The notes beneath the pieces are model-generated. The model searched no databases. It saw only the letters and a program-made list of their open reading frames with translations, and was not told where the DNA came from. From Luteolibacter sp. SL250 (GTDB lineage Bacteria > Verrucomicrobiota > Verrucomicrobiia > Verrucomicrobiales > Akkermansiaceae): DNA of 64,000 nt. Positions 1 to 64,000 of the stretch are shown here, piece after piece. Location: NCBI RefSeq assembly GCF_026625605.1, contig NZ_CP113054.1, forward strand, positions 3,658,001-3,722,000, read 5' to 3'. Positions within the stretch are counted from its first letter, which is position 1. Each line of letters starts with the position of its first letter. A program made the translations under genes and the position numbers.

Positions 1-589
1 TGATCTTCGGCGTGCCGATCTTGAACAACGGCCCCTGCTCCACGTCGATGACGAGGTTCACATTGCCTTTGTCATCCGTTTCCCGGCTGGTGACCTTCGC
101 TTCCGCACTCCAGTAGCCGAGCGCGTTGAGGTCCTGCTTCATCATCGCCAGGCCGATCTCCACATCCCCTTCCCGGAACGGCGCGGAACCGGAACCGATG
201 GGCCGGTCCTTTGACGCGGGGCTGGAATAGACCCGCTCCAGACGCCCCGCCTCCACCCCGGTGACGCCGCGGACCTCCACTTTGCCCAGAGAACGGCGGC
301 CGCCTTCGTCGATGGTCAGGAGGATCTCCTCCGGGCCGACCACGCTGGGCGTCACCCGCACGTCGGCGTAGCCGTCCTTCCGCATCACCTGGGTGAGCAG
401 GAATGCGGCGTCATCCGCACGGGACGCGGATGCAGGGTCATTCTCCACATGCGTCAGCCTGCCGCCGATGAGGAACAGCAGCTCGCTTTCGCTCTTCGAC
501 TCCGCGCCGCGGATGGTCACCTTCGTCTTCGCCGCGGCGATGGCGGAGAGGCAGACCAGACAGAGGCATATGGCGGAAAGCGGCTTCAT
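1..589 (-). CDS. TamA/BamA-like outer-membrane assembly protein, N-terminal part
   Basis: Only the first 196 codons are in the window; the frame runs off the left edge. The start has a hydrophobic signal peptide (MKPLSAICLCLVCLSAIAAA), followed by beta/alpha repeats such as GRRSLGKVEVRGVTGVEAGRLERV that look like POTRA domains; the barrel would lie outside the window. The ATG at 589 overlaps the stop of the upstream tamB gene as TGATG, so the two are probably translationally coupled. In Proteobacteria, TamA is the outer-membrane partner of the inner-membrane protein TamB. The neighbour makes TamA more likely than BamA, but the visible part cannot settle it. Confidence 0.72.
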   Translation of the reverse strand, partial: MKPLSAICLCLVCLSAIAAAKTKVTIRGAESKSESELLFLIGGRLTHVENDPASASRADDAAFLLTQVMRKDGYADVRVTPSVVGPEEILLTIDEGGRRSLGKVEVRGVTGVEAGRLERVYSSPASKDRPIGSGSAPFREGDVEIGLAMMKQDLNALGYWSAEAKVTSRETDDKGNVNLVIDVEQGPLFKIGTPKI

Positions 590-3500
590 CAGCGGAAAGA
601 AAGTCTCCAGATTCCCAGGAAGCGGGTGTCACCGCTCTCCCCCATGCCCGCTGAAATGAACCAGCGGTCCGTCAGGGCGATGGTCGCCGTGCTGAACGAA
701 TCACCGTCATAGGGGTCCGACTCCGCGAGGTTGAAGTCCACGCGGTCCAGGATCTTCATCACCGGCCGGAGCTGGCGCGCGAAGGGCAGGCGGCCGCGGC
801 GCATTTCCTCGAACAGGAGCTGCAACGCGCGGGAGGAGGCGGCCTGCGTGTTCTCCAGACCGGCGGAGGTGGTGCCTGTCGCCAGAAGGGTCATGATCTC
901 ATGCTCCGGCAGCGGCGGATTGGACGTCAGGACGAGCTGCGGGTCGGACGCCCGGCCATGCACATAGACGTCCACGCGGTAGGGCCGCGGTTCCGCGAAC
1001 CCGCGGATCTCCAGGATGGGATCAAGGCCGGTTTCCGGCGTGAAGCGCACGATGCCTCGTGGCACCTTCAGCGTGCTGAAAGGCAGCACCGCCACCCCGT
1101 CACTGATCCTCACCATTCCATCCGGCGCGGGAGCCGCCACCGTGCCACCGATCCTGATGTCCGCCGTCGCCTCCCCGGTGCCAAGGTTGCCGCGGATCAG
1201 GAAAGGATCATTCGTCCTCACCGTGACATTCAGGGTCCAGCCACCGAACGGCGCGGGCACCCCGGCAGCGGGACTCGCCTTTGCGGCATCGATCTTCGGC
1301 AGCGAAGCGGCATCGATGCCACCGCGCGAGGTGGTGCCGATGGGCAGCAGTTCGATGTCCCGGTAGAACAGGCTGTCCACGATACCGACGTTGCCGGAGA
1401 GCGCGGCTTTTTCGAACGGTCCCTGGAGCCGGAGATCCGCGCTGGCGCGCACGATCATCATGTCATTCCGCACCAGCGGCAGGTGGCTGGCATTCAGCCG
1501 GAAGTCGATGTCGCCCGGCTTGCCCTCCTGCAGGGCAAGCGTGCCGCCTGCCTGGACCGATCCCCCGGCGACGGTCGCCCGCAATGTCTTCACGGACACC
1601 TGTTGCAGCGTCATGTCCACATCCGCAGCGACCCCGGTGATGGGAGGAAAGTCGCCTTCCGCCAGGATCACGCTGCCGTTGGCGAGGTTCAGGCTGCCTT
1701 TGATCTCCGGCTTGCCCACCTGTCCGGCCACCACGACATTCCCGGTGAGCACTCCGGTGAGCTGCTTCAGCGCGGGCACCAGCGAGGCGAAACGGGAAAG
1801 ATCCAGCCGCGGCAGATCCAGCCTCGCCTCCACCGGTTCGTCCTTGATCGATTCCGGGTTCTCCGCCCACTCGGCGGGTTTGAAAGGCATGGCCGCCTTG
1901 ATCACGACGGGGTTGTAGTCCGGCGTGGTCACCGTTCCATCCAGCACCATCCGCCCTTCGTTGCCCTTGATGGTGAGCTTCACATCCGCGGGCGGGACCT
2001 TCGGGTTTTCCGGCGTGCGCAGGTTGAGGAGATCCAGGGCGAGGTCCACCTGCGGGGAGCCGTAGCTGCCGGCGATCTTCACCTTCACCTGGCCGGTCGA
2101 TTTTTCATCGAGCTGCGCCGCCTGTGGCAGCCACGGCTTGAGCGCCGCGAGGGCCAGCACCTTCGACTCGATGGACACATCGATGGGGCGCTTGTCATTC
2201 GCAAGGGTGTCCTTCCATTTCGAGAAATCCTCCGGCACCGGGAGCTTGGCCGAACCTTCCGCCATGTCCGTGACACCGTCCGTCCATTTGAACGACTTCA
2301 GCTCCAGCAGGCCGTCGCCCAGCCCCGCGTTCAGCACGATGGTCTGCTCCTGGGTCTTCACCTCCAGCGCGGACAGGTCCACCTTTCCGGGCCATTCGTA
2401 GGAAACGGAACCTTTGGCATTCACCGGAGGCTGCTCCGGCTGGAGCCACTCCGCACCACCGATGATGACCTCCCCGCGGTGGGTGCCCGCCACCAGATCC
2501 CCGCCACCGACCCATGTGGCACTCCCCACGGCCCGGCCGCCCAGCTTCACGCCGCCGATGGCCAGCCAACGGTCGATGCGGGCGTTGGTGAAGTTCTCCA
2601 GATCGAGCGTGGCATCGTATTTTTTCGAGGTGATTTCATACCGTCCCGCCGCCTTCAGTCCGTCGAGATCCACCGTGCCGGACACCGGCGCATCCGGCGC
2701 CCAGTTCCCGGTGATCCTGACGGGGCTGGCTTCCGTCTCATCCGCGGGTTTCAGGAGCAGGGTGGCCTCCGCCGCCATCGGCTTGTTCAGGGCATCGAAC
2801 GCGACCTTGAAGTTCCCCTCCAGCGAGGAAGCCGGGACCGGCTGGTCCACCTTGATCTGCGGGTAGCGTTCGGAAAGTTCCCCGAGCAGGGCGGGGACGT
2901 TGGCGACGCCCAGCGTGCCGGTGGTTTCGCCGAGGAGGAATTTCCCGTTCATCCGGGAAAGCGGGGCGTCCGCTTTCACCTCCACCGGGGTGCCCAGCGC
3001 CTGGACGGTCACGGCCAAACCGGCTTTTTCAGCCTCCAGCGTCGCGCCTATGGCGACCTCCGTGGCGCTCCAGTCTTCATACGCCACATCCTCGAAGCCG
3101 ACCTGCGCGTGGCCGGTCGCCGCCAGTGGATCCGGCAGGATACCCTCCACATTCAGGGCAAAGGAAGTGAGCCGCGCCTTCGCCGGGATCTCCACCCCAA
3201 AGGACGCGGCGGTCTTTTCCACCTGCAGGGCACCGGAGGTCAGGGCGAGCGTGGCGGCGGAAAATCCCGGGCCGGTCTCCAGATCAAACACCGCCTCATC
3301 CACCAGCAGGCGGGCCCGCGCGGCGGGGTCCCCCTCCTCCGGCAGATCCACCGCCAGGTCCCTGATGCCGATGCCCGGATACGGGTCCAGTTTCTCCAGC
3401 GAAAGCTGCTCCGGCGCCCATACCAGGGCGGACTCTTGGGGTGGTAGCGTGAGATCCTGCGGAGCGGTCATTTTCCCGATCCTGAGGGTGATGGTGTCAC

Positions 3501-4086
3501 TGCCGGGCGTGTGGATGATGTCCGTCGGCTCCAGCGTGAATTCCGTCTTACCGTCCCGCTCCGTGGCCAGACTGATGCGCTGGACGTCGATGTTCAGGGG
3601 GATGACCTTCGCCCTCGCCTCACGGATGGTCCGCACCAGTCCCGGCAGGTCGAGCGGCTTGTCCTCCTCTTCCTTCACTTTTTCGATCCCCGTCCGGATC
3701 TCCGCATGGAGGTCCCGGACCGTCAGCCCGCGCACCTCCCCCTTGATCAGCCGCATGAACTCATAGTCCGGCGTGGCACGGGCGAGCGTGATCTTTTTGA
3801 CCACACCCTCCGTTCCGGAAATGTCCACATCCGCGATGGAAAGGCCGCCGGTGATGCTGCCCTCCAGGCGGAATCCACCGGTCATCCCGGCCTTCTCCAT
3901 GAAATGACGGGCCACCTTCGGACCCAGCCAACGGATGCCCGGTCCATTGAGCCAGAACACCCCCACCACCAGGAACACGACCAAGCCCAGCAGGATGCGC
4001 GGCCACCGCCTCCGCTTGGGACGCGCCACGGCCTCATCGTTCTCTTGCTTATCCGCCAAAACTGGCCCAGACATTCGCCCCAACAA
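589..4086 (-). CDS. tamB: TamB-like translocation and assembly module protein
   Basis: A 1165-residue protein with one N-terminal membrane anchor (about residues 29-47, ILLGLVVFLVVGVFWLNG) followed by a very long beta-rich periplasmic region. The C-terminal 350 residues have the DUF490/TamB pattern (GGTVAAPAPDGMVRISDGVA, then DPILEIRGFAEPRPYRVDVY) and the protein ends in an aromatic/basic LSFR-type tail. Family members bridge the two membranes, working with a TamA/BamA-type barrel in lipid transport or outer-membrane protein assembly. It overlaps the next gene by one base (TGATG). The start may be the first Met or Met5; both precede the anchor. The promoter must lie in the 66 bp shared with divergent manA. 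Confidence 0.85.
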   Translation of the reverse strand: MLGRMSGPVLADKQENDEAVARPKRRRWPRILLGLVVFLVVGVFWLNGPGIRWLGPKVARHFMEKAGMTGGFRLEGSITGGLSIADVDISGTEGVVKKITLARATPDYEFMRLIKGEVRGLTVRDLHAEIRTGIEKVKEEEDKPLDLPGLVRTIREARAKVIPLNIDVQRISLATERDGKTEFTLEPTDIIHTPGSDTITLRIGKMTAPQDLTLPPQESALVWAPEQLSLEKLDPYPGIGIRDLAVDLPEEGDPAARARLLVDEAVFDLETGPGFSAATLALTSGALQVEKTAASFGVEIPAKARLTSFALNVEGILPDPLAATGHAQVGFEDVAYEDWSATEVAIGATLEAEKAGLAVTVQALGTPVEVKADAPLSRMNGKFLLGETTGTLGVANVPALLGELSERYPQIKVDQPVPASSLEGNFKVAFDALNKPMAAEATLLLKPADETEASPVRITGNWAPDAPVSGTVDLDGLKAAGRYEITSKKYDATLDLENFTNARIDRWLAIGGVKLGGRAVGSATWVGGGDLVAGTHRGEVIIGGAEWLQPEQPPVNAKGSVSYEWPGKVDLSALEVKTQEQTIVLNAGLGDGLLELKSFKWTDGVTDMAEGSAKLPVPEDFSKWKDTLANDKRPIDVSIESKVLALAALKPWLPQAAQLDEKSTGQVKVKIAGSYGSPQVDLALDLLNLRTPENPKVPPADVKLTIKGNEGRMVLDGTVTTPDYNPVVIKAAMPFKPAEWAENPESIKDEPVEARLDLPRLDLSRFASLVPALKQLTGVLTGNVVVAGQVGKPEIKGSLNLANGSVILAEGDFPPITGVAADVDMTLQQVSVKTLRATVAGGSVQAGGTLALQEGKPGDIDFRLNASHLPLVRNDMMIVRASADLRLQGPFEKAALSGNVGIVDSLFYRDIELLPIGTTSRGGIDAASLPKIDAAKASPAAGVPAPFGGWTLNVTVRTNDPFLIRGNLGTGEATADIRIGGTVAAPAPDGMVRISDGVAVLPFSTLKVPRGIVRFTPETGLDPILEIRGFAEPRPYRVDVYVHGRASDPQLVLTSNPPLPEHEIMTLLATGTTSAGLENTQAASSRALQLLFEEMRRGRLPFARQLRPVMKILDRVDFNLAESDPYDGDSFSTATIALTDRWFISAGMGESGDTRFLGIWRLSFR

Positions 4087-4152
4087 CGCCTCCGGTCAAC
4101 CGCCGGATCCCGCAATTTTCCGGCACCCACGAAACTCCGCTCCTCCATCCGC

Positions 4153-5088
4153 ATGGAACCCATCCGCTTTCACCCTCTCTACATGCAGCGCGTCTGGGGC
4201 GGCCGGGAACTGGAGCGTGTCTATGGCCGCACCCTGCCCGATGCGGAGAGTCCCTATGGTGAATCCTGGGAAATCGTGGATCGACCGGATGAGCAATCCA
4301 TCGTGGACGGCGGGCCGTTCGACGGCCTGACCCTCCACGACCTGTGGACCGCCCACCGGGAGGAAATCTTCGGCGTGGATCTCCCGGACTCCGGACGCTT
4401 CCCCATTCTGATCAAAATCCTGGACTCCAGGGACGACCTTTCCATCCAGGTCCACCCACCGCTCCATCTGGCGGAGCAGCTCGGTGGCGAGCCGAAGACC
4501 GAGATGTGGTACATCGCGGACCGCTGCCCGGGCGCGAAGCTATACGTGGGATTGAAAGACGGCGTGACCCGCCCGGACTTCGAACGGGCCGTGGCGGACG
4601 GCACCGTGGCGGATCTGGTCCACTCCGTCTCCCCCTCCCCCGGTGACTCCATTTTCATCCCGTCCGGCCGCCTGCACGCCATCGGCGCCGGTTTCCTGAT
4701 CCATGAGATCCAGCAGAATTCGGACACCACCTACCGGGTGTTCGACTGGAACCGCGTGGGTCTGGACGGCAAGCCGCGCGAACTCCATGTGGAGCAGTCC
4801 TTGGCCAGCATCGACTTCGGCGATTTCGAACCGATGATGGATGCCCCGGAGGGCCCGGCACTGGCGGCATGTGAATTTTTCCGCACGGACCGGGTGACGC
4901 TCGGCGCGGGCGATGCCATCGGCAATCCTGACGGAAAGCGGTTCTCCATCCTCTCCGTCGTCCATGGCAGTGTGTCCTCCGCTTCCGGGCTGATTTTTGG
5001 AAAAGGCAGCTTCTTGCTTCTGCCGAAAGGGGCCTCACCACTGGTGGCCGGGGACGATGCCACCGTCCTCCAGGTCACCATTTCCTGA
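4153..5088 (+). CDS. manA: Mannose-6-phosphate isomerase, class I
   Basis: A 311-residue cupin-type isomerase interconverting fructose-6-phosphate and mannose-6-phosphate, the entry to GDP-mannose and polysaccharide synthesis. The zinc-site motifs are visible: SIQVHP near residue 98, KTEMWY near 116 and PSGRLHAIGAGF near 175. The late motif RVFDWNRVGLDGKPRELH is also typical. The length matches short Firmicutes-type ManA rather than the 390-residue enteric form. The ATG at 4153 is chosen because the first conserved segment (FHPLYMQRVWGG) begins just after it; no clear Shine-Dalgarno is seen. It is divergent from tamB. Confidence 0.9.
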   Translation: MEPIRFHPLYMQRVWGGRELERVYGRTLPDAESPYGESWEIVDRPDEQSIVDGGPFDGLTLHDLWTAHREEIFGVDLPDSGRFPILIKILDSRDDLSIQVHPPLHLAEQLGGEPKTEMWYIADRCPGAKLYVGLKDGVTRPDFERAVADGTVADLVHSVSPSPGDSIFIPSGRLHAIGAGFLIHEIQQNSDTTYRVFDWNRVGLDGKPRELHVEQSLASIDFGDFEPMMDAPEGPALAACEFFRTDRVTLGAGDAIGNPDGKRFSILSVVHGSVSSASGLIFGKGSFLLLPKGASPLVAGDDATVLQVTIS

Positions 5089-5114
5089 AGGGAGCGTGGA
5101 GAATCCCGTGAAGC

Positions 5115-5219
5115 GTAGCGGATCTCGTGAGAGATCCGGCGGGGTGCATGTCACCCAGGAAACAAGCTCCGGCTTCCCATGGACTTCCCCACCACCGGAA
5201 GTCTCACGACTTCCGCTAC
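5115..5219. repeat. Paired GTAG-type REP element (family A, copy 1)
   Basis: Two inverted hairpins. The first reads GTAG followed by CGGATCTC-GTGA-GAGATCCG (5115-5138). The second, on the opposite strand at 5195-5219, is GTAG-CGGAAGTC-GTGA-GACTTCCG. The leading GTAG and the GTGA loop are constant while the stem differs, with both arms changing together. It occupies the manA-panB intergenic space. GTAG-led hairpins are the classic RAYT substrate form. Confidence 0.8.
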
Positions 5220-5295
5220 CCGACAAGGAAGGCATTTCCCGAAAAATTCGCGTGGCTCTTCGTCGGCGCGGCCATAAACTTCCGCCACGCATCCT

Positions 5296-6063
5296 GTGAC
5301 AGACACCAGCAAATCCGCCAACCTCCGCCTCCGGAAAAACGGCCGCCCCATTTCGGCCCTCACGGCCTACGACTATCCCACCGCACGTCTGCTGGATGAA
5401 GCGGGCGTGGATCTCCTGCTGGTGGGGGACTCCCTGGGCATGGTGGTGCTGGGCTTTCCCGACACCACCCATGTGACGATGGAGCACATGCTCCACCACA
5501 CCGCCGCCGTGGCCCGCGCGAAGCCGAAGGCCCTGCTGCTGGCGGACCTGCCCATCCACTCCTATGATGCCCCTGACCAGGCTGTGGCCAACGCGAAGCT
5601 CCTCGCCGCGGCGGGTGCGGATGCGGTGAAACTGGAAGGCGGGGTCCACCAGGCCGGGATCATCCGCGCGATCGTGGACGCCGGCATCCCTGTCATCGGC
5701 CACCTGGGCATGCTGCCCCAGCGCGTGGTGGAGGAAGGCGGCTACCGCAAGAAGGGCAAGACGCCCGAACAGGCGGACGAGTTGCTGCGCGGCGCACAGG
5801 CCATCGTCGGAGCCGGGGTTTCCGCCATCGTGCTGGAGTCCGTGGTGCCGAAAACGGCGAAGCTGCTGACCGACTCCATCCCCGTGCCCACCATCGGCAT
5901 CGGCTGCGGCGACGGCAACTGCGACGGAGAGGTGGCCGTGGTCACGGATCTCATCGGCTCGTTCCCGTGGTTCGTTCCACCCTTCGCCCGCCCGGAAACG
6001 GACGTCGCCCCGCTCATCCGCCAGGCGGCCGGGAAGTATGTCGCGCGGGTTTCGGAGGGTTGA
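5296..6063 (+). CDS. panB: 3-methyl-2-oxobutanoate hydroxymethyltransferase
   Basis: Catalyses the first committed step of pantothenate synthesis, adding a hydroxymethyl group from methylene-tetrahydrofolate to 2-oxoisovalerate. The 255-residue TIM-barrel protein shows ALTAYDYPTARLLDEAG near residue 20, VGDSLGMVVLGFPDTTHVT near 42 (metal-binding region), KLEGG near 111 and GIGCGDGNCDGEVAVVTD near 195, where most homologues have GIGAG. The start is GTG at 5296, just after a family A repeat. The stop TGA shares its A with an ATG at 6063 (TGATG). No panC or panD is in the window. Confidence 0.93.
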   Translation: MTDTSKSANLRLRKNGRPISALTAYDYPTARLLDEAGVDLLLVGDSLGMVVLGFPDTTHVTMEHMLHHTAAVARAKPKALLLADLPIHSYDAPDQAVANAKLLAAAGADAVKLEGGVHQAGIIRAIVDAGIPVIGHLGMLPQRVVEEGGYRKKGKTPEQADELLRGAQAIVGAGVSAIVLESVVPKTAKLLTDSIPVPTIGIGCGDGNCDGEVAVVTDLIGSFPWFVPPFARPETDVAPLIRQAAGKYVARVSEG

Positions 6064-6119
6064 TGGGGAAGAAGAAGACGCCGGTCTGGAGACCAGCGCT
6101 CCCAGCGCCCTCCTGTTGA
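6063..6119 (+). CDS. 18-codon reading frame coupled to panB, ahead of hemW
   Basis: ATG at 6063 overlaps the panB stop (TGATG) and has a good Shine-Dalgarno (GGAGG at about 6054-6058). The frame encodes 18 residues, MGKKKTPVWRPALPAPSC, then meets TGA at 6117. It is in phase with hemW, whose open frame begins right after that TGA. This may be a short leader, the true but interrupted hemW start, or a sequencing error. Codons about 7-14 fall in a palindrome listed separately. Confidence 0.4.
   Translation: MGKKKTPVWRPALPAPSC
6083..6094. repeat. REP-like palindrome GGTCT-GG-AGACC
   Basis: A perfect 12-bp palindrome in a GC-rich run (6079-6110) that resembles the short dispersed hairpins elsewhere in the window. 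It falls exactly where the hemW start region should be. Only one copy is present here, so calling it a repeat is an inference. Confidence 0.35.
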
Positions 6120-7238
6120 TCATCCATAATCCGTAGTCCCGCCCTGCTCCTCTACCTCCATATCCCGTTCTGCCACCGGGTCTGCCCCTACTGCTCGTTC
6201 TACAAGCACACGCCTGGGGACACGCCCATCGGTGCGTTCGTGGACGCGCTGGCGGCGGAGGCACGCCACCGGCTGGGAGGGCTGGAGGAAAAACCGCGCA
6301 CCATCTACCTGGGCGGAGGTACGCCCAGCATGCTGTCCCCCTCCCACCTGCGGAGGATGTTCTCCGCTCTCCATGAGCATCTTGATTTCCCCACGCTGGA
6401 CGAGGTGACGCTGGAGGCGAACCCGGCGACCTTCGACCTGAAGAAAGCCCGGCTTTTCCGCGAGCTGGGGGTGACCCGCGTGTCGCTGGGCATCCAGTCG
6501 TTCACGCCGCACGTGCTGGAGATCCTGGGGCGGGAGCATTCCGTGGAGCAGGCCAGCGAGGCGGTGGGCATCCTGCGGGCGGCTGGCATGCCGTCGGTGA
6601 ACATCGACCTGATGTTTTCCATCCCGGGACAGTCGAAGGACGACTGGGAGCAGACACTGCGGCACGCCATCTCCCTGAAACCGGACCACATCTCCGCCTA
6701 CAACCTGACGTATGAGGAGGACACCGCTTTCTTCGACTCGCTGCGGCGCGGGGAGATGAAGGAGGACGAAGACCAGGACGCGGAGTATTTCCACCTCGCG
6801 GACGCGCTGCTCACGGATGCCGGGTTCGACCACTACGAAACCTCCAACTACGCGAAGCCCGGCCATCACTCCTCCCACAACCGCGGCTACTGGATGGGCG
6901 AGGACTATCTGGGGCTGGGGCCATCCTCCGTCTCCACCGTTGCCGGCCAACGGCACCGGAACCTACCGGACACCAACGGCTACATCCGCCAGGTGGAGTC
7001 ACTGGGCCATGCCATCCATGAGTCGGAGGCGCTGGACGCGGAGGCCACACGGCTGGAGCGGATCGCGCTCGGGCTGCGGACAAAGGAAGGCATCCCGCTG
7101 GATCTGCTGGATGAGGACGGAAGGCGGCACGCGGGGTTCCTCGCGGATGAGGGGCTGGCGGTGATGGCGGACGGACGCCTGGTGCTGGTCCACCGCGGCC
7201 GGGCGCTGGTCGATCCCATCGCCGCGGAGCTGGTGTGA
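6120..7238 (+). CDS. hemW: HemW-like radical SAM protein (coproporphyrinogen III oxidase family), start unresolved
   Basis: The protein has the radical-SAM cysteine motif CHRVCPYC, encoded at 6171-6194, preceded by the family's LYLHIPF. It continues with YLGGGTPSMLS, GIQSF and NIDLMFSIPGQ, and the HemW C-terminal domain (SAYNLTYEEDTAFF). HemW is a heme-handling protein related to oxygen-independent coproporphyrinogen oxidase HemN. No ATG, GTG or TTG lies in frame between the TGA at 6117 and GTG 6240, and a GTG 6240 start would delete the FeS site. Possible starts are ATA 6126, ATC 6129 or CTG 6144; otherwise the gene is read from ATG 6063 through TGA, or is damaged. The rest of the frame is intact and of normal length. 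Confidence 0.8.
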   Translation, partial: SSIIRSPALLLYLHIPFCHRVCPYCSFYKHTPGDTPIGAFVDALAAEARHRLGGLEEKPRTIYLGGGTPSMLSPSHLRRMFSALHEHLDFPTLDEVTLEANPATFDLKKARLFRELGVTRVSLGIQSFTPHVLEILGREHSVEQASEAVGILRAAGMPSVNIDLMFSIPGQSKDDWEQTLRHAISLKPDHISAYNLTYEEDTAFFDSLRRGEMKEDEDQDAEYFHLADALLTDAGFDHYETSNYAKPGHHSSHNRGYWMGEDYLGLGPSSVSTVAGQRHRNLPDTNGYIRQVESLGHAIHESEALDAEATRLERIALGLRTKEGIPLDLLDEDGRRHAGFLADEGLAVMADGRLVLVHRGRALVDPIAAELV

Positions 7239-7276
7239 TGGTGTGGACTCGGGAGTAGCGGATCAAGGATTGGACC

Positions 7277-7353
7277 ACTGGGACCGCGGAATTCATTCCG
7301 CTTGGCTTCGCTGGCTGGATTCTCCGGGGCGGAATAAATTCCGCGGTCCCAGT
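7277..7353. repeat. Long palindrome, family B copy 1
   Basis: A 77-bp element whose arms (ACTGGGACCGCGGAATTC... and the complementary ...GAATTCCGCGGTCCCAGT type) pair with each other. Each arm also holds its own hairpin (GCGGAA-TTCA-TTCCGC on the left; the right arm has TAAA instead of TGAA). The central loop contains TTGGCTTCGCTGGCTGGATT. Two further copies are at 26524 and 27170. Confidence 0.82.
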
Positions 7354-7379
7354 CCGACAAGCGGCGCTTGTTCCAGGGA

Positions 7380-9053
7380 TCACCTCCCGCGCGGTGCTTT
7401 CGGTTTCGGGTTTCCGGAGGAATCCTTGCCCCATAGCAGCGAACTGGGCTTTTCACCGATGGTCGTGGAGGTGGATGAAATCGAACGCAGCGCGTGGCGC
7501 AGCTCATCCAGCGTGCGCAGGAGATCTCCCTGGATGGCACCATCCGGACCGACGCTGGAGACCGATTTCTCCAATGAAGCGAGGGTGCTTTTCAGATCCG
7601 TGGGCAGGTCCCTGAACGCGGGATCGTCCAGCGTCTTGCGCAGGGAAGCCGCGGTGGTCTCGATCTCCTTGAGGGTCGCCCGGGCGTCCGCCGCGGTTTT
7701 GGTGGACTCTTCCGCCAGCGCGTTGATCTTCGTCATCGTCTCGTCCAGCGGCAGGGCGGCGATCTTGTCGAGGATGACGTTGACCTTGGCCTCCAGTTGG
7801 TCGAAGCCGGAGGAAACCGTCGGCAGCGTCCTGTACTCACCCGTCATGAAAATCTCCGCATGGGGAGGATCCACATGGTAGTCCAGATCGACGAATTTCG
7901 CGCCGGTGAGGAGGCTTCCGGTCTTGAGGGTGGCGCGCATCCCCCGGCTGACGGCATTTGCCATGAACTGGTATTGGGGATCTTTCAGCCTCTCCCGGGT
8001 CTCCGCGCGGAGCAGGGCGGGATCGATCTCGATGAGCACGGGAATGCGCCGGTCTTCCCTCACCGGATTGTAGTCGAGCGAAACCCCCACCACCCTGCCG
8101 ATCTGGATGCCGCGGAACTCCACGGGCGCGCCCTTGGCCAGTCCGCGCACGGATTGGTCGAACAACAGCAGGAACTGCACCGTCGGCGCGAAGGTGGAGT
8201 TCACCGCCGCGTCATGGTTCTTATAGACGATGAAGGTCGTTCCATCCTCGACCTGCTGGCCGTCCTCGATGCCCTCCGGCACGCCGAACTCCACCCCGCC
8301 GGAAACCATGGCCTGGAAGGAAGGCGTGCGCAGCCTGACCCCGTCCGCATCCGCCGTGACGTCGATGCCGCTGGTGTTCCAGAAGCGGGTGTTCTCCGTG
8401 ATGAGCCATCCCCAGTCCTGGCGGATGAAGGCGTCGTATTCCAGGCTCTTGCCATCCTTCGCGAGTTCACGGCTTTCGATGCGGCCGACCTCGAATCCAC
8501 GGAAGTAGACGGGGGATCCCTGGACCAGCGATCCGGCCTCGTCCGCCCTCAGCTTCAGCCGCCGGCCGGGGACGCTCAGGCTGGTGGCCGGGGGCCGTTC
8601 CTTGCCAACGAAATCCCTGACCTTGTCATCTCCTGTCTTCGGCCCCGGATCCAGCTCGATGTAGGCACCGGTCAACAAGGTGCCCAATCCCGAAATGTCC
8701 GTGGCGGAGACCCGCGGCCGCACGACCCAGAAGTTCGTCCCCCGCTGGAGCAGATGGGATCCCTCCGGATCCATGCGCACGGTGATGGAGACATTCTTCA
8801 GATTCGTGGCAAGCTCCACATCCGTGACATATCCCACCCGGACCGAGCGGCACCGGACCTCGGTCTTTCCGGAGACGATGCCGTCCGCGGTCTCGAAGGA
8901 AATACGGATTTCCGGCCCTTTCGAGGTGATGCTGCGGTAGGCCAGCCAGCCGCCGATGAGCAGGGCGAGGATGGGCACCACCCACACGACGTTCCACCGT
9001 TGCGCGGCTTTGAACTGCGGGGTTGCTGCGGGAGGGGTGTCGGTTTCGCTCAC
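7380..9053 (-). CDS. pqiB: PqiB-like MCE-domain lipid transport protein
   Basis: A 557-residue protein with one N-terminal membrane helix (about residues 23-41, NVVWVVPILALLIGGWLAY) and three MCE/MlaD domains. These begin near residues 45 (ISFETADGIVSGKTEVRCR), 160 (KLRADEAGSLVQGSPVYFR) and 285 (FDQSVRGLAKGAPVEFRG). A helical C-terminal tail follows. PqiB forms a periplasm-spanning tunnel for phospholipids anchored by the PqiA membrane protein. Its start ATG overlaps the upstream pqiA-type gene by 4 bp (9050-9053). No PqiC lipoprotein gene is seen; the next gene downstream on this strand is the partial TamA-like one, beyond the + strand genes. Confidence 0.88.
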   Translation of the reverse strand: MSETDTPPAATPQFKAAQRWNVVWVVPILALLIGGWLAYRSITSKGPEIRISFETADGIVSGKTEVRCRSVRVGYVTDVELATNLKNVSITVRMDPEGSHLLQRGTNFWVVRPRVSATDISGLGTLLTGAYIELDPGPKTGDDKVRDFVGKERPPATSLSVPGRRLKLRADEAGSLVQGSPVYFRGFEVGRIESRELAKDGKSLEYDAFIRQDWGWLITENTRFWNTSGIDVTADADGVRLRTPSFQAMVSGGVEFGVPEGIEDGQQVEDGTTFIVYKNHDAAVNSTFAPTVQFLLLFDQSVRGLAKGAPVEFRGIQIGRVVGVSLDYNPVREDRRIPVLIEIDPALLRAETRERLKDPQYQFMANAVSRGMRATLKTGSLLTGAKFVDLDYHVDPPHAEIFMTGEYRTLPTVSSGFDQLEAKVNVILDKIAALPLDETMTKINALAEESTKTAADARATLKEIETTAASLRKTLDDPAFRDLPTDLKSTLASLEKSVSSVGPDGAIQGDLLRTLDELRHALRSISSTSTTIGEKPSSLLWGKDSSGNPKPKAPRGR

Positions 9054-9691
9054 GGTGATTCTTCTTTCTCGGGCGGGGTTTCCATACGCTCAAGCTGATC
9101 CCAAAGCAAACGTGGATCGAAATTCATGGCGGCGAACATCGTCAGGATGACGACCCCACCGAAGGCCAATGCCCCCGGCCCCGGCAGGACCCGCATATAG
9201 GCGCCGAGCTGGACCATGGCCACCAGAATCGCGACGACGAAGATATCCACCATCGACCAGCGGCCGAGGAGTTCCGTCAGCCAGTAGACCTTCCCCAGGA
9301 TCTTCGGCGAGGGATCAACCTTGCCCGTGGCCGCGGCACACAGCCAGACCAGTGCCACGATCTTCAGCATCGGGATGAGGATGGAGGCGGTGAAGATGAC
9401 GATGGCGATGGGATAGGCCCCACTCTCCCAGAACTCCATCATGCCCGCGATGATGGTCTTGTTCGCGGTGCCGCCGAACTCCAGCACCGTCATGATCGGC
9501 AGAGCCATGGCCGGGACGTAGAGCACCGTCGCGGCGATCAGCAGGGCGACGGTACGCTGGATGCTGTTCGGCTTCCGGATGTGCAGGTGGGTGCCACAGC
9601 GGGGGCATCTGCCCAGGCTTTCCGGCGAAACCTTGCCGCAGGCATGGCAGCCTGCCAGCCCCAACGGGCCACCACGCGGTGGATGGCTCAT
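9050..9691 (-). CDS. PqiA-domain membrane protein, second half
   Basis: A 213-residue protein with an N-terminal zinc-ribbon (CHACGKVSPESLGRCPRCG, about residues 15-33) and four predicted membrane segments. It ends in a PqiA-like tail (NFDPRLLWDQLE). E. coli PqiA is one protein of about 417 residues with two such halves; here each half has its own gene. The ATG at 9691 overlaps the stop of the first half by 4 bp (ATGA) and the stop overlaps pqiB by 4 bp, so all three are translationally coupled. It probably pairs with the upstream half to form the membrane base for PqiB. Confidence 0.82.
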   Translation of the reverse strand: MSHPPRGGPLGLAGCHACGKVSPESLGRCPRCGTHLHIRKPNSIQRTVALLIAATVLYVPAMALPIMTVLEFGGTANKTIIAGMMEFWESGAYPIAIVIFTASILIPMLKIVALVWLCAAATGKVDPSPKILGKVYWLTELLGRWSMVDIFVVAILVAMVQLGAYMRVLPGPGALAFGGVVILTMFAAMNFDPRLLWDQLERMETPPEKEESP

Positions 9692-10344
9692 TCCTTCGCC
9701 ACCTCCAGACGGTCCCAAAGTTCCTCGCGGTCGATCCCCGCCACGGCGGCCGCCATCGCCAACATCAGGACGGCGAAGGCCCAGAAGCCGACCCCGAAGT
9801 GGAGGTCCGCCATTTTCCCTAGCTTCATCAGGCTGACGAGGACGCCGAGCAGGAACACCTCGATCATGTTCCACGGCTCCGTGAGCGTGAGCCAGCGGGC
9901 GACCCGCATCGCTCCCGGAGCGGCCTTCCCCCACAGCAGCGGTCCGCAGACATAGATCAGCCCCCCGGACATGACCAGCGGGGTGAGCATGGTGAAAAGG
10001 GCGACCGCACAACCGACGATGGGGCTGCCGTCGTTGACCAGGGCCAGCGCGGCGCCCATGGGGGTGAGGGTGGTCCGCATGCCCCCCGCGTCCATGCTCA
10101 TGAACGGGAAGGTGTGGACGATGATCATGAGGAGCAGCGCGGTGAGGGAAAACGAAGTCGCCCGCACCAGGGAGGCGCAGCGGTTCTGGTAGAGCAGCGC
10201 GTCACACCTGACGCAGCGCGCCGCCGTTCCCTCCGGCACCGGCACGGACTCGTGCAGGGTGTCGCAGAAATGGCACACGACCCGGTGCGGCCCGCCCTTC
10301 GGCTTCGGCCACGGCCGCATGGCGATGACGAGTTTCCTCTTCAC
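9688..10344 (-). CDS. pqiA: PqiA-domain membrane protein, first half
   Basis: A 218-residue protein. Cysteine pairs CHFCDTLHESVPVPEGTAAR and CVRC near residues 24-47 form a rubredoxin-like zinc-ribbon. Four membrane segments follow, including SFSLTALLLMIIVHTFPFMS, and the tail (GIDREELWDRLEVAKE) mirrors that of its partner gene. It begins the pqiA-pqiA-pqiB set, seven bases downstream of the FAH-family gene, so these may be co-transcribed. The gene count is confirmed by the ATGA overlap at 9688-9691. Confidence 0.84.
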   Translation of the reverse strand: MKRKLVIAMRPWPKPKGGPHRVVCHFCDTLHESVPVPEGTAARCVRCDALLYQNRCASLVRATSFSLTALLLMIIVHTFPFMSMDAGGMRTTLTPMGAALALVNDGSPIVGCAVALFTMLTPLVMSGGLIYVCGPLLWGKAAPGAMRVARWLTLTEPWNMIEVFLLGVLVSLMKLGKMADLHFGVGFWAFAVLMLAMAAAVAGIDREELWDRLEVAKE

Positions 10345-10351
10345 GGCAGGA

Positions 10352-11206
10352 TCATGGCAGGGCCACCACGCGGTGCCCGGTCTGGCCGAGGCCTTCCACG
10401 CCGCATTCCACGAAGTCCCCGCACTGGAGGTACTTCGGCGGGGTCATCCCCATGGCCACGCCGCTGGGCGTGCCGGTGATGATCACATCCCCGGGCAGCA
10501 AGGTCATGAAACGGCTGATGTAACTGACGATCTGCCGGACGGAGAAAATCATGTCGCCGGTGTAGCCGTTCTGCCTCAGTTCCCCGTTCACCGTGGTCCA
10601 CAGGCGGAGCTTCTGCGGGTCCGGGACCTCATCCGCCGTCATCAGCCACGGCCCCATGGGCGCGAAGCTGTCGCAGCTTTTCCCTTTCACCCACTGACCG
10701 CCCATTTCCTTCTGGAAGGCACGTTCGGAGAAATCACAGAACGTCGAGTACCCCGCGACGTGGGAAAGCGCGTCCACCTCCTCCACATAGCTGGCCAACT
10801 GGCCGATCACGACCGCCAGTTCCACCTCGTAGTCCAGCTTGGTCGAGCCACGGGGGATGATGACGTCATCCGAAGGACCGCTCCACGCTGTGGTCGCCTT
10901 CATGAAAAGCGTCGGCTCCGCAGGGATGTCCCCGTCGAGTTCCTTCACGTGCTCGATGTAGTTCCTGCCGACGCAGACGATCTTCGAGGGGCGGTTCACC
11001 GGCGGACCGAGCCGGGCCTGCGGGTCGATTTCAACCCCACCCGGACAACCGCCCTCCACCCACTCCGCGAGGGACTCCAGTCCGCCTGAGGCGAAGAATC
11101 CCTCGTCGTAGTCATTGAACTCACCGCTGGCATCGATCTTCCGGCCATCCGCAAGCAACACCCCCGGCTCCTCCCTTCCCGCGTCCCCGAATCGGATCAA
11201 TTTCAT
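10352..11206 (-). CDS. Fumarylacetoacetate hydrolase-family protein
   Basis: A 284-residue protein of the FAH fold, which hydrolyses or decarboxylates/isomerises C-C bonds next to 2-oxo-acids. Visible motifs are VCVGRNYIEHVKE (about residue 79), the metal-binding region KLDYEVELAVVIG (about 126; acidic ligands), AGYSTFCDFSERAFQ (near 156) and GDVIITGTPSGVAMGM (near 242). Close relatives include fumarylpyruvate hydrolase and HpcE-type isomerases; the substrate cannot be told from sequence. The ATG at 11206 is chosen because MKLIRFGD is the usual family beginning; an upstream in-frame ATG would add an unlikely basic leader. Confidence 0.85.
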   Translation of the reverse strand: MKLIRFGDAGREEPGVLLADGRKIDASGEFNDYDEGFFASGGLESLAEWVEGGCPGGVEIDPQARLGPPVNRPSKIVCVGRNYIEHVKELDGDIPAEPTLFMKATTAWSGPSDDVIIPRGSTKLDYEVELAVVIGQLASYVEEVDALSHVAGYSTFCDFSERAFQKEMGGQWVKGKSCDSFAPMGPWLMTADEVPDPQKLRLWTTVNGELRQNGYTGDMIFSVRQIVSYISRFMTLLPGDVIITGTPSGVAMGMTPPKYLQCGDFVECGVEGLGQTGHRVVALP

Positions 11207-11270
11207 GCCCGGAAATCTACCACCGTTTCGCGGGCGGGGAAGTCCGGTTTTCAAGCGTTCCGCCCCCGTC

Positions 11271-11636
11271 TCAGAACTCCCCCTTGAACGAACAGCGGGC
11301 GGTGGGGGTCTCAAAAATGACGATCTCCGCCAGCCCGGGGAGCTGGGGGGCGAGGTGCCGCCAGAACCACGCGGCCATGCGCTCGATGGTGGGGCTTTCC
11401 AGACCGGGGATGTCGTTGAGGTAGCCGTGGTCGAGCTGTTCGAGCAGCGGGTTCATGGCCTGCGAAATGACCTTGTGGTCGTAGATCCAGCCGATGGTCT
11501 CGTCCACCTCCCCCTCGACGGAGATCTCCACCTTGAAGCTGTGGCCGTGCATCTGCCGGCACTTGTGCCCCTCCGGCAGGCTGGGCAGGGTGTGGGCCGC
11601 CTCAAAACGGAAATCCTTCGTCAAACGCGCTCTCAT
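11271..11636 (-). CDS. queD: 6-carboxy-5,6,7,8-tetrahydropterin synthase
   Basis: A 121-residue PTPS-family enzyme of queuosine/deazapurine synthesis that converts dihydroneopterin triphosphate to 6-carboxytetrahydropterin. Zinc-binding histidines are visible in FRFEAAH (residue about 13) and in CRQMHGHSF (about 26-34), which also holds the catalytic cysteine. The C-terminal FETPTARCSF has the conserved glutamate. I chose ATG 11636 because it gives the normal family length. Upstream in-frame ATGs at 11699 and 11720 lie in or beside a REP element and would add up to 28 residues. Confidence 0.88.
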   Translation of the reverse strand: MRARLTKDFRFEAAHTLPSLPEGHKCRQMHGHSFKVEISVEGEVDETIGWIYDHKVISQAMNPLLEQLDHGYLNDIPGLESPTIERMAAWFWRHLAPQLPGLAEIVIFETPTARCSFKGEF

Positions 11637-11702
11637 TTCCGCAAGCAAATCACCGGAGACGGGTTCGGGCAAGCGTGGGAACCTTCTCCGCGCCGGCATG
11701 GG

Positions 11703-11941
11703 AGTAAGGAGGAGGGACACTCCTGTCCCTCGGCGGCATTGGCGAAATAAGAAGGAGAAGTTTTCAGTGTTCAGTTTTCAGGAGGAGAAAAAGATGGAGG
11801 TTCACGAATCGAACGAATCGAAAGAAATTTGAAGATCCTGCTTTCTTCTTTTCTCATCCTTCGCGGCCTTTGCGTCTTTGCGGTGAATTTTTGATGATTC
11901 GCCATTGCAGCCGGAGGACAGGAGTGTCCTCCCTCCTTACT
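11703..11941. repeat. Paired REP element, family C copy 1
   Basis: The left REP (11703-11744) has the hairpin AGGGACA-CTCC-TGTCCCT. The inverted right REP (11901-11941) has GGAGGACA-GGAG-TGTCCTCC and ends CTCCTTACT. The left stem differs from the family norm by changes in both arms. The core holds a 24-bp segment also found at 61002-61025 and the motif CTTTGCGTCTTTGCGGTGAA (11868-11887). It fills the 300 bp between queD and the caspase-fold gene, whose TAA stop lies in the right REP. Confidence 0.88.
11759..11782. repeat. 24-bp direct repeat (TTTTCAGTGTTCAGTTTTCA core)
   Basis: These 24 bases are identical to 61002-61025 in the cysJ-cysI spacer. Internally it is a tandem TTTTCAG/GTTCAG pattern. 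Here it sits inside a family C element. Confidence 0.7.
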
Positions 11942-13001
11942 GATATAATCCCGCCATTTTCCGCATCAGGATCTCTAGCTGGCGGTAGTAGTCGTCCTCC
12001 GGCATGCCCTTTTTCTTTTCGCGGAGGGTTTCGATCTCCGCTTCCAGGGCGGCACGCTTTTCGCGGGCGGCGGGGTCCAGGGGATCGACGGTGGGTTTGA
12101 GGAAATGGATCTCCCGGGCGACCATGCCATCGGCGGGCTTTCCGCCGGCGGGTTTCGTGCCCGCGCGCAGGCCCTTGAAGGTCTCCGCCTGGGTACCGGT
12201 GCCGTCGCCGTTGTCGTCGATGACGGCGTGCTCCTGCATCACCCGCTGGGCGTCCTCGTAGAAGGCGCGCACCTTGGAAGAGGCGGTCAGGGTGGCCTCG
12301 ATGAGGGACACCGCGCCGTCACGGTCCAAGTCCGCATCCGCGGCGGTGAGGGCCTCCGCCATGGCCCCGCCGAAGCGGGTGTAGTTCCGCTCCCCGTCGC
12401 TGCGGGTCGCACCGATGATGACGCGGTTCTCCGCGGACAGATCCTTCAGGAACGGAGAGCTGGCGGAAAACAGGTTGAGGATGACCAGGCGACGGGTGAA
12501 CGGGGCGAGCAGTTCCTTCAGCTCCCCGGAGGAAATGTCGCGGCCGCGCAGGTTGAAGTTCGCCGTGCGGCCATCAAAGCTGCCGTGGCCGATCCACACC
12601 AACCAGAGGTCCCCGCCGTCCTTCGGCAGCGCGGCGACGGCCTTCTCCAGAGCGGCGCGGTCCCCGCCCTCCCCTTCCTGTTCCATGCCGATGACAGTGG
12701 CGGCGAAGTTCCCTTTCTCCGCCGTCTGCTTCCACACCTCCCCCTGCTTGCGGAAGTCCGCTTCATAGCGCTGCTCCCCCGGCTCGCTGACGACGATGAG
12801 CATGTCACGCTTTTCCTCTTCCGCAGCTCCAGCAGAAGGGAGAAGATATAAACCGCAGATGAACGCAGATGAACACAGATGGAAGAAGGTATTTTTAACC
12901 CTATTCTCTGATCTGCGTTTATTTGGCTCAACGCTGGACAGACTGTTCGCCCATCTCCGCTGCGCTCCGATTGCGTTCATCTGCGGTTGATTCCTTTTCA
13001 T
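11937..13001 (-). CDS. Caspase/C13-fold protein lacking the catalytic cysteine, with EF-hand-like loops
   Basis: A 354-residue exported protein. After the signal region (residues about 36-60, FFHLCSSAFICGLYLLPSAG) comes an alpha/beta domain with WIGHG at 136-140, matching the histidine loop of caspase-like peptidases. At the expected cysteine strand (174-184, ILNLFSASSPF) there are serines and no cysteine. ADLDRDGAVSLIEA (about 223-236) and DDNGDGTGT (262-270) resemble calcium-binding loops. The start ATG overlaps the upstream stop (TGATG at 12999-13003), and codons about 5-51 are encoded by a dispersed repeat. The TAA stop lies in a REP. An alternative start at 12803 would remove the signal. 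It is the last gene of the operon. Confidence 0.72.
   Translation of the reverse strand: MKRNQPQMNAIGAQRRWANSLSSVEPNKRRSENRVKNTFFHLCSSAFICGLYLLPSAGAAEEEKRDMLIVVSEPGEQRYEADFRKQGEVWKQTAEKGNFAATVIGMEQEGEGGDRAALEKAVAALPKDGGDLWLVWIGHGSFDGRTANFNLRGRDISSGELKELLAPFTRRLVILNLFSASSPFLKDLSAENRVIIGATRSDGERNYTRFGGAMAEALTAADADLDRDGAVSLIEATLTASSKVRAFYEDAQRVMQEHAVIDDNGDGTGTQAETFKGLRAGTKPAGGKPADGMVAREIHFLKPTVDPLDPAAREKRAALEAEIETLREKKKGMPEDDYYRQLEILMRKMAGLYQ
12851..12989. repeat. AGATGAACGC-type tandem/inverted repeat, family D copy 1
   Basis: The left arm (12851-12882) is ACCGCAGATGAACGCAGATG followed by AACACAGATGG. The inverted right arm (12970-12989) is TTGCGTTCATCTGCGGTT. It lies wholly inside the coding frame of the caspase-fold gene. 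Related copies are at 21184, 55146 and, in the CACTGATTT variant, at 21064 and 59159. Confidence 0.8.
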
Positions 13002-15301
13002 CACGGAAGTCGTTTCCATCTTCTCAGCCCCCATTCCCCGACAAAGCAGGCCAGCGCGAGGGCGAGCCAGGCGGGCGAATGCCAGAGGGGTTCGCGACGG
13101 GTTTCGGTGACCGGCACGGGCAGGTTTTTGATGCTGTCCACGAATCCGGAGAGATCCGCCACGGACAGGACGCGGCCACCGGTGGCGGAGGCGAGGCGGT
13201 TCATGGCCTCCATGTCCGGGCGCAGGGACCGGTATTCGTCCTGCAGGGAGTTGACCACCCAGCCGGCGCGCGCGGTGAGGGCGGGTTGCTTTTCCGTGGC
13301 GCGGGTGGCGGCCTCGACCAGGTAGCTCCCCGGATCGTTGGAGTGAAAGGCGGCCTGCATGATGCCGGGCTTCTCCGGATGCGGGCGGGCGGCAATGTTC
13401 GTCCACGTGCCGTCCGGGCGTTTCACCTTCAGCGAGACGGAGGCGGATTCGTCCGGGCGGAAATCCGCGCCGAACAGCTCCACCGCGATGGCGTCACCCT
13501 CCGGCTTCACGGTGAGGCGGCGCGGCACGTCCGCCAGCAGCCAACGCAGCGTCTGCCGCCACGACTTCTCCATCTCCGCATGCGCCTCCGGCCGCGTCAT
13601 GCCCCAGCGCCAGTAGTCCGTGATGGCCAGCACGGCGGTGCGGCCACGGCCGAAACGACGGGTGACCAGCGCGGGCGCGTGGCCGCCGTCCGGCAGGGCG
13701 AGCCGCGCCACCTCCGTCGAGCCGGGGCGGATGGCGGGCAGCTTGTGGACGTTCCGGAAGTCCGGCATCGCGGCGATGCGGGCGTCCTCATCGCCCTCGT
13801 TGTCCTTCAGCCGCGCCCATGGCTCCAGCTTCCCCTCACGGGTGAGTTCGTATTTCCCGGCCAGCGGTTCCCCGCCCGGCGTCTCCGGATCGAGATAAAC
13901 GGGCAGCATCTCGCCGATGGGCGTGCCTTTGAATCCACCCGCATCCAGCGACTCCATGCCGCCCAGCACGATGAGGCCGCCGCCCCTTTCGGAAACGAAG
14001 CGTTGCAGCAACCGCTGCTGTTCGTGGTCGAACATCGCCGCCTCCGCGTCATCGATGATGATGGTCTCGAACGGGAAGATCTCCTCCGGCGTGCGCGGGA
14101 AGCCGGCGCTGAGTTCCTCCGGACTGGTGGTGTTCAGGCGGATGAAGACGGCCTCGTCGAAACGCTCCACGTCATCGTGCGACTCGAAGCCGCGGTAGAG
14201 CGGGTTCGTGTTCTCACCCTGGCGGCCGCGGAAGTCGAACTTCGGCTCGCGCTTGGCGATGCGGAGCAGGCTGGTCATGCGCACCTCGGAGTCGCCTTCC
14301 AGCGCGCGCTGGAGGAACTTGTGCTCATAGTTCGGCCGGCCGCCGGTGTAGAGTACGCGGTAGGGTCCCGCATCGCGGTTGGCGGCGACGCCGCGTTTGT
14401 TGTTCTCCAGCGTGGCCTCCGCGGGGCCGTCCGGATCCTCCATGCGGACATCCACCTCCGTGAAGGAAACGCCGGAGTCCTTCGGCTTTGCCTGGAAGCG
14501 GACCATCCATGTCTCGTCATCGCCGGAAATGACGCGCCGCTGCTCGCCCAGCACGATGTCCGTCCCGGACTCCCGCAGGGTGGCGATGATGGTTTTCCCC
14601 TTCACGCCGCGCGCGGAAACCGTGGCGTCCACCATGACGGGAGCGTCCTCGAAGAGGGTGACCTGGGCGGTGGCGGACGGGATGGAAAGGTCCACCACGG
14701 AATCCCCGCGATGGAGGACCAGCGGGAAGACGGGCGGCGAGCCGGGCAAGATCCCCTCCGTGGGAAGCGTGTCCGTGGGGCTGCCATCCGTGAGGACCAG
14801 CACCCCGGCGAGCGGGCGGCCCTCGTATCTGCCGCGCAGCGCGTCGAGCGCTCCGGACAGCGCGGAGGCCGTGCCCTTGAAATCCATCGCGGAATCCGTG
14901 GGCTGCTTCCGCAGGCGGGAGTCGAAGGTGAAATGATCGACGGTGAAATGTTCCGCCAGTTCCTTCCTCCAGCCGCCGTCGGCAGGCCCCATGGCCTCCC
15001 CCAACCGTTCCGCGTGGGACTTTCCGTCCGCACGGTCCTTGATGGTCATGCTGGCGCTGTTGTCGGAAAGGATGACCCAGTGGTTGGCACCTGGGCGGGC
15101 GGAAGACCGGATGACCTCCGGCCGCAGGATGAAGACGAGGATGAAGGCGAAGCCGAGCAGCTTCAGGAACGCGGCGGCCCAGCGGACGCCCGGCGGCACG
15201 TCACGGCGGCGCGCATAGCCCGCGGCCAGCACGACCGCGACCACCGCCAGCACCACCAATCCCGGGACGAGCCACCCGTTTTCCGCCCAGACGATCTTCA
15301 T
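13001..15301 (-). CDS. Membrane VWA protein with glutamine-amidotransferase-like domain
   Basis: A 766-residue protein with two N-terminal membrane helices (about residues 11-29 and 42-60) and a von Willebrand A domain beginning WVILSDNSASMTIKD (MIDAS DxSxS near 79). Later it has a class-I GATase-like flavodoxin segment (FIIIDDAEAAMF and GLIVLGGMESLDAGGFKG, about residues 415-465). A C-terminal helix (HSPAWLALALACFVGEWGL) follows. Its start overlaps the DUF4175-like gene by 4 bp and its stop overlaps the next ATG by one base. Such proteins accompany MoxR/DUF58 genes in Planctomycetes and Verrucomicrobia; their substrate is unknown. Confidence 0.78.
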   Translation of the reverse strand: MKIVWAENGWLVPGLVVLAVVAVVLAAGYARRRDVPPGVRWAAAFLKLLGFAFILVFILRPEVIRSSARPGANHWVILSDNSASMTIKDRADGKSHAERLGEAMGPADGGWRKELAEHFTVDHFTFDSRLRKQPTDSAMDFKGTASALSGALDALRGRYEGRPLAGVLVLTDGSPTDTLPTEGILPGSPPVFPLVLHRGDSVVDLSIPSATAQVTLFEDAPVMVDATVSARGVKGKTIIATLRESGTDIVLGEQRRVISGDDETWMVRFQAKPKDSGVSFTEVDVRMEDPDGPAEATLENNKRGVAANRDAGPYRVLYTGGRPNYEHKFLQRALEGDSEVRMTSLLRIAKREPKFDFRGRQGENTNPLYRGFESHDDVERFDEAVFIRLNTTSPEELSAGFPRTPEEIFPFETIIIDDAEAAMFDHEQQRLLQRFVSERGGGLIVLGGMESLDAGGFKGTPIGEMLPVYLDPETPGGEPLAGKYELTREGKLEPWARLKDNEGDEDARIAAMPDFRNVHKLPAIRPGSTEVARLALPDGGHAPALVTRRFGRGRTAVLAITDYWRWGMTRPEAHAEMEKSWRQTLRWLLADVPRRLTVKPEGDAIAVELFGADFRPDESASVSLKVKRPDGTWTNIAARPHPEKPGIMQAAFHSNDPGSYLVEAATRATEKQPALTARAGWVVNSLQDEYRSLRPDMEAMNRLASATGGRVLSVADLSGFVDSIKNLPVPVTETRREPLWHSPAWLALALACFVGEWGLRRWKRLP

Positions 15302-18300
15302 TTGCCGAGTTCCTCGAAATAACGCCTCACCACCTCCGAATACCGGTCCGGCACCGGGTCCCGCCCGATGGGTGCCAGCGGGTTCTCCTTGTTCAGCTCG
15401 CGCAGCCGCGCGTCCAGCGCACGGACCGCCTCCGTGAGCGGCTCCACCACCCCGGCCCGGACCTCCGCCTCACCGGGTTCCTTGCTGTGGCGCTTGAAGT
15501 CGCGGCGCAGGTCGCGGCTGGTCTTCACCGCGCGCGCCACGGCGGAGCGGGCCTGCGGATCCTCAATGACCGCGCCGATGTCATGCAGGCGGTCGCTCCA
15601 TTCGCGGAAGCTTTCGGAAGTGATGACGCCGCCGCTGGTGCCGAAGCCATCTCGCGTCGCTCCGCCACGGTCCTCACGGCGGTTGTTGCCGCCGCCGTCG
15701 CCGCCACCTTTGCCATCCGGCGCATCCGCCTGTGCGGTGGCGTCCCCTTCACCGGGTTGGCCGCCTTTACCCTCACCTTCTCCATCTTTCCCGGCCATGC
15801 CGCCGGGTTGCTGGCCCTGTCCTTGTCCCTCTCCCTGCTGTCCTTCCTGACCCTCACCTTCGCCTTTTCCGGCTTGGCCTTGCTCTCCCTCCTGGCCTTC
15901 GCCGTCTTTTCCGCCCTTTCCAGCCTGACCTTTCTGATCTCCCTCTCCCTGCTGGCCCTCGCCTTCGCCGGGTTGCTGACCTTCCTTGCCCTCCCCGCCC
16001 TTGCCTTCATTTCCGGCCATCTCCTTGCCTTCGCCCCCGCCGGGTTCCTTGCCTTCGCCTTCACCCTTTCCGGCTTGTTCCTTTCCTTCCTGACTTTCGC
16101 CGGGAGCCTTTCCGTCACCCTCTTTCCCATCCTGCCCCTCGCCGGGTTGTTTGCCCTGCGCCATTTCATTGGAAAGCTTCTCGAGTTCCTCGCGGGCGTA
16201 GCGCAGGGCCTTCGCTTCATTGCCGAGGATGCGCTCGGCCGTCTTCTCCACCTCCGTGGTCAGTTGGGAAATTCCCTCCTCCGCAGCCTTCGCGGCACTT
16301 TGGGCGGAACTGCCATCCACCCCACCGGACTGCTGCATTTCCTCCAGCGCCTTTTCCACGCCCGCTTGGTCCGCGTGGCGCAGGGCCTCCGCCAGATCGT
16401 TCGCCACCAGCGGCTGGGATGCCTCCGCATTTTCCGCCGCATCGCGCATGCCTTCCATCAGCTTGTCCAGTCCGTCGCGCTGGCGCTGGACGGGATCAGC
16501 CGCGTCCGCCTGCAGGCCTCCGAGGCGGGGCGGACCCTCGGAGGGTTTCGCCTCCTCCCCTTCCCCGCCTTCCTGTGGGGACTTCGCGGAAAGTTCCTTC
16601 TGCGCCTTGTCGAGCGCGCGGGCTTCCTGCCGCAGTTCACGCAGTTGCTCGCCCAGCTTCGCCGCGCCGGACTCGCGCATGTCCTGCTCCGCCTTTTCCA
16701 GCGAGTCCTGGGTGCGGCGTCCGGCGGCGAGCGCATCGCCCAGCTTGCCCTCGCTGAGATCCGCCTCCGCCTGGGATGCCTTTTCGCGCGCCTCATCCAG
16801 CGCCTTCTTGTTCTGCTCCGCCGCGGTCTTGTCCGCGGACTCCTCCGTCTTGTCCTGGAGGCGGTTCATGTCCTCCGCCAGTTCCCGCTGCTGGTCGCGG
16901 AGCTGCTTCAACCGCCGCTCCAGTTCCGCCTTTTCCTCCGGGGTGTCCGCCTCTTTCAATGCCATCTGCAGTTCCTTGATCTCCTCGTTGAGATCGCGCT
17001 GGCGCTTCGCCAGATCCGCCAGCCGCTGGAGCACCTCCATCGCCTCGCGGGCCTCCGCGCCGGATTCCGGCTTCGCGGATTTCTCGGCCTGATAGGGATT
17101 CTCCATCTTCTTCAGATCGAGATCCTCCTTCGGCTTGTCGTCGGACCCGGACTCCCCCGCGCCCTGTGCGCCGGTCATGAGGATGGTCTTCGAGCTGGCG
17201 AGCTGGTGCAGGTGCCGCAGGGCTGTCTGCTCGTGCATGATGGCGTCGCCCAGCGGTTCCGCGCTGGTCTTGTCATAGGCTTCCTTCAGCTCGGTGATGG
17301 CATCCAGCATGGCGAGCCGGGCATTGGCCACGGACTCGCGCAGTTCCGGTTCCTTCAGTTCCTTTTCCAACTCGCGCGACATTTCCACCGCCGCCTCCTG
17401 CGACTTCACCAGGGTCTCCAGCTCCGACCGCTCCGGCGCGCTGACGGTGATCTCCGTGTGGTCACGCAGCACCGCCCAGGTGCCATTGAGGATCTGGGTC
17501 TGGATCTTCACCAGGTCCGCCGCGGGGCTTTGCCCGGGAGGGGCGCCCGGAGGCGCGGCCTGCTGGTAGAACTCCTCATCGAAATCCCGCACCCGCACCA
17601 GATGGATGTCCCCGCTGACATGGCGGACCTTTCCGTCCGGGCCGATGTCCTCCGCCCACGCGTTCCACATGAGGATGTCCTTCGGCTTCGCGCCGATGGC
17701 CTCCAGATCGACCACATGGGAAACGAGCGGCTCCTTTTCGCCCGGCACCTTCGCTCCGGGGACCTCATGCCATTCCTTTCCGTCCAGCGTGTAGCGCAGG
17801 CCGTGCGCGGCGATCTCCGAGTCATCCTGGATGCGTGCCTCCAGCCGCACCTCCTGGATGGCGGTGGCTTTGTCGTTCTTCCGTGGCAGGACGACCTTCA
17901 CCACCGGCGCCTTGTTGCGCGTGACCCGGATGTCGAGCATGTCCTTCCGCCCGTTCCGGCGGCCGTCGGCGTCGGTGAGGACCATCTCATAGCGGACGCT
18001 TTCCCGCAGCGGGATGTCCACGGCATAGACCGCCGGATTTTCCGCCGTAGCGGCGAGCGTGACCGCGGGCTTGTCCTTCGCGGTGAGCGTGACCGCCAGG
18101 CCGGGAAGGTTCGCGTGCAGGGAAAGCTGCAGCCTTCCACCCTCCACGCCGTTGATCTTCCGCACATCCCCCAGTTCCTCCGGCGGCAGATTGAGGTGCG
18201 GCGGCGCGTGGACCACGGCGTCCACCTTCTCCAGCGCGGGCACGTCATAGAGCGTGACCTTGAAAACCGCGCTCTCCTTTCCGCCCGCGGTCACCTTGTA

Positions 18301-19044
18301 GCTCGATGGCGCGTCCACGGCGGGGATGCGGGCATGGAACACCGGGTCCGTGAACGGGCGGTTCATCGGCAGCTTCACCACCCCGCCGGACTCCGGCGTG
18401 ATCTCCAGCGTCACGCTTTCCGGCAGACCCTTCATGAAATGGGCCTGCACGGTGAGCGGCGCGCCGCGCTCGATCCGGATATCCCCCGGTTCGACGGAAA
18501 ATTCCATTTCCTCCACGACCGTGGCCGCCACTTCCTGCGGTGCGGTGGTGGTGGCCGCCTTTGGGAGATGGGACCGGAAAAGGAACAACAGCGCCAGCAG
18601 CAGCATGACCAGCCCCACGGTCTGCATGACCTGGAACACCCGCAGGCGTCCTTCCGGCAGACGGTCCAGCCAGCCGTCCCGGTTCGCGGAGACGAGCGCC
18701 TCCAGGATGACGCGCTGCTGGAGGTAGGTCGGTTCGCCGTCGATCTTCTGGTCGAGCGCGGCCAGCAGGGCGGTGCGGAGCGCGGGGTTCTGCGCCTCGA
18801 TGTCCTTCGCAACCCGGCGCGGGTCCACCGTGATCCGGCGGCTCCACAGCCAGACACCGGCGCTGGCGCAAAGGGCGGCGACGGAAAGGATGCCCAGCCA
18901 GCCACGCGGCGGCAGCCCGGCTTTCCAAAGCAGCATCGCGATGACCAGTGAAGCGCACCAGACCACGGACAGCCCGAGGTGCAGCCGCTGCCGGCGGCGG
19001 CGGTCCGTGATCTCGTCGAGGATGTCCTGGAGTTTTTCGATCAT
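15298..19044 (-). CDS. Large DUF4175-like membrane and coiled-coil protein with Gly/Glu/Gln/Lys-rich region
   Basis: A 1248-residue protein. Three N-terminal helices occur at about residues 22-40, 50-67 and 136-157. An extracytoplasmic beta-rich region (about 170-500) follows, then long charged coiled coil (about 530-930: AEQNKKALDEAREKASQAEA). Next is a low-complexity tract of about 170 residues (about 960-1130) built of GEGKE/GQQGEGQ-like units, and a short folded C-terminus. It is the central, largest gene of the MoxR operon, overlapping both neighbours by 4 bp. The family is often found beside VWA-BatA proteins; the function is unknown, possibly an envelope scaffold. Confidence 0.72.
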   Translation of the reverse strand: MIEKLQDILDEITDRRRRQRLHLGLSVVWCASLVIAMLLWKAGLPPRGWLGILSVAALCASAGVWLWSRRITVDPRRVAKDIEAQNPALRTALLAALDQKIDGEPTYLQQRVILEALVSANRDGWLDRLPEGRLRVFQVMQTVGLVMLLLALLFLFRSHLPKAATTTAPQEVAATVVEEMEFSVEPGDIRIERGAPLTVQAHFMKGLPESVTLEITPESGGVVKLPMNRPFTDPVFHARIPAVDAPSSYKVTAGGKESAVFKVTLYDVPALEKVDAVVHAPPHLNLPPEELGDVRKINGVEGGRLQLSLHANLPGLAVTLTAKDKPAVTLAATAENPAVYAVDIPLRESVRYEMVLTDADGRRNGRKDMLDIRVTRNKAPVVKVVLPRKNDKATAIQEVRLEARIQDDSEIAAHGLRYTLDGKEWHEVPGAKVPGEKEPLVSHVVDLEAIGAKPKDILMWNAWAEDIGPDGKVRHVSGDIHLVRVRDFDEEFYQQAAPPGAPPGQSPAADLVKIQTQILNGTWAVLRDHTEITVSAPERSELETLVKSQEAAVEMSRELEKELKEPELRESVANARLAMLDAITELKEAYDKTSAEPLGDAIMHEQTALRHLHQLASSKTILMTGAQGAGESGSDDKPKEDLDLKKMENPYQAEKSAKPESGAEAREAMEVLQRLADLAKRQRDLNEEIKELQMALKEADTPEEKAELERRLKQLRDQQRELAEDMNRLQDKTEESADKTAAEQNKKALDEAREKASQAEADLSEGKLGDALAAGRRTQDSLEKAEQDMRESGAAKLGEQLRELRQEARALDKAQKELSAKSPQEGGEGEEAKPSEGPPRLGGLQADAADPVQRQRDGLDKLMEGMRDAAENAEASQPLVANDLAEALRHADQAGVEKALEEMQQSGGVDGSSAQSAAKAAEEGISQLTTEVEKTAERILGNEAKALRYAREELEKLSNEMAQGKQPGEGQDGKEGDGKAPGESQEGKEQAGKGEGEGKEPGGGEGKEMAGNEGKGGEGKEGQQPGEGEGQQGEGDQKGQAGKGGKDGEGQEGEQGQAGKGEGEGQEGQQGEGQGQGQQPGGMAGKDGEGEGKGGQPGEGDATAQADAPDGKGGGDGGGNNRREDRGGATRDGFGTSGGVITSESFREWSDRLHDIGAVIEDPQARSAVARAVKTSRDLRRDFKRHSKEPGEAEVRAGVVEPLTEAVRALDARLRELNKENPLAPIGRDPVPDRYSEVVRRYFEELGK

Positions 19045-21026
19045 GTGGGGATCGGGTCAGGGGTGGGTGTTCTTCCGGATGACCGGCGTGCGGCGAGGAG
19101 AGTCTCGATGAGAAATGCCGCGGCGGCGGCGATGAGCAGCCACCAGCCGACGCGCTGGCGGCTTTCCCGCTCGGCATCGGAAACATCGGTTCCCGCGGTG
19201 GAAGTGCCGGCGGAAGCCGCTGCGGCATCGAACGGAAGGCCCAGCGACTTGAGATCCGCATCGGACATGGGCGTGAGTTCCGTTTCGGCGGGATCGATCT
19301 GGACGGCGAAGGTTTCCTTCCCCGCCACGTGGAGGCCGGGGGCGGTGGGGATGAACGCTTTGCCCGCTTCTACGGGAACCTTCGTACCATCGGGAAGCGC
19401 CACCTCCGCGACGCCCTCCGGCAACGGCACCGGCTGGCCGACGGTGTATCTGGCCGCCCGCACGGCGAGCGCGGGTGACTGGGAAAGCAGCGCGTGCAGC
19501 AGCGGCGGGAACTTCGTGGAAAGGGCGAGCTGGCTGTCCGCCGGACGCCAAGTGGTGGTGAGGACGTGCAGTGCTCCCTTTCCGACCTCATAGCGCAGCC
19601 ACGCGGGCTCCCCGGAGTCGAAGCGGGCGAGCACAGCCCCCTTCGCGATCCATGCCTCCGGCAGCATGCGGTGCTTCCAGAAGCGGATGCCGCTGAAGTC
19701 CGAGTAGCGGGGATCCGCGAACGGCGCGAAGACACTGGAGCCGAAGTCGATCTCACCCAGCAGCGCGAAGTTCCCCACCGCCGCCTCATCCGCCCCGGAG
19801 ACACTTCCGTCGATCAGGCGGCCCAGCGAGCTGGAACCGGCCGCATCCGCCAGGGTGAGCAGGACATTCCCGCCTGCCTCCAGCACGGCGCGGATGGAGG
19901 CAACCTGCGCGTCGTCGAGCGGAACGGACGCCACGGTGAGGTCCGGCGCGGCGGACTCCGCGATTTCCACCTCATACGCGGCGGTCGGCTGCATCGCCCG
20001 GCTGAGGAAGAACAGGCTGCCGGTGGCATCCGTGGCGGCGTCCGCGCCGATGTAGCGGATGCGTGCCGTAGGCCGGATGAGCGGCGCCCATGCGCTGTCG
20101 TTGTCGAAGGAGGGGCCGTCACCGGAAAGCTTCACGGTGCCTCCGCCTTTCACGCCTTCCGGGGCGTCCATCACGGCGGACTCACCGGGCGGAACGGAGA
20201 TCGGCTGCGGGGCGGAACCGTGGCCCCAATCGAGGATGAAGTCGGACTTCGCGGAGCCTTCCGCATTCGAGATGCGGGCGCGGGGGTGGTCACCGCCCGC
20301 CAATGCCTGCACCCCGGCATTCGTCCATCCTTCCGGCTGGTCCACCCGGTGGAGGACGAACGACACGCCCTCCGGCCAATCGCCGCCGCGCAGGCCTTCG
20401 TGCGCGCCGCCTTTCTTGAAGTCGCTGAAGACATGGATGCGGACCGGCACGCCGTCCGCCACCTCCCCTGCCATGGCCGCCGCGGCGGTCCACACCGCCT
20501 CCGGCTTCGCGGCATTCCAGCCGGGCTTGATGTCCCCGACCATCGCGCGGGCGTGGGACTTCCGGTCACCGCGCACGACGTCCTTCGACGCGGCGGGGGC
20601 GAGCAGCGGCTGCAGCTTCTCCGCATACGCCGCCACCGCGATCCAGTCGTCACCGGGCAGTCCGTCGATCAACTTTCCCGCCTGCGCCAGCGCGCCCTCC
20701 AACGGCTGGCCGCGCATGCTGGCGCTGGCGTCGATGAGCAGGAAATTCATCACCCCATCACCACCGGCCATGGCCGCCTTTTCATTCTGCCGGAAGAACG
20801 GCCGGGAAAAGGCGATGACCAGCAACGCCAGCCCGAGGCACCGCAGCAGGAGCAGCAGGATGTCCTGGAGTTTCGAGCTGCGCCGCGTGACCGGCGGCGT
20901 GGCCTCCAGGAACATGAGGGAGGAAAAGACGACCTTCTTCTTCGGTCTGTTCTTCCGCAGGTGCAGCAGGACCGGCAACGCGAGCGCCGCCAGACCAACA
21001 AGGAACCATGGTGCGAGAAAGGCCAT
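19041..21026 (-). CDS. BatA-type membrane VWA protein
   Basis: A 661-residue protein. It starts with the two-anchor BatA N-terminal domain (FLAPWFLVGLAALALPVLLH, then a second helix at about 60-76 after the KVVFSSLMFLE motif). A VWA domain follows with the MIDAS-like DASASMRG at about residue 100. The middle region (about 330-520) is poorly conserved. A last helix (about residues 627-645) lies near the C-terminus, before TLLAARRSSGRTPTP. It is likely anchored in the inner membrane with the VWA domain outside. Its stop overlaps the next start by 4 bp. Upstream, 206 bp of tandem repeats separate it from the DUF58 gene, which may break or attenuate the operon. Confidence 0.8.
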   Translation of the reverse strand: MAFLAPWFLVGLAALALPVLLHLRKNRPKKKVVFSSLMFLEATPPVTRRSSKLQDILLLLLRCLGLALLVIAFSRPFFRQNEKAAMAGGDGVMNFLLIDASASMRGQPLEGALAQAGKLIDGLPGDDWIAVAAYAEKLQPLLAPAASKDVVRGDRKSHARAMVGDIKPGWNAAKPEAVWTAAAAMAGEVADGVPVRIHVFSDFKKGGAHEGLRGGDWPEGVSFVLHRVDQPEGWTNAGVQALAGGDHPRARISNAEGSAKSDFILDWGHGSAPQPISVPPGESAVMDAPEGVKGGGTVKLSGDGPSFDNDSAWAPLIRPTARIRYIGADAATDATGSLFFLSRAMQPTAAYEVEIAESAAPDLTVASVPLDDAQVASIRAVLEAGGNVLLTLADAAGSSSLGRLIDGSVSGADEAAVGNFALLGEIDFGSSVFAPFADPRYSDFSGIRFWKHRMLPEAWIAKGAVLARFDSGEPAWLRYEVGKGALHVLTTTWRPADSQLALSTKFPPLLHALLSQSPALAVRAARYTVGQPVPLPEGVAEVALPDGTKVPVEAGKAFIPTAPGLHVAGKETFAVQIDPAETELTPMSDADLKSLGLPFDAAAASAGTSTAGTDVSDAERESRQRVGWWLLIAAAAAFLIETLLAARRSSGRTPTPDPIPT

Positions 21027-21063
21027 TCCTGATGTGATCTATTCCATGGGGTTCGGTTTCATC

Positions 21064-21215
21064 ACCACTGATTGCACTGATTTACTGACTAGGAAGACGG
21101 GTGCTTCGGAGTCGGTGACTTCAGATCATCTCCTCCAATAATCAGTAAATCAGTGGAATCAGTGGTTTCATCCACCTCTCTTCCATTCGTGTCCATTTGC
21201 GTTCATTCGCGGTTT
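21064..21215. repeat. Family D repeat cluster (CACTGATTT and ATTCGCGGTT variants)
   Basis: Left: ACCACTGATTGCACTGATTT at 21064-21083. Inverted partner: AATCAGTAAATCAGTGGAAT with AGTGGTT at 21140-21168. Then a second type, ATTCGTGTCCATTTGCGTTC with ATTCGCGGTTT, at 21184-21215. Together they fill the 206-bp gap between two genes of an otherwise tightly packed operon. Confidence 0.78.
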
Positions 21216-21232
21216 CAAATTGTACGATATTC

Positions 21233-22162
21233 CTAGTTCCCCCTCGTCCTTTGAACCTGCGGGCCGAGGCCCTGGCGGTCGGAGAGGTAGGCGTGGAGGG
21301 CGGTTTCCAGCGGCTGGTCGATGGGCAGCAGGTGGTGGATGATGCCGAGGGTGGCGCAGAGCTGCTTCAGCCCTGCCTGGTGGGCGTTGAACTTTTTCAG
21401 GTAGCCGTCGCGGATGGACGCGGGGTCCGTCATCTGGGAACGGCCGGATTCCATGTCCTCGAAGTCCGCGGACTCGCCGAAGGTGAAGTGGATCTCCGTG
21501 GGGTCCAGCGTCTGGAAAAGCGTGATGTCATGCCCGCAGGCGGCCAGCGCGGAGAGCGGCGCGCGCAGGTCCTCCAGCGGCGTGAGGAAATCCGATACCA
21601 GCAGGATGACACCCCGCGCGCGGCCACGGCCGAGGATGGTGGCGATGGGCGCCTTCAGCGCGGCCACCTTTCCCAGCGCCTCCCGGCCCAGCGCGGCCAG
21701 GATGGCGTGCAGGTGGCCGGAGCGGTGGCGCGGCGGGAGGTAGTCCCGCACGCCCTCGTCAAAGGTGACCAGCCCGGTTTCATCCCCCTGCTGGTGGAGG
21801 AAGACGGCCAGCGTGGCAGCCAGGGTGCGGGCGTAGTCCAGCTTCGTGTAGCTACTGGAGCCATAGTTCATGGACCGGCTCAGGTCCAGCAGCACGTGGG
21901 AGCGCAGGTTCGTCTCCTCCCGGTATTTCCGGATGAAGTAGCGGTCGCGGCGGGCCAGCACCTTCCAGTCCAGATAGCGGATGTCATCCCCGGGGACGTA
22001 GGAACGGTACTCCGCGAACTCCGTGGAGTAGCCGTGCCGCGCGCTGCGGTGCAGGCCTTTCCAGAATCCCTCCACCACCGCCCTCGCCCGCAGTTCGAGG
22101 TCGCGCACGCGCATCAGCGCGGCGGGATCCGCGAAAACGGAAGGTCTGGGGGTGGCGGCCAT
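21233..22162 (-). CDS. DUF58 protein (first MoxR cluster)
   Basis: A 309-residue soluble protein. The DUF58 signature is clear: AEYRSYVPGDDIRYLDWKV near residues 50-68, followed by RYFIRKYREET. A VWA-like domain begins LLDLSRSM (about residue 93). The gene lies 3 bp downstream of the MoxR ATPase gene. MoxR ATPases and DUF58/VWA proteins are widespread partners, thought to act as chaperones that mature or activate metalloenzymes or envelope complexes. The target here is unknown. Confidence 0.85.
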   Translation of the reverse strand: MAATPRPSVFADPAALMRVRDLELRARAVVEGFWKGLHRSARHGYSTEFAEYRSYVPGDDIRYLDWKVLARRDRYFIRKYREETNLRSHVLLDLSRSMNYGSSSYTKLDYARTLAATLAVFLHQQGDETGLVTFDEGVRDYLPPRHRSGHLHAILAALGREALGKVAALKAPIATILGRGRARGVILLVSDFLTPLEDLRAPLSALAACGHDITLFQTLDPTEIHFTFGESADFEDMESGRSQMTDPASIRDGYLKKFNAHQAGLKQLCATLGIIHHLLPIDQPLETALHAYLSDRQGLGPQVQRTRGN

Positions 22163-22165
22163 GGA

Positions 22166-23170
22166 TCAGGGTGAGGGCACGTGTTTCAGCAGGCGGTCCA
22201 CGATGACGTCCGGGGTGATGCCCTCCGCCTCCGCGCGGAAGTTCACCAGCACCCGGTGGCGCAGGACGGCGTGGGCCAGCGCACGGATGTCCTCCGGCGT
22301 GACATGGGAGCGCCCGGCCAGCAGCGTGCGCGCCTTCGCCCCCAGCACCAGGCACTGGGCGGCTCGGAGGCCCGCGCCCCAGTTCACCCACTCGTTCACG
22401 AAGTCCGGCGTGCCCTGGCGGTTCGGGCGGGACGCGCCCACCAGCCGCACCGCGTAGCGCGCCGTCTCCTCCGCGATGGGCGTGCGCCGCACCACCTCCT
22501 GGAAGGCCAGCAGATCCTCCCCGGTGAACAGCGCCTCGATCGGCTCCGGCCGGGTGGACGTGGTCTGCGTGACGACCGCCACCTCGTCATCCTCGCTGAG
22601 ATAGTCGATGCGGATGTCGAACATGAAGCGGTCGAGCTGCGCCTCCGGCAGCGGGTAGGTGCCCTCCATCTCCACCGGGTTCTTGGTCGCCAGCACGAAA
22701 AACGGCTCCCCCAGCGAGTAGCGCACGCCGGCGGCGGTCACCTGGTGTTCCTGCATGGCCTCCAACAATGCGGCCTGCGTCTTCGGCGGAGTGCGGTTGA
22801 TTTCATCCGCCAGGATGAGGTTGGCGAACAGCGGGCCTTTCACGAACTCCAGCCGCCGCCCGCCGTCCGGGGACTCCGCGAGGATCTCCGTGCCGGTGAT
22901 GTCCGCCGGCATGAGATCCGGCGTGAACTGGATGCGGTGGAAGGAAAGGTGGAACAACCGCGCGGTGGACTGGATCAGCAGCGTCTTCGCCAGACCCGGC
23001 GCGCCGGTGATGAGCGCGTGGCCGCCGGACAACAGGGCGATGAGCAGTTGCTCGATGACATCGTCCTGGCCGCGGATGACCTTCGCCAGCTCGCGCTTGA
23101 TCCTCGCCCTCCCCTCCGCGATGCGGCGGACGATGTTCTCTTCGGTATCCGGGTGGTGTGGCTCGCTCAT
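22166..23170 (-). CDS. MoxR-family AAA+ ATPase (first cluster)
   Basis: A 334-residue ATPase. Walker A is GAPGLAKT (about residues 56-63), Walker B LADEINRTPPKTQAALLEAM (about 118-137), sensor 1 ATKNPVEMEG, and the arginine-finger region PLPEAQLDRFMFDIRIDY. It is 8 bp downstream of the DUF4159 gene and 3 bp upstream of DUF58. A second paralogue is at 52816-53808; the Walker regions are very similar, but the C-terminal lid differs (here SRPNRQGTPDFVNEWVNWGA). Confidence 0.92.
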   Translation of the reverse strand: MSEPHHPDTEENIVRRIAEGRARIKRELAKVIRGQDDVIEQLLIALLSGGHALITGAPGLAKTLLIQSTARLFHLSFHRIQFTPDLMPADITGTEILAESPDGGRRLEFVKGPLFANLILADEINRTPPKTQAALLEAMQEHQVTAAGVRYSLGEPFFVLATKNPVEMEGTYPLPEAQLDRFMFDIRIDYLSEDDEVAVVTQTTSTRPEPIEALFTGEDLLAFQEVVRRTPIAEETARYAVRLVGASRPNRQGTPDFVNEWVNWGAGLRAAQCLVLGAKARTLLAGRSHVTPEDIRALAHAVLRHRVLVNFRAEAEGITPDVIVDRLLKHVPSP

Positions 23171-23178
23171 GATTCGTT

Positions 23179-23943
23179 TCAGTGGGTCATGGAGTAGACG
23201 ACGATGTTGATGCCCATGGGGTAGGCCTTCTTCTCGCTGAACTCCTTGAAGTAAAAATGGTTCTCGCCCTCCCGCTCCCAGCCGTCTCCGAGGTCCGTGT
23301 TGCCGCAGATGATGACCATCATCCGGCCCTTGTCATCGAACACGCCGCGGTAGCGCACGTCCCTGCCGCCTTTCTCATACATCTCCCCGGACATCGCATA
23401 ACCGATGGACGGGACCTGCGGCTTTTCCTTGATGGGAAAGACGATGTTGAACACCGGGTGGTCCAGCTCCAGCTCCCTGATGGGGCGGTCCGGGAACATC
23501 ATCTTCACCTGCTCCTCCACGTTCTCCATCTCCTCCTCCCCCCAGAAGTCATCGAACATCAGGAAGCCGCCGTTCAGCAGGTGGTCGCGCAGCGCCTTCG
23601 CCTCGCGCGGGGTGAACTGCATGTGCCCGGCCTCGATCAGATACAGGAACGGGTGCTCCTTCAGCGTGGGGTCCAGGGTGTCCACGATGAGCGGGTCCGG
23701 GTTCACCTTGATGGAGGTCATCTGCTGGAGCCGGAAGGAAAAGTTCAGGTCGCTGTCCGGGTAGTCCGTCGCCCACATGGGGTGGTACTCCGGGCGCAGG
23801 CGGACGAAGCGGAAGGTGTCCTCCGGGAAGCGCGGATCGTTGGTCCATTTCTCCACCCCGCGGCGGTCCTCCGGAGTCATGCCGGGCTGGGCGGATGCCA
23901 TGAATGGCAGGACCAGGGAAAGGAGGAGGATGCGGGAGGTCAT
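23179..23943 (-). CDS. DUF4159 exported protein
   Basis: A 254-residue protein with a signal peptide (ILLLSLVLPFMASAQ, residues 4-18). The DUF4159 core resembles a GATase-like fold: FLYLIEAGHMQFTPREAKAL, GGFLMFDDFWGEEEM and IYGYAM-like late strands (IGYAMSGEMYEKGG). It ends with NIVVYSMTH, a family-typical tail. DUF4159 genes regularly occur beside MoxR/DUF58/BatA sets. The exact role is unknown; the fold suggests ligand binding rather than catalysis. Confidence 0.82.
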   Translation of the reverse strand: MTSRILLLSLVLPFMASAQPGMTPEDRRGVEKWTNDPRFPEDTFRFVRLRPEYHPMWATDYPDSDLNFSFRLQQMTSIKVNPDPLIVDTLDPTLKEHPFLYLIEAGHMQFTPREAKALRDHLLNGGFLMFDDFWGEEEMENVEEQVKMMFPDRPIRELELDHPVFNIVFPIKEKPQVPSIGYAMSGEMYEKGGRDVRYRGVFDDKGRMMVIICGNTDLGDGWEREGENHFYFKEFSEKKAYPMGINIVVYSMTH

Positions 23944-23949
23944 GGCCGT

Positions 23950-26454
23950 TCAGGGAATCGAGACGAGAAGTTCCAGCGCACTACGGAAACGGGGGTTGTC
24001 CTCCAACGCTTTCAAAACATGGCGGCGCGCCGCCTCCGGGTCGCTTTCCAGCAGATCCGCCGCCAGATCATAGTGCAGCCTGCCGACGTCCAGCGGCTCC
24101 AGCGCGATGAGCGAGCCGAGCGCCTTTCTGGATTCCCCGCCGGGAGTGGTGGCGGCCATCAGTCGGTAGGCGCCCTCGCTGAAAGGATTGATCGCCAGCA
24201 GGGCGTGCGCGCGTTCCAGTCGTTCCTCCGGACCGACGGGGCCTGCCAGCTCCACCAGCCGGGAGGCGGCCTCCGCGGCGTTCGCGTCCAGTTCCAGCAG
24301 CTTCCGCAGGGCGGCGGTCTCCCCCTCCACATCCCCCAGGTTCCGGCAGGCGGTGGCCAGCATGGCATAGGGGTTGGTCCTCTCATGGTTCTCCGGCTCC
24401 ACGGAGATGATCTGCTCCAGTTGCTTCCGCGCTTCCTCCCACTTCCCGTCGCCGGAGAGCTTCGTGGCCAGCAGCATCCAGGCCGCGTAGCGGTGGGGGT
24501 TCGTGGAAATCCATCCTTGCGGGTCCTGCCGGTAGGCGCGGAACTCGTCATCCGTCAGCGGCGACCAGTCCATCTTGCCGCCGTAGGCCTTCGCCTGACC
24601 GATGAGACGGGGCAGGAACGATGCCTCGATCTTGTCCAGCGGGTCCATGTGCGCGGCAAAGGCATCCGCCACCGTCCTGCCGGTGGCGATGGCGGCCAGC
24701 ACGGCGCGCATTTTCTCCATCCCGTATTCCCGGTAGAGATGCTCCACCACCAGGGAACTCAGGAAGTAGGCGTGCATGATGTCCTTTCCGCCGAAGGCGG
24801 CGTCGAGGTCCGCGATCTTCGGGGGATCTCCGGAGAGGATGTGGTCGCGGTATTCCGTGTTCATCCACATCCCCCAGCCGGGGTTTTCCAGCCGCTCCTC
24901 ATGCACGCTGATGCCCTCCGTGAGCCAGCGCGGGATGCGGTGGCGGGTGGCCTCCAGGGTGATGGTGTGCGCCATCTCATGCCACAGGATGGCCTCCCAG
25001 TTGTTCCGCCCCAGCCGCCCGCGCGGGCTGGTCATGGTGATGAGCGGGCCGAAGCACACGCCCAGGAACGCCTCCCCGCCCGGCAGGCCGAAGGTGCGGA
25101 TGGCGAAGTCCTCCTGCTTCGGCAGCATTTCCACCATCACCGGCTGGGAAAGGGTGACGCCGAACTTTTCGCACAGCTCCGTCTTCGCCCGCACCGCCAG
25201 ATCCAGCGCCCGCTGGCCGAAGACGGCGGCATCCTCCGGTGACAGCCGCACCTGCACCCCCTCCCGCTCCAGGATGGGGAAGCCCTTCAGGCGGTCCCGC
25301 AGCGTGATAAGGTTGAACGCGGCCACATGATAGGGATCCGAACGATGGACCTCCTCGATGAGCACCCAGCCCTCGTCGATGCGGCCGAAGCGCAGCAGGT
25401 TGGACCCCAGTTCGAAGGCGATGGTGGTGGACTCCGGGTCCTTCCCCCGTGCCTCTTCCAGAAATTTGATGCCTTCCTCAAACCGGTAGTGGCGGGCCAG
25501 GCACGCGCCGATGATCTCCGGCACCCGCGGGTTCTCCCCCCACTCCGCCTGTGCCCGCAGCATCCTCTGCGCCGCCTCCTCCGCGCGGTCCCGCACGAAG
25601 GCGATCCCCGCCATGGCCGCCCATGCCTCCGCGTGCTGCGGGTTCACGGCGAATACTTTCTCCAGCACCTTCTCCGCCTCCGCGAATTTCTTGCCGTCAC
25701 TGAGGTTCTTCCCCTGGAAAAGAAGCGCGGCCACCAGCGCGGGGTTCGCCTTCAGCGCCAGGTCGTCATACCCGGCGATGCCATTCTCCAGGTCCCGCTG
25801 GTCCCGTGGCAGCTCCGCACCCGCCTCCGCTAACCCCAGCAGCAGCTCCGCATCCCCGGGATGGCGTTTCAGCCCCTCGCGGAAATTCTCCGCCGCCAGT
25901 TCCCGGTCGTGGTTCACCAGGGCCAGCCGCCCGATCGCCAGATACGGCAGCCGGTGCTGCGGGTCCGCCTGTTTCGCCGGTTGGAACCACTTCTGCAGGA
26001 CCTCCTTCGGGTCGCGCCCGTCCAGCAACATGAGCCGTCCGTAGGCGATCCGGCTGGCGGCATCCGCCGGTGGGTTTTCCTCCAGCGTACGCTGCACCAC
26101 CTCCCGCGCTCCGTCACGCTCCCCCATCGCGTTGAGCGCCCGCACGATCTCCCAGCAAAGCTGCGGGTCCCCCGACGCCCGGCGGTAGAGTCCCCGCGCC
26201 CGCATCAGCGCGTCCTCGTTCCTGCCCATTTCCAGCAGCGCCCGCATCTCCAGCGTCCCCAGCCGCAGCCGGTTCTGCCGGTCGCCGAAGTTTTCCGAAG
26301 TCTTCTCCACCGCCGCCGCATACTCCCCCCTCAGGATCAGCCCCTCCACCTCCTCCACCACGGGGTTTCCCTGCCCATGGGCCAATGAAAGCGAAAGGAC
26401 CGTGACGGAAATCATCCGCCGCCAGAGCCACACGTCATGTTCCGACCCACGCAC
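23950..26454 (-). CDS. Exported TPR-repeat zinc metallopeptidase-like protein
   Basis: An 834-residue protein, the first gene of the operon. The N-terminus has a basic WRR followed by MISVTVLSLSLAHGQG, a likely signal peptide. Two TPR regions (about residues 30-400 and 660-830) flank a gluzincin-like domain whose zinc motif is HEMAHTITLEATRHRIPRW (HExxH, about 490). The downstream LTEGISVHEE gives the usual third ligand. This is the peptidase-MA layout found in Planctomycetes and Verrucomicrobia. An internal ATG at 26415 is an alternative start, but it would strip the basic residues from the signal. The promoter is probably in 26455-26523. Confidence 0.8.
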   Translation of the reverse strand: MRGSEHDVWLWRRMISVTVLSLSLAHGQGNPVVEEVEGLILRGEYAAAVEKTSENFGDRQNRLRLGTLEMRALLEMGRNEDALMRARGLYRRASGDPQLCWEIVRALNAMGERDGAREVVQRTLEENPPADAASRIAYGRLMLLDGRDPKEVLQKWFQPAKQADPQHRLPYLAIGRLALVNHDRELAAENFREGLKRHPGDAELLLGLAEAGAELPRDQRDLENGIAGYDDLALKANPALVAALLFQGKNLSDGKKFAEAEKVLEKVFAVNPQHAEAWAAMAGIAFVRDRAEEAAQRMLRAQAEWGENPRVPEIIGACLARHYRFEEGIKFLEEARGKDPESTTIAFELGSNLLRFGRIDEGWVLIEEVHRSDPYHVAAFNLITLRDRLKGFPILEREGVQVRLSPEDAAVFGQRALDLAVRAKTELCEKFGVTLSQPVMVEMLPKQEDFAIRTFGLPGGEAFLGVCFGPLITMTSPRGRLGRNNWEAILWHEMAHTITLEATRHRIPRWLTEGISVHEERLENPGWGMWMNTEYRDHILSGDPPKIADLDAAFGGKDIMHAYFLSSLVVEHLYREYGMEKMRAVLAAIATGRTVADAFAAHMDPLDKIEASFLPRLIGQAKAYGGKMDWSPLTDDEFRAYRQDPQGWISTNPHRYAAWMLLATKLSGDGKWEEARKQLEQIISVEPENHERTNPYAMLATACRNLGDVEGETAALRKLLELDANAAEAASRLVELAGPVGPEERLERAHALLAINPFSEGAYRLMAATTPGGESRKALGSLIALEPLDVGRLHYDLAADLLESDPEAARRHVLKALEDNPRFRSALELLVSIP

Positions 26455-26523
26455 CTACCGCACATACCACTCCCCGGACCGGAGGGAAAGGAATCGTCGC
26501 CGGTTGCGGAAAAAAAGTGGGGG

Positions 26524-26594
26524 CCTGGGACCGCGGACTTCAGTCCGCTTGGCTTCGCTGGCCGGATTCTCCAGGGCGGACTGAAGTCCGCGCT
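26524..26594. repeat. Long palindrome, family B copy 2
   Basis: Same architecture as 7277-7353, but both hairpins carry GCGGAC-N4-GTCCGC instead of GCGGAA-N4-TTCCGC, so pairing is kept by double changes. The outer right arm has diverged (GCTCCGTGC replaces GGTCCCAGT). It ends 5 bp before the SUKH stop codon. Confidence 0.8.
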
Positions 26595-26599
26595 CCGTG

Positions 26600-27118
26600 C
26601 TATTTCCCCTCCGATGCGGTCTTCCCGAATCCCATCAGGATCTCGTCATGCTCCGCGACGAACACGCGGACAAACTCATCGAAGGACCCCGCCACCGGCC
26701 ATCCCTCAGAGACGGTGCTGTCGGCATAGAATTGCCCGAACCTTGGATCCAACGGGTTGCCATGGAAGACGTAGGTCGGGGCATCGATCATCACATCGCA
26801 GAAACAGACGAGATCGGCGTAGGGGATGCGGCTCCCGTCTTCCAAAATGAAAAAGGGATGGGACCGCCTCTCCACCGTCCGTTCCACCAGGGTGGCGAGA
26901 GGGAAAAAGTCCCAGAACCACTCGATATCCCCGGTGATGCCATCACAGCGGAGGTAGAACTCCCGCACACCCGCCGGGAATGAAACTCCCAGCTTTGCCT
27001 CGATTTCATCGATCCGGCGGGAGTCAGCCGGTGGGTTGAAACCCGCCCCGAGCGATGACAGCTTCCCGATCAGGATATCCGTCGCCGTCGGGTGTGGCAG
27101 TGAAAGCGGCTCAGCCAT
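26600..27118 (-). CDS. SMI1/KNR4 (SUKH-1) family protein
   Basis: A 172-residue protein with the SUKH-1 signature: IDEIEAKLGVSFPAGVREFY near residue 37, followed by LRCDGITGDIEWFWDFFPL and late GSFDEFVRVFV. SUKH proteins often act as immunity proteins against contact-dependent or polymorphic toxins, but also occur alone. No toxin gene is next to it. It stands between two family B palindromes (26524-26594 and 27170-27246), which could mean the unit was inserted or exchanged as a cassette. Confidence 0.82.
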   Translation of the reverse strand: MAEPLSLPHPTATDILIGKLSSLGAGFNPPADSRRIDEIEAKLGVSFPAGVREFYLRCDGITGDIEWFWDFFPLATLVERTVERRSHPFFILEDGSRIPYADLVCFCDVMIDAPTYVFHGNPLDPRFGQFYADSTVSEGWPVAGSFDEFVRVFVAEHDEILMGFGKTASEGK

Positions 27119-27169
27119 GTGTCAGCCATGGCAGGAAAGGCCCCGCCGGGCAATGCAGGGATGGTGGAT

Positions 27170-27246
27170 ACTGGGACCGCGGAATTCATTCCGCTTGGCT
27201 TCGCTTGCTGGATTCTCCGGGGCGGAATGAATTCCGCGGTCCCAGT
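27170..27246. repeat. Long palindrome, family B copy 3
   Basis: A 77-bp element almost identical to copy 1, with the GCGGAA-TTCA-TTCCGC left hairpin and the GCGGAA-TGAA-TTCCGC right hairpin. Between it and the aminotransferase start (27247-27417) I see no further gene, only GC-rich leader sequence. Confidence 0.82.
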
Positions 27247-27417
27247 GGGCCTTTTCCCTCCCCACCCCCAAAATAGGGTGAGCCGGGGCCGCCCCTCCCA
27301 TTTCTCTTGCGTCCGCCGGGGCCACACTCCACAAAAGCGCCCCGCCCGTTCCGGACGCTGCGCACATCCCTTGTTGCCCGGCAGATGGGGCCGGGTGCAA
27401 CCCCAACCGCGCGTTCC

Positions 27418-28584
27418 ATGGAAAGCCTCTCATCCCGCATTGCGAAAGTTTCGCCATCCCTCACCCTCGCCGTCACGGCCCAGACCAAGGCGTTGATCGC
27501 CAAGGGCGAAGAAGTCTACGCCCTCGCCGGTGGCGAGCCGGACGTTGACACCCCGGAATTCATCAAGGCAGCCGCCATCGAGGCGCTGCAAGGCGGCAAG
27601 ACCAAGTACACCCCCGCCGGTGGCATCCCGGAGCTGCGTGAAGCCCTCTCCGAGAAGCTTCTCAAGGACAACAACCTGAACTACGCCGCCAACCAGATCT
27701 GCGTGACTTCCGGCGCGAAGATGGCCTGCTACAACGCCATCCTCGCCGTGATCGAGGAAGGTGACGAAGTCATCATCCCAACCCCTTACTGGGTTTCCTA
27801 CCCGGAAATGGTGAAGCTGGCCGGTGGTGTCCCGGTGCTGGTGGAGACCAAGGAATCCACCGGCTGGAAGATGACCCCGGAGCAGTTCGAGGAAGCGATG
27901 ACCCCGGCCACCAAGATGGTCATCCTCAACTCTCCGTCGAACCCGACCGGCGCCGTCTACACCGAAGAGGAGCTCCGCGAGATCGGTGAAATCGCCCTGG
28001 GCGAGGACATCATCATCCTTTCCGACGAAATCTACGAAAAGCTGGTCTACGGCGAGGCGAAGCACGTCTCCATCGCCTCCCTCAGCGACGAGCTCTACAA
28101 CCTGACGATCACCGTGAACGGCTTCTCCAAGGCCTACTCGATGACCGGCTGGCGCCTGGGCTACACCGCCGCTCCGAAGCACCTGGCGGACGCGATCGAC
28201 AAGATCCAGAACCACACCGTCTCCAACGCCTGCACCTTCGCCCAATACGGTGCGGTGGCGGCGCTGAAAGGCGACCAGAGCTTCATCGAGGACCTGCGCG
28301 GCGAATACGACGTGCGCCGCCAGTTCGTCCTCAGCCGCCTGAAGGCCATCCCGAACATCCGCGTGGTGGAGCCGCAGGGTGCGTTCTACTTCTTCGTCTA
28401 CACCGGCAACACCGGCCTGAAGTCGATGAACCTGTGCGACAAGCTGCTCTCCCGTTACAAGGTGGCCGCCATCCCGGGCATCGCCTTCGGTTATGACGAG
28501 GGCATCCGCATCAGCTACTGCACGACGCTGGACGTCCTCAACGAGGGCCTCACCCGCTTCGAGCAGTTCTGCCGCGAGCATTGA
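27418..28584 (+). CDS. Aspartate/aromatic aminotransferase, class I
   Basis: A 388-residue PLP enzyme of the Iγ/Iβ aspartate aminotransferase type. Motifs are GGEPDVDTPEFIK (about residue 33), SPSNPTGAVY (near 168), SDEIYEKLVYGE (near 198), the PLP lysine in VNGFSKAYSMTGWRLGY (about 230) and the arginine near the end (GIRISYC). It transfers amino groups between aspartate and 2-oxoglutarate; some relatives also use prephenate. The ATG 27418 start is preferred because MESLSSRIAKVSPS is the usual beginning. A strong terminator follows. Confidence 0.9.
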   Translation: MESLSSRIAKVSPSLTLAVTAQTKALIAKGEEVYALAGGEPDVDTPEFIKAAAIEALQGGKTKYTPAGGIPELREALSEKLLKDNNLNYAANQICVTSGAKMACYNAILAVIEEGDEVIIPTPYWVSYPEMVKLAGGVPVLVETKESTGWKMTPEQFEEAMTPATKMVILNSPSNPTGAVYTEEELREIGEIALGEDIIILSDEIYEKLVYGEAKHVSIASLSDELYNLTITVNGFSKAYSMTGWRLGYTAAPKHLADAIDKIQNHTVSNACTFAQYGAVAALKGDQSFIEDLRGEYDVRRQFVLSRLKAIPNIRVVEPQGAFYFFVYTGNTGLKSMNLCDKLLSRYKVAAIPGIAFGYDEGIRISYCTTLDVLNEGLTRFEQFCREH

Positions 28585-28602
28585 TCCCGCATCCTTCCCC
28601 GA

Positions 28603-28637
28603 AAGCCGCCGCCGGTCCGTCCGGTGGCGGCTTTTTT
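28603..28637 (+). terminator. Rho-independent terminator after the aminotransferase
   Basis: AAGCCGCCGCCGG and CCGGTGGCGGCTT form a GC-rich stem with a TCCGT loop, directly followed by a run of Ts. Confidence 0.88.
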
Positions 28638-28734
28638 CTTGGTGGGGATGCTGCTGGGGAGGGCCGGATCTGTTGGATTGACGCAACCTCTCCATGCGTT
28701 ACCGTGCAGGTTCCCTCCCGCCCCCCTTTTGATC

Positions 28735-29592
28735 ATGCTCCGACGCTTTTTCCTGCCCGCTTCCCTCGGTCTGTGGACCGTTTCCCTCGGCGTACCGACG
28801 GCCGACGCCGCATTGGTCGCCTATGATGGTTTCGCCGGGTATGCGGACGGCGCCCTGGCCGGCAACAACGGCGGAACCGGCTGGTCCAACGCCTGGGCGA
28901 CCGCCAGCGGAGCCACGGTGAACGTCGCGGCGAACGGACTGAGCTACAACGCGGGTTCGATCACGGTTGGCGGGAACAGCCAGGCGGTCTCGATCCTGAA
29001 CGATTCGAACAGCGGCAGCGTCGCCACCCGGCAGTTCGCCACCATCACCAGCAGCGAGGTCTGGTTCAGCCTGCTGGTGCAGCCCAACGGGGCCGATGGG
29101 AACGACTTCATCCAGCTCTACGTCGGCACCAACAACAACTTCAGCAACTCCGGAGCGGTCGGCGACCTGAACAGCAACAACAACAACAACTACTGGGGCG
29201 CGCGCATCCGCGCGGGCGCGGGTGATTCCGGCACCAGCTCCAGCGGCACCGCCCTCTCCAACGGAAACACCACGTTCCTGGTGGCACGCATCTCCACCGA
29301 CGGGACCACAGGGGCCGCCGGCACCTACGACAAGATCGAACTGTGGGTCAACCCGACCTCCACCACCCTGGGAACGGCGGATGCATTCGTGGATGGTTCG
29401 CTCGATCTCGCGACCACCACCGGCATCGACTGGTTCGGCATCCGGACGGTCAACCTGGATGCGGGCGACAATTTCATCTTCGACGAGTTCCGGGTGGGAA
29501 CCACCCTTGAAAGCGTGGTGGTCCCCGAGCCGGGCACGATCTCGCTCACACTCGCGCTGGCGGGTGCCCTCGCCTTCAGAAGGCGGCGGTGA
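28735..29592 (+). CDS. PEP-CTERM sorting-domain protein, Asn-rich
   Basis: A 285-residue exported protein with an N-terminal signal peptide (FFLPASLGLWTVSLGVPTAD). A beta-rich, Asn/Ser/Gly-rich middle resembles a concanavalin-like fold (VWFSLLVQPNGADGNDFIQL) and includes a short Asn run at about residue 147. At the C-terminus are VPEPGTISLTLALAGALAF and RRRR, the tripartite PEP motif, helix and basic tail recognised by exosortase. It is probably processed and released or attached to exopolysaccharide. No exosortase gene is in the window. It converges with phnY, leaving only 3 bp between the stops. Confidence 0.87.
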   Translation: MLRRFFLPASLGLWTVSLGVPTADAALVAYDGFAGYADGALAGNNGGTGWSNAWATASGATVNVAANGLSYNAGSITVGGNSQAVSILNDSNSGSVATRQFATITSSEVWFSLLVQPNGADGNDFIQLYVGTNNNFSNSGAVGDLNSNNNNNYWGARIRAGAGDSGTSSSGTALSNGNTTFLVARISTDGTTGAAGTYDKIELWVNPTSTTLGTADAFVDGSLDLATTTGIDWFGIRTVNLDAGDNFIFDEFRVGTTLESVVVPEPGTISLTLALAGALAFRRRR

Positions 29593-29595
29593 ACG

Positions 29596-31014
29596 CTACC
29601 ACGGCAGCGAGAACGTCTTCACGCGGCTCATGAATTTCATGGCCTCGATGACGCCTTCCTTGATGCCAAGGCCGCTGTCCTTCACTCCGCCGAAGGGGGA
29701 AAGCTCCAGCCGGTAGCCGGGGATCTCATTCACATTCACGGTGCCCACTTCCAGTTCCTTCACCGCACGGATGGCGGAGTCCAGGGAGGAGGTGACGATG
29801 GAGCTGGAAAGGCCATAGGGCGAGGCATTCGCCAGGGCCAAGGCATCCTCCAGATCCCGCACGGAGAAGATGGGGGCAACGGGGCCGAAACATTCGTTCC
29901 CGGCCAGCCATGAGTCGCGGGACATCCCGCCGAGGATGGTGGGTTCCATGCGCGCCCCGTTCCGGTCCCCGCCGAGCAGGACTTCCGCACCATGGGAGAC
30001 GGCGTCGTCCACCGCCTTGCGGATGGAAATGGCAGCCGCTTCATCGATGACCGTTCCCACGACCGTCGCCTCGTCCTCAGGATCCCCGCAGACGTAGGTT
30101 TCCGCAAGTTCCACGAACCGGCGGGTGAAGTCCTCCCGCACGCTTTCCTGCACCAGTATCCTCCTGACCGCGGTGCAACGCTGGCCGCTGTTGCGGAAGC
30201 TGCCCTCGCAGGCCAGCTTCGCCGCCAGGCCGAGGTCGGCGTCCTCCAGGACGATCATGGGCGAATGCCCGCCCAGCTCCAGGCAGAGTTTCTTGTAGCC
30301 CGCGGTGGCGGCGATCTCCTTGCCGATGGCCGCGCTGCCGGTGAAGCTGACCAGCTCCACGCGTCCGTCACGGATCAGCGGGCGCGTCACCTCATCGAGC
30401 GACCCATGGACCACGCTGAGCATCCAGCCGGGCAGGCCCGCCTCATACAGCAGCCCGGCGAACAAGGTGGCGGTGAGCGGGGTTTTCTCCGATGGCTTCA
30501 GGATCAGCGGCGCACCCGCGGCGATGGCCGGGGCGACCTTGTGCGCCACCTGGTTGAGCGGATGGTTGAAGGGAGTGATTGCAGCGACGAGATCCACCGG
30601 CTCCCGCAGGGTGAAGATCTTCCGCGCCTTTCCGCCGGGGGCGATGTCACAGGAGAAGGTCTGCCCGTCATCGCGCAGCGCCTCCATCGCGGAGAAGGCC
30701 AGCACATCGCAGGCGCGGCCCACCTCATAGCGCGTCTCCCGCAGGCACAGCCCGGCCTCCCGGGTGATGAGGCGGGAGAACTCCTCCCGCCGTGCATCCA
30801 GTGCGGCGCGGGCACGGTTGAGGATCTCCGAGCGTTCGTAACGGGTCAGCGGGGTGTGGCGGGCGGTGTGGATGGCGATGGTCTCGTCAAGCTGCGCGCG
30901 GGTGATGCGGGAGACGCCGCCGACGGGCTCGCCGTTCCAAGGGTTCGTCACCTCCTGCACGTCGGTGCTGTGGAGCGCATTTCCCGCGAGGTAGGATGGG
31001 AGGCTGAGATACAT
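29596..31014 (-). CDS. phnY: Phosphonoacetaldehyde dehydrogenase
   Basis: A 472-residue aldehyde dehydrogenase. FNHPLNQVAHKVAPAIAAGA near residue 150 resembles PhnY. The catalytic residues are visible: glutamate in LELGGHSP (about 253) and cysteine in NSGQRCTAVRR (about 284). VSFTGSAAIGKE lies in the Rossmann domain. It should oxidise phosphonoacetaldehyde to phosphonoacetate with NAD+. PhnA, encoded two genes upstream in the operon, then acts on that product, which supports the assignment. The ATG at 31014 avoids overlap with the alcohol dehydrogenase; the frame could start 14 codons earlier. Confidence 0.85.
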   Translation of the reverse strand: MYLSLPSYLAGNALHSTDVQEVTNPWNGEPVGGVSRITRAQLDETIAIHTARHTPLTRYERSEILNRARAALDARREEFSRLITREAGLCLRETRYEVGRACDVLAFSAMEALRDDGQTFSCDIAPGGKARKIFTLREPVDLVAAITPFNHPLNQVAHKVAPAIAAGAPLILKPSEKTPLTATLFAGLLYEAGLPGWMLSVVHGSLDEVTRPLIRDGRVELVSFTGSAAIGKEIAATAGYKKLCLELGGHSPMIVLEDADLGLAAKLACEGSFRNSGQRCTAVRRILVQESVREDFTRRFVELAETYVCGDPEDEATVVGTVIDEAAAISIRKAVDDAVSHGAEVLLGGDRNGARMEPTILGGMSRDSWLAGNECFGPVAPIFSVRDLEDALALANASPYGLSSSIVTSSLDSAIRAVKELEVGTVNVNEIPGYRLELSPFGGVKDSGLGIKEGVIEAMKFMSRVKTFSLPW

Positions 31015-31028
31015 GATGTAAAAATGGA

Positions 31029-32081
31029 TCAGGGTTTCACGGACACGCGCAGCCACTCCCGGCGGCGGGTCATTTCAAAAGCTTCATCGAGCGCGGAAAG
31101 AGGCAGCGGCGGGCTGACGAGCTTGCCATAGGGCAGCGTGTCCTTTGTCCCCTCCAGGAAAGCCAGCGCCTGCGCCAGGTGGCGGGGTTGGTAGTTGTGG
31201 ACGCCGCGCACGGTGAGGCACTTCCTCACCACGGCCTCTCCGGTGAGGTCCAGCCGGGTCTCCGGATGGACCATGCCCGCCCAGACATACATGCCACCGG
31301 GGCGCAGCACGGAGATGCCCTGAGGCACGGCGGCGGATGAACCGGCCACCTCCACCACCAGGTCGATGTCCTTCGGCACGGTGCTCTCCACCTCCCCCGC
31401 CAGCACCGGGATGCCGCCGAACTCCTCCACCAGCGCGAGCCGCCGTGGCTCCATGTCCGCGCAATACACCGTGGACACCCCCTTCGCGCGCAGCCACGCG
31501 CAGGCATACAGGCCGAGCAGGCCGCTGCCCTGGACCAAGGCGGCATCGCAGGGCGATGGCAGCTCCTCCAGCGCGCCGGCGATGGTGGCGAGCGCACAGT
31601 TCGCCGGGGCCACCAGTTCGTCCGCCAAGGAATCCGGCACGGTCAGGATGGTGGTGCCGGGACGCAGCAGGATGTGGCTGGCATAGCAGCCGTTCAGGCC
31701 GCTGCCATCGTCCATCGGTGCGTGGCCGTATTTGAAAAGGGAGCCGCACTTCTGCGGCAGGCTCCAGCTTGTGCAGGGCGCGCAGCAGCCGCAACTGTCC
31801 GCCAGGCTCCAGGTGACGCGCTGGCCGGGACGGATGTCGCCGCGCGCGCTGGCCTCCACCACGCCGACGGCCTCATGGCCCAGCACGCACGGGACCGGCC
31901 CGTGGCGGCGGCCATCCACCGTGTGCAGGTCCGACCCGCAGATGGTGGCGAGGGTGATGCGCACCAGCACCTCCCCTGCGGCCAATGTTTCCGGCAACGG
32001 CACCTCCGCCATCGCGAATGGCCGGGACGGCCCGCGGAACAGTTGCACGGCGGCGGTTTTTCTCTCGGTGGAAGTCATCAT
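31029..32081 (-). CDS. Zinc-dependent alcohol dehydrogenase, phosphonate-associated type
   Basis: A 350-residue medium-chain dehydrogenase. Catalytic-zinc ligands appear in TICGSDLHTVDGRRHG and VLGHEAVGVVE (about residues 38-66). The structural-zinc cysteines are in SCGCCAPCTSWSLPQKCG (about 85-102). A Rossmann region follows (VQGSGLLGLYACAWLRAKG, about 172-190). It resembles the dehydrogenases that sit in phosphonate catabolism operons. In this operon it may oxidise a phosphonate alcohol such as 2-hydroxyethylphosphonate to phosphonoacetaldehyde, the phnY substrate; that is inferred from context. The first of two adjacent Met codons is used. Confidence 0.8.
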   Translation of the reverse strand: MMTSTERKTAAVQLFRGPSRPFAMAEVPLPETLAAGEVLVRITLATICGSDLHTVDGRRHGPVPCVLGHEAVGVVEASARGDIRPGQRVTWSLADSCGCCAPCTSWSLPQKCGSLFKYGHAPMDDGSGLNGCYASHILLRPGTTILTVPDSLADELVAPANCALATIAGALEELPSPCDAALVQGSGLLGLYACAWLRAKGVSTVYCADMEPRRLALVEEFGGIPVLAGEVESTVPKDIDLVVEVAGSSAAVPQGISVLRPGGMYVWAGMVHPETRLDLTGEAVVRKCLTVRGVHNYQPRHLAQALAFLEGTKDTLPYGKLVSPPLPLSALDEAFEMTRRREWLRVSVKP

Positions 32082-32095
32082 GGGAAAGTCATGGT

Positions 32096-33370
32096 TCAAC
32101 GGCGGATGCCGGAGGCGAGCAGGGCGCTGAGCACGGCGGCGGCGGCCACCAGCGGGAAGATGAGCGCGGTGTTCTCCACGCCGGGCGTGGCGCCCCACGG
32201 ATTCTTCTCCACCATCCAGCCGATGAACGGCTCCGCGAGTCCGGCCATGGCGTAGGCGAAGCAGTTCATCACCCCGACGGCGGTGCCGGAACGGGCGCGT
32301 CCCAGCAGGTCCGGGGCCAGCGCCCAGAAGGCCGCCTGCGGACCGTAGGCGAAGAACCCACAGAGAAAGAGGACGGGCAGCCCCAGCCAGTGGCCCTGCG
32401 GCAGCAGATACATGCCCATGGCCGACACCGCCGCCAGCGACATGAAGGCCATGATGATGCCGGAGCGGCGGGAGTTGCAGAACCGGTCGGAGATCCAGCC
32501 GGTGGTCACCGCACCCAGCGCCATGCCCACCGGCAGCGCGATGCTGATCCATTTTCCCGCCGGGTTGCTCTTGAAGTTATCGCCCAGGAAATGCACCGGC
32601 ACCCAGATGAGCAGGCCGTAGCGCACGGAGTTCTGGAAGCCGATGGCCAGCCCGGCCAGCAGCAGCCGCCCGTTTGTCAGCGCGGCCTTGTAGCGGCTCC
32701 ACGACGTTTCCTCCTCCGGCTGCACCTTGTCGTCGTTCGGCTCGTCATGGAAATCCACGAAGCCCGCCTTCGACGGACGGTCCCTGGCGACCAGCCAGAC
32801 CACGATGCCGCCCAGCAGCATGAGCAGCACCGGCAGCCGGAAGATCCACCGCCAGCCGAGGTGCAACACATCCAGGATCACCAGCGAGGTGACGTAGGAC
32901 AGCACCGAGGAAAGCCCCGCCGCCAGCAGGTAGAAGCCGAAGGCTTTCCCCCGCTCGTGCTTGCCGAACCAGTTGGCCACCAGCCGACTCCCCGGCGCCC
33001 AGCCCATGCTCTGCGCCAGCCCGTTCGCGCTCCACGCGACCACCAGCGAGCGGAAGCCGGTGCCCAGGCTGGTCATCCAGTTGAGGGCGACGGACAGCAC
33101 CGCGCCCAGTGTCATCATCCGCCGCCCGCCGAAGCGGTCACCCAGGTTGCCGTTGACCGCCTGCCCCAGCGCGTAGGCCCAGAGCATGGCCGCACTGACC
33201 CAGCCCAGCGTGTGCTTGTCCAGCCCCAGCTCCGCCTGGATGCCCGGGATGGCGAAACCGAAGGTCTGCCTGCCGGTGTAGTAGAACAGGTAGCAGAACA
33301 TCACCGCGCCCAGCACGCGCCTCTGCGCGGACCGGAACGACGGATGCTCCTGGGGGACGGGCGCGGACAT
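32096..33370 (-). CDS. MFS transporter, organophosphate:phosphate antiporter-like
   Basis: A 424-residue protein with about 12 membrane segments. The N-terminus (FCYLFYYTGRQTFGFAIPGI, about residues 25-44) and LGDRFGGRRMM match the OPA/GlpT-UhpC branch of the major facilitator superfamily. A long central cytoplasmic loop (about 195-230, charged) is typical. Members exchange organophosphates for phosphate. Its position between phnA and the alcohol dehydrogenase suggests uptake of a phosphonate substrate, or export of phosphate. It is 3 bp from phnA. Confidence 0.84.
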   Translation of the reverse strand: MSAPVPQEHPSFRSAQRRVLGAVMFCYLFYYTGRQTFGFAIPGIQAELGLDKHTLGWVSAAMLWAYALGQAVNGNLGDRFGGRRMMTLGAVLSVALNWMTSLGTGFRSLVVAWSANGLAQSMGWAPGSRLVANWFGKHERGKAFGFYLLAAGLSSVLSYVTSLVILDVLHLGWRWIFRLPVLLMLLGGIVVWLVARDRPSKAGFVDFHDEPNDDKVQPEEETSWSRYKAALTNGRLLLAGLAIGFQNSVRYGLLIWVPVHFLGDNFKSNPAGKWISIALPVGMALGAVTTGWISDRFCNSRRSGIIMAFMSLAAVSAMGMYLLPQGHWLGLPVLFLCGFFAYGPQAAFWALAPDLLGRARSGTAVGVMNCFAYAMAGLAEPFIGWMVEKNPWGATPGVENTALIFPLVAAAAVLSALLASGIRR

Positions 33371-33373
33371 GGC

Positions 33374-34615
33374 TCAGCGGGTGCCGTTGATGGTGAAGTC
33401 GAAGATGTCGAAGTTCCTCGGATCGCCCGCGGCCAGCGCGGCGTGCTCCAGGGAAAGCGGCCTGCTGAAAATGAGCGGCACCATTTCCTCATAGCGTCCG
33501 CCGTGGCTGCGCAGTCCGCCTTCCAGCGCGCCGAGGTCATGGTGCTCCGGCGTACGGCCCAGCACCACGTCCCTCCCGGAGGCGACCACCAGGTCCCCCA
33601 TCCGGTCGGACGGCAGTTCCATCAGGCGGGCGGCGGTTTCACGGTCGTGGCACTCCGTCACGCCCTGCTTCGCCTGGATCCATGCCTGCACCTCCGTGAT
33701 GGAGACATGCTCCGGCACGTGGACCTGCGCGAAGGAACCCAGCGCGCCATGGTGGACCACGTAGGGATCGGTGATCGGCAGGATCACGCGGAAGCCTTCT
33801 CCGAACTGCTCCACCAGCTCGCTCTCCAGATAGATCACGTTCGGCGAGCCGTCCGCCTTCTGCTTCGCGTTCATGCCGTGGTCCGCGGTGAAGCCGACGA
33901 CCGCACCCAGCTCAAGCAGGCGGCCCAGCTCCGCGTCGATCTGGGCGTGGAAGTCCAGGATCTCCTCCGCCTCCGGGGCATACTTGTGCTGCATGAAGTC
34001 CGTCGTGGAAAGGTAGAGGAAGTCCGCCATCCCGCGCTCCAGCAGGGCCACGCCCGCTTTCAGGACATACACGCTGGCGTCACCGCTGTAGATCTCCGGC
34101 TTCGGCCCGACGATCTCCGTCACGCCGCCGATGCCGTGCGTCTCCTTCACCGCGTCCGCCGCCTTTTCCGAGGAGAAGGCGATGCCGCCCTCCGTGATGA
34201 GACCGGCGGCGAAGATGTCGCGCAGCTTTTCCTTCGCCGTGACCACCGCGACCTTCCGCCCCGCCTTCGCGGCGGACGGGAAGATGGTCTCCACCCGGAC
34301 GAAGCGGGAGGAGTTCATCATCACCTCCTCGCCACTATGGGTATCGTAGAAGAAATTCCCGCCTATGCCGTGGACGGACGGCGGCCTGCCGGTGACGATG
34401 CTGGTGTTGTTCACGTTGGTGAACGTGGGCATCGCCGCACGGGCCAGCCCCCGCCAACCGGAGAGGATCATGCGGGAGAGGTTCGGCATCCGGCCGCGGA
34501 GCAGGGCGGCGTCCAGGTATTCGTTCGCGCAGCCGTCCAGGCAGATGACCACGATGGGGACGGCGGGTGGACGGTAGGTGCGTCCGTTGACGGTGAAGGA
34601 GGTGGTGGATGGCAT
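33374..34615 (-). CDS. phnA: Phosphonoacetate hydrolase
   Basis: A 413-residue alkaline-phosphatase-superfamily enzyme that cleaves phosphonoacetate to acetate and phosphate. Two-metal-site motifs are present: VVICLDGCANEYLDAAL (about residue 22), the nucleophile region MPTFTNVNNTSIVTG (about 64-78), TDFMQHKYAPEAEE, FTADHGMN and SHGGRYEEMVPL near the end. The family specificity is supported by PhnY in the same operon. ATG 34615 lies 7 bp beyond the previous stop; an upstream in-frame start at 34657 would overlap that gene. Confidence 0.88.
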   Translation of the reverse strand: MPSTTSFTVNGRTYRPPAVPIVVICLDGCANEYLDAALLRGRMPNLSRMILSGWRGLARAAMPTFTNVNNTSIVTGRPPSVHGIGGNFFYDTHSGEEVMMNSSRFVRVETIFPSAAKAGRKVAVVTAKEKLRDIFAAGLITEGGIAFSSEKAADAVKETHGIGGVTEIVGPKPEIYSGDASVYVLKAGVALLERGMADFLYLSTTDFMQHKYAPEAEEILDFHAQIDAELGRLLELGAVVGFTADHGMNAKQKADGSPNVIYLESELVEQFGEGFRVILPITDPYVVHHGALGSFAQVHVPEHVSITEVQAWIQAKQGVTECHDRETAARLMELPSDRMGDLVVASGRDVVLGRTPEHHDLGALEGGLRSHGGRYEEMVPLIFSRPLSLEHAALAAGDPRNFDIFDFTINGTR

Positions 34616-34622
34616 GGGAGGT

Positions 34623-35966
34623 TCAGGCTGGGGTGAGGTCATCGAGGGTGAGGTCATAGGTGAAGACGCGCGCTCCGTGGCGGTTCACCAGCTCCGCATG
34701 GAGGGAGGCGGGGGTGACGGTGGAGTCCACCTCCACCACCAGGAAAACGTGCGGCTCCACCGCGCTGCGGACCAGGTCCGGGTGATAGACATTCAGCGAC
34801 GGAATCACCTTGTGGTGGATGGGCGAGGCGATGAACTGCACCATGCGGTAGCCGGCGGTCTTTTCCGTCCCCTTGTAGCTCAGCACGCGGCTGGCGTGGA
34901 TGTCGCCGCCCATCAGCACCACGCCGGAGATGCGGTGCTCCGCGATCCACTGCTCCAGCGCCCGCCGCTCGTGCATGTAGGTGCCCCAGTCGTCGCTCTC
35001 CCGGTTCTCCTTGTCATCCCAGATCATGCCGCAGGCCAGGAACTTGAAGGGGGCGGTGGAGTTTTTCAGACCCTGCTTCACCCACTCCCATTGCTTCGCG
35101 CCGAGCAACGACGGCTGGGCCGGGTCCACCGGCGATGGCTCCGTGCGGGAGAACCATCGCGCGTCGAGCACGAAGACCTCCACCGGTCCGCGGCGGAAGG
35201 AGGTGTAGATGCCCTGGTCATCATGGCCGTGGCTCCACTGCGGGCGGTGGCGGCAGTAGGCGGTGCGGCTGTTCTCCTTTCCGGTCACCCGGCCGTCGGA
35301 GTCATTCGCGGCGAAGTCATGGTCATCCCAGGTCCACCAGCACGGGGTACCCTGCAGCAGCGACTGGTATTCCTCCACCGCGGCGAACTCACTGTGGCGT
35401 TTCATCTGCACGTCCAGTTTCGTGCTGTCGATGTAGGGCGTGTCACCGAGGAGCATGACGGCATCCACCTTTTCCGCCGCGATGCGGGTCCAGACGTCCC
35501 GGCTCCCGGCGTCCTCGCGGGCGCAGGAACTGATGGCGAAGCGGACCTTGCCCGGCTTCTCCGGGGCCTGCGGGGTGGTGAAAGCCTGTCCCCCGCCCTC
35601 CTTCACAGGTTTCCCATTCGACAATATCCGGTAACGGTAGCGGGTGTCCGCTTTGAGCCCCTCCACCTTCCAGTGGAGGCAGAGATCCAGCTCCTCCATG
35701 GCTGTCTGCTCCACCCGGGTGGCATCGCCACCGGACTCCGGAAGCAGTTCAAGGACATAGTTTCCGGGCTGGCGGACGCGCATCCAGATGACGCAGCGAT
35801 CCGCCTCCGTATGGCCAAGGATCGGCCCCAACTCTGGATTGACGGCCTCCGCCGGACCTTCAGCACCCATGACGGTGGCGGCGGTGGCACACGTGACGGC
35901 GGCGGCCACGAACTGCCGGCGGCTGACCGTGGCGGACGACAATGGATTGACCGGTGGTGGGTTCAT
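34623..35966 (-). CDS. PhoD-like alkaline phosphatase with Tat signal
   Basis: A 447-residue metallophosphatase. The N-terminus has the twin-arginine motif SRRQFVAA (about residue 15-22) followed by a weakly hydrophobic stretch, typical of PhoD export. An Ig-like N-terminal domain precedes the core, where LLGDTPYID, TWDDHDFAAND and MGGDIHASRV supply metal ligands. It probably releases phosphate from organic phosphates or phosphonate esters outside the cytoplasm. It is the first gene of the phosphonate operon. The ATG at 35966 places the Tat motif correctly; the longer frame to 36086 would put 40 odd residues ahead of it. Confidence 0.85.
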   Translation of the reverse strand: MNPPPVNPLSSATVSRRQFVAAAVTCATAATVMGAEGPAEAVNPELGPILGHTEADRCVIWMRVRQPGNYVLELLPESGGDATRVEQTAMEELDLCLHWKVEGLKADTRYRYRILSNGKPVKEGGGQAFTTPQAPEKPGKVRFAISSCAREDAGSRDVWTRIAAEKVDAVMLLGDTPYIDSTKLDVQMKRHSEFAAVEEYQSLLQGTPCWWTWDDHDFAANDSDGRVTGKENSRTAYCRHRPQWSHGHDDQGIYTSFRRGPVEVFVLDARWFSRTEPSPVDPAQPSLLGAKQWEWVKQGLKNSTAPFKFLACGMIWDDKENRESDDWGTYMHERRALEQWIAEHRISGVVLMGGDIHASRVLSYKGTEKTAGYRMVQFIASPIHHKVIPSLNVYHPDLVRSAVEPHVFLVVEVDSTVTPASLHAELVNRHGARVFTYDLTLDDLTPA

Positions 35967-35999
35967 GATTCGCCAGACCAAAGCATGACCGGGCGGAAT

Positions 36000-36025
36000 G
36001 GAAAGTTTCTTTTGAGAAACTTTCC
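36000..36025. promoter_or_regulatory. Perfect inverted repeat upstream of the phosphonate operon
   Basis: GGAAAGTTTC and GAAACTTTCC are separated by TTTTGA. It sits 34-59 bp upstream of the PhoD-like start and 139 bp before divergent ychF. The symmetry suggests a dimeric regulator site, perhaps an operator for the phosphonate operon; it could also be a transcript hairpin. No obvious Pho box is seen. Confidence 0.45.
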
Positions 36026-36163
36026 TGACACATTTCAGAAAACTCCCGATGATTCCGCTGAACGAAGCCCCCCCACCCACCGACAAGGACGCGCCCGCCC
36101 GTCCGGCGGTGGTGGAAGTTTTTTCTCGTCGCGCCCGCCGCGCCCGCCCAACCTCCCGCCGCC

Positions 36164-37279
36164 ATGCTCAAGGCCGGAATCGTAGGACTGCCAAACGTCG
36201 GGAAATCGACCCTTTTCAATGCCGTGACCCGCACCCGCAAGGCGGAGGCGGCGAACTATCCCTTCTGCACCATCGACCCCAACGTGGGCATCGTCAGCGT
36301 GCCGGACAGCCGCCTCGCCGTGCTGTCGAAAATCTCCGGCTCCCAGAAGCTGGTGCCGACCGCCATCGAGTTCGTGGACATCGCCGGTCTGGTGAAGGGC
36401 GCGTCGGAAGGCGCGGGCCTGGGCAACCAGTTCCTCGCGAACATCCGTGAGACGGACGCCATCGTCCAGGTCGTCCGCTGCTTCGAGAACGACGACATCA
36501 TCCACGAACTGGGCTCCGTCGACCCGGTGCGCGACATCGAGATCATCAACGCCGAGCTGATCCTCGCGGACATCGCCTCGCTCGAGAAGCGCCGGCACTC
36601 CCGCGAGAAGAAGGCCAAGGGCGGCGACAAGGAGTCCAAGAAGGAAGTCGAACTCATCGACCTCCTGCTGCCGCACCTCAACGAGGGCAAACCCGCCCTC
36701 ACCCTGGAGTTCAGCGATGACGACAAGGAGATCATCAAGGACTTCTTCCTCCTTTCCTCGAAGAAAACCATCTACGCCTGCAACGTGATGGAGGACGAAC
36801 TGGCCGGTGCCACCGCCGACCCGGACTCGATCCCCCTCGTCGCCAAGGTCCGCCAATTCGCCGCGGAGCACAGCGGCTCGGAAGCCGTGGTCATTTCCGC
36901 CCGCATCGAGGAGGAACTGAGCGAGATGCCCGTCGAGGAAGCCGCCGAGTTCCTCGCTGAAATGGGCGTGACGGACTCCGGTGTCTCCAACCTCATCCGC
37001 GGTGTCTATCACCTGCTGGGCCTGCGCACCTACCTGACCACCGGCGTCCAGGAAACCCGCGCGTGGACCATCATCGCCGGTGACAAGGCCCCGGCCGCCG
37101 CCGGCGTCATCCACTCCGACTTCGAGCGTGGCTTCATCGCCGCGGAAGTCGTGCACTATGACGACCTCGTCGCCGCAGGAAGCAAGTCAGTCGCCAAGAC
37201 GAATGGCAAGGTCCGCATCGAGGGCAAGGAATACGTCGTCAAGGACGGCGACGTGATCGAGTTCCGCTTCAACGTGTAA
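36164..37279 (+). CDS. ychF: Ribosome-binding ATPase/GTPase YchF
   Basis: A 371-residue Obg-family P-loop protein. G1 is GIVGLPNVGKSTLFNAVT (residues 5-22), G3 is FVDIAGLVKGASEGAGLGN (about 71-89), and NVMEDEL (about 206) stands where GTPases have NKxD; the change to NxxE underlies the ATP preference of YchF. The C-terminal TGS domain (TGVQETRAWTIIAGDKAPAA through FERGFIAAEVVHYDDL) is complete. It associates with ribosomes and affects translation and stress responses. The start is ATG 36164; the gene has its own leader, divergent from the phosphonate operon. Confidence 0.94.
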   Translation: MLKAGIVGLPNVGKSTLFNAVTRTRKAEAANYPFCTIDPNVGIVSVPDSRLAVLSKISGSQKLVPTAIEFVDIAGLVKGASEGAGLGNQFLANIRETDAIVQVVRCFENDDIIHELGSVDPVRDIEIINAELILADIASLEKRRHSREKKAKGGDKESKKEVELIDLLLPHLNEGKPALTLEFSDDDKEIIKDFFLLSSKKTIYACNVMEDELAGATADPDSIPLVAKVRQFAAEHSGSEAVVISARIEEELSEMPVEEAAEFLAEMGVTDSGVSNLIRGVYHLLGLRTYLTTGVQETRAWTIIAGDKAPAAAGVIHSDFERGFIAAEVVHYDDLVAAGSKSVAKTNGKVRIEGKEYVVKDGDVIEFRFNV

Positions 37280-37290
37280 GGCACGCGCCG

Positions 37291-37490
37291 AGTAAGGAGG
37301 GAGGACACTCCTGTCCTCCGGCGGCATTGGCGGGATAAGGAGGAGAAGTTTTCAGGCAAAAAAAGCCTGACCACGAATCTCAAAGAGATCCGTTCTTTCC
37401 TTTGCGCCTTTGCGGTAAATCTCATCCCGGATCGCCTTTGCTCTGCGTTCCGGTTGCAGCCGGAGGACAGGAGTGTCCTCCCTCCTTACT
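37291..37490. repeat. Paired REP element, family C copy 2
   Basis: Left REP 37291-37332 has GGAGGACA-CTCC-TGTCCTCC. The inverted right REP 37451-37490 has the complement and ends CCTCCTTACT. The core carries CCTTTGCGCCTTTGCGGTAA at 37399-37418. It occupies nearly all of the ychF-tetR gap (convergent genes). Confidence 0.9.
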
Positions 37491-37508
37491 GCGGAGTGTT
37501 CTGCCAAC

Positions 37509-38207
37509 TCAGAAGTCGAACTGGGCCTGGGGCACTTTCTTCTTCGGCGCGGCTTCTTCGCCCTCAGCGGAAGGCAGGCCGTCCCGGAGGCCGGCCACGG
37601 CGAAGTCGAGGAAGCGCTCGATGTTGGACTCCACGGACGGCGCGCCGGCCAGGGAACCCGCCACCCGGTAGAGGAAGCCGCTGTGGGTCAGGAGGTGGAT
37701 CAGTCCGCCGACAATGAAGTGGAGACGCCACAGGACCTCATCCGGGGAGAATTCCTTCAGGGCCTTGTGCAGGGCCTTGGTGAACCGCTCGACCACGTTG
37801 CGGGTCTGGTATTCCAGCTCACCGGGCAGGGAGACGGACTGCTCGGAGAAAATGCGGCCCAGCAACTGGCAGTAGAGTTTCTCGGACAGTTCGGACTTTC
37901 CGACCTGCTCCACGATGGGCTTCACAAACGCCGCGATGATTTCCCTGACATCGCCCCCGTTCCGCTCCGCACGCTCCAGACGCACCAGGCGCTCCTGGTT
38001 CACGGGCATGATGTAGCGGCTGATGACGGCGATGACCAATCCGTCCCGGCTGCCGAAGTGGTAGTTCACCGCTGCGACGTTGGCTCCGGCTTCCTTGGTG
38101 ATGTCCCTCACGGAAACGGCTTCAAATCCTCTCTCCGCGAAGAGCTTCTCCGCAGCTTCCACCAATTTCAGCTTGGGACCACCGTTGGGAACGATTGTTT
38201 GATTCAT
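37509..38207 (-). CDS. TetR-family transcriptional regulator
   Basis: A 232-residue repressor-type protein. The N-terminal helix-turn-helix runs LKLVEAAEKLFAERGFEAVS and VRDITKEAGANVAAVNYHF (about residues 13-52), with the family-typical YHFGSRDGLV. The C-terminal ligand domain resembles the CecR/YbiH-type tetracyclin-repressor C-terminal domain (about 100-200), followed by a basic tail ending in PKKKVPQAQFDF. The target is unknown; the nearby same-strand ABC ATPase (38317-38988) and the palindrome at 38246 are candidates. The start at 38207 fits the usual short leader before the first helix. Confidence 0.87.
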   Translation of the reverse strand: MNQTIVPNGGPKLKLVEAAEKLFAERGFEAVSVRDITKEAGANVAAVNYHFGSRDGLVIAVISRYIMPVNQERLVRLERAERNGGDVREIIAAFVKPIVEQVGKSELSEKLYCQLLGRIFSEQSVSLPGELEYQTRNVVERFTKALHKALKEFSPDEVLWRLHFIVGGLIHLLTHSGFLYRVAGSLAGAPSVESNIERFLDFAVAGLRDGLPSAEGEEAAPKKKVPQAQFDF

Positions 38208-38245
38208 ACCACCCAAACCAAGGTCAGGACGCCGACTTGTCAAAC

Positions 38246-38269
38246 AAAAGCATTTGAAACGAAGCTTTT
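38246..38269. promoter_or_regulatory. Imperfect palindrome upstream of the tetR gene
   Basis: AAAAGC and GCTTTT half-sites flank a 12-bp centre, 39-62 bp upstream of the tetR start, between it and the ABC ATPase gene. This is a plausible autoregulatory operator, but the symmetry is only partial and the AT-rich stretch may instead contain the promoter. Confidence 0.35.
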
Positions 38270-38316
38270 AAGCACAATAACGGATTGATGATCAGATCAA
38301 TCCAGAGTCAACAAAT

Positions 38317-38988
38317 TCACTCGTTGTGGATGCTTCCGTCCCGGATGATGAGGGTGCGGTCCCCGACTTTTGCCAGTGACTGGTCGTGCGTGACCACCAC
38401 CAGCGTGACGCCATGCTCCTCCGCCAGCTCCAGCAGGATGCCCATGATCTCCGCGCTGTTGCGGGAGTCGAGGTTGCCGGTCGGCTCATCGGCGAAGAGG
38501 ACTTTGGGCTCATTGACGATGGCGCGCGCGATGGCGACCCGCTGCTGCTCCCCGCCGGACAGCTCCGCCGGCAGGTGATCCGCCCGCTCCCCGAGGCCCA
38601 CGCGGCGGAGTGCATTCATGGCGGCCTCCGTGCGGTCCTCCCCGGCGATGGCGCCGGGCACGGCGACGTTCTCCAGGGCGGTCAGCTCCGGCAGCAGGTG
38701 GTAGTTCTGGAAGACGTAGCCGATGCGGGCGTTGCGGAACCTGGCCTGCTCCTTCCGGCCCAGGGCGTAGAGGTCCGTGCCGTCGATCTTCACGGTCCCC
38801 TGCTCCGGCCGTTCCAGTCCGGCTAGGGTGTAGAGCAGGGTGGTTTTTCCGGCGCCGCTGGGGCCGCAGAGGAAGACTTTCTCCCCCTGGCGGATGGAAA
38901 GGTCGATGCCGTGCAGCACCTCGATGGATTTCCTGCCGATCCGGTAGCTGCGGTGGAGGTTCTTCGTCTCGATGATCGCATCGCTCAT
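38317..38988 (-). CDS. LolD-type ABC transporter ATP-binding protein
   Basis: A 223-residue ATPase of the LolD/MacB branch. Walker A is CGPSGAGKTTLLYTLAG (about 41-57), the Q-loop VFQNYHLLPELTALENV, the signature LSGGEQQRVAIARA (about 140) and Walker B VLFADEPTGNLDS. Members power lipoprotein release or peptide/antibiotic efflux with an FtsX-like permease. No permease gene lies beside it, so its partner is elsewhere. MSDAIIETKNLHRSY is used as the start because it brings the protein to family length. Confidence 0.87.
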   Translation of the reverse strand: MSDAIIETKNLHRSYRIGRKSIEVLHGIDLSIRQGEKVFLCGPSGAGKTTLLYTLAGLERPEQGTVKIDGTDLYALGRKEQARFRNARIGYVFQNYHLLPELTALENVAVPGAIAGEDRTEAAMNALRRVGLGERADHLPAELSGGEQQRVAIARAIVNEPKVLFADEPTGNLDSRNSAEIMGILLELAEEHGVTLVVVTHDQSLAKVGDRTLIIRDGSIHNE

Positions 38989-39088
38989 GGCGGGATCATG
39001 GGCAGCGGAATGACCGGGGCGCAAGTGCCGCCGATGCCCGTGTTGCTACTTCCCAAACCGCGCGGCCTGCCGTAGCTTCTGCCCGCCG

Positions 39089-40357
39089 ATGACGAAATCC
39101 GCCCTACTGTTCACCCTGCTGGCCACCACCTTCGCGTGGGCGCAGGAGAACACGCCCACGCCACCACCCGCCACACCCGTCCCCGCCGCGGAATCCACCA
39201 CCACTCCGGAGAACCCGGCCGCTCCTGCCGAACCGGCGGAACCGGCCGAACCGGCGATCCCGGATGACGGGGTGCGCGTCTCCGTCCTGGGCTACCATGA
39301 CTTTTCGGAAACCCTGCCGGAAACGGCCATGCGCATCCGCACCTCGAAGTTCCGCCAGCAGATGGAGGCGCTGCGCCAGATGGGCCTGCCGGTCATCTCC
39401 ATGGCCGACTTCATCGCCTGGAAGCGCGGTGAGAAGCAGATCCCGCCGAAGTGTGTGGTCATCACCCTGGATGACGGCTGGAAGTCGGTCTATACGGACG
39501 CCTTCCCCATCCTGAAGGAATACAAGTATCCGTTCACCCTCTACCTCTACAAATCCTACGTGGATGGCGGCGGAAAGGCGCTCACCACCGCGATGATCGA
39601 GGAAATGCTCGCCGCCGGCGCGGACCTCGGCAGCCACTCGGTCAGCCATCCGTATCCCGGGACCGTGAAGGCGATGCGGAAGAAAGGCCCGGACGCCTAT
39701 GACGCGTTCCTGCGGAAGGAACTGGGCGAGTCGAAGCGGTTCCTGGAATCGAAATTCCCGAAGCACAAGGCGGACACCTACGCCTACCCGGGCGGGTTCT
39801 ACACGGAGGAGATGCTGCCGCTGGCGGATGAGTTCGGCTACACCCACCTGTTCACCGTGCTGCCCGGGAAAGTGAAGCGCGGCATGGATGCGAAGACGCT
39901 GCCGCGCTACATCATCCTCGGGAACTACGACAAGATCTTCGAGTTCGCCACGACCTTCCGCGAGGCGGGTGCGGCGGGCACCGTGGCGGGCGGACCGGGC
40001 GGCGATCCCGCCGTGGGACCGGGCCTGGCTCCGGTCCAGACCACCCCCTATCCGGTGACCCCGGAGGCCGGCTCCGTCATCAACACGCGGCTGCCGGAGA
40101 TCTCCGCAGACCTTTCCACACTGGAGGATTTCGATCCGGCGTCACTGGTCATGAAGGTGGGTGGCTTCGGTGAGGTCCCCGCATCCTTCGACCCCGCGGC
40201 GAAGAAGCTGGCCTGGAAGATCAACCGCCGCCTGCGCCAGCCATCTTGCGAAGTTTCCATCACATGGAAGGATAAGGCGGGCAAGCCGCACAGTCCTCCG
40301 CTCCGCTGGTCCTTCCGGATCGACCGCAACTCCGCCTACCAACCCGACGGGGAATAA
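39089..40357 (+). CDS. Exported polysaccharide deacetylase-family protein
   Basis: A 422-residue protein. A signal peptide (ALLFTLLATTFAWAQ) is followed by a Pro/Ala/Glu-rich linker (about 20-60, with repeated AEPAEP). The NodB-homology domain shows motif 1 CVVITLDDGWKSVY (about 126-139), motif 2 GSHSVSHPYPG (about 180) with both metal histidines, and motif 3 AYPGGFY. The C-terminal 100 residues form an Ig-like beta domain (WKINRRLRQPSCEVSITW). It probably deacetylates a cell-surface or extracellular polysaccharide in the periplasm. The first motif has TLDDG instead of the common TFDDG, which is tolerated. Confidence 0.87.
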   Translation: MTKSALLFTLLATTFAWAQENTPTPPPATPVPAAESTTTPENPAAPAEPAEPAEPAIPDDGVRVSVLGYHDFSETLPETAMRIRTSKFRQQMEALRQMGLPVISMADFIAWKRGEKQIPPKCVVITLDDGWKSVYTDAFPILKEYKYPFTLYLYKSYVDGGGKALTTAMIEEMLAAGADLGSHSVSHPYPGTVKAMRKKGPDAYDAFLRKELGESKRFLESKFPKHKADTYAYPGGFYTEEMLPLADEFGYTHLFTVLPGKVKRGMDAKTLPRYIILGNYDKIFEFATTFREAGAAGTVAGGPGGDPAVGPGLAPVQTTPYPVTPEAGSVINTRLPEISADLSTLEDFDPASLVMKVGGFGEVPASFDPAAKKLAWKINRRLRQPSCEVSITWKDKAGKPHSPPLRWSFRIDRNSAYQPDGE

Positions 40358-40399
40358 GCCCCGCGACTCCGGTTTTCCAACCTTTCATCACAACCGACC

Positions 40400-41791
40400 A
40401 TGTTCCAGTCCCTCGCCGACAATCTCGACAAGACCTTCCGCAACCTCCGTGGCGTCGGCCGCATCTCGGAGAAAAACATCACGGACGCCCTGCGCGAGGT
40501 CCGCATCGCTCTGCTGGAGGCGGACGTCGAGTTCGGCGTGGCGAAGGATTTCATCGCAAAGGTGAAGGAGAAATCCATCGGCGAGGACGTCCTGAAGTCG
40601 ATCAAACCCGGTGAGCAGATCATCAAGTTCTTCAACGACGAGCTGACCGAACTGCTGGGCGGCGACCAGGCCCCGCTGGACCTCAACCCGCCCGCGCGCA
40701 TCCTCATCTGCGGCCTCAACGGCGCGGGCAAGACGACCACCTCCGCGAAGCTGGCGCTGCGTCTGAAAAAGGAAGGCCGCCGCCCGCTGCTCATCGCGTG
40801 CGACCTCTACCGTCCCGCCGCCATCGACCAGCTCGCCACGCTGGCAAAGCAGATCGACGTGCCCATCTACACCCCGGAAGCGACCGAGACGGACGTGGTG
40901 AAGGTGGCGAAGGACGCCCTGGCCTGGGCGGAGAAGCAGAACGGAACGGTCCTCATCTTCGACACCGCGGGCCGCCAGGAGATCGATCAGCGGCTGGTGG
41001 AGGAACTGAAGCGCCTGCACGCCTTCCTCAACCCGAAGGAAACGCTCCTCGTCGCGGACGCGGCCACCGGCCAGCAGGCCGTCTCCGTGGCCACCCATTT
41101 CGACGAAGCCGTCGGCATCACCGGCATCATCCTCACCAAGCTGGACGGCGACTCCCGTGGTGGCGCCGCGCTCTCCATGCGCGCCGTCACCGGCAAGCCA
41201 ATCAAGTTCGCCGGTGAGGGCGAGAAGCTGGACCAGCTTTTCGAGTTCCACCCGACCCGGATGGCGGACCGCATCCTGGGCAAGGGCGACATCGTCGGCA
41301 TGGTGGAGCAGGTCGCGGACAAGGTGAACGAGGCCGACGCCATGCGCTCCATGCAGCGGATGCAGGAAGGGAAGTTCGACTTCACCGACTTCCTCGACCA
41401 GATGAAGATGATCCGCAACCTGGGTCCTCTGGAGGGCCTGCTGGGCCTCATGCCCGGCTTCAACAAGATCAAGAAGCAGCTCCCCGCGGACGCCTTCAAC
41501 AACAAAAAGATGAACCGCACGGAGGCCATCGTGCTTTCCATGACCCCGGAGGAACGCCGCAAGCCGGAGATCATCAAAGGCTCCCGCCGCCAGCGGATCG
41601 CCGCCGGTTCCGGCACCTCCCTCGCCGAGGTGAACCAGCTCATCAAGCAGTTCGGCGAGATGCGCAAGATGATGAAGTCCCCGTCGAAGATGAAGGGCCT
41701 CATGCGCCAGATGGGCGGCTCCGGCGGCCTGGGAGACATGATGAAGAACATGGGCGGCGGCAAGTTCCCGGGCGGGAAGTTTCCGTTTTAA
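40400..41791 (+). CDS. ffh: Signal recognition particle protein Ffh
   Basis: A 463-residue SRP54 GTPase. The N domain runs MFQSLADNLDKTFRNLRGVG. The G domain has GLNGAGKTTTSAKLALRL (about 107-124), DTAGRQEIDQRL, and TKLDGDSRGGAALSM. The M domain at the end (about 300-440) has KGSRRQRIAAGSG and a methionine-rich tail (MRQMGGSGGLGDMMKNMGGG). It binds signal sequences and 4.5S RNA to deliver ribosomes to the membrane. No SRP RNA gene was seen nearby. Its TAA stop (41789-41791) lies at the edge of a REP. Confidence 0.95.
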   Translation: MFQSLADNLDKTFRNLRGVGRISEKNITDALREVRIALLEADVEFGVAKDFIAKVKEKSIGEDVLKSIKPGEQIIKFFNDELTELLGGDQAPLDLNPPARILICGLNGAGKTTTSAKLALRLKKEGRRPLLIACDLYRPAAIDQLATLAKQIDVPIYTPEATETDVVKVAKDALAWAEKQNGTVLIFDTAGRQEIDQRLVEELKRLHAFLNPKETLLVADAATGQQAVSVATHFDEAVGITGIILTKLDGDSRGGAALSMRAVTGKPIKFAGEGEKLDQLFEFHPTRMADRILGKGDIVGMVEQVADKVNEADAMRSMQRMQEGKFDFTDFLDQMKMIRNLGPLEGLLGLMPGFNKIKKQLPADAFNNKKMNRTEAIVLSMTPEERRKPEIIKGSRRQRIAAGSGTSLAEVNQLIKQFGEMRKMMKSPSKMKGLMRQMGGSGGLGDMMKNMGGGKFPGGKFPF

Positions 41792-41978
41792 GGAGGGAGG
41801 ACATTGCGGCTTCGCCGCTATGTCCGCTTCGCTCCCATTCCTGTCCTCCGGCGGCATTGGCGAACAACGAAAATCTAACACTACGGCGCAGCGCGGCACT
41901 AAATATGGAGCTCTTTTTGGATCACCATAGATAGCTTCCCATTGCAGCCGGAGGACAGGAGTGTCCTCCCTCCTTACT
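41789..41978. repeat. Paired REP element, family C copy 3, with insertion in the left hairpin
   Basis: The left REP starts at the ffh stop (TAAGGAGGGAGGACA). Its loop is expanded by about 38 bp (about 41804-41841), containing GCGGCTTCGCCGC and CGCTTCGCTCCCATTC, before TGTCCTCC resumes. The right REP (41941-41978) is normal. It ends 2 bp before the RAYT start codon. Confidence 0.88.
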
Positions 41979-41980
41979 CC

Positions 41981-42583
41981 ATGTCCGAATATCTGCATCC
42001 AGACAAAGACATCCGGAAGCACGGGGTGAAGCTCCCGCATTGGCAGCAGGAGGAGGCGATGCAGTTCGTGACGTTCCGCCTGGCGGACTCGATCCCGCAG
42101 ACCAAGGCGCGGAAATGGAAGGAGGAGCGGGCCACCTGGCTTTCCCTTCACCCGAAGCCCTGGACTCCCGCGAAGGAAAAGGAATACCACCAGCGCTTCA
42201 CGAAGGATTTCGAGAACTGGCTGGATGAGGGGGCGGGAGCCTGCCTTTTCAACCATCCGGCGAATCGTCTCCATCTGGAGGAAACGCTGATGCACGATGA
42301 GGGGAAGTCCGCGCACCACCACTCATGGGTCATCATGCCGAACCACGTTCACCTGCTCTTCACCCCGGTGGCCCCCATCGATCAGTTGATGAAGAGTTGG
42401 AAAGGCATTTCCTCGCGGAAGATCGGGATCGGCTCCATCTGGCAGAGCGGCTACCGGGACACGATGATCCGCGACGTGGATCACTTTTTGAATGCGGTGC
42501 GGTATATCAGGAGGAATCCTTTGAAGCTGCGGGAAGGAACCTTTACCCTTTGGCAGAGTGAGCGAGCGCTCCGCGTCCAGTAA
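41981..42583 (+). CDS. REP-associated tyrosine transposase (RAYT, Y1/HUH family)
   Basis: A 200-residue HUH endonuclease of the IS200-like Y1 family. The metal-binding motif is in HSWVIMPNHVHLLF (His122 and His124). A C-terminal helix holds GYRDTMIRD and VRYIRRNPLK, with Tyr175 (or Tyr158) the probable catalytic residue. RAYTs nick single-stranded REP hairpins and are thought to spread them. This gene is bracketed exactly by two inverted REP pairs: the upstream one ends 2 bp before the ATG, and its own TAA stop is in the downstream one. It lacks long terminal inverted repeats or an accessory gene of an ordinary insertion sequence. Confidence 0.88.
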   Translation: MSEYLHPDKDIRKHGVKLPHWQQEEAMQFVTFRLADSIPQTKARKWKEERATWLSLHPKPWTPAKEKEYHQRFTKDFENWLDEGAGACLFNHPANRLHLEETLMHDEGKSAHHHSWVIMPNHVHLLFTPVAPIDQLMKSWKGISSRKIGIGSIWQSGYRDTMIRDVDHFLNAVRYIRRNPLKLREGTFTLWQSERALRVQ

Positions 42584-42675
42584 GGAGGTAGGACACTCCT
42601 GTCCTACACACATCATGAAGGTCTTCCTTGATTCGCCAATGCCGCCGGAGGACAAGAGTGTCCTCCCTCCTTACT
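42579..42675. repeat. Paired REP element, family C copy 4
   Basis: The left REP (42579-42607) has GTAGGACA-CTCC-TGTCCTAC, with a paired change in both stem arms relative to the family. The right REP (42635-42675) has GGAGGACA-AGAG-TGTCCTCC. With 97 bp it is the most compact copy. It contains the RAYT stop and the miaA start region. Confidence 0.9.
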
Positions 42676-43523
42676 TCGTCTGCGGACCAACCGCTTCCGG
42701 TAAAACCGCCTACGCCATCGACTACGCCCTCCGTAACAACGGGGAGATCGTCAACGGGGATGCCTTCCAGCTCTACCGGGGGCTGGAGATCCTCAGCGCC
42801 GCGCCGTCCGCGGAGGAACAGGCACAGGTCCCCCACCACCTCTACGGTGTGCTTTCCCCCACCCAGCGGAACGACGCGCAGGCCTATGTGGATCTCGCCC
42901 TGCCGGTCATCCGGGAGATCCAGTCACGGGGGAAAACGCCCGTCATCACCGGTGGGTCCGGACTCTACCTGAAGTTCCTCACCCATGGCGCATCCCCTCT
43001 CCCGACGGGTGACGCGGCGCTCCGCGCGGAGCTGGATGCACGGCCGCTGGACGACCTGGTGGCGCAGCTCCAGGAACTGGACCCGCTGGAGGCCAGCCGC
43101 ACCGCGCTGAAGAACCGCCGCTATGTTTCCCGCGCGCTGGAGATCTGCCTGTTGACCGGGGAAAAGACGTCCACCCTGCGCGACAACTGGCAGTCCGCCA
43201 CCGCGGACCGGGAGGCACAGCTCCGCGGCTGCTTCATCCAGCGGACGCGCCCGGATCTGCAGGCCCGCATCGCCCTGCGCAGCCGCCTGATGCTGGATGG
43301 CGGCGCCATTGATGAGGTCGCCGCGCTGCCGGACGATTCACCGACTTGCGGCAAGGCCATCGGCGTGAAGGAAATCCGCGCCCTGCTTGCCGGGGAGATC
43401 GACCGGGCCACCTGCGGGGAGCTGCTGGCCATTTCCACACGCCAGTACGCGAAGCGGCAGGAGACGTGGTTCAAGCGGGAGAAGTGGCTGGAAATCGTCC
43501 GGCCGCAGACCGGTTTTCTTTGA
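42639..43523 (+). CDS. miaA: tRNA dimethylallyltransferase with a REP-encoded N-terminus
   Basis: A 294-residue enzyme that adds a dimethylallyl group to A37 of tRNAs reading U-starting codons. The P-loop is CGPTASGKTAYAIDYAL (about residues 15-31), with DAFQLYRGLEI (about 42) and VITGGSGLYLKFL (about 109) also conserved. The first 12 residues, MPPEDKSVLPPY, are the translation of the right-hand REP of copy 4; ATG 42639 lies inside it. Another ATG at 42615 would add 8 residues, also within that element. Homologues normally begin a few residues before the P-loop, so catalysis should be intact. No independent promoter is apparent. Confidence 0.9.
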   Translation: MPPEDKSVLPPYFVCGPTASGKTAYAIDYALRNNGEIVNGDAFQLYRGLEILSAAPSAEEQAQVPHHLYGVLSPTQRNDAQAYVDLALPVIREIQSRGKTPVITGGSGLYLKFLTHGASPLPTGDAALRAELDARPLDDLVAQLQELDPLEASRTALKNRRYVSRALEICLLTGEKTSTLRDNWQSATADREAQLRGCFIQRTRPDLQARIALRSRLMLDGGAIDEVAALPDDSPTCGKAIGVKEIRALLAGEIDRATCGELLAISTRQYAKRQETWFKREKWLEIVRPQTGFL

Positions 43524-43583
43524 TCCCCCCTGGAAAACGGGCCAGTCTGGCAACGCCCGGGACGATCCGGACCGACCACCGCC

Positions 43584-45134
43584 ATGACACGCTTTATCCT
43601 ACTCATCTCGCTGTTATTTTCCTGCTCCCTCTCCGCCGCTGATCCGGCGCCAGCCTATCCGAACCTGAGCGGGGGGATCGACCAGTATGCCGTCTTCCCC
43701 CGTCCGCTGGAGATGTATCCCACCCCGGGCGAGAGCCTGGTGGACACCATCATGACGCGCGCGTCGATGGATCCGTTCAACGTGGCGGCGACGGTGATCT
43801 TCCTGCTGGCCATCGCGCACACGTTCCTGGCCGGCCCCATCACCCGGCTGGCCCACCACTACGAGCACCTGCATGAGGAGAAGCTGGAGCGGGAAGGCTA
43901 CCAGCCGCCAGACGACCCGGATGCCTCACACCCGGTGTGTTTCCGGGCGACCATCCTGCATTTCTTCGGCGAGGTGGAGGCCATCTTCGGCATCTGGGTG
44001 CTGGCGCTGGCCGGTGCGGCCACCTGGTTCCACAGTTGGACGGACTTCAAGCTCTACATGAGCAAGGACCGCGTGTTCACGGAGCCGCTGTTCGTGGTGG
44101 TGGTCATGGCCATCGCGGCCAGCAGGCCGGTGCTGCGCTTTTCGGAAAAGGTCATGTCCGGGGCGGCCTCGCTGGGCAAGGGATCTCCCGGCGCCTGGTG
44201 GCTGAGCGTGATGATCATCGCGCCGTTGCTCGGTTCCTTCATCACGGAGCCCGCCGCCATGACCATCGGCGCGCTGCTGCTGGCGAAGAAGTTCTACCGC
44301 CACAACCCTCCGGCGAAGCTGGCGTATGCCACGCTGGGCCTGCTGTTCGTGAACATCTCCGTGGGTGGCACGCTCACCCACTTCGCCGCGCCGCCCGTGC
44401 TCATGGTGGCGGGCAAGTGGCAGTGGGACACGCCCTTCATGCTCCTGCACTTCGGCTGGAAGTCCGCGCTCGGCATCCTGATCTCCACGACGGCGTATTT
44501 CCTGTGGTTCAAGAAGGAGTTCTTCCGCATCGCGGACAAGGCGGACGGCAGGGAGGACGGCCGGCTCAACAGCGCGGCGTGGGCGGAGCGTGAGGACCCG
44601 GTGCCGGCATGGATCGTGGGCATCCACCTCGCGTTCCTGGCATGGACCGTGTACAGCGCGCACTACCCGGTGCTGTTCATCGGCGGCTTCCTGTTCTTCC
44701 TGGCGTTCACCATCGCCACCCGCCACCACCAGAATGACATCCAGATGAAAGGTCCGCTGCTGGTCGGATTCTTCCTCGCCGGACTGGTCATCCACGGAGG
44801 CTGCCAAGGCTGGTGGATCTCCCCGGTCATCACCTCCCTGCCGGACCCGCTGCTCATGCTGGGTGCCACCATCCTCACCGCGTTCAATGACAACGCGGCC
44901 ATCACCTACCTGGCCGCACAGGTGGACGGCATCAGCGAGGGCGCGAAATACGCCGTCGTCGCCGGTGCGGTGGCGGGCGGCGGATTGACCGTCATCGCCA
45001 ATGCGCCGAACCCGGCGGGCCAGAGCATCCTCGGCAGGTTCTTCGAGGGGGGCGTCTCCCCGCTGAAGCTTTTCCTGGCAGCGGTCATACCGACCATCGT
45101 CGTCTATGTCTGCCTGGCGCTGCTGCCATCGTGA
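43584..45134 (+). CDS. Putative Na+/H+ antiporter (Na_H_antiport_3-like)
   Basis: A 516-residue membrane protein with a signal-like first segment and about 11-12 further helices. Motifs include ITEPAAMTIGALLLAKKFY (about 214-232) and ATILTAFNDNAAITYLAAQV (about 429-448), with buried polar residues suited to cation exchange. The family is a little-studied set of putative sodium/proton antiporters distantly related to NhaD. It follows miaA by 60 bp and may be co-transcribed. Nothing in the sequence identifies the ion. Confidence 0.82.
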   Translation: MTRFILLISLLFSCSLSAADPAPAYPNLSGGIDQYAVFPRPLEMYPTPGESLVDTIMTRASMDPFNVAATVIFLLAIAHTFLAGPITRLAHHYEHLHEEKLEREGYQPPDDPDASHPVCFRATILHFFGEVEAIFGIWVLALAGAATWFHSWTDFKLYMSKDRVFTEPLFVVVVMAIAASRPVLRFSEKVMSGAASLGKGSPGAWWLSVMIIAPLLGSFITEPAAMTIGALLLAKKFYRHNPPAKLAYATLGLLFVNISVGGTLTHFAAPPVLMVAGKWQWDTPFMLLHFGWKSALGILISTTAYFLWFKKEFFRIADKADGREDGRLNSAAWAEREDPVPAWIVGIHLAFLAWTVYSAHYPVLFIGGFLFFLAFTIATRHHQNDIQMKGPLLVGFFLAGLVIHGGCQGWWISPVITSLPDPLLMLGATILTAFNDNAAITYLAAQVDGISEGAKYAVVAGAVAGGGLTVIANAPNPAGQSILGRFFEGGVSPLKLFLAAVIPTIVVYVCLALLPS

Positions 45135-45193
45135 TGGATTTGCGGAACGAATCGATGACTTAAGAGACAAGCCTTCCACGTATCCTAGGGACC

Positions 45194-45892
45194 ATGACAA
45201 AACCCATTGCCTGCATCGTCCTCGCCATTTCCTCCCTTGGCATCGCCGCCGAAACCGCCCCTGATCCGAAAGCGGATGGCTGGGTGGCGCTGGGCAAGGC
45301 GGACTTCGTCCCGGTGAACACCGCCCCGGACACGTGGCAGTGGAAGGATGACGGCAGCCTCCACTGCACCGGCCAGCCCGTGGGCGTGATGCGCACGGTG
45401 AAGCAGTACAAGAACTTCGAAATGGCGGTGTCCTGGTGCCACCTGAAGGCAGCGGGGAACTCCGGCGTCTTCGTCTGGGCGCCGCAGGACGCGCTGGACA
45501 AGCTGACGAAGCCCGGACTGCCGGACGCGGGCATCGAGGTCCAGGTGCTGGATCCCGGTTTCACCGCCGCCTATGAGAAATCCTCCGGCAAGAAAGGCGA
45601 CTGGTTCACCGCCCACGGGGATGTCTTCCCCGTCGGCCGCTCGAAGATGGTCCCCTTCCCGCCCACCTCGCCGAATGGCAGCCGCAGCTTCCCCACCGCA
45701 CAGACGACCAAGGAGACCGGCGAGTGGAACCACTACCTGATCCGCGCCGTGGACGGCACCATCCGCCTGTGGGTGAACGGCGTCCAGGTCTCCGGCGGCG
45801 AGAAATGCGAGCCCCCGCAGGGCTTCCTCTGCCTGGAGTCCGAGGGATCGCCCATCGACTTCAAGGACATCAAGATCCGGGAGCTGAAGTGA
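45194..45892 (+). CDS. DUF1080 (3-keto-disaccharide hydrolase-type) exported protein
   Basis: A 232-residue protein with a signal peptide (IACIVLAISSLGIAA). The concanavalin-like DUF1080 domain has WQWKDDGSLHCTGQPVGVMR, AAGNSGVFVWAP and PDAGIEVQVLDP in order, then WNHYLIRAVDGTIRLWVNGV and FKDIKIRELK at the end. This family is very expanded in Verrucomicrobia and Planctomycetes, and some members hydrolyse 3-keto-glycosides. The gene is single and its sugar substrate is unknown. The stop is 3 bp before a REP element. Confidence 0.9.
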   Translation: MTKPIACIVLAISSLGIAAETAPDPKADGWVALGKADFVPVNTAPDTWQWKDDGSLHCTGQPVGVMRTVKQYKNFEMAVSWCHLKAAGNSGVFVWAPQDALDKLTKPGLPDAGIEVQVLDPGFTAAYEKSSGKKGDWFTAHGDVFPVGRSKMVPFPPTSPNGSRSFPTAQTTKETGEWNHYLIRAVDGTIRLWVNGVQVSGGEKCEPPQGFLCLESEGSPIDFKDIKIRELK

Positions 45893-45894
45893 AG

Positions 45895-46045
45895 AGTAAG
45901 GAGGGAGGACACTCCTGTCCTCCGGCTGCAACAGGAACCCATAGCAAAGGTATCGTCAGGAGATCCGTGGCTTTCTCTTCTTAGCGGTGAATTTTCGATG
46001 ATTCGCCAATGCCGTTGGAGGACAGGAGTGTCCTCCCTCCTTACT
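45895..46045. repeat. Paired REP element, family C copy 5
   Basis: Left REP 45895-45931 and inverted right REP 46004-46045, with a core containing TTAGCGGTGAATTTT. It lies between two convergent genes. The TAA stop of the lipoprotein gene is in the right REP. Confidence 0.88.
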
Positions 46046-46325
46046 CCATCCGGATAATGCCGTCCTCCACGTCCGGCATGGTCACCCACATGATGAACAG
46101 CGGAAGCTGGAAGGGTGAGGTGACGACGTCGAACGGAACGGTCACCGGCAGCAGGGCGTAATAGACCGGCTGTGGCTCCCGCGGCGGCATCTGGTCCTTC
46201 GGCTTGTCCGGCCAGGTGTATTGCCCGCGGGCCTTGTTCCAGGTCGCGATGCTGGCCATGCAGCCGCCCAGGGCGAATGCCGGAACGATGCAAAGGAGCA
46301 GGAGGATCGGTCGCGGGATGGTCAT
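46041..46325 (-). CDS. YceK/YidQ-like small lipoprotein
   Basis: A 94-residue precursor with a signal peptide and lipobox (LLLLCIVPAFALGGC; Cys22). The mature part resembles YceK/YidQ family proteins, with PVYYALLPVTVPFDVVTSPF and LPLFIMWVTMP. Such proteins are outer-membrane lipoproteins of unknown function. The last codons RME are followed by TAA that belongs to the adjacent REP. Confidence 0.75.
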   Translation of the reverse strand: MTIPRPILLLLCIVPAFALGGCMASIATWNKARGQYTWPDKPKDQMPPREPQPVYYALLPVTVPFDVVTSPFQLPLFIMWVTMPDVEDGIIRME

Positions 46326-46330
46326 TGGAA

Positions 46331-46365
46331 CAAAAAAAGCCGGAGAGGACCATGTCCTCCCCGGC
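46331..46365 (-). terminator. Rho-independent terminator of the RDD-family gene
   Basis: Read on the minus strand: GCCGGGGAGGAC, loop ATG, GTCCTCTCCGGC, then seven Ts. It lies between the RDD gene and the lipoprotein gene. Confidence 0.85.
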
Positions 46366-46378
46366 CTGGAAAATCAAA

Positions 46379-47008
46379 TCATGCTTCCGGAACGGCGGGC
46401 TCCGCTTCGACGATGACCTTGGTCTTCGCGAAGTCGTCACCCAGGCGGCGGCCTTTCTCCGGCTTCTCCTCACGGAGAAGAAGGACGACCAGCTCGACCG
46501 GGGCGATGAGGAGGAAGGCGTTCCGGAGGATGCCCTTTTCCCAATTCCCGGTCAGGGGTGCGCCATCCGCGGTGACGGCGCGGATTTTCATGACTTTCTT
46601 GCCGATGCTCTGGCCACCGAGGAATGGCAGGGAGTCCTTCGTGAGCATGTAGCCGAGGGCCGCCAGATTGCAAAGCATCCCGAGGATGCTGCTGATCATG
46701 GACAGGACGACGGTGAGGCAAAGCACCACCCCCCAGTCGATGACGGCGGCGATGACGCGGGTGTTGAACGGGGCGATGTCGCCCGCCTTGACCTCATCCT
46801 CGTCAGGAACGACTTCCTTGACCTTCTTTTTCGCCTCTTCCGGGATCTCCATGGTCGGCGGAGGACCGTAGGACGCCGGGCTGGATGGCGGCGCGGACGG
46901 CGGCGGGGTGAAGGAAGGAGCCGGCATGCTGGGCGGCGGAGCAAGGTCCGGAGCTTTCAGATCTGGCGGGCGGAGATTTGGCTTTTGAGGTTCGGATTCC
47001 TGATCCAT
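46379..47008 (-). CDS. RDD-domain membrane protein with Pro-rich N-terminus
   Basis: A 209-residue protein. The first 50 residues are Pro/Ser-rich (MPAPSFTPPPSAPPSSP), then the RDD domain begins with FNTRVIAAVIDWGVVLCLTV (about 82-101). Its second signature, GGQSIGKKVMKIRAVTADG, is near 132. There are about three helices. RDD proteins are ill-defined membrane proteins; some act in sodium or osmotic responses. The start at 47008 avoids a long, un-RDD-like leader. It is followed by a clear terminator. Confidence 0.85.
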   Translation of the reverse strand: MDQESEPQKPNLRPPDLKAPDLAPPPSMPAPSFTPPPSAPPSSPASYGPPPTMEIPEEAKKKVKEVVPDEDEVKAGDIAPFNTRVIAAVIDWGVVLCLTVVLSMISSILGMLCNLAALGYMLTKDSLPFLGGQSIGKKVMKIRAVTADGAPLTGNWEKGILRNAFLLIAPVELVVLLLREEKPEKGRRLGDDFAKTKVIVEAEPAVPEA

Positions 47009-47093
47009 GGCGGAGAACAAACCTAATAGCAGCAAAGGAGGAAACGTCGAGAGGAACGTCTCCCCATCCATCAAATAGTGGCGGTCTGGCACG

Positions 47094-47200
47094 AGTAGCG
47101 GAAGTCGTGAGACTTCCGGCTGGGGGGAAGTCCTTCAGGAATCCCAGCCGGTCCGTTGGTGGCAGGTCCACCCAGCCGAATCTCTCACGGGATTCGCTAC
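47094..47200. repeat. Paired GTAG-type REP element (family A, copy 2)
   Basis: Left hairpin: GTAG then CGGAAGTC-GTGA-GACTTCCG (47094-47117). The inverted right one (47175-47200) reads, on the minus strand, GTAGCGAATCCCGTGAGAGA followed by TTCGG. The right stem is an altered pairing (GAATC/GATTC) around the GTGA loop. It lies between the RDD and BatBC genes, ending just 2 bp before the BatBC stop. Confidence 0.8.
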
Positions 47201-47202
47201 CC

Positions 47203-50025
47203 TCACCAGTCGCGGATCTTCCGCTTGTCGCGGAGGTCCTTGTACTGGCCTTCCAGGTCGCTGCTGCCGCGGACGTCGCTGAAGCTGGCCATGGCCTTCA
47301 CCGCCTGGATGGGGGTGCCGGGTTGCTGGCTGTCCTGCGGTTCACCGGGCTGTTCGGCGGCTTGTTGCTCCCCCGCTTCCTCGCCCGGCGCCTTCGGCTG
47401 GTTGCCCGCCTGTGCCTGGGCCTTGTCGAGCTGGCTCCGCAACTCCGTGAGCTGCTCCGTCGCCTGGTCATGGAGTTCCTGCGCCTCGTTCTCCCCGGGA
47501 GCGAGGGCGTCCGCCTGGGCGAAATTCTGCGCCGCCTTTTCCAAGTGGCCAATGTCCTCACGCAGGCGGCTGACCGGATCGACCGGCGGAGGTGTCTGGC
47601 CCTTCTTCGCCGGTTTCGGCTCCTGGCCGACCTTGGCCATCTCCTTTTTGCCGATCTCCGCCATGTTCCGGGCGAGCTTTTCCTGGGCCTCGGCGGCGCC
47701 TTTCTCCGCCTCCGCGTTGTCCGGGTTGATGGCCAATGCCTTCTGGAAATTCTGCATCGCGCCGTTGAAATTCTCCGCCGCACCCTCGGCCTGCTTCCGT
47801 TCCTCCGCCAGATCCCCCACATCCATCGCCATCTCGGCCAGGGCCATGTGGGTCTCCTCCAGGTTCTTCATCACCTCCGCCTGGAGGTTCTGCGCCCGCT
47901 GGTTCTGGTCGTCGAAGGCCAGCGCCTTGTTCGTCTGCTCCAGCGCTTTCTGCAGGCCTTCCTGTTTCTTCTTCAGGTCGCCCATCTTCGGAGCCTCCGG
48001 CTTCGGCTGCATCGCCTGGTCCGCGATCTCCTGCGCGGTGTCCGTCATCTTGTCCGCGACCTCTTTCTTGAAAGCATCATGCTCTTGGGCGAGGGGCATG
48101 TCGTCCGGCTGCAGCGCGCGTGCCTTCTCGTAGGACTGGGACGCCTGGACGTTGAGCTTGTCCTGCTCCGACTTCTGGTTCTTGCCCTCCGGCACCTTCG
48201 CGGACCGCTCGCGCAGCATGCGCGCCTGCTCGGTCAGCTTTTCGGCGAGGTTCTCCGTCACCTGCTCCAGCTTCTTCTCCGCGTCCTTGTTCTCCGGGTT
48301 CAGGGTGGTGACCTTCTCGTAGGCTTCGTGGGCTTTCGTCAGGTGGCTGACCTGGACGTTGAGGTTGGCGGGCTTGTTCTTCTCCGCCTTCTCCGGCTCC
48401 GGGATCTGTTCCTGCTGGGCCTGCGCCTTTTCCGCCTCGATCACCGACTTGTCACCGATGTCGAGCAGCAGCTTCTCCAGTTGCTCCTTCGCCACGCCGA
48501 GATTCTTCTCCGTGTTCTTCGTCGGTTTCTCCTCGTTCGCGCTCTGGTAGTATTCCACCGCCCGTTCCCAGGCGACGACGGCACCGTTGCGGTTCCATGA
48601 TTTGCTGACCGTCTGGCCGATGCGGTAGTGCGTGTTGCCGAGCTGGGTGAGCGCCTGCCCCCGCAGCTTCCGGTCCTTGGAAAGGCAGACTTCGGAGAAA
48701 GCGTCCGCCGCCTCCTGGTATTGCTTCGCGGCGTACGCGGCGATGCCGTAGTTGTAGATGAGATAGTGATCCTGCGGGCGTTTCTGCACGGCCTCACGCA
48801 GCATGGAGGCGGCCTCCACCGCCTTTCCGTCCTTCAGCATGCCTTCCGTCCTGGCGATGAGCGGGTCCACCTCCGCCCCCCATGACGAACCGGTGAGGGC
48901 GAACAGCAGGGCGATGGCCAGCGGCGCGTATTTGGTCGTTTCCATGGCTTTGGCGGCGGGTGCCGGGCTTGGTTCCGGGAGCGTGACGGCGGATTTCGGG
49001 CGGGGCGGGTTCTTGAGGCGGGTGGAGATACCGGCTTCTGCGGCCAGCAGGAGGATGGCCAGCAACAGGGGAATCTGGAACAGATCCACGAAGTCCTCCA
49101 GTTTGAAAACGGCGGACTTCTTCGCCAGTGTGGAGAGCGACTGGTTGTAGAGCAGATCCCAGGTCTTCCCCTCCGGCTGGTAGTCGAAGTAGCGGCCTCC
49201 GCCCGCGGCGGCGATGGCGCGCAGGTTCCGCTCGTCCAGCTTGCTGGTCACGGGCAGGCCGTATTCGTCCTTCACGATCTCGGTGACCGGTCCCTGGAAA
49301 TCCGGCGGCAGTTCCTTGTTCGGCACCTGCCCGCCCTCCGGCGTGCCGACGCCGACGGTGAAGAACTTGATGCGCTCGTTCACATGCGCCGACTGGATAT
49401 CGGTGACGGCGTGCCCCTCCGTGTTCTCCCCGTCGCTGACGATGACGACGGCCTTGTTCTTCACCCCGCTGGCGTCCAGCGCCTTGCCCGCTACTTTGAT
49501 GGCCTCGGAAATGTTCGTGCCGCCCAGTGAGATGGACTTCGGCCGGGACTGCTCCAGCACCTCCCGCAGGGCGGTGTAGTCATTGGTGAGCGGTGCCTGG
49601 ATGAAGGCATCCCCTGCCATCAGGATGAGGCCGATGCGGTCGCCGGAGCGGGTCTTGAACCACTCCGCCAGCGACGCCCTCACGGAGTCCAGCCGCGACG
49701 GCTTCACGTCCCGCACCAGCATGCTCTTCGAGACGTCCAGGATGATGAAAAACTCCGCGCCTTCCTGTTCCTTGCTGCTGTCACGCGGCCCCCACATGGG
49801 CCGGGCCAGCGCCACCAGCAGCAGTGAGAGCGCCACCGTCACCAGGATGAATTTCCGCTTCTTCGCGCGGAAGTCCACCGATCTCAGCATGGCGGGCAGG
49901 CGCGTGGCCGGGCTGAAGGCGGAGAGCTTTTTCCGCGCGCGGGCCTTTGACACACGGTAAAGCAACACCGCGCCGATGATGACCAGCGGCAGCAGGAACA
50001 GCAGGTATTTGTGCGCGAAGATCAT
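47203..50025 (-). CDS. BatB-BatC fusion: VWA membrane protein with TPR region
   Basis: A 940-residue fusion. Residues 1-340 are BatB-like: a two-helix N-terminus (LLFLLPLVIIGAVLLY; FILVTVALSLLLVALARPMW) and a VWA domain with FFIILDVSKSMLVRD. A third helix is at about 325-345 (IPLLLAILLLAAEAG). At Met361 (ATG 48945) a second signal-like stretch, KYAPLAIALLFALTGSSWG, begins a BatC-like part with TPRs and a long Glu/Lys/Gln/Ala-rich helical region. BatB and BatC are usually separate genes. The start overlaps the BatA stop by 4 bp. BatC might also be translated from 48945. Confidence 0.82.
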   Translation of the reverse strand: MIFAHKYLLFLLPLVIIGAVLLYRVSKARARKKLSAFSPATRLPAMLRSVDFRAKKRKFILVTVALSLLLVALARPMWGPRDSSKEQEGAEFFIILDVSKSMLVRDVKPSRLDSVRASLAEWFKTRSGDRIGLILMAGDAFIQAPLTNDYTALREVLEQSRPKSISLGGTNISEAIKVAGKALDASGVKNKAVVIVSDGENTEGHAVTDIQSAHVNERIKFFTVGVGTPEGGQVPNKELPPDFQGPVTEIVKDEYGLPVTSKLDERNLRAIAAAGGGRYFDYQPEGKTWDLLYNQSLSTLAKKSAVFKLEDFVDLFQIPLLLAILLLAAEAGISTRLKNPPRPKSAVTLPEPSPAPAAKAMETTKYAPLAIALLFALTGSSWGAEVDPLIARTEGMLKDGKAVEAASMLREAVQKRPQDHYLIYNYGIAAYAAKQYQEAADAFSEVCLSKDRKLRGQALTQLGNTHYRIGQTVSKSWNRNGAVVAWERAVEYYQSANEEKPTKNTEKNLGVAKEQLEKLLLDIGDKSVIEAEKAQAQQEQIPEPEKAEKNKPANLNVQVSHLTKAHEAYEKVTTLNPENKDAEKKLEQVTENLAEKLTEQARMLRERSAKVPEGKNQKSEQDKLNVQASQSYEKARALQPDDMPLAQEHDAFKKEVADKMTDTAQEIADQAMQPKPEAPKMGDLKKKQEGLQKALEQTNKALAFDDQNQRAQNLQAEVMKNLEETHMALAEMAMDVGDLAEERKQAEGAAENFNGAMQNFQKALAINPDNAEAEKGAAEAQEKLARNMAEIGKKEMAKVGQEPKPAKKGQTPPPVDPVSRLREDIGHLEKAAQNFAQADALAPGENEAQELHDQATEQLTELRSQLDKAQAQAGNQPKAPGEEAGEQQAAEQPGEPQDSQQPGTPIQAVKAMASFSDVRGSSDLEGQYKDLRDKRKIRDW

Positions 50026-50978
50026 GGAACCCGGAGCCAGAAGGTGTGGTTGGCGATCCACTCGAACAGCAGCAGCACGGCGGCCAGTCCGGCGAACCAG
50101 AGGAAAAGCTCGTGGTAGAGCATGTGGCGGTTCACCTCGATCTCGCGTTTCTCCATGCGGTCGATCTGGCGGTAGATCTGCATGAGCGAGCCGGTGTCCG
50201 ACGCCTGGAAATACTGGCCGCCGGTCTTCTGCGCCACCTGGGCCAGCGGGCTTTTCTCGACACCCGCGCCGCGGATGCTGCGGATGTTCATGATCTCCAG
50301 CGCGTAGATGCGCACGCCCTTGGTCTTCGCATAGTCGGCGGCGACCAGCGGGTTGTTGCCCTTGTTGTTCTGGCCGTCGGTGACGAGGATCATGACCTTC
50401 GACCGCGCCGGATTTTCCTCCAGCTTGTCCACCCCGGCGATGATGCCGTCACCGATGGCGGTGCCGTCCATGCGCAGGACCACCATCTTGAGCACGTCCT
50501 TGATCCAGTTGCCGTCCGTGGTCAACGGGCTGAGCAGGTAGGTGTATTGGCCGAAGCCGACCATGCCGATGCGGTCGCTGGTGCGGTTGTCCACGAACTC
50601 CGAGATGGCGCGGGTGAGCGCCTCCCGGCGGGAGATCTTCTCCGTGCCGATGGTGAAGTCCTTTTCATCCATGGAGCCGGAGATGTCGCACGACAGCATG
50701 ATGTCGATGCCCTTGTTCGGGTTCTTGTGCTCGCCCTCCGGCACGCGCGGGCGGGCCATGGCGAGGACCAGCAATGTCAGAGCGGCCAGACGGACGGCCC
50801 ACAGGATGCGGCCCGGAGTGACTTTCCGCGGATTCCCCAGACCCGCCAGCACGCTGGTGGTGGAGTGGAGGATGGCCGCGGTCTGGCCCGGCCGCCCCTT
50901 CCGCCAGAACCACCAGAACAGCGGGATGAGGAGCAGGAGCCACCATGGCTGGCCGAAGCTGAACTGAGGGAGGGTCAT
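50022..50978 (-). CDS. batA: BatA-type VWA membrane protein (second cluster)
   Basis: A 318-residue inner-membrane protein. The helix WLLLLIPLFWWFW and another (about 62-80) bracket an anchoring segment. The VWA domain starts LSCDISGSMDEKDF (MIDAS DxSGS, about residue 95), with TDGQNNKG later supplying the metal threonine/aspartate, and a last helix (LFLWFAGLAAVLLLFEWIA). The Bat operon was first linked to aerotolerance in Bacteroides. It overlaps the neighbours on both sides by 4 bp. Confidence 0.88.
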   Translation of the reverse strand: MTLPQFSFGQPWWLLLLIPLFWWFWRKGRPGQTAAILHSTTSVLAGLGNPRKVTPGRILWAVRLAALTLLVLAMARPRVPEGEHKNPNKGIDIMLSCDISGSMDEKDFTIGTEKISRREALTRAISEFVDNRTSDRIGMVGFGQYTYLLSPLTTDGNWIKDVLKMVVLRMDGTAIGDGIIAGVDKLEENPARSKVMILVTDGQNNKGNNPLVAADYAKTKGVRIYALEIMNIRSIRGAGVEKSPLAQVAQKTGGQYFQASDTGSLMQIYRQIDRMEKREIEVNRHMLYHELFLWFAGLAAVLLLFEWIANHTFWLRVP

Positions 50979-51628
50979 GGGGTGTCCTCTTTCTTCTCAG
51001 GCGTCGCCTGCGGGAATAAGGAGGGAGGACACTCTTGTCCTCCGGCGACATTGGCGATGGACGGGGAAACGTGACTTTGTCCGGAGGTACCTTTGCTCTG
51101 GGTTCCCGTTGCAGACGGAGGACAAGAGTGTCCTCCCTCCTTACTGATAAACCTCTCCGCCGTCGCATAGAGCGCCTCCATCCTTGGCTGCTCCGTATTC
51201 GCCAACGCGAACTTCACCTTGTCACACTGGAAAAGGAAATCCCCCAGCGCATTCTGCCAGTCCACGGACAGGCGGTCGCTGCGTTCCGCCTCAAAGAGGA
51301 ACTCCTCGGTGGAAAGGTGCGGCGCGCGGAGGGCGAAGCGATCCTCGATATACACGCGCAGCACCCGGGAGACCTCGACCACGAATTCCTTGTAGCGCCC
51401 CTCGTCCAGCAGTTTGCGGCTGGCTTCCAGGCCCTCGCGGGCGGCCACCTCCGGCGGCACGGCGGGTTCCTGGAACGGCAGCCGCCGCTTCCGGTAAAGC
51501 CGCCACACGATCAGGCCGATGACGAGCAGCACCGCCAGCGCGATGACCGCGGGCCACAGCCACGCCAACGGTTCCGGCGGGGCGACCAGCGTGAAATCAT
51601 CCGTGATGTCAGGGGGCGTTTCCTTCAT
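50975..51628 (-). CDS. DUF4381 membrane protein with a REP-encoded C-terminal tail
   Basis: A 217-residue protein: one helix (about 24-42, WPAVIALAVLLVIGLIVWRL), then an alpha-helical DUF4381 domain (ASRKLLDEGRYKEFVVEVSR, about 69-88) to about residue 160. Residues 162-205 (beginning SKEGGHSCPP and ending GGQECPPSLF) are translated from the REP pair at 51016-51145, after which the frame resumes with QATPEKKEDTP and overlaps the batA start by 4 bp. Family members are usually about 160-170 residues. It sits between DUF58 and BatA, as is normal for this cluster. Confidence 0.82.
   Translation of the reverse strand: MKETPPDITDDFTLVAPPEPLAWLWPAVIALAVLLVIGLIVWRLYRKRRLPFQEPAVPPEVAAREGLEASRKLLDEGRYKEFVVEVSRVLRVYIEDRFALRAPHLSTEEFLFEAERSDRLSVDWQNALGDFLFQCDKVKFALANTEQPRMEALYATAERFISKEGGHSCPPSATGTQSKGTSGQSHVSPSIANVAGGQECPPSLFPQATPEKKEDTP
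51016..51145. repeat. Paired REP element, family C copy 6, inside a coding region
   Basis: Left REP 51016-51056 (GGAGGACA-CTCT-TGTCCTCC) and inverted right REP 51108-51145 (GGAGGACA-AGAG-TGTCCTCC). Both loops carry the CTCT/AGAG variant. It lies wholly within the DUF4381 frame and is read on the minus strand without a stop. Confidence 0.9.
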
Positions 51629-52506
51629 GGATTCTTCTTCATGATGCGGCGCTCGAAAAACTTCTTCAGCTCGATGAGGTAGGGCTTGTCCGTCTCCGCC
51701 TCGATGGAGTCCAGACCGGCGCGCTGCAGCATCTTGCGCTGCCGCTCCAGCTTCTCCGCGGCGGCCTGCTCATACCGTGCCACCACCTTCGGGTCGCTGG
51801 TGTTGATCTCCACCATCTGCCCGGTCTCCGCATCCTCCATGGTCACCCACCCGGCCTTCGGCAGGGTGGATTCGCTGGGATCGGAGATGCGGATGGCGAT
51901 GACGTCGTGCTTCCGGTTGGTGACCTTCAGCGCCTTCTCGTAACCCTCGTCGATGAAGTCGGAGATGAGGAAGACGATGGCCCGGCGCGGGAAGACGTGG
52001 TTGATGAAATGCAGTGCCTTCTCACAGGAGGTGCCGGTGTTCTCCGGCTCGAAAAAGAGGATCTCCCGGATGAGCCGGAACACGTGCGAGCGCCCCTTCC
52101 TGGCGGGGATGAATTTCTCCACTTTGTCCGTGAAGAGGACCAGCCCCACGCGGTCGCTGTTGCGGGTGGCGCTGAAGGCCAGCACGGAGGCGATCTCCGC
52201 CGCCAGGTCCCGCTTCGACTGCTCCCCGGTGCCGATGATGCCGGACGCGCTGACATCCACGACGATGGCCATGGAAAGCTCCCGCTCCTCCCGGTATTTC
52301 TTGATGTGGGTGACGCCGGTGCGGGAGGACACGTTCCAGTCGATGGTCCGCACGTCATCCCCGAGCTGGTATTCCCGCACGTCCTCGAAGTCCATCCCCC
52401 GCCCCTTGAAGACGGAGTGGTACGCGCCCGCCAGCAACTCCTGGGCGAGACGGTTCGTCCGCACCTCGATCTGGCGGATCTTCCGGAGGTAGGATCGGGG
52501 GATCAT
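51625..52506 (-). CDS. DUF58 protein (second MoxR cluster)
   Basis: A 293-residue soluble protein with the DUF58 core DVREYQLGDDVRTIDWNVSS (about residues 42-61) and HIKKYREERELSMAIVVDVS leading into a VWA-like fold (DVSASG, about 88-93). It ends with a basic LIELKKFFERRIMKKNP tail. It overlaps the DUF4381 gene by 4 bp and follows a small membrane gene by 10 bp. It probably recruits the MoxR ATPase to the Bat membrane proteins. Confidence 0.87.
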   Translation of the reverse strand: MIPRSYLRKIRQIEVRTNRLAQELLAGAYHSVFKGRGMDFEDVREYQLGDDVRTIDWNVSSRTGVTHIKKYREERELSMAIVVDVSASGIIGTGEQSKRDLAAEIASVLAFSATRNSDRVGLVLFTDKVEKFIPARKGRSHVFRLIREILFFEPENTGTSCEKALHFINHVFPRRAIVFLISDFIDEGYEKALKVTNRKHDVIAIRISDPSESTLPKAGWVTMEDAETGQMVEINTSDPKVVARYEQAAAEKLERQRKMLQRAGLDSIEAETDKPYLIELKKFFERRIMKKNP

Positions 52507-52516
52507 CGCGCGTTCC

Positions 52517-52813
52517 TCATTTCGATTCTGTCTGTTCCCCGAGAGCTTCGATCAAAGGGCTGAAAAGCTCTTCCACGGTCTGAGGCTGGAAATCTCCAGT
52601 CTCCTGTCCGGTGAGCTTCGCCATGGCTCTCGCGACCTTCGGAGTCTGCGTGTCCACGTAGATCTTCTCCCTTTTCGCCATCTCTTCTTCCACGATCTTC
52701 CTCACCTGTTCCGGGCTGCTCCCTTTCCGTTCAAGCAAGTGTGTGCCGAGCGCGAGCAAACCCAGGATGAGAGCCATCTGAGCCAATAGCCGGGTGTTGC
52801 GGTTTCCAGCCAT
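52517..52813 (-). CDS. Small membrane-anchored protein of the Bat operon
   Basis: A 98-residue protein with one helix near the N-terminus (AQMALILGLLALGTHLL, about 11-27) and a charged helical remainder (VRKIVEEEMAKREKIYVDTQ). I do not recognise a family. It lies 2 bp downstream of the MoxR ATPase gene and 10 bp upstream of DUF58, so it is co-transcribed with them. It could be a small accessory subunit. Confidence 0.6.
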   Translation of the reverse strand: MAGNRNTRLLAQMALILGLLALGTHLLERKGSSPEQVRKIVEEEMAKREKIYVDTQTPKVARAMAKLTGQETGDFQPQTVEELFSPLIEALGEQTESK

Positions 52814-52815
52814 GA

Positions 52816-53808
52816 TCAGGGAACCGCTACCTTGTCCAGGACCCAGCTCACCAGTTGCTCGCTGGTGACTTCCTCCGCCTCCGCCTCATAGGTGCGGATC
52901 AGGCGGTGGCGCAGGACGTCCGGGGCGATGCTGCGGACGTCGAACGGCGTGACATGCGCGCGGCCTTGCAGGAAGGCGTGCGCCTTCGCCGCGAGGATGA
53001 GGTTGATGGTGGCACGCGGGGAGGCGCCGTAGCGGATGAGTCCGTCGAGCTTCGGGTCGATGGACTTCGGGTCACGGGTGGCGAGCACCAGCCGGACGAT
53101 GTAGTCCTTGATCTGCGGATCGACATAAACCCGGTCGCTCAGCGAGCGCATGCGGACGATGGTGTCCAGGTCGGTGACGGGGCTGACGGTCGGCTTCGCG
53201 CCGGAGGTGCCCATCTTTTCCAGAATGCCCAGCTCCTCCTCATGGGTGCCGTAGTCGACGACGACCTTCAGCATGAAGCGGTCCACCTGCGCCTCCGGCA
53301 GCGGGTAGGTGCCGTCCTGGTCGAGCGGGTTCTGGGTGGCGAGGACGAGGAAAGGATCCGGCAGCGGGAAGGTGGTCTCCCCCAGGGTGACCTGGTGTTC
53401 CTGCATGGCCTCCAGCAGCGCGGACTGGACCTTCGCCGGGGCGCGGTTGATTTCGTCCGCCAGGATGAGGTTGCCGAAGATGGGCCCCTTCTTGGTGGAG
53501 TATTCCTGCGTCTGGGAGTTGTAGAACAGAGTGCCGACAATGTCCGACGGCAGCAGGTCCGGTGTGAACTGGATGCGCTTGAACACTCCCTGGATGCTCT
53601 GCGCGAGCGCCTTGATGGTGGTGGTCTTCGCCAGGCCGGGCACGCCTTCCAGCAGCACGTGGCCATCCGACAGCAGGCCGATGAGCAGCCGCTCGATGAC
53701 ATACTGCTGGCCGACAACGACCTTCGACATTTCCGCCATGATCGCGGGGATCCAGCCGCTGGCGTCGGTGATTTCCTGCTGGAGTCGTTCCAATTCGTCC
53801 TGATTCAT
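52816..53808 (-). CDS. MoxR-family AAA+ ATPase (second cluster)
   Basis: A 330-residue ATPase: Walker A GVPGLAKTTTIKALAQS (about 54-70), Walker B NLILADEINRAPAKVQSALL, sensor 1 ATQNPLDQDGTYPLPEAQVD and a lid ending LRHRLIRTYEAEAEEV. It is the first gene of the Bat operon. It is more canonical than the first-cluster MoxR, with the common Q rather than K in the sensor motif. The upstream gap carries a REP pair; the promoter should lie in the 60 bp just upstream (53809-53868). Confidence 0.92.
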   Translation of the reverse strand: MNQDELERLQQEITDASGWIPAIMAEMSKVVVGQQYVIERLLIGLLSDGHVLLEGVPGLAKTTTIKALAQSIQGVFKRIQFTPDLLPSDIVGTLFYNSQTQEYSTKKGPIFGNLILADEINRAPAKVQSALLEAMQEHQVTLGETTFPLPDPFLVLATQNPLDQDGTYPLPEAQVDRFMLKVVVDYGTHEEELGILEKMGTSGAKPTVSPVTDLDTIVRMRSLSDRVYVDPQIKDYIVRLVLATRDPKSIDPKLDGLIRYGASPRATINLILAAKAHAFLQGRAHVTPFDVRSIAPDVLRHRLIRTYEAEAEEVTSEQLVSWVLDKVAVP

Positions 53809-53868
53809 AAAATGAAGAGCCTATAACGGTGGGTATTTCCGGGATATTTCGGAAAAGAATCGGGGAGG

Positions 53869-54033
53869 TAAGGAGGGAGGACACTCTTGTCCTCCGGCGG
53901 CATTGGTGAACTATCAGAAGATTCACCGCGAAGACGCAAAGGAGCGAAGAAATCGCGGCTTTCGCGACTTTTCGGTAGATCCTTCGTGTATCGCCATTGC
54001 AGCCGGAGGACAGGAGTGTCCTCCCTCCTTACT
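53869..54033. repeat. Paired REP element, family C copy 7
   Basis: Left REP 53869-53909 (GGAGGACA-CTCT-TGTCCTCC), right REP 53992-54033 (GGAGGACA-GGAG-TGTCCTCC). The core carries TTCACCGCGAAGACGCAAAG (53923-53942), the reverse complement of the core motif in copies 1 and 2. It lies between mdh and the MoxR gene. Confidence 0.9.
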
Positions 54034-54054
54034 CGGTTGCAGCGCGTCTTGTCC

Positions 54055-55041
54055 TTATGGGATGAGATCCTTCACTGCGTCCCGTTCTTCCTTCAGCTCG
54101 TTGATGGTGGCATCAATCTTGCCCTGGCTGAACTCGCTGACGGGCACGCCCTGCACGACCTCCCAGGTGCCGTCGCCTTTCGAGCGGATGGGCATGGAGG
54201 CGATGAGGCCCTTTTCGATGCCATAGGATCCATCCGAACAGACGGCAACGGAGGTCCAGTCACCGTCCGGAGTGGCGGTGATGAGGCTTTTCACGGTGTC
54301 GATGGCGGCGTTCGCGGCGGAAGCGGCGGAGGATGCACCACGGGCGGCGATGATGGCGGCGCCGCGCTGCTGGACGGTCTTGATGAACTCACCCTCCAGC
54401 CACGCCTGGTCGGTGATGACTTCGGTGGCGGGCTTTCCGCCGATCTTCGCGTTGGTGAAGTCCGGATACTGGGTGGCGGAGTGGTTGCCCCAGATGCAGA
54501 GGTTGGTGACGTCCGACGAATGGACGCCGGCCTTCGCGGCGAGCTGGCTTTTCGCCCGGTTCTCGTCGAGGCGGGTCATGGCGAAGAACCGGTCGTTCGG
54601 CACGCCGGCGGCGTTGTTCATGGCGATGAGGGCGTTGGTGTTGCAGGGGTTCCCGACGACCAGCACACGGATGTCCTTCGCGGCGCTGCGGGCGATGGCC
54701 TGGCCCTGGCCGGTGAAGATCCTGCCGTTGATGCCCAGCAAGTCGCCGCGCTCCATCCCCGCCTTCCGCGGCACGGAGCCGACGAGCAGCGCCCAGTTCG
54801 CGCCCTTGAAGCCTTCGTCCAGGTCCGCCGTCGGCACCACCTCCCGCAGCAGCGGGAACGCGCAGTCATCCAGCTCCATCACCACTCCGTTGAGGGCGGG
54901 CAAGGCGGCCTCCACCTCGATGAGGCGGAGGTTCACCGGTTGGTCGGCGCCGAAGACATAACCGGATGCGATGCGGAACAGCAGCGCGTAGCCGATCTGG
55001 CCGGCCGCACCTGTGATGGAGACTGTGATGGGGTCCTTCAT
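54055..55041 (-). CDS. mdh: Malate dehydrogenase
   Basis: A 328-residue NAD-dependent dehydrogenase of the cytosolic type. The nucleotide-binding loop is [18 protein letters not shown] (about 10-27), substrate arginines appear in [15 protein letters not shown] and [13 protein letters not shown], the catalytic histidine in [13 protein letters not shown] (about 187), and [19 protein letters not shown] is near the end. It interconverts malate and oxaloacetate in the TCA cycle. It is not in an obvious operon. The ATG at 55041 is preferred; the longer frame adds a Cys-rich leader without homology. Confidence 0.92.
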
Positions 55042-55145
55042 GGGAATTTCTGAATGTGATGAGAGTGGTAGTGCTATCTGTTTAGGATCGGTGCTCCGGC
55101 AGGTCAACCTGCATCCACCGCAGGGCAACCTCATTTCGAGAGTTC

Positions 55146-55290
55146 AACCGCGAATGGACGCGAATGGACACGAATGAAAGGTGGGCTGATGCCGTATTTC
55201 GAGGTGGAGTGGGGAATTTCCGTATGGAGAGTATTCACCACCCGCACTGATTCACGGTGAATTCGCGTCCGTTGGTGTTCATTCGCGGTT
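55146..55290. repeat. CGAATGGACG-type inverted repeat, family D copy 3
   Basis: Left arm 55146-55176 is AACCGCGAATGGACGCGAAT followed by GGACACGAATG. The inverted right arm 55261-55290 is ATTCGCGTCCGTTGGTGTTC then ATTCGCGGTT. It fills much of the 326-bp space between divergent mdh and the following + strand gene; the rest (55042-55145, 55291-55367) shows no further gene. Confidence 0.8.
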
Positions 55291-55367
55291 CGGATCTTCT
55301 GAAACAAGCCGACAAGGTCCAGACAGGTCCGAAATGAAGTGGCCTTGGCATCCACCGCCGGACGAAA

Positions 55368-56012
55368 ATGCGCCGCAAGGGAGGCGGCGGATCTAACAGC
55401 GATCCGGACGGAGGATCCGCCACCCGGCTGGCTGCCAGAAAAACGCGCTGTTTCCAGAGGTTCCGCCCGTCGGGCGGGCTTGCCAAGCCATGGTGGCTGC
55501 GGGATGCTGGCACGCGCAAAACCAAGCGGATTTCCTTGGACCAGACATCCCCAACCCGACCAGCCGCACCCGTACGTCTGCGCTCCGTGCAGTACCGGAA
55601 GCCGTATGCCTGGGCGGAAATCCTGATCGTCCTCAACTGGCTGGCCGCGGTCGCGGTGCTGACCTGCCTCCCCATCGTCCTCCTGGAGCCGACGCACCGG
55701 ACCATCCGGATCATGATCGTCTGTGTGGGCGTTTATGTCTTCACCAGCCTGATCTCATTCCTCCACCGGCGGAGCGTCCTGTGTCCGCTGTGCAAGGGCA
55801 CGCCGCTGGCCTCATCACGGGCGCACGTGCACCCGAAGGCGACGCGGATCTTCCCGCTGGACCATGCGACTTCCGCTGCGTTCAGCCTGGTCTTCACGCA
55901 GACGTTCCGCTGCATGTACTGCGCCTCCCGTTTCGACCTGCTGAAACCCCGCGCCCTGCCACAGTCCCCGGGGGAGGCGGATGGCCTGCCGGACAGCCAG
56001 GCGGGAAGGTGA
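55368..56012 (+). CDS. Two-helix membrane protein with CxxC pairs, unknown function
   Basis: Up to 214 residues. The well-formed part begins about residue 78: two helices (ILIVLNWLAAVAVLTCLPIV; IMIVCVGVYVFTSLISFLH) followed by CPLC and, 50 residues on, CMYC, a likely zinc-ribbon. The family is not recognised. The first ~55 residues are Arg/Gly-rich and may be untranslated; TTG 55536 or GTG 55587 are alternative starts. It converges with the next gene, with 22 bp between stops. Confidence 0.5.
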   Translation: MRRKGGGGSNSDPDGGSATRLAARKTRCFQRFRPSGGLAKPWWLRDAGTRKTKRISLDQTSPTRPAAPVRLRSVQYRKPYAWAEILIVLNWLAAVAVLTCLPIVLLEPTHRTIRIMIVCVGVYVFTSLISFLHRRSVLCPLCKGTPLASSRAHVHPKATRIFPLDHATSAAFSLVFTQTFRCMYCASRFDLLKPRALPQSPGEADGLPDSQAGR

Positions 56013-56034
56013 ACGCGGCGGCGGCGCGGGACGT

Positions 56035-57288
56035 TCAGTCCCCGGCGCCTTCCACCCAGCCGTCGGAGACGAGTTCCTCGATGACCACCTGGTTCCTCTT
56101 CACGTCACCGGGGAGGTATTTCAGCTTCACCGTCACCAGACGGGTGGATTTCCCGTCCAACGGACGGACCCTGCCGTCCAACGATGAATCCCGGCGCACA
56201 TAGCCATAGAGGACATGCTCACGGTCCGGGGAACGGAGCTCATAGGACTGCCACTTCCGGTCATCCGCGAAGCCGAAGTTGTAGTACTCCAGCGTCTTCA
56301 GGGCGACCCTGAACAAGACAGGCTGCTCCGGCTTCTCCGAGATGAAACGCGGCCATGGCATCTCCGACCACGCGACGAAGCTCTCCCAGTCCACCTTCAG
56401 GCCGTCATCCCCGCGGAGGAAGGCGATCTGCTTTTCCTCGAAATCCTCCGTGCGGACACTGACGGAAATGAGCCTGCCGCGGTAGGCGAGCGTGTTCTTC
56501 GTGTTGAAGGCGCTCATGCCGGGCGCGGGCACCTTCCCGTCCGGATACCAGGCACGGATCTTCCCCTCCACCTTGTCCGCGTCCCTGACGAAGGGGAGCA
56601 GCTTTTCAACCGTGTCCGCCTGCAGGAAGCCGCGTGTCAGGGGCTCCAGCTCCGCGGTGAGTTCCGCCTCGCTGCGGTTCATCTCCTGCGGCAGGTTGAT
56701 CGCTTCCGGAACGGATGCCGGAGCCGCCACCGGGGCGGCCTCCCGCACCGGCGCGACGGCGATGGGCATCAATGCCGGTTCCGGTTCCTTCCGCAGCATG
56801 GCCACGGCCAGTGCCACCACGGCGGCGGTTCCGAGCAGGCCGCCGGCCCACCACAGGACCTTGTTGGACTTCCGGTGCTTGCCGACGCGCACCAACCGCT
56901 CCGTCGGGGCCTTTTCCCAGTCCGGCTGTTCATTGTCCGAAGGCTCCCTCCGGCGGCGTCTGAGTTCACCGGCAGGGGCGGCGGCCGCGCCGCCCTCCGC
57001 GGCCTTTTTCTCCCGCGCGCGCTGGAAGGACTCCGGCAGGCTGACGGGGGCGACTTTCTCGATTTTCCTTTCGACCAACGGCGGGGTCGCCTCACCGGCG
57101 GCGGGCACCCGCAGCATGCGGCGGCAGCTCGGGCAGATCACCCCGCGGCCATCATGGTCCCGCGGCACGCGGAACACGAACCGGCAATCCGGGCACACGT
57201 AACCATTCCACCTGCGGGCTTTCTCGGTCGATTCTGACACGTCGGGAGATTGGCCGCTCCCCTCCCCTCCTGCAAGCCTCCGGCTCAA
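56035..57288 (-). CDS. Zinc-ribbon membrane-anchored protein, unknown function
   Basis: A 417-residue protein. Near the N-terminus is a zinc-ribbon (CPDCRFVFRVPRDHDGRGVI, then CPSC, residues 32-55). A basic linker, one helix (VLWWAGGLLGTAAVVALAVA, about 145-164) and an extracytoplasmic domain of about 230 residues (FLQADTVEKLLPFVRDADKV; WESFVAWSEMPWP) follow. This layout recurs in Verrucomicrobia and Planctomycetes, but I know of no assigned function. It may sense or bind a ligand outside the cytoplasm. Confidence 0.68.
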   Translation of the reverse strand: MSRRLAGGEGSGQSPDVSESTEKARRWNGYVCPDCRFVFRVPRDHDGRGVICPSCRRMLRVPAAGEATPPLVERKIEKVAPVSLPESFQRAREKKAAEGGAAAAPAGELRRRRREPSDNEQPDWEKAPTERLVRVGKHRKSNKVLWWAGGLLGTAAVVALAVAMLRKEPEPALMPIAVAPVREAAPVAAPASVPEAINLPQEMNRSEAELTAELEPLTRGFLQADTVEKLLPFVRDADKVEGKIRAWYPDGKVPAPGMSAFNTKNTLAYRGRLISVSVRTEDFEEKQIAFLRGDDGLKVDWESFVAWSEMPWPRFISEKPEQPVLFRVALKTLEYYNFGFADDRKWQSYELRSPDREHVLYGYVRRDSSLDGRVRPLDGKSTRLVTVKLKYLPGDVKRNQVVIEELVSDGWVEGAGD

Positions 57289-57317
57289 CCGCCACGAAAC
57301 AAAAATGACGACCCATG

Positions 57318-57352
57318 AAAAAAGCCGCGCCTCCGTGGGGAGACGCGGCTTT
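57318..57352 (-). terminator. Rho-independent terminator after cysK
   Basis: On the minus strand AAAGCCGCG and CGCGGCTTT flank TCTCCCCACGGAGG, itself able to pair, followed by a run of Ts. It ends the cys operon. Confidence 0.87.
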
Positions 57353-57369
57353 GGAGAGATGCGGGGAAA

Positions 57370-58332
57370 TCAGATCTCGGCGACGGGCAGGTTCGACACT
57401 TCCTCGCGGACCTTTTCGGCCAGCGGGGTGGAGAGGTAGCGCTCCGTGGAGGAGCAGCCGACGGTGACGATCTTCTTGCCTTTGTACTCCGGACGCTTGG
57501 CGAGCTGGATGGCGGACCAGACGTTGGCACCGGTGGAGATGCCTGCCGGGAGACCTTCGAGCTGGGCGAGCGCCTGCGCGGTGGCGAAGGCGTCGTCATT
57601 GGTGACCTGGATGACCTCGTCGATGATGGAGGTGTTCAGGTTGCCGGGGATGAAGCCGGCGCCGATGCCCTGGATCATGTGCGGGCCGGGCGCGCCGCCG
57701 GAGATGACGGGGCTGGCGGTCGGCTCGACGGCGAAGACCTTGAAGTCCGGCTTGCGGGACTTGATGACCTCACCCACGCCGGTGATGGTGCCGCCGGTGC
57801 CGACACCGGCGACGAAGGCGTCGATGTTGCCGTCGAGGTCTTTCCAGATCTCCTCGGCGGTGGTTTCACGGTGGACCTGCGGGTTGGCCGGGTTGTCGAA
57901 CTGGCCAGGGCCGAAGGAGCCGGGATTCTCCTCGATGAGTTGCTTCGCCTTGGCGATGGCGCCGCCCATGCCGCGCGCACGCGGGGTGAGGACGATCTCC
58001 GCGCCCAGCAGGCGCAGGAGCACGCGGCGCTCCAGCGACATGCTCTCCGGCATGGTGAGGATGATGCGGTAGCCCTTCGCACGGGCGACGAAGGCCAGCG
58101 CGATGCCGGTGTTGCCGGAGGTGGGCTCGATGATGAGGCCGCCCGGCTTCAGGGATCCGTCCTTCTCGGCAGCCTCGATCATGGCCTTGCCGATACGATC
58201 TTTCACACTGAAGAGAGGATTGAAGAACTCAGCCTTCACATAGATCTCCGCGTCGAGTCCCTGTGTGAGATGATTGAGGCGGATGAGCGGGGTGTTGCCA
58301 ACGGTGGCAACCATGTTTTCTGCCAATGCCAT
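57370..58332 (-). CDS. cysK: Cysteine synthase A
   Basis: A 320-residue PLP enzyme that makes cysteine from O-acetylserine and sulfide. Motifs: VGNTPLIRLNHL (about 11), the PLP lysine in FFNPLFSVKDRIGKAM (about residue 44), EPTSGNTGIALAF (about 68), GVGTGGTITGVGEVIKS (about 176) and VTVGCSSTERYLST near the end. It is the last gene of the cysJ-cysI-cysH-cysK set, using the sulfide made by the first two. It is 36 bp after cysH. Confidence 0.93.
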   Translation of the reverse strand: MALAENMVATVGNTPLIRLNHLTQGLDAEIYVKAEFFNPLFSVKDRIGKAMIEAAEKDGSLKPGGLIIEPTSGNTGIALAFVARAKGYRIILTMPESMSLERRVLLRLLGAEIVLTPRARGMGGAIAKAKQLIEENPGSFGPGQFDNPANPQVHRETTAEEIWKDLDGNIDAFVAGVGTGGTITGVGEVIKSRKPDFKVFAVEPTASPVISGGAPGPHMIQGIGAGFIPGNLNTSIIDEVIQVTNDDAFATAQALAQLEGLPAGISTGANVWSAIQLAKRPEYKGKKIVTVGCSSTERYLSTPLAEKVREEVSNLPVAEI

Positions 58333-58368
58333 AATATCGTTTTGTTAGGGTGGAAAATTCCTACGGGA

Positions 58369-59112
58369 TCAAATCTGGAAATCCGAAGTGCCGGAGTCAA
58401 GGTGAAGACCGCACTCGTATTTCTGGCCGCCGTAGCGGGTGGCCTCGGCGTCGCCGGTTTCATCCACCGGACGGGTACTGTGCCAGTCGCCCATGGTGAC
58501 GTAGCCCTTCTCCGCCAGCGGGTGGCGCGGCAGGCCGTTCTGGTGGTAGTAGAGGTCCACCTGGGCGTCCGCCCAGTCGAGGATGGGGTAGGTCTTGATG
58601 GTGCGCTTCTGCTGCTCCACGAACGGACGCTCCGCGCGGGTGCTGGACTGGGAGCGGCGCAGCCCGCTGATCCAGACATCGGCGCCGGTCTCGCGCAGCG
58701 CGCGGTTCATGGGCTCCACCTTGGTGATGAGGCCGTATTTGTCCGCGCCGTCCTTCCCGTTCTCCCACAGGTTCCCCCACAGCGCCTGGATGCGGGCGGC
58801 GGAGTACTGCGGGTGATAGACGCGCAGGTCGATGTTGAGCTTCGACATCAGTTCCTCCGCATACTGGTAGGTTTCCGGGAAGAGGAAGCCGGTGTCGATG
58901 AAGACGACGGGGATCTTCGGCGCGTGGTCGTTGATGAGCTTGAGCATCACCGCGGCCTGGATGCCGAAGCTGGTGGAGGCGACGAGCCGGTCGCCCAGGC
59001 GGTCATACAGCAGCGCGAGCCGCTCCCCCGCACGCAGTGGCGCGAGCTCCGCGGACAGGGCTTCCGGATCGATGTCCACGATCGCCGGAATTTCAAATTT
59101 GAGCGCTTCCAT
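58369..59112 (-). CDS. cysH: Phosphoadenosine phosphosulfate reductase
   Basis: A 247-residue adenylyl-sulfate/PAPS reductase. It has STSFGIQAAVMLKLI (about 46), PVVFIDTGFLFPETYQYA (about 68-85), ITKVEPMNRAL, ISGLRRSQSSTRA and the catalytic YECGLHLDSG near the C-terminus. The paired cysteines that bind the 4Fe-4S cluster in APS reductases are absent, which favours PAPS as substrate. It releases sulfite for CysJI. The ATG at 59112 gives the standard length; repeats separate it from cysI. Confidence 0.88.
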   Translation of the reverse strand: MEALKFEIPAIVDIDPEALSAELAPLRAGERLALLYDRLGDRLVASTSFGIQAAVMLKLINDHAPKIPVVFIDTGFLFPETYQYAEELMSKLNIDLRVYHPQYSAARIQALWGNLWENGKDGADKYGLITKVEPMNRALRETGADVWISGLRRSQSSTRAERPFVEQQKRTIKTYPILDWADAQVDLYYHQNGLPRHPLAEKGYVTMGDWHSTRPVDETGDAEATRYGGQKYECGLHLDSGTSDFQI

Positions 59113-59158
59113 GACGATGAATTGTTTTTTGTTAGATTCCCGTGAATCGGGCCACTTC

Positions 59159-59250
59159 AACCACTGATTTACGGATCAACTGATTTCACTGATCGGGATT
59201 CTTCGTCTTCAATCTGTGAAATCAGTGAAATCAGTGTAATCAGCGGTTTT
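59159..59250. repeat. CACTGATTT-type inverted repeat, family D copy 4
   Basis: Left arm AACCACTGATTTACGGATCA then ACTGATTTCACTGAT (59159-59193); inverted right arm 59213-59250 with GAAATCAGTGAAATCAGTGT and AATCAGCGGTTT. It lies in the cysI-cysH spacer of an otherwise compact operon. Confidence 0.8.
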
Positions 59251-59261
59251 GAATCATCTCC

Positions 59262-60986
59262 TCAGGCGGATGCGGCTGCCTCCGTCCGGATGTTGGCGTG
59301 GAAGTCCTTGCCCTGGACCGTGGCCGCGACGTAGCCGGTGCGGATGACGAAGTCGCCGAAGCGCTCGCCTTCGTTCCGCTCCTTCGCGTAGTGGCTGAGG
59401 ATCGGGGAAAGGATCGGTTTGATCTCATCCGCGTGGATGTCCTGGCGGTAGAGCTTGTTGAGGCGCTGGCCGGCGTGGCCGCCACCGAGGTAGAGGTTGT
59501 AGCGGTCCGGACCACGGCCGACGAAGCCGATCTCCGCGATGAACGGGCGGCCGCAGCCGTTGGGGCAGCCGGTCATGCGGATGGTGATGGAGTCGTGGCG
59601 CAGGCCGGCTTCCTCCACGGTTTCCTCCAGGTCGGTGATGACGTGGGGCAGGTAGCGTTCCGCTTCCGCGAGGGCCAGGCCGCAGGTCGGCAGGGCGACG
59701 CAGGCGATGGAGCTGAGGCGCAGCGCGCTTTTCTCATGGCTGTCCTTGATGCCGTACTGCTCCATCAGCGCCTCGATCTGGACGCGCTTCGCCGGGGAGA
59801 TGTTGGCGATCATGAGGTTCTGGTTCGCGGTCAGGCGGAAGTCGCCGTCATGGATCTTCGCGATCTCGCGGAGGCCCGTGCGCATCGGGTAGGACGGGGT
59901 GTCCAGCACGCGGCCACCTTCGACGAACATGGTGTAGTGGAAGTTCCCGTTGGGGTCCTCCTGCCAGCCGAAGCGGTCGCCGTTGTCCACGAACTCATAC
60001 GGACGCGCGGGTTCCAGGTCGTAGCCGAGGTACTCGTTGAGCTTCGCCAGGATCCACTCCGGGCCGTAGTCGTCCACGGTGTATTTGAAGCGGGAGTGCT
60101 TCCGGTCCGTGCGGTCGCCGAAGTCACGCTGCACGAGCACGACCTTCTCGGAAACATCCACGACCTGCTCCGCGGTGCAGTAGCCGATGACATCCGCGAG
60201 GCGCGGGTAGGTGGCCTCATTCCCGTGGGTGGAGCCCATGCCGCCGCCGACGGCGACGTTGTAGCCGACGACCTTCCCGCCCTCGACGATGGCGATGAAG
60301 GAAAGGCAGTTGGCGAAGATGTCCACGTCATTGCTCGGTGGCACGGCGATGGTGATCTTGAACTTCCGCGGCAGGTAGGTCTTGCCGTAGATCGGCTCCT
60401 GGACTTCCTCCTCGGACGTCTTCACCTTCTCCCCGTCCAGCCAGATCTCATGATAGGCGCGGGTGTGCGGGGTGAGGTGCGCGGAGATGTCCTTCGCCGC
60501 CTGCAGCACGTCCGCGTGGGCGGTGGAGAGGTACGGGTTCGGGTTGCACATCACGTTTCGGTTCACGTCGCCGCACGCGGCGATGGTGTCCATGGCCGCC
60601 TTGTTGATGTCGGCGATGGTGCGCTTCAGGTTGCTCTTGATGATGCCGTGGAACTGGAACGCCTGGCGGGTGGTCAGCTTGATGGTGCCATTCGCGAAGG
60701 TGGTGGCGAGGTGGTCCGTCGCCAGCCATTGTTCGGAAGTGGCCACGCCGCCGGGAACCCGGATGCGGATCATGAAGGAGTAGGCCTTGTCCAGCTTGTG
60801 CTTGCGGCGGGTGGCGCGGGTGTCGCGGTCATCCTGCTGGTAGGTGCCGTGGAATTTCAGCAGCTGCTGGTCATCCTCCGAAAGCGAGCCGGTCGAAAGA
60901 TCCTGCAGACCTTCCGCGATGGTGCCGCGCAGGTAGTTGCTGCGGGTCTTGATGCCTTCATTGGCTGAGAGTTTCTTTTCGGACAT
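59262..60986 (-). CDS. cysI: Sulfite reductase hemoprotein subunit
   Basis: A 574-residue siroheme/4Fe-4S enzyme that reduces sulfite to sulfide. The two ferredoxin-like halves are visible ([20 protein letters not shown] at about 103-122; later [19 protein letters not shown]). The cluster cysteines are CVALPTCG (about 428) and [14 protein letters not shown] (about 473). It receives electrons from CysJ, encoded 44 bp upstream, in a complex typical of assimilatory sulfite reduction. The start [11 protein letters not shown] is normal for the family. Confidence 0.93.
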
Positions 60987-61001
60987 GGAAGAAAGTTTTC
61001 T

Positions 61002-61025
61002 AGTTTTCAGTGTTCAGTTTTCAGG
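61002..61025. repeat. 24-bp direct repeat, second copy
   Basis: Identical over 24 bases to 11759-11782, lying in the cysJ-cysI spacer just upstream of cysI. It may be part of a larger dispersed element, here without REP hairpins. Confidence 0.7.
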
Positions 61026-61030
61026 CCACC

Positions 61031-62806
61031 TCAATACACGTCACGCTGATAGCGTTTCGTTTTCTTGAGGTTCTCGACATAGGCCTCGGCTGCCTCGCGG
61101 GAGACGCCGCCCTCGAACTCGACCACGGAGATCAGCGCCTCGTGGACGTCGTGCGCCATGCGGCTGGCGTCGCCGCAGACGTAGAAGTGCGCGCCTTCCT
61201 CCAGCCACGCGTAGACTTCCTTCGCATTCGCGATGATGCGGTCCTGCACATACACTTTCTCCGGCTGGTCACGGGAGAACGCGACGTCCAGCTTGGTCAG
61301 CGCGCCGCTCTTGAGGTGGTCCTGCCACTCCAGTTGGTAGAGGAAGTCGTAGAGGTAGTGCTGGTCGCCGAAGAAGAGCCAGTTCTTTCCGGTGCTGCCG
61401 AGCGCGCCGCGGTGCTCGATGAACGAGCGGAACGGAGCGACACCGGTGCCGGGGCCGACCATTATGACCGGGGTGTGGCCGTCGGCGGGCAGGCGGAAGT
61501 TCTTGTTCGGCTGGACGAAGATGGAGACGTTGCTGCCCGGCTTCGCGGTGTCCGCGAGGTAGGTGGACGCCACGCCCTTGCGCTTCCGGCCGTTCGTCTC
61601 ATAGCGGACGGCGGCGACGGTGAGGTGCACCTCGTCCGGGTGGGCCAGCGGGCTGGAGGCGATGGAGTAAAGGCGCGGCGGCAGCTTGCGGAAGATGCCC
61701 GCAAGAGCCCCGGCGGAAAGGCCCTTCGGCGCGAAGTCCTCGATCGCATCGACGATCTCGCGGCCCCAGGTGTATTCCTTCAGCTTCTCCTTCGCGTCCT
61801 CCGCGAGCAGTTCCTTGAGGGATGCGGACTCGGCGGCCTCGGCCAGCTTCGTCAGCACGGCACGGGACAGCGCGGTGATGTCGAAGTCCTCGCGCAGGGC
61901 GTCCGCCAGCAGCTTCCTGCCGACGTTTTTCACCTCGATCTCCTCGGTGCCCTTGAGCTTCGCGGCCTGCAGGACATCCGCGACGACGTCCGGCGCGTTG
62001 AAAGGCACGACGGCCAGCGCATCGCCCGGCTCATAGGTCAGGCCGGAGCCGGATAGGGAGAACTCCACGTGGATGGTTTCCTTCGAGGTGCCCTCGCCGT
62101 TGAGCAGCACGTTGTCGATGATCTCCGACGGGAAGGGATTCTTCTTCCCATACTCCACGGCGGCCACCGGGGCCGGCGCGCTGAAGGCGACCGGGTGCGG
62201 GGTGAACGTCGGGGCCAGCGCCTTGAGCGCGGCGTCCAGCCACGCGGCGTAGCCTTCCTCATAGTCCACGTCGCAGTCGGTGCGCGGGTTCACGCGGGAC
62301 GCGCCGAGCGCCTCCAGGCGGGTGTCGAAGTCCTTGCCCGTCTGGCAGAACTTCTCATAGGAAGTGTCCCCCAGCGCGCACACGGAGTAGCGCACGGAGC
62401 CGAGTTTCAGGTCACCGGCCATGAATTCCTTGTGGAAGGCGGAGGCCGTTTCCGGCGGCTCGCCGTCGCCCCAGGTGGAGACGATGACCAGCAGGTTCTC
62501 GATCTTGGAAAGGTCCGCGGGCTTGATGTCGGACATGTTCTTCATCACCGCCTGGAAGCCGCGCTTCTTCGCTTCCTTCACCGTGCGGTCGGCCAGTGCC
62601 TCGGAGTTGCCGGACTCCGTGCCATAGACGACGGTCAGCTTTGCCGACGGCGCGGGTGCGGGTGTGGCAGCCACGGAGGACACGGAAGCACCGGCGGCGG
62701 CAAGATAACCGCTCAGCCAGCTCTTCTGCGTGGGATCGAGACTGACAATGATGGAGTCCAACGCCTTGCGTTGGTCTGGGGTAAACGGTGCGTGCTCAGG
62801 CAGCAT
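61031..62806 (-). CDS. cysJ: Sulfite reductase flavoprotein subunit
   Basis: A 591-residue diflavin reductase. The FMN flavodoxin domain has VVYGTESGNSEALADRTVKE (about 59-78) and STWGDGEPPETASAF. The FAD-binding domain has RLYSIASSPLAHPDEVHLTV, and the NADPH domain VGPGTGVAPFRSFIEHRG and WLFFGDQHYLYDFLY. It passes electrons from NADPH to CysI. ATG 62806 has an AAGGA Shine-Dalgarno; the longer frame is an unlikely Cys-rich leader. The promoter region is in the 211 bp before it (62807-63017), AT-rich around 62880-62895. Confidence 0.92.
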   Translation of the reverse strand: MLPEHAPFTPDQRKALDSIIVSLDPTQKSWLSGYLAAAGASVSSVAATPAPAPSAKLTVVYGTESGNSEALADRTVKEAKKRGFQAVMKNMSDIKPADLSKIENLLVIVSTWGDGEPPETASAFHKEFMAGDLKLGSVRYSVCALGDTSYEKFCQTGKDFDTRLEALGASRVNPRTDCDVDYEEGYAAWLDAALKALAPTFTPHPVAFSAPAPVAAVEYGKKNPFPSEIIDNVLLNGEGTSKETIHVEFSLSGSGLTYEPGDALAVVPFNAPDVVADVLQAAKLKGTEEIEVKNVGRKLLADALREDFDITALSRAVLTKLAEAAESASLKELLAEDAKEKLKEYTWGREIVDAIEDFAPKGLSAGALAGIFRKLPPRLYSIASSPLAHPDEVHLTVAAVRYETNGRKRKGVASTYLADTAKPGSNVSIFVQPNKNFRLPADGHTPVIMVGPGTGVAPFRSFIEHRGALGSTGKNWLFFGDQHYLYDFLYQLEWQDHLKSGALTKLDVAFSRDQPEKVYVQDRIIANAKEVYAWLEEGAHFYVCGDASRMAHDVHEALISVVEFEGGVSREAAEAYVENLKKTKRYQRDVY

Positions 62807-63017
62807 AATCCTTAGTTCCTTACCTCTTTTTGTGAGGTTTCGGCGAGAAAATGCAGCCAATTCCCAACGAACGCAACATTTATATCGGGCAATGCACTGT
62901 ACAGCCGGACAGGAAAACGGGCGAACGGTGGGGTGGAAAACACAGGAACATCTTTCCAAGGAGCGGATCGTTTTCTCCCGGCGGCCCGTCCGGACGTCCC
63001 GGCGGCCCCTTCAGGAA

Positions 63018-64000
63018 TCATTCATCCTTTACCAGAATCTGAAGCATGAGCCATAGGGCACCGAGCGCGGCGATGAAGAAAAACACCATCGCCAGGCCCG
63101 GGTAACCGAAAATCCGGAACGTGGTTTCGACCCGGGCAAGCATCGATGAGCCGACGATGAAAGCCGACAGCAGGAGGCCCATGGTGATCCGGTTGGCGAT
63201 CTTCTGGAAGCCCAGCATCAGCTTGTGCTCGTCGATGGAGTCCACCTTCACGCGCAGCCGGTTGGTCGCCACCAGCTCGGTGATCTCATTCACACGGCGC
63301 GGGAGCTGGGTGAGGAAATCCTTCGTCTCCGTGAGCGAACCGAGGATGCCGGCGATCGAGAAACTGTCCTTCAGCCGTGAGGTGGAAAGCGCTTCCAGGT
63401 TCCTGCGGATGGCCGCCCGGGGATCGAACTGCGGCGACAGGGCGATACCGAGCCTGTCCAGGTTCATCAGCGTCTTGCCCAGCAGGCTGATCTCCGCGGG
63501 GATACGGATGCCCGCGGAGGCACAGGCCTGCATGATGAGCAGCACGATGCCGCCGATCTGCAGGTCCACGAGCTTCGAGTCCTTCGACTCCCCGAGGATG
63601 GTTTCGATCGAATTGACGAACTGGCGGCGGTCGATGTGGGCATCCTCGCTTTCGCCCAGACGCAGAGCCGCTTCCGCGACCTGCGTCCCGTCCCCCTGGC
63701 TGATGCCGGCGAGCAGATGCACCAACTGGTCACGGACGCGCGCGTTGACGCGTCCCACCATCCCGAGATCCAGGATGGCGATCCTGCGGTCGGGCGTCAG
63801 CAGCAGGTTCCCCGGATGGGGGTCCGCGTGGAAGAAGCCATCCACCAGGATCTGCTTCAGGTAGGCGCGGAAGACCTCATCCGCCAGCTTCCCGCCATCG
63901 ATGTCCAGCAGCACCGGCCCGGCGAGATCCGTGACCTTCGTTCCTGGAAGGTAGTCCATTGTCAGGACCATCGGGGAAGAGTAGGCCTCCACGACTTCCG
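63018..64000 (-). CDS. ABC1/UbiB/AarF-family atypical kinase, C-terminal part
   Basis: At least 327 codons; the frame runs off the right edge. It has MDYLPGTKVTDLAG, then DGFFHADPHPGNLLLTPDRR (the ADPHPGN catalytic loop) and IAILDLGMVGRV (DFG-like DLGM, 8 residues later). Two C-terminal helices (TMGLLLSAFIVGSSMLARV; FFFIAALGALWLMLQIL) anchor it. UbiB-family proteins support quinone biosynthesis or transport. The N-terminal kinase lobe with the Ala-rich loop lies outside the window. Confidence 0.88.
   Translation of the reverse strand, partial: EVVEAYSSPMVLTMDYLPGTKVTDLAGPVLLDIDGGKLADEVFRAYLKQILVDGFFHADPHPGNLLLTPDRRIAILDLGMVGRVNARVRDQLVHLLAGISQGDGTQVAEAALRLGESEDAHIDRRQFVNSIETILGESKDSKLVDLQIGGIVLLIMQACASAGIRIPAEISLLGKTLMNLDRLGIALSPQFDPRAAIRRNLEALSTSRLKDSFSIAGILGSLTETKDFLTQLPRRVNEITELVATNRLRVKVDSIDEHKLMLGFQKIANRITMGLLLSAFIVGSSMLARVETTFRIFGYPGLAMVFFFIAALGALWLMLQILVKDE

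Follow-up and report, generated by a model that had tools for sequence, protein, structure and literature searches.

The window analysed here is a 64-kb stretch of the genome of Luteolibacter sp. SL250 (hereafter G000: 4.9 Mb, one contig). It contains a gene for a Y1/HUH transposase of the RAYT type between ffh and miaA, with an inverted pair of REP hairpins on either side. The features of this locus and five more inverted pairs in the window are listed below; for three of the pairs the state of the site in G141, a genome of close kin, is added.

40400..41791, plus strand: ffh; its stop TAA (41789-41791) opens the left REP foot
41789..41976, unstranded: left inverted REP pair; foot TAAGGAG 41789-41795, long hairpin 41796-41849; hairpin 41950-41969, minus-strand foot 41976-41970
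41981..42583, plus strand: RAYT gene (Y1/HUH transposase, 200 aa; HUH H122/H124, catalytic Y175), from ORF list, profiles, alignment and fold
42581..42607, plus strand: right inverted REP pair (whole pair 42581..42673), left half; foot 42581-42587 (its TAA is the RAYT stop), hairpin 42588-42607, stem GTAGGACA
42647..42673, minus strand: right inverted REP pair, right half; hairpin 42647-42666, foot 42673-42667
42558..43523, plus strand: open frame of miaA with a listed GTG start and ATGs at 42615 and 42639; spans the right REP pair
11705..11939, unstranded: inverted REP pair of the RAYT-flanking family, left stem GAGGGACA, from sequence
37293..37488, unstranded: inverted REP pair of the RAYT-flanking family, from sequence
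45897..46043, unstranded: inverted REP pair of the RAYT-flanking family; in G141 same site, different form
51017..51143, unstranded: inverted REP pair; G141 has at this site an element with similar interior and a long-form left hairpin
53869..54031, unstranded: inverted REP pair; in G141 same site, different form

The initial annotation had placed a Y1/HUH gene at 41981-42583, and an open frame with an ATG at 41981 and a TAA at 42581-42583 is present there. That its product is a RAYT-type Y1 transposase is borne out by profile, sequence match, residue alignment and fold. Pfam Y1_Tnp scores barely above its cut-off (24 bits against 23), while the NCBIfam equivalog REP_Tyr_transpos (NF047646) gives 56.7 bits against a cut-off of 80; a PHROGs scan returned a single family, of unknown function. 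Among solved structures the best sequence match is 4er8, which shows a RAYT in complex with a REP hairpin (E 2e-5), and 4er8 is also the top fold match (E 3.4e-6, 14% identity, TM 0.48/0.58) of a model built from a 34-sequence alignment (pLDDT 91.7, pTM 0.83). Residues H122, H124, Y175 and N179 are unchanged in all 22 aligned sequences, and the motif YIRRNP fits the class-2 signature Y---NP as given in the accessible text of PMC6006769. Named relatives at 53-69% identity are nearly all labelled Verrucomicrobia (Akkermansiaceae, Luteolibacter, Haloferula, Rubritalea and others). IS200/IS605 elements (IS608, ISDra2) resemble the system in their Y1 fold, subterminal hairpins and guide tetranucleotide 5' of the hairpin (PMC8266576, accessible part). 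The several near-identical transposase copies expected of that type were not found in G000, however: the genome has one full-length copy of this RAYT, two genes at 37-38% identity and one fragment at 47%.

The claim that the gene is bracketed by inverted REP pairs holds: the left pair has its feet at 41789 (plus) and 41976 (minus), the right pair at 42581 (plus) and 42673 (minus), and the gene's TAA opens the foot of the right pair, so that the stop does lie inside it. The start was said to follow the left pair by 2 bp, which is correct if the usual CT is counted in with the pair; the ATG itself lies 4 nt past CTCCTTA. The five further pairs (whose outer feet are the end positions listed above) were recovered within 0-2 bp of the positions first reported. 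One and the same hairpin had been claimed for all of them, and 11 of the 14 ends are indeed plain; the end at 41789 is a long form with a 38-nt loop, and those at 11705 and 42581 have other stems (GAGGGACA and GTAGGACA), both compensated. GGAGGACA occurs 35 times in the window, against a mean of 3.44 and a largest value of 7 in 100 shuffles. The interiors of the inverted pairs span about 40-180 nt and differ from pair to pair; those of 11705-11939, 37293-37488 and 53869-54031 include other repeat-like stretches (for example ACCGCAAAGACGCAAAGG and GTTTTCAGTGTTCAG), variously combined.

On the far side of the gene, the miaA frame stays open through the right REP pair, which means that REP sequence would encode the MiaA N-terminus, if translated. 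The stretch of the frame running through the pair lies at 42615-42680. Of 41 genomes of the genus, 36 yielded miaA, and 30 loci were compared: a RAYT lies between ffh and miaA in six of them (and in G141), ffh is present without a RAYT in ten, and neither was seen in 14. At all six RAYT-bearing loci (L213, L214, L216-L218 and L220) no stop interrupts the miaA frame across the REP pair, as in ...DDKSVVTPYYICGPTASGK. In G157 the REPs persist at ffh-miaA without the RAYT, and ffh, minus its last two codons, takes its stop from the REP TAA.

The leader of the hairpin had been given as TAAGGAGG, conserved and distinct from GTAG. The last G of this string is part of the stem, and what is constant is GGAG at the 5' foot; the TAA in front of it is common, not invariant. 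The leader is better described as a GGAG foot, often with a preceding stop triplet. At the RAYT of the window the foot is GGAG, not the GT(A/G)G of RAYT/REPtron systems. This foot was surveyed in 61 distinct RAYT genes (44 clusters at 85% identity, one gene per cluster) using stems of at least 7 bp, loops of 3-4 nt and orientation by the pyrimidine loop; four of the 44 clusters gave no hairpin at these settings. GGAG was the 5' foot in 131 of 159 oriented hairpins and in 36 of the 44 clusters, compared with 20 of 159 for the commonest tetranucleotide at the other foot, the control. GTAG stood at the 5' foot in seven hairpins and GTGG in three. Four of the eight clusters without GGAG have the feet GAAG, GGGG or AAGGG (L023, L033, L038, L085), and the clusters that gave no hairpin have GGAG feet on stems with 6-nt loops (L074, L078, L081) or TAAGGAG right at the RAYT stop (L026). 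The three positions before GGAG are T, A and A in 87, 91 and 85 of the 131 hairpins, and a RAYT stop directly precedes GGAG in 31 of the 61 genes (TAA 20, TAG 6, TGA 5). A reading of TAAGGAGG as a Shine-Dalgarno-like sequence, judged against the 16S tail, was dropped because relatives have other triplets before GGAG.

The foot recurs at distant RAYT relatives: 28 of 38 loci, read by eye in a display that favoured G(T/G)(A/G)G feet, have GGAG on at least one side, and the remainder have GGAA, GGGG or other feet. These loci span Bacteroidales, Planctomycetia, Acidobacteria, Kiritimatiellae, a gammaproteobacterium and others. A literature search found no GGAG foot in print, although "atypical" structures and TIRs drawn in figures may include it; the string "ggag" has 0 occurrences in the accessible running text, as distinct from the figures, of PMC3733652, PMC6006769, PMC8266576, PMC2817692 and PMC12306157. 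A3G4 of the foot has been proposed to select CT cleavage sites (PMC8266576, accessible part), and as GGAG keeps A3G4, CT cleavage sites would by analogy be predicted for GGAG hairpins too. Two ideas about how the foot is read were considered. A one-residue code (E. coli position 101: His with GTAG, Thr or Arg with GGAG) fits G000 and remains only a candidate, because the accessible text of PMC6006769 gives Arg there in GTAG-associated subclasses too; as for pairing of loop TCC with foot GGA, GGAG-footed hairpins with other loops (e.g. L048) argue against it as a strict rule.

While foot and top are kept, the stems vary in a compensated way. When hairpins of G000 were picked by their 5' half and loop only, 21 distinct ones were obtained, in which 149 of 168 cells are paired (mean 121, maximum 132 in 500 shuffles) and 26 are double, compensated changes (mean 7, maximum 14 in 500 shuffles). 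Divergent RAYT relatives likewise keep foot and hairpin top and differ in compensated stem pairs; the clade hairpin set was preselected as perfect hairpins, which makes its percentage of pairing uninformative. Within G000, 39 ends have the stem GGTGGACA and share foot and top with the GGAGGACA family. The ends of G000 came from 178 raw matches, of which 27 were filtered to leave 151 (about 22 of them inner hairpins of long forms); since exact-hairpin and foot-plus-stem patterns were used to choose the loci, they bias the counts of leaders and stems. Long forms number 31 in the genome and "double-foot" palindromes four; double-foot REPs are described for subclass 2.4 in the accessible text of PMC6006769. 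The long form (at 41796-41849 and elsewhere) has about 34 extra loop nt, TTGCGGC...GCCGC...CCATTCC.

The proposed count of the hairpin across the genome and its relatives was carried out in 145 family genomes. The exact hairpin occurs 61 times in G000, 64 in G141, once each in G064 and G093 and in none of the rest, and the TAAGGAGGNNGGACA pattern (foot plus stem), with at most one mismatch, has 190 matches in G000 against 16 for its reversed form. The RAYT of G141 is 92% identical to that of G000, all others being at most 66% identical among the matches listed. Equal abundance in genomes lacking such a RAYT was therefore not seen among these genomes, as the initial annotation had expected; the two rich genomes are closely related (88-93% identity over three aligned stretches of 1.1-8.5 kb, 81% over one of 1.8 kb), so the co-occurrence is support, not proof, and descent alone also fits. 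A broader class pattern, GGAG followed by GACA-NTCC-TGTC, was present in 18 of 23 genomes with a RAYT of the clade (mean 18.9 copies), in 20 of 46 that have distant relatives only (mean 3.5) and in 6 of 76 with no RAYT detected (mean 0.39), its reversed control having no match in the 145. Five of the 23 clade-RAYT genomes thus lack the pattern, and six of the 76 without a detected RAYT have it. Stem CARGGACA is found in five of the 145 genomes (G024 33, G127 11, G076 4, G006 2, G079 2); among these five, a clade RAYT is confined to G024 and G127. Stem TGGGGACA is also found in five, with 10 copies in total: G069 and G131 have two and three, four copies adjoin the RAYTs of these two genomes, and the stem is present too in G135 and G061, both without a clade RAYT. 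Whether a high copy number accompanies the RAYT therefore differs between genomes.

The DNA itself shows to which family the gene belongs, that hairpins bracket it and are abundant, that divergent relatives have the GGAG foot too and that stems are compensated. We consider it likely that these features reflect a REPtron-like system in which the 200-aa HUH enzyme spreads the GGAG-footed hairpins that bracket its gene. The enzyme would recognise a single-stranded hairpin whose 5' foot is GGAG and whose top is GACA-CTC(C/T)-TGTC, nick beside it via Y175, and would have spread such hairpins through the genome, mainly in inverted pairs whose interiors vary (about 40-180 nt). GGAG would serve as guide in place of GTAG, and REP ends landing at gene 3' ends could supply the stop codon. 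Both the nicking by this RAYT and the guide role of GGAG are steps that we infer from sequence.

The bracketed gene is one of six RAYT-like genes (187-256 aa) found in G000 with the NF047646 profile. Each of the other five is accompanied by its own hairpins, with different stems, which flank the gene on both sides in four cases and lie downstream only at 566068; three of the genes have GGAG feet and two GTAG feet, the latter indicating that the reading method recovers GTAG where it is present. The second RAYT (genome position 157818) has its own GGAG-footed family of 84 copies, many of which form pairs with a distance of about 50 bp. Members of such families occur in the window as well: an inverted pair with stem GCGGACT at 26533-26591 belongs to the family of this second RAYT, and GTAG-footed hairpins CGGAAGTC(GTGA)GACTTCCG at 5196 and 47099 to the family on the flanks of the RAYT at genome position 3976152. 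With six such genes, and several stems that have foot and top in common (the 39 GGTGGACA ends, for instance), one could suppose that the GGAGGACA family was spread by one of the others; that each of the five has its own differently stemmed hairpins makes this improbable. As for the claim that the bracketed RAYT is the mobilising enzyme of its hairpin family, the near confinement of the exact hairpin to G000 and G141 supports it, while the pairing of gene and family is one that we infer, given the five further RAYT-like genes and the several stems in G000.

Within the syntenic stretch of the window, all five element sites carry an element in G000 and in G141 alike. Elsewhere in G000, 40 outer flanks were sought in G141, of which 38 matched and two did not, and the sites were tallied by eye: 27 of the 38 are filled in both genomes (14 of them with changed stem or form), nine have no element there in G141, one is a deletion remnant and one is not classifiable. 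Among the nine empty sites are two decayed traces, one GTAG-type REP and one element about 630 bp further on. At site 2198223 the two genomes differ by GGAGGACA versus GGTGGACA, and at 66506 they share the stem GACGGACA in long versus short form; swaps of long and short hairpin forms at fixed sites were observed between the genomes. On this comparison, sites are largely common to the two genomes and stem or loop form is exchanged at about half, an exchange that may represent gene conversion or re-insertion. The hairpins could accordingly be immobile now, having spread long ago and been homogenised by gene conversion, with the RAYT a vertical relic or repurposed: besides the 27 shared sites, the RAYT occupies the same ffh-miaA place in several genus members and has a single full-length copy. 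We regard this as unlikely, because the nine empty sites indicate that the set of elements changes, the HUH and Y residues are kept in 22 of 22 aligned sequences, and stem changes accompany RAYT divergence.

G000 has 123 TAAGGAG ends; 88 of these have an incoming ORF (at least 150 codons) ending nearby, and at 36 of the 123 the leader TAA is the exact stop of such an ORF. By frame, stops at the leader number 36 versus 13 and 10 (P 1.7e-6, a guide only, as genes and genomes are related). AG, which was not part of the selecting patterns, precedes 99 of the 123 dispersed ends, and the RAYT of the window ends CAG-TAA-GGAG; the (AG)TAA before the foot probably derives from the end of the RAYT gene. 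At site 165742 the leader TAA stops the G000 gene after ...MGEE, whereas its G141 counterpart reads on to ...MGEEEP; a 204-codon gene comes next in G141 and has the corresponding leader TAA as its stop. Corresponding REP ends hence stop different genes in G000 and G141. G000 lacks the 204-codon gene, and one breakpoint coincides with the outer edge of the REP leader; either G000 lost this gene by deletion or G141 acquired it by insertion. At 1209816 the G000 gene is truncated at the leader, at 2814883 it is longer by three codons than that of G141, and at 1227072, 1993459 and 2457184 the genes of the two genomes end alike.

Stop supply by REPs is already known for the GTAG type: in the accessible text of PMC3733652, GTAG REPs are reported to give TAG stops and to lie within ORFs. 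REPs near stop codons in E. coli have also been reported to influence translation (PMC12306157, accessible part). Such effects, together with the 36 of 123 ends that are exact stops, would suit hairpins that are mainly RNA or terminator elements retained for what they do at gene ends, the RAYT being incidental. This is very hard to reconcile with elements that are paired in both directions and with a GGAG foot that recurs at unrelated RAYT loci in several phyla, and we give it little credence next to spread by the RAYT.

Among known systems, RAYT/REP systems (REPtrons; E. coli TnpA-REP, PDB 4er8, and Stenotrophomonas) share with this one an HUH/Y1 enzyme with Y---NP and a gene amid inverted REPs. 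To judge by the accessible text of PMC2817692 and PMC3733652, they also share abundant REPs, compensated RAYT-linked stems, several systems per genome, REP ends that supply stops and REPs inside ORFs. The foot here is GGAG, however, not GT(A/G)G; the stop triplet is a TAA (or TGA, TAG) before the foot, whereas theirs is the TAG of GTAG; and the profile score is below the NCBIfam cut-off. With REPtron anatomy but neither the GTAG foot nor a score above that cut-off, the system is placed as a variant within RAYT/REP systems. A REPIN is a repeated unit of two inverted REPs with a short spacer. The present pairs resemble REPINs in the inverted arrangement of two REPs but have variable interiors (about 40-180 nt), and the pairs of the second RAYT, about 50 bp apart, look more typical. 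TIRYT/TIRtrons and class-2.6 or class-3 Y1 proteins are RAYT relatives with non-GTAG flanking repeats; the tags stated in the accessible text of PMC3733652 and PMC6006769 are GGGGWSAS or CnGA, and some repeats shown only in figures may be GGAG-footed.

RAYT sequences were also met inside long open frames. By our own count, at least about 44 RAYT matches in family genomes, among the matches listed, lie in open frames of at least 840 aa; none of the six RAYT-like genes of G000 (187-256 aa) lies within such a frame. Of 20 candidates examined, 12 are in leucine--tRNA ligase and five in methionine synthase, and the other three are in HsdR, carbamoyl-phosphate synthase large subunit and a protein without assignment (one each):

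L287-L298: RAYTs embedded in leucine--tRNA ligase, in frame, without stops
L300, L302-L305: RAYTs embedded in methionine synthase, in frame, without stops
L286 and L299: RAYTs embedded in HsdR and carbamoyl-phosphate synthase, respectively, in frame, without stops

All 20 keep H122, H124 and Y175. Judged from the residues on either side, the insertions in LeuRS occupy one common site and those in MetH another. A literature search for RAYTs inside these enzymes found no paper. A wider proposal, which we put forward tentatively and rate well below the REPtron-like reading, is that GGAG hairpins form a separate RAYT/REP branch in several phyla, with units adapted to a place beside and within coding sequence: RAYT-derived stops, hairpin-encoded termini and linkers, and intein-like unspliced RAYTs that persist, catalytic residues intact, at fixed LeuRS and MetH sites.

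These findings indicate that not all RAYT/REP systems follow the "GTAG foot" rule. G000 offers natural matched enzyme-hairpin pairs, of both GGAG and GTAG types, for finding the residues that read the foot, and a single REP end can turn into the stop codon of different genes. RAYTs in frame inside essential enzymes would be a directly testable case of a transposase within a host protein.
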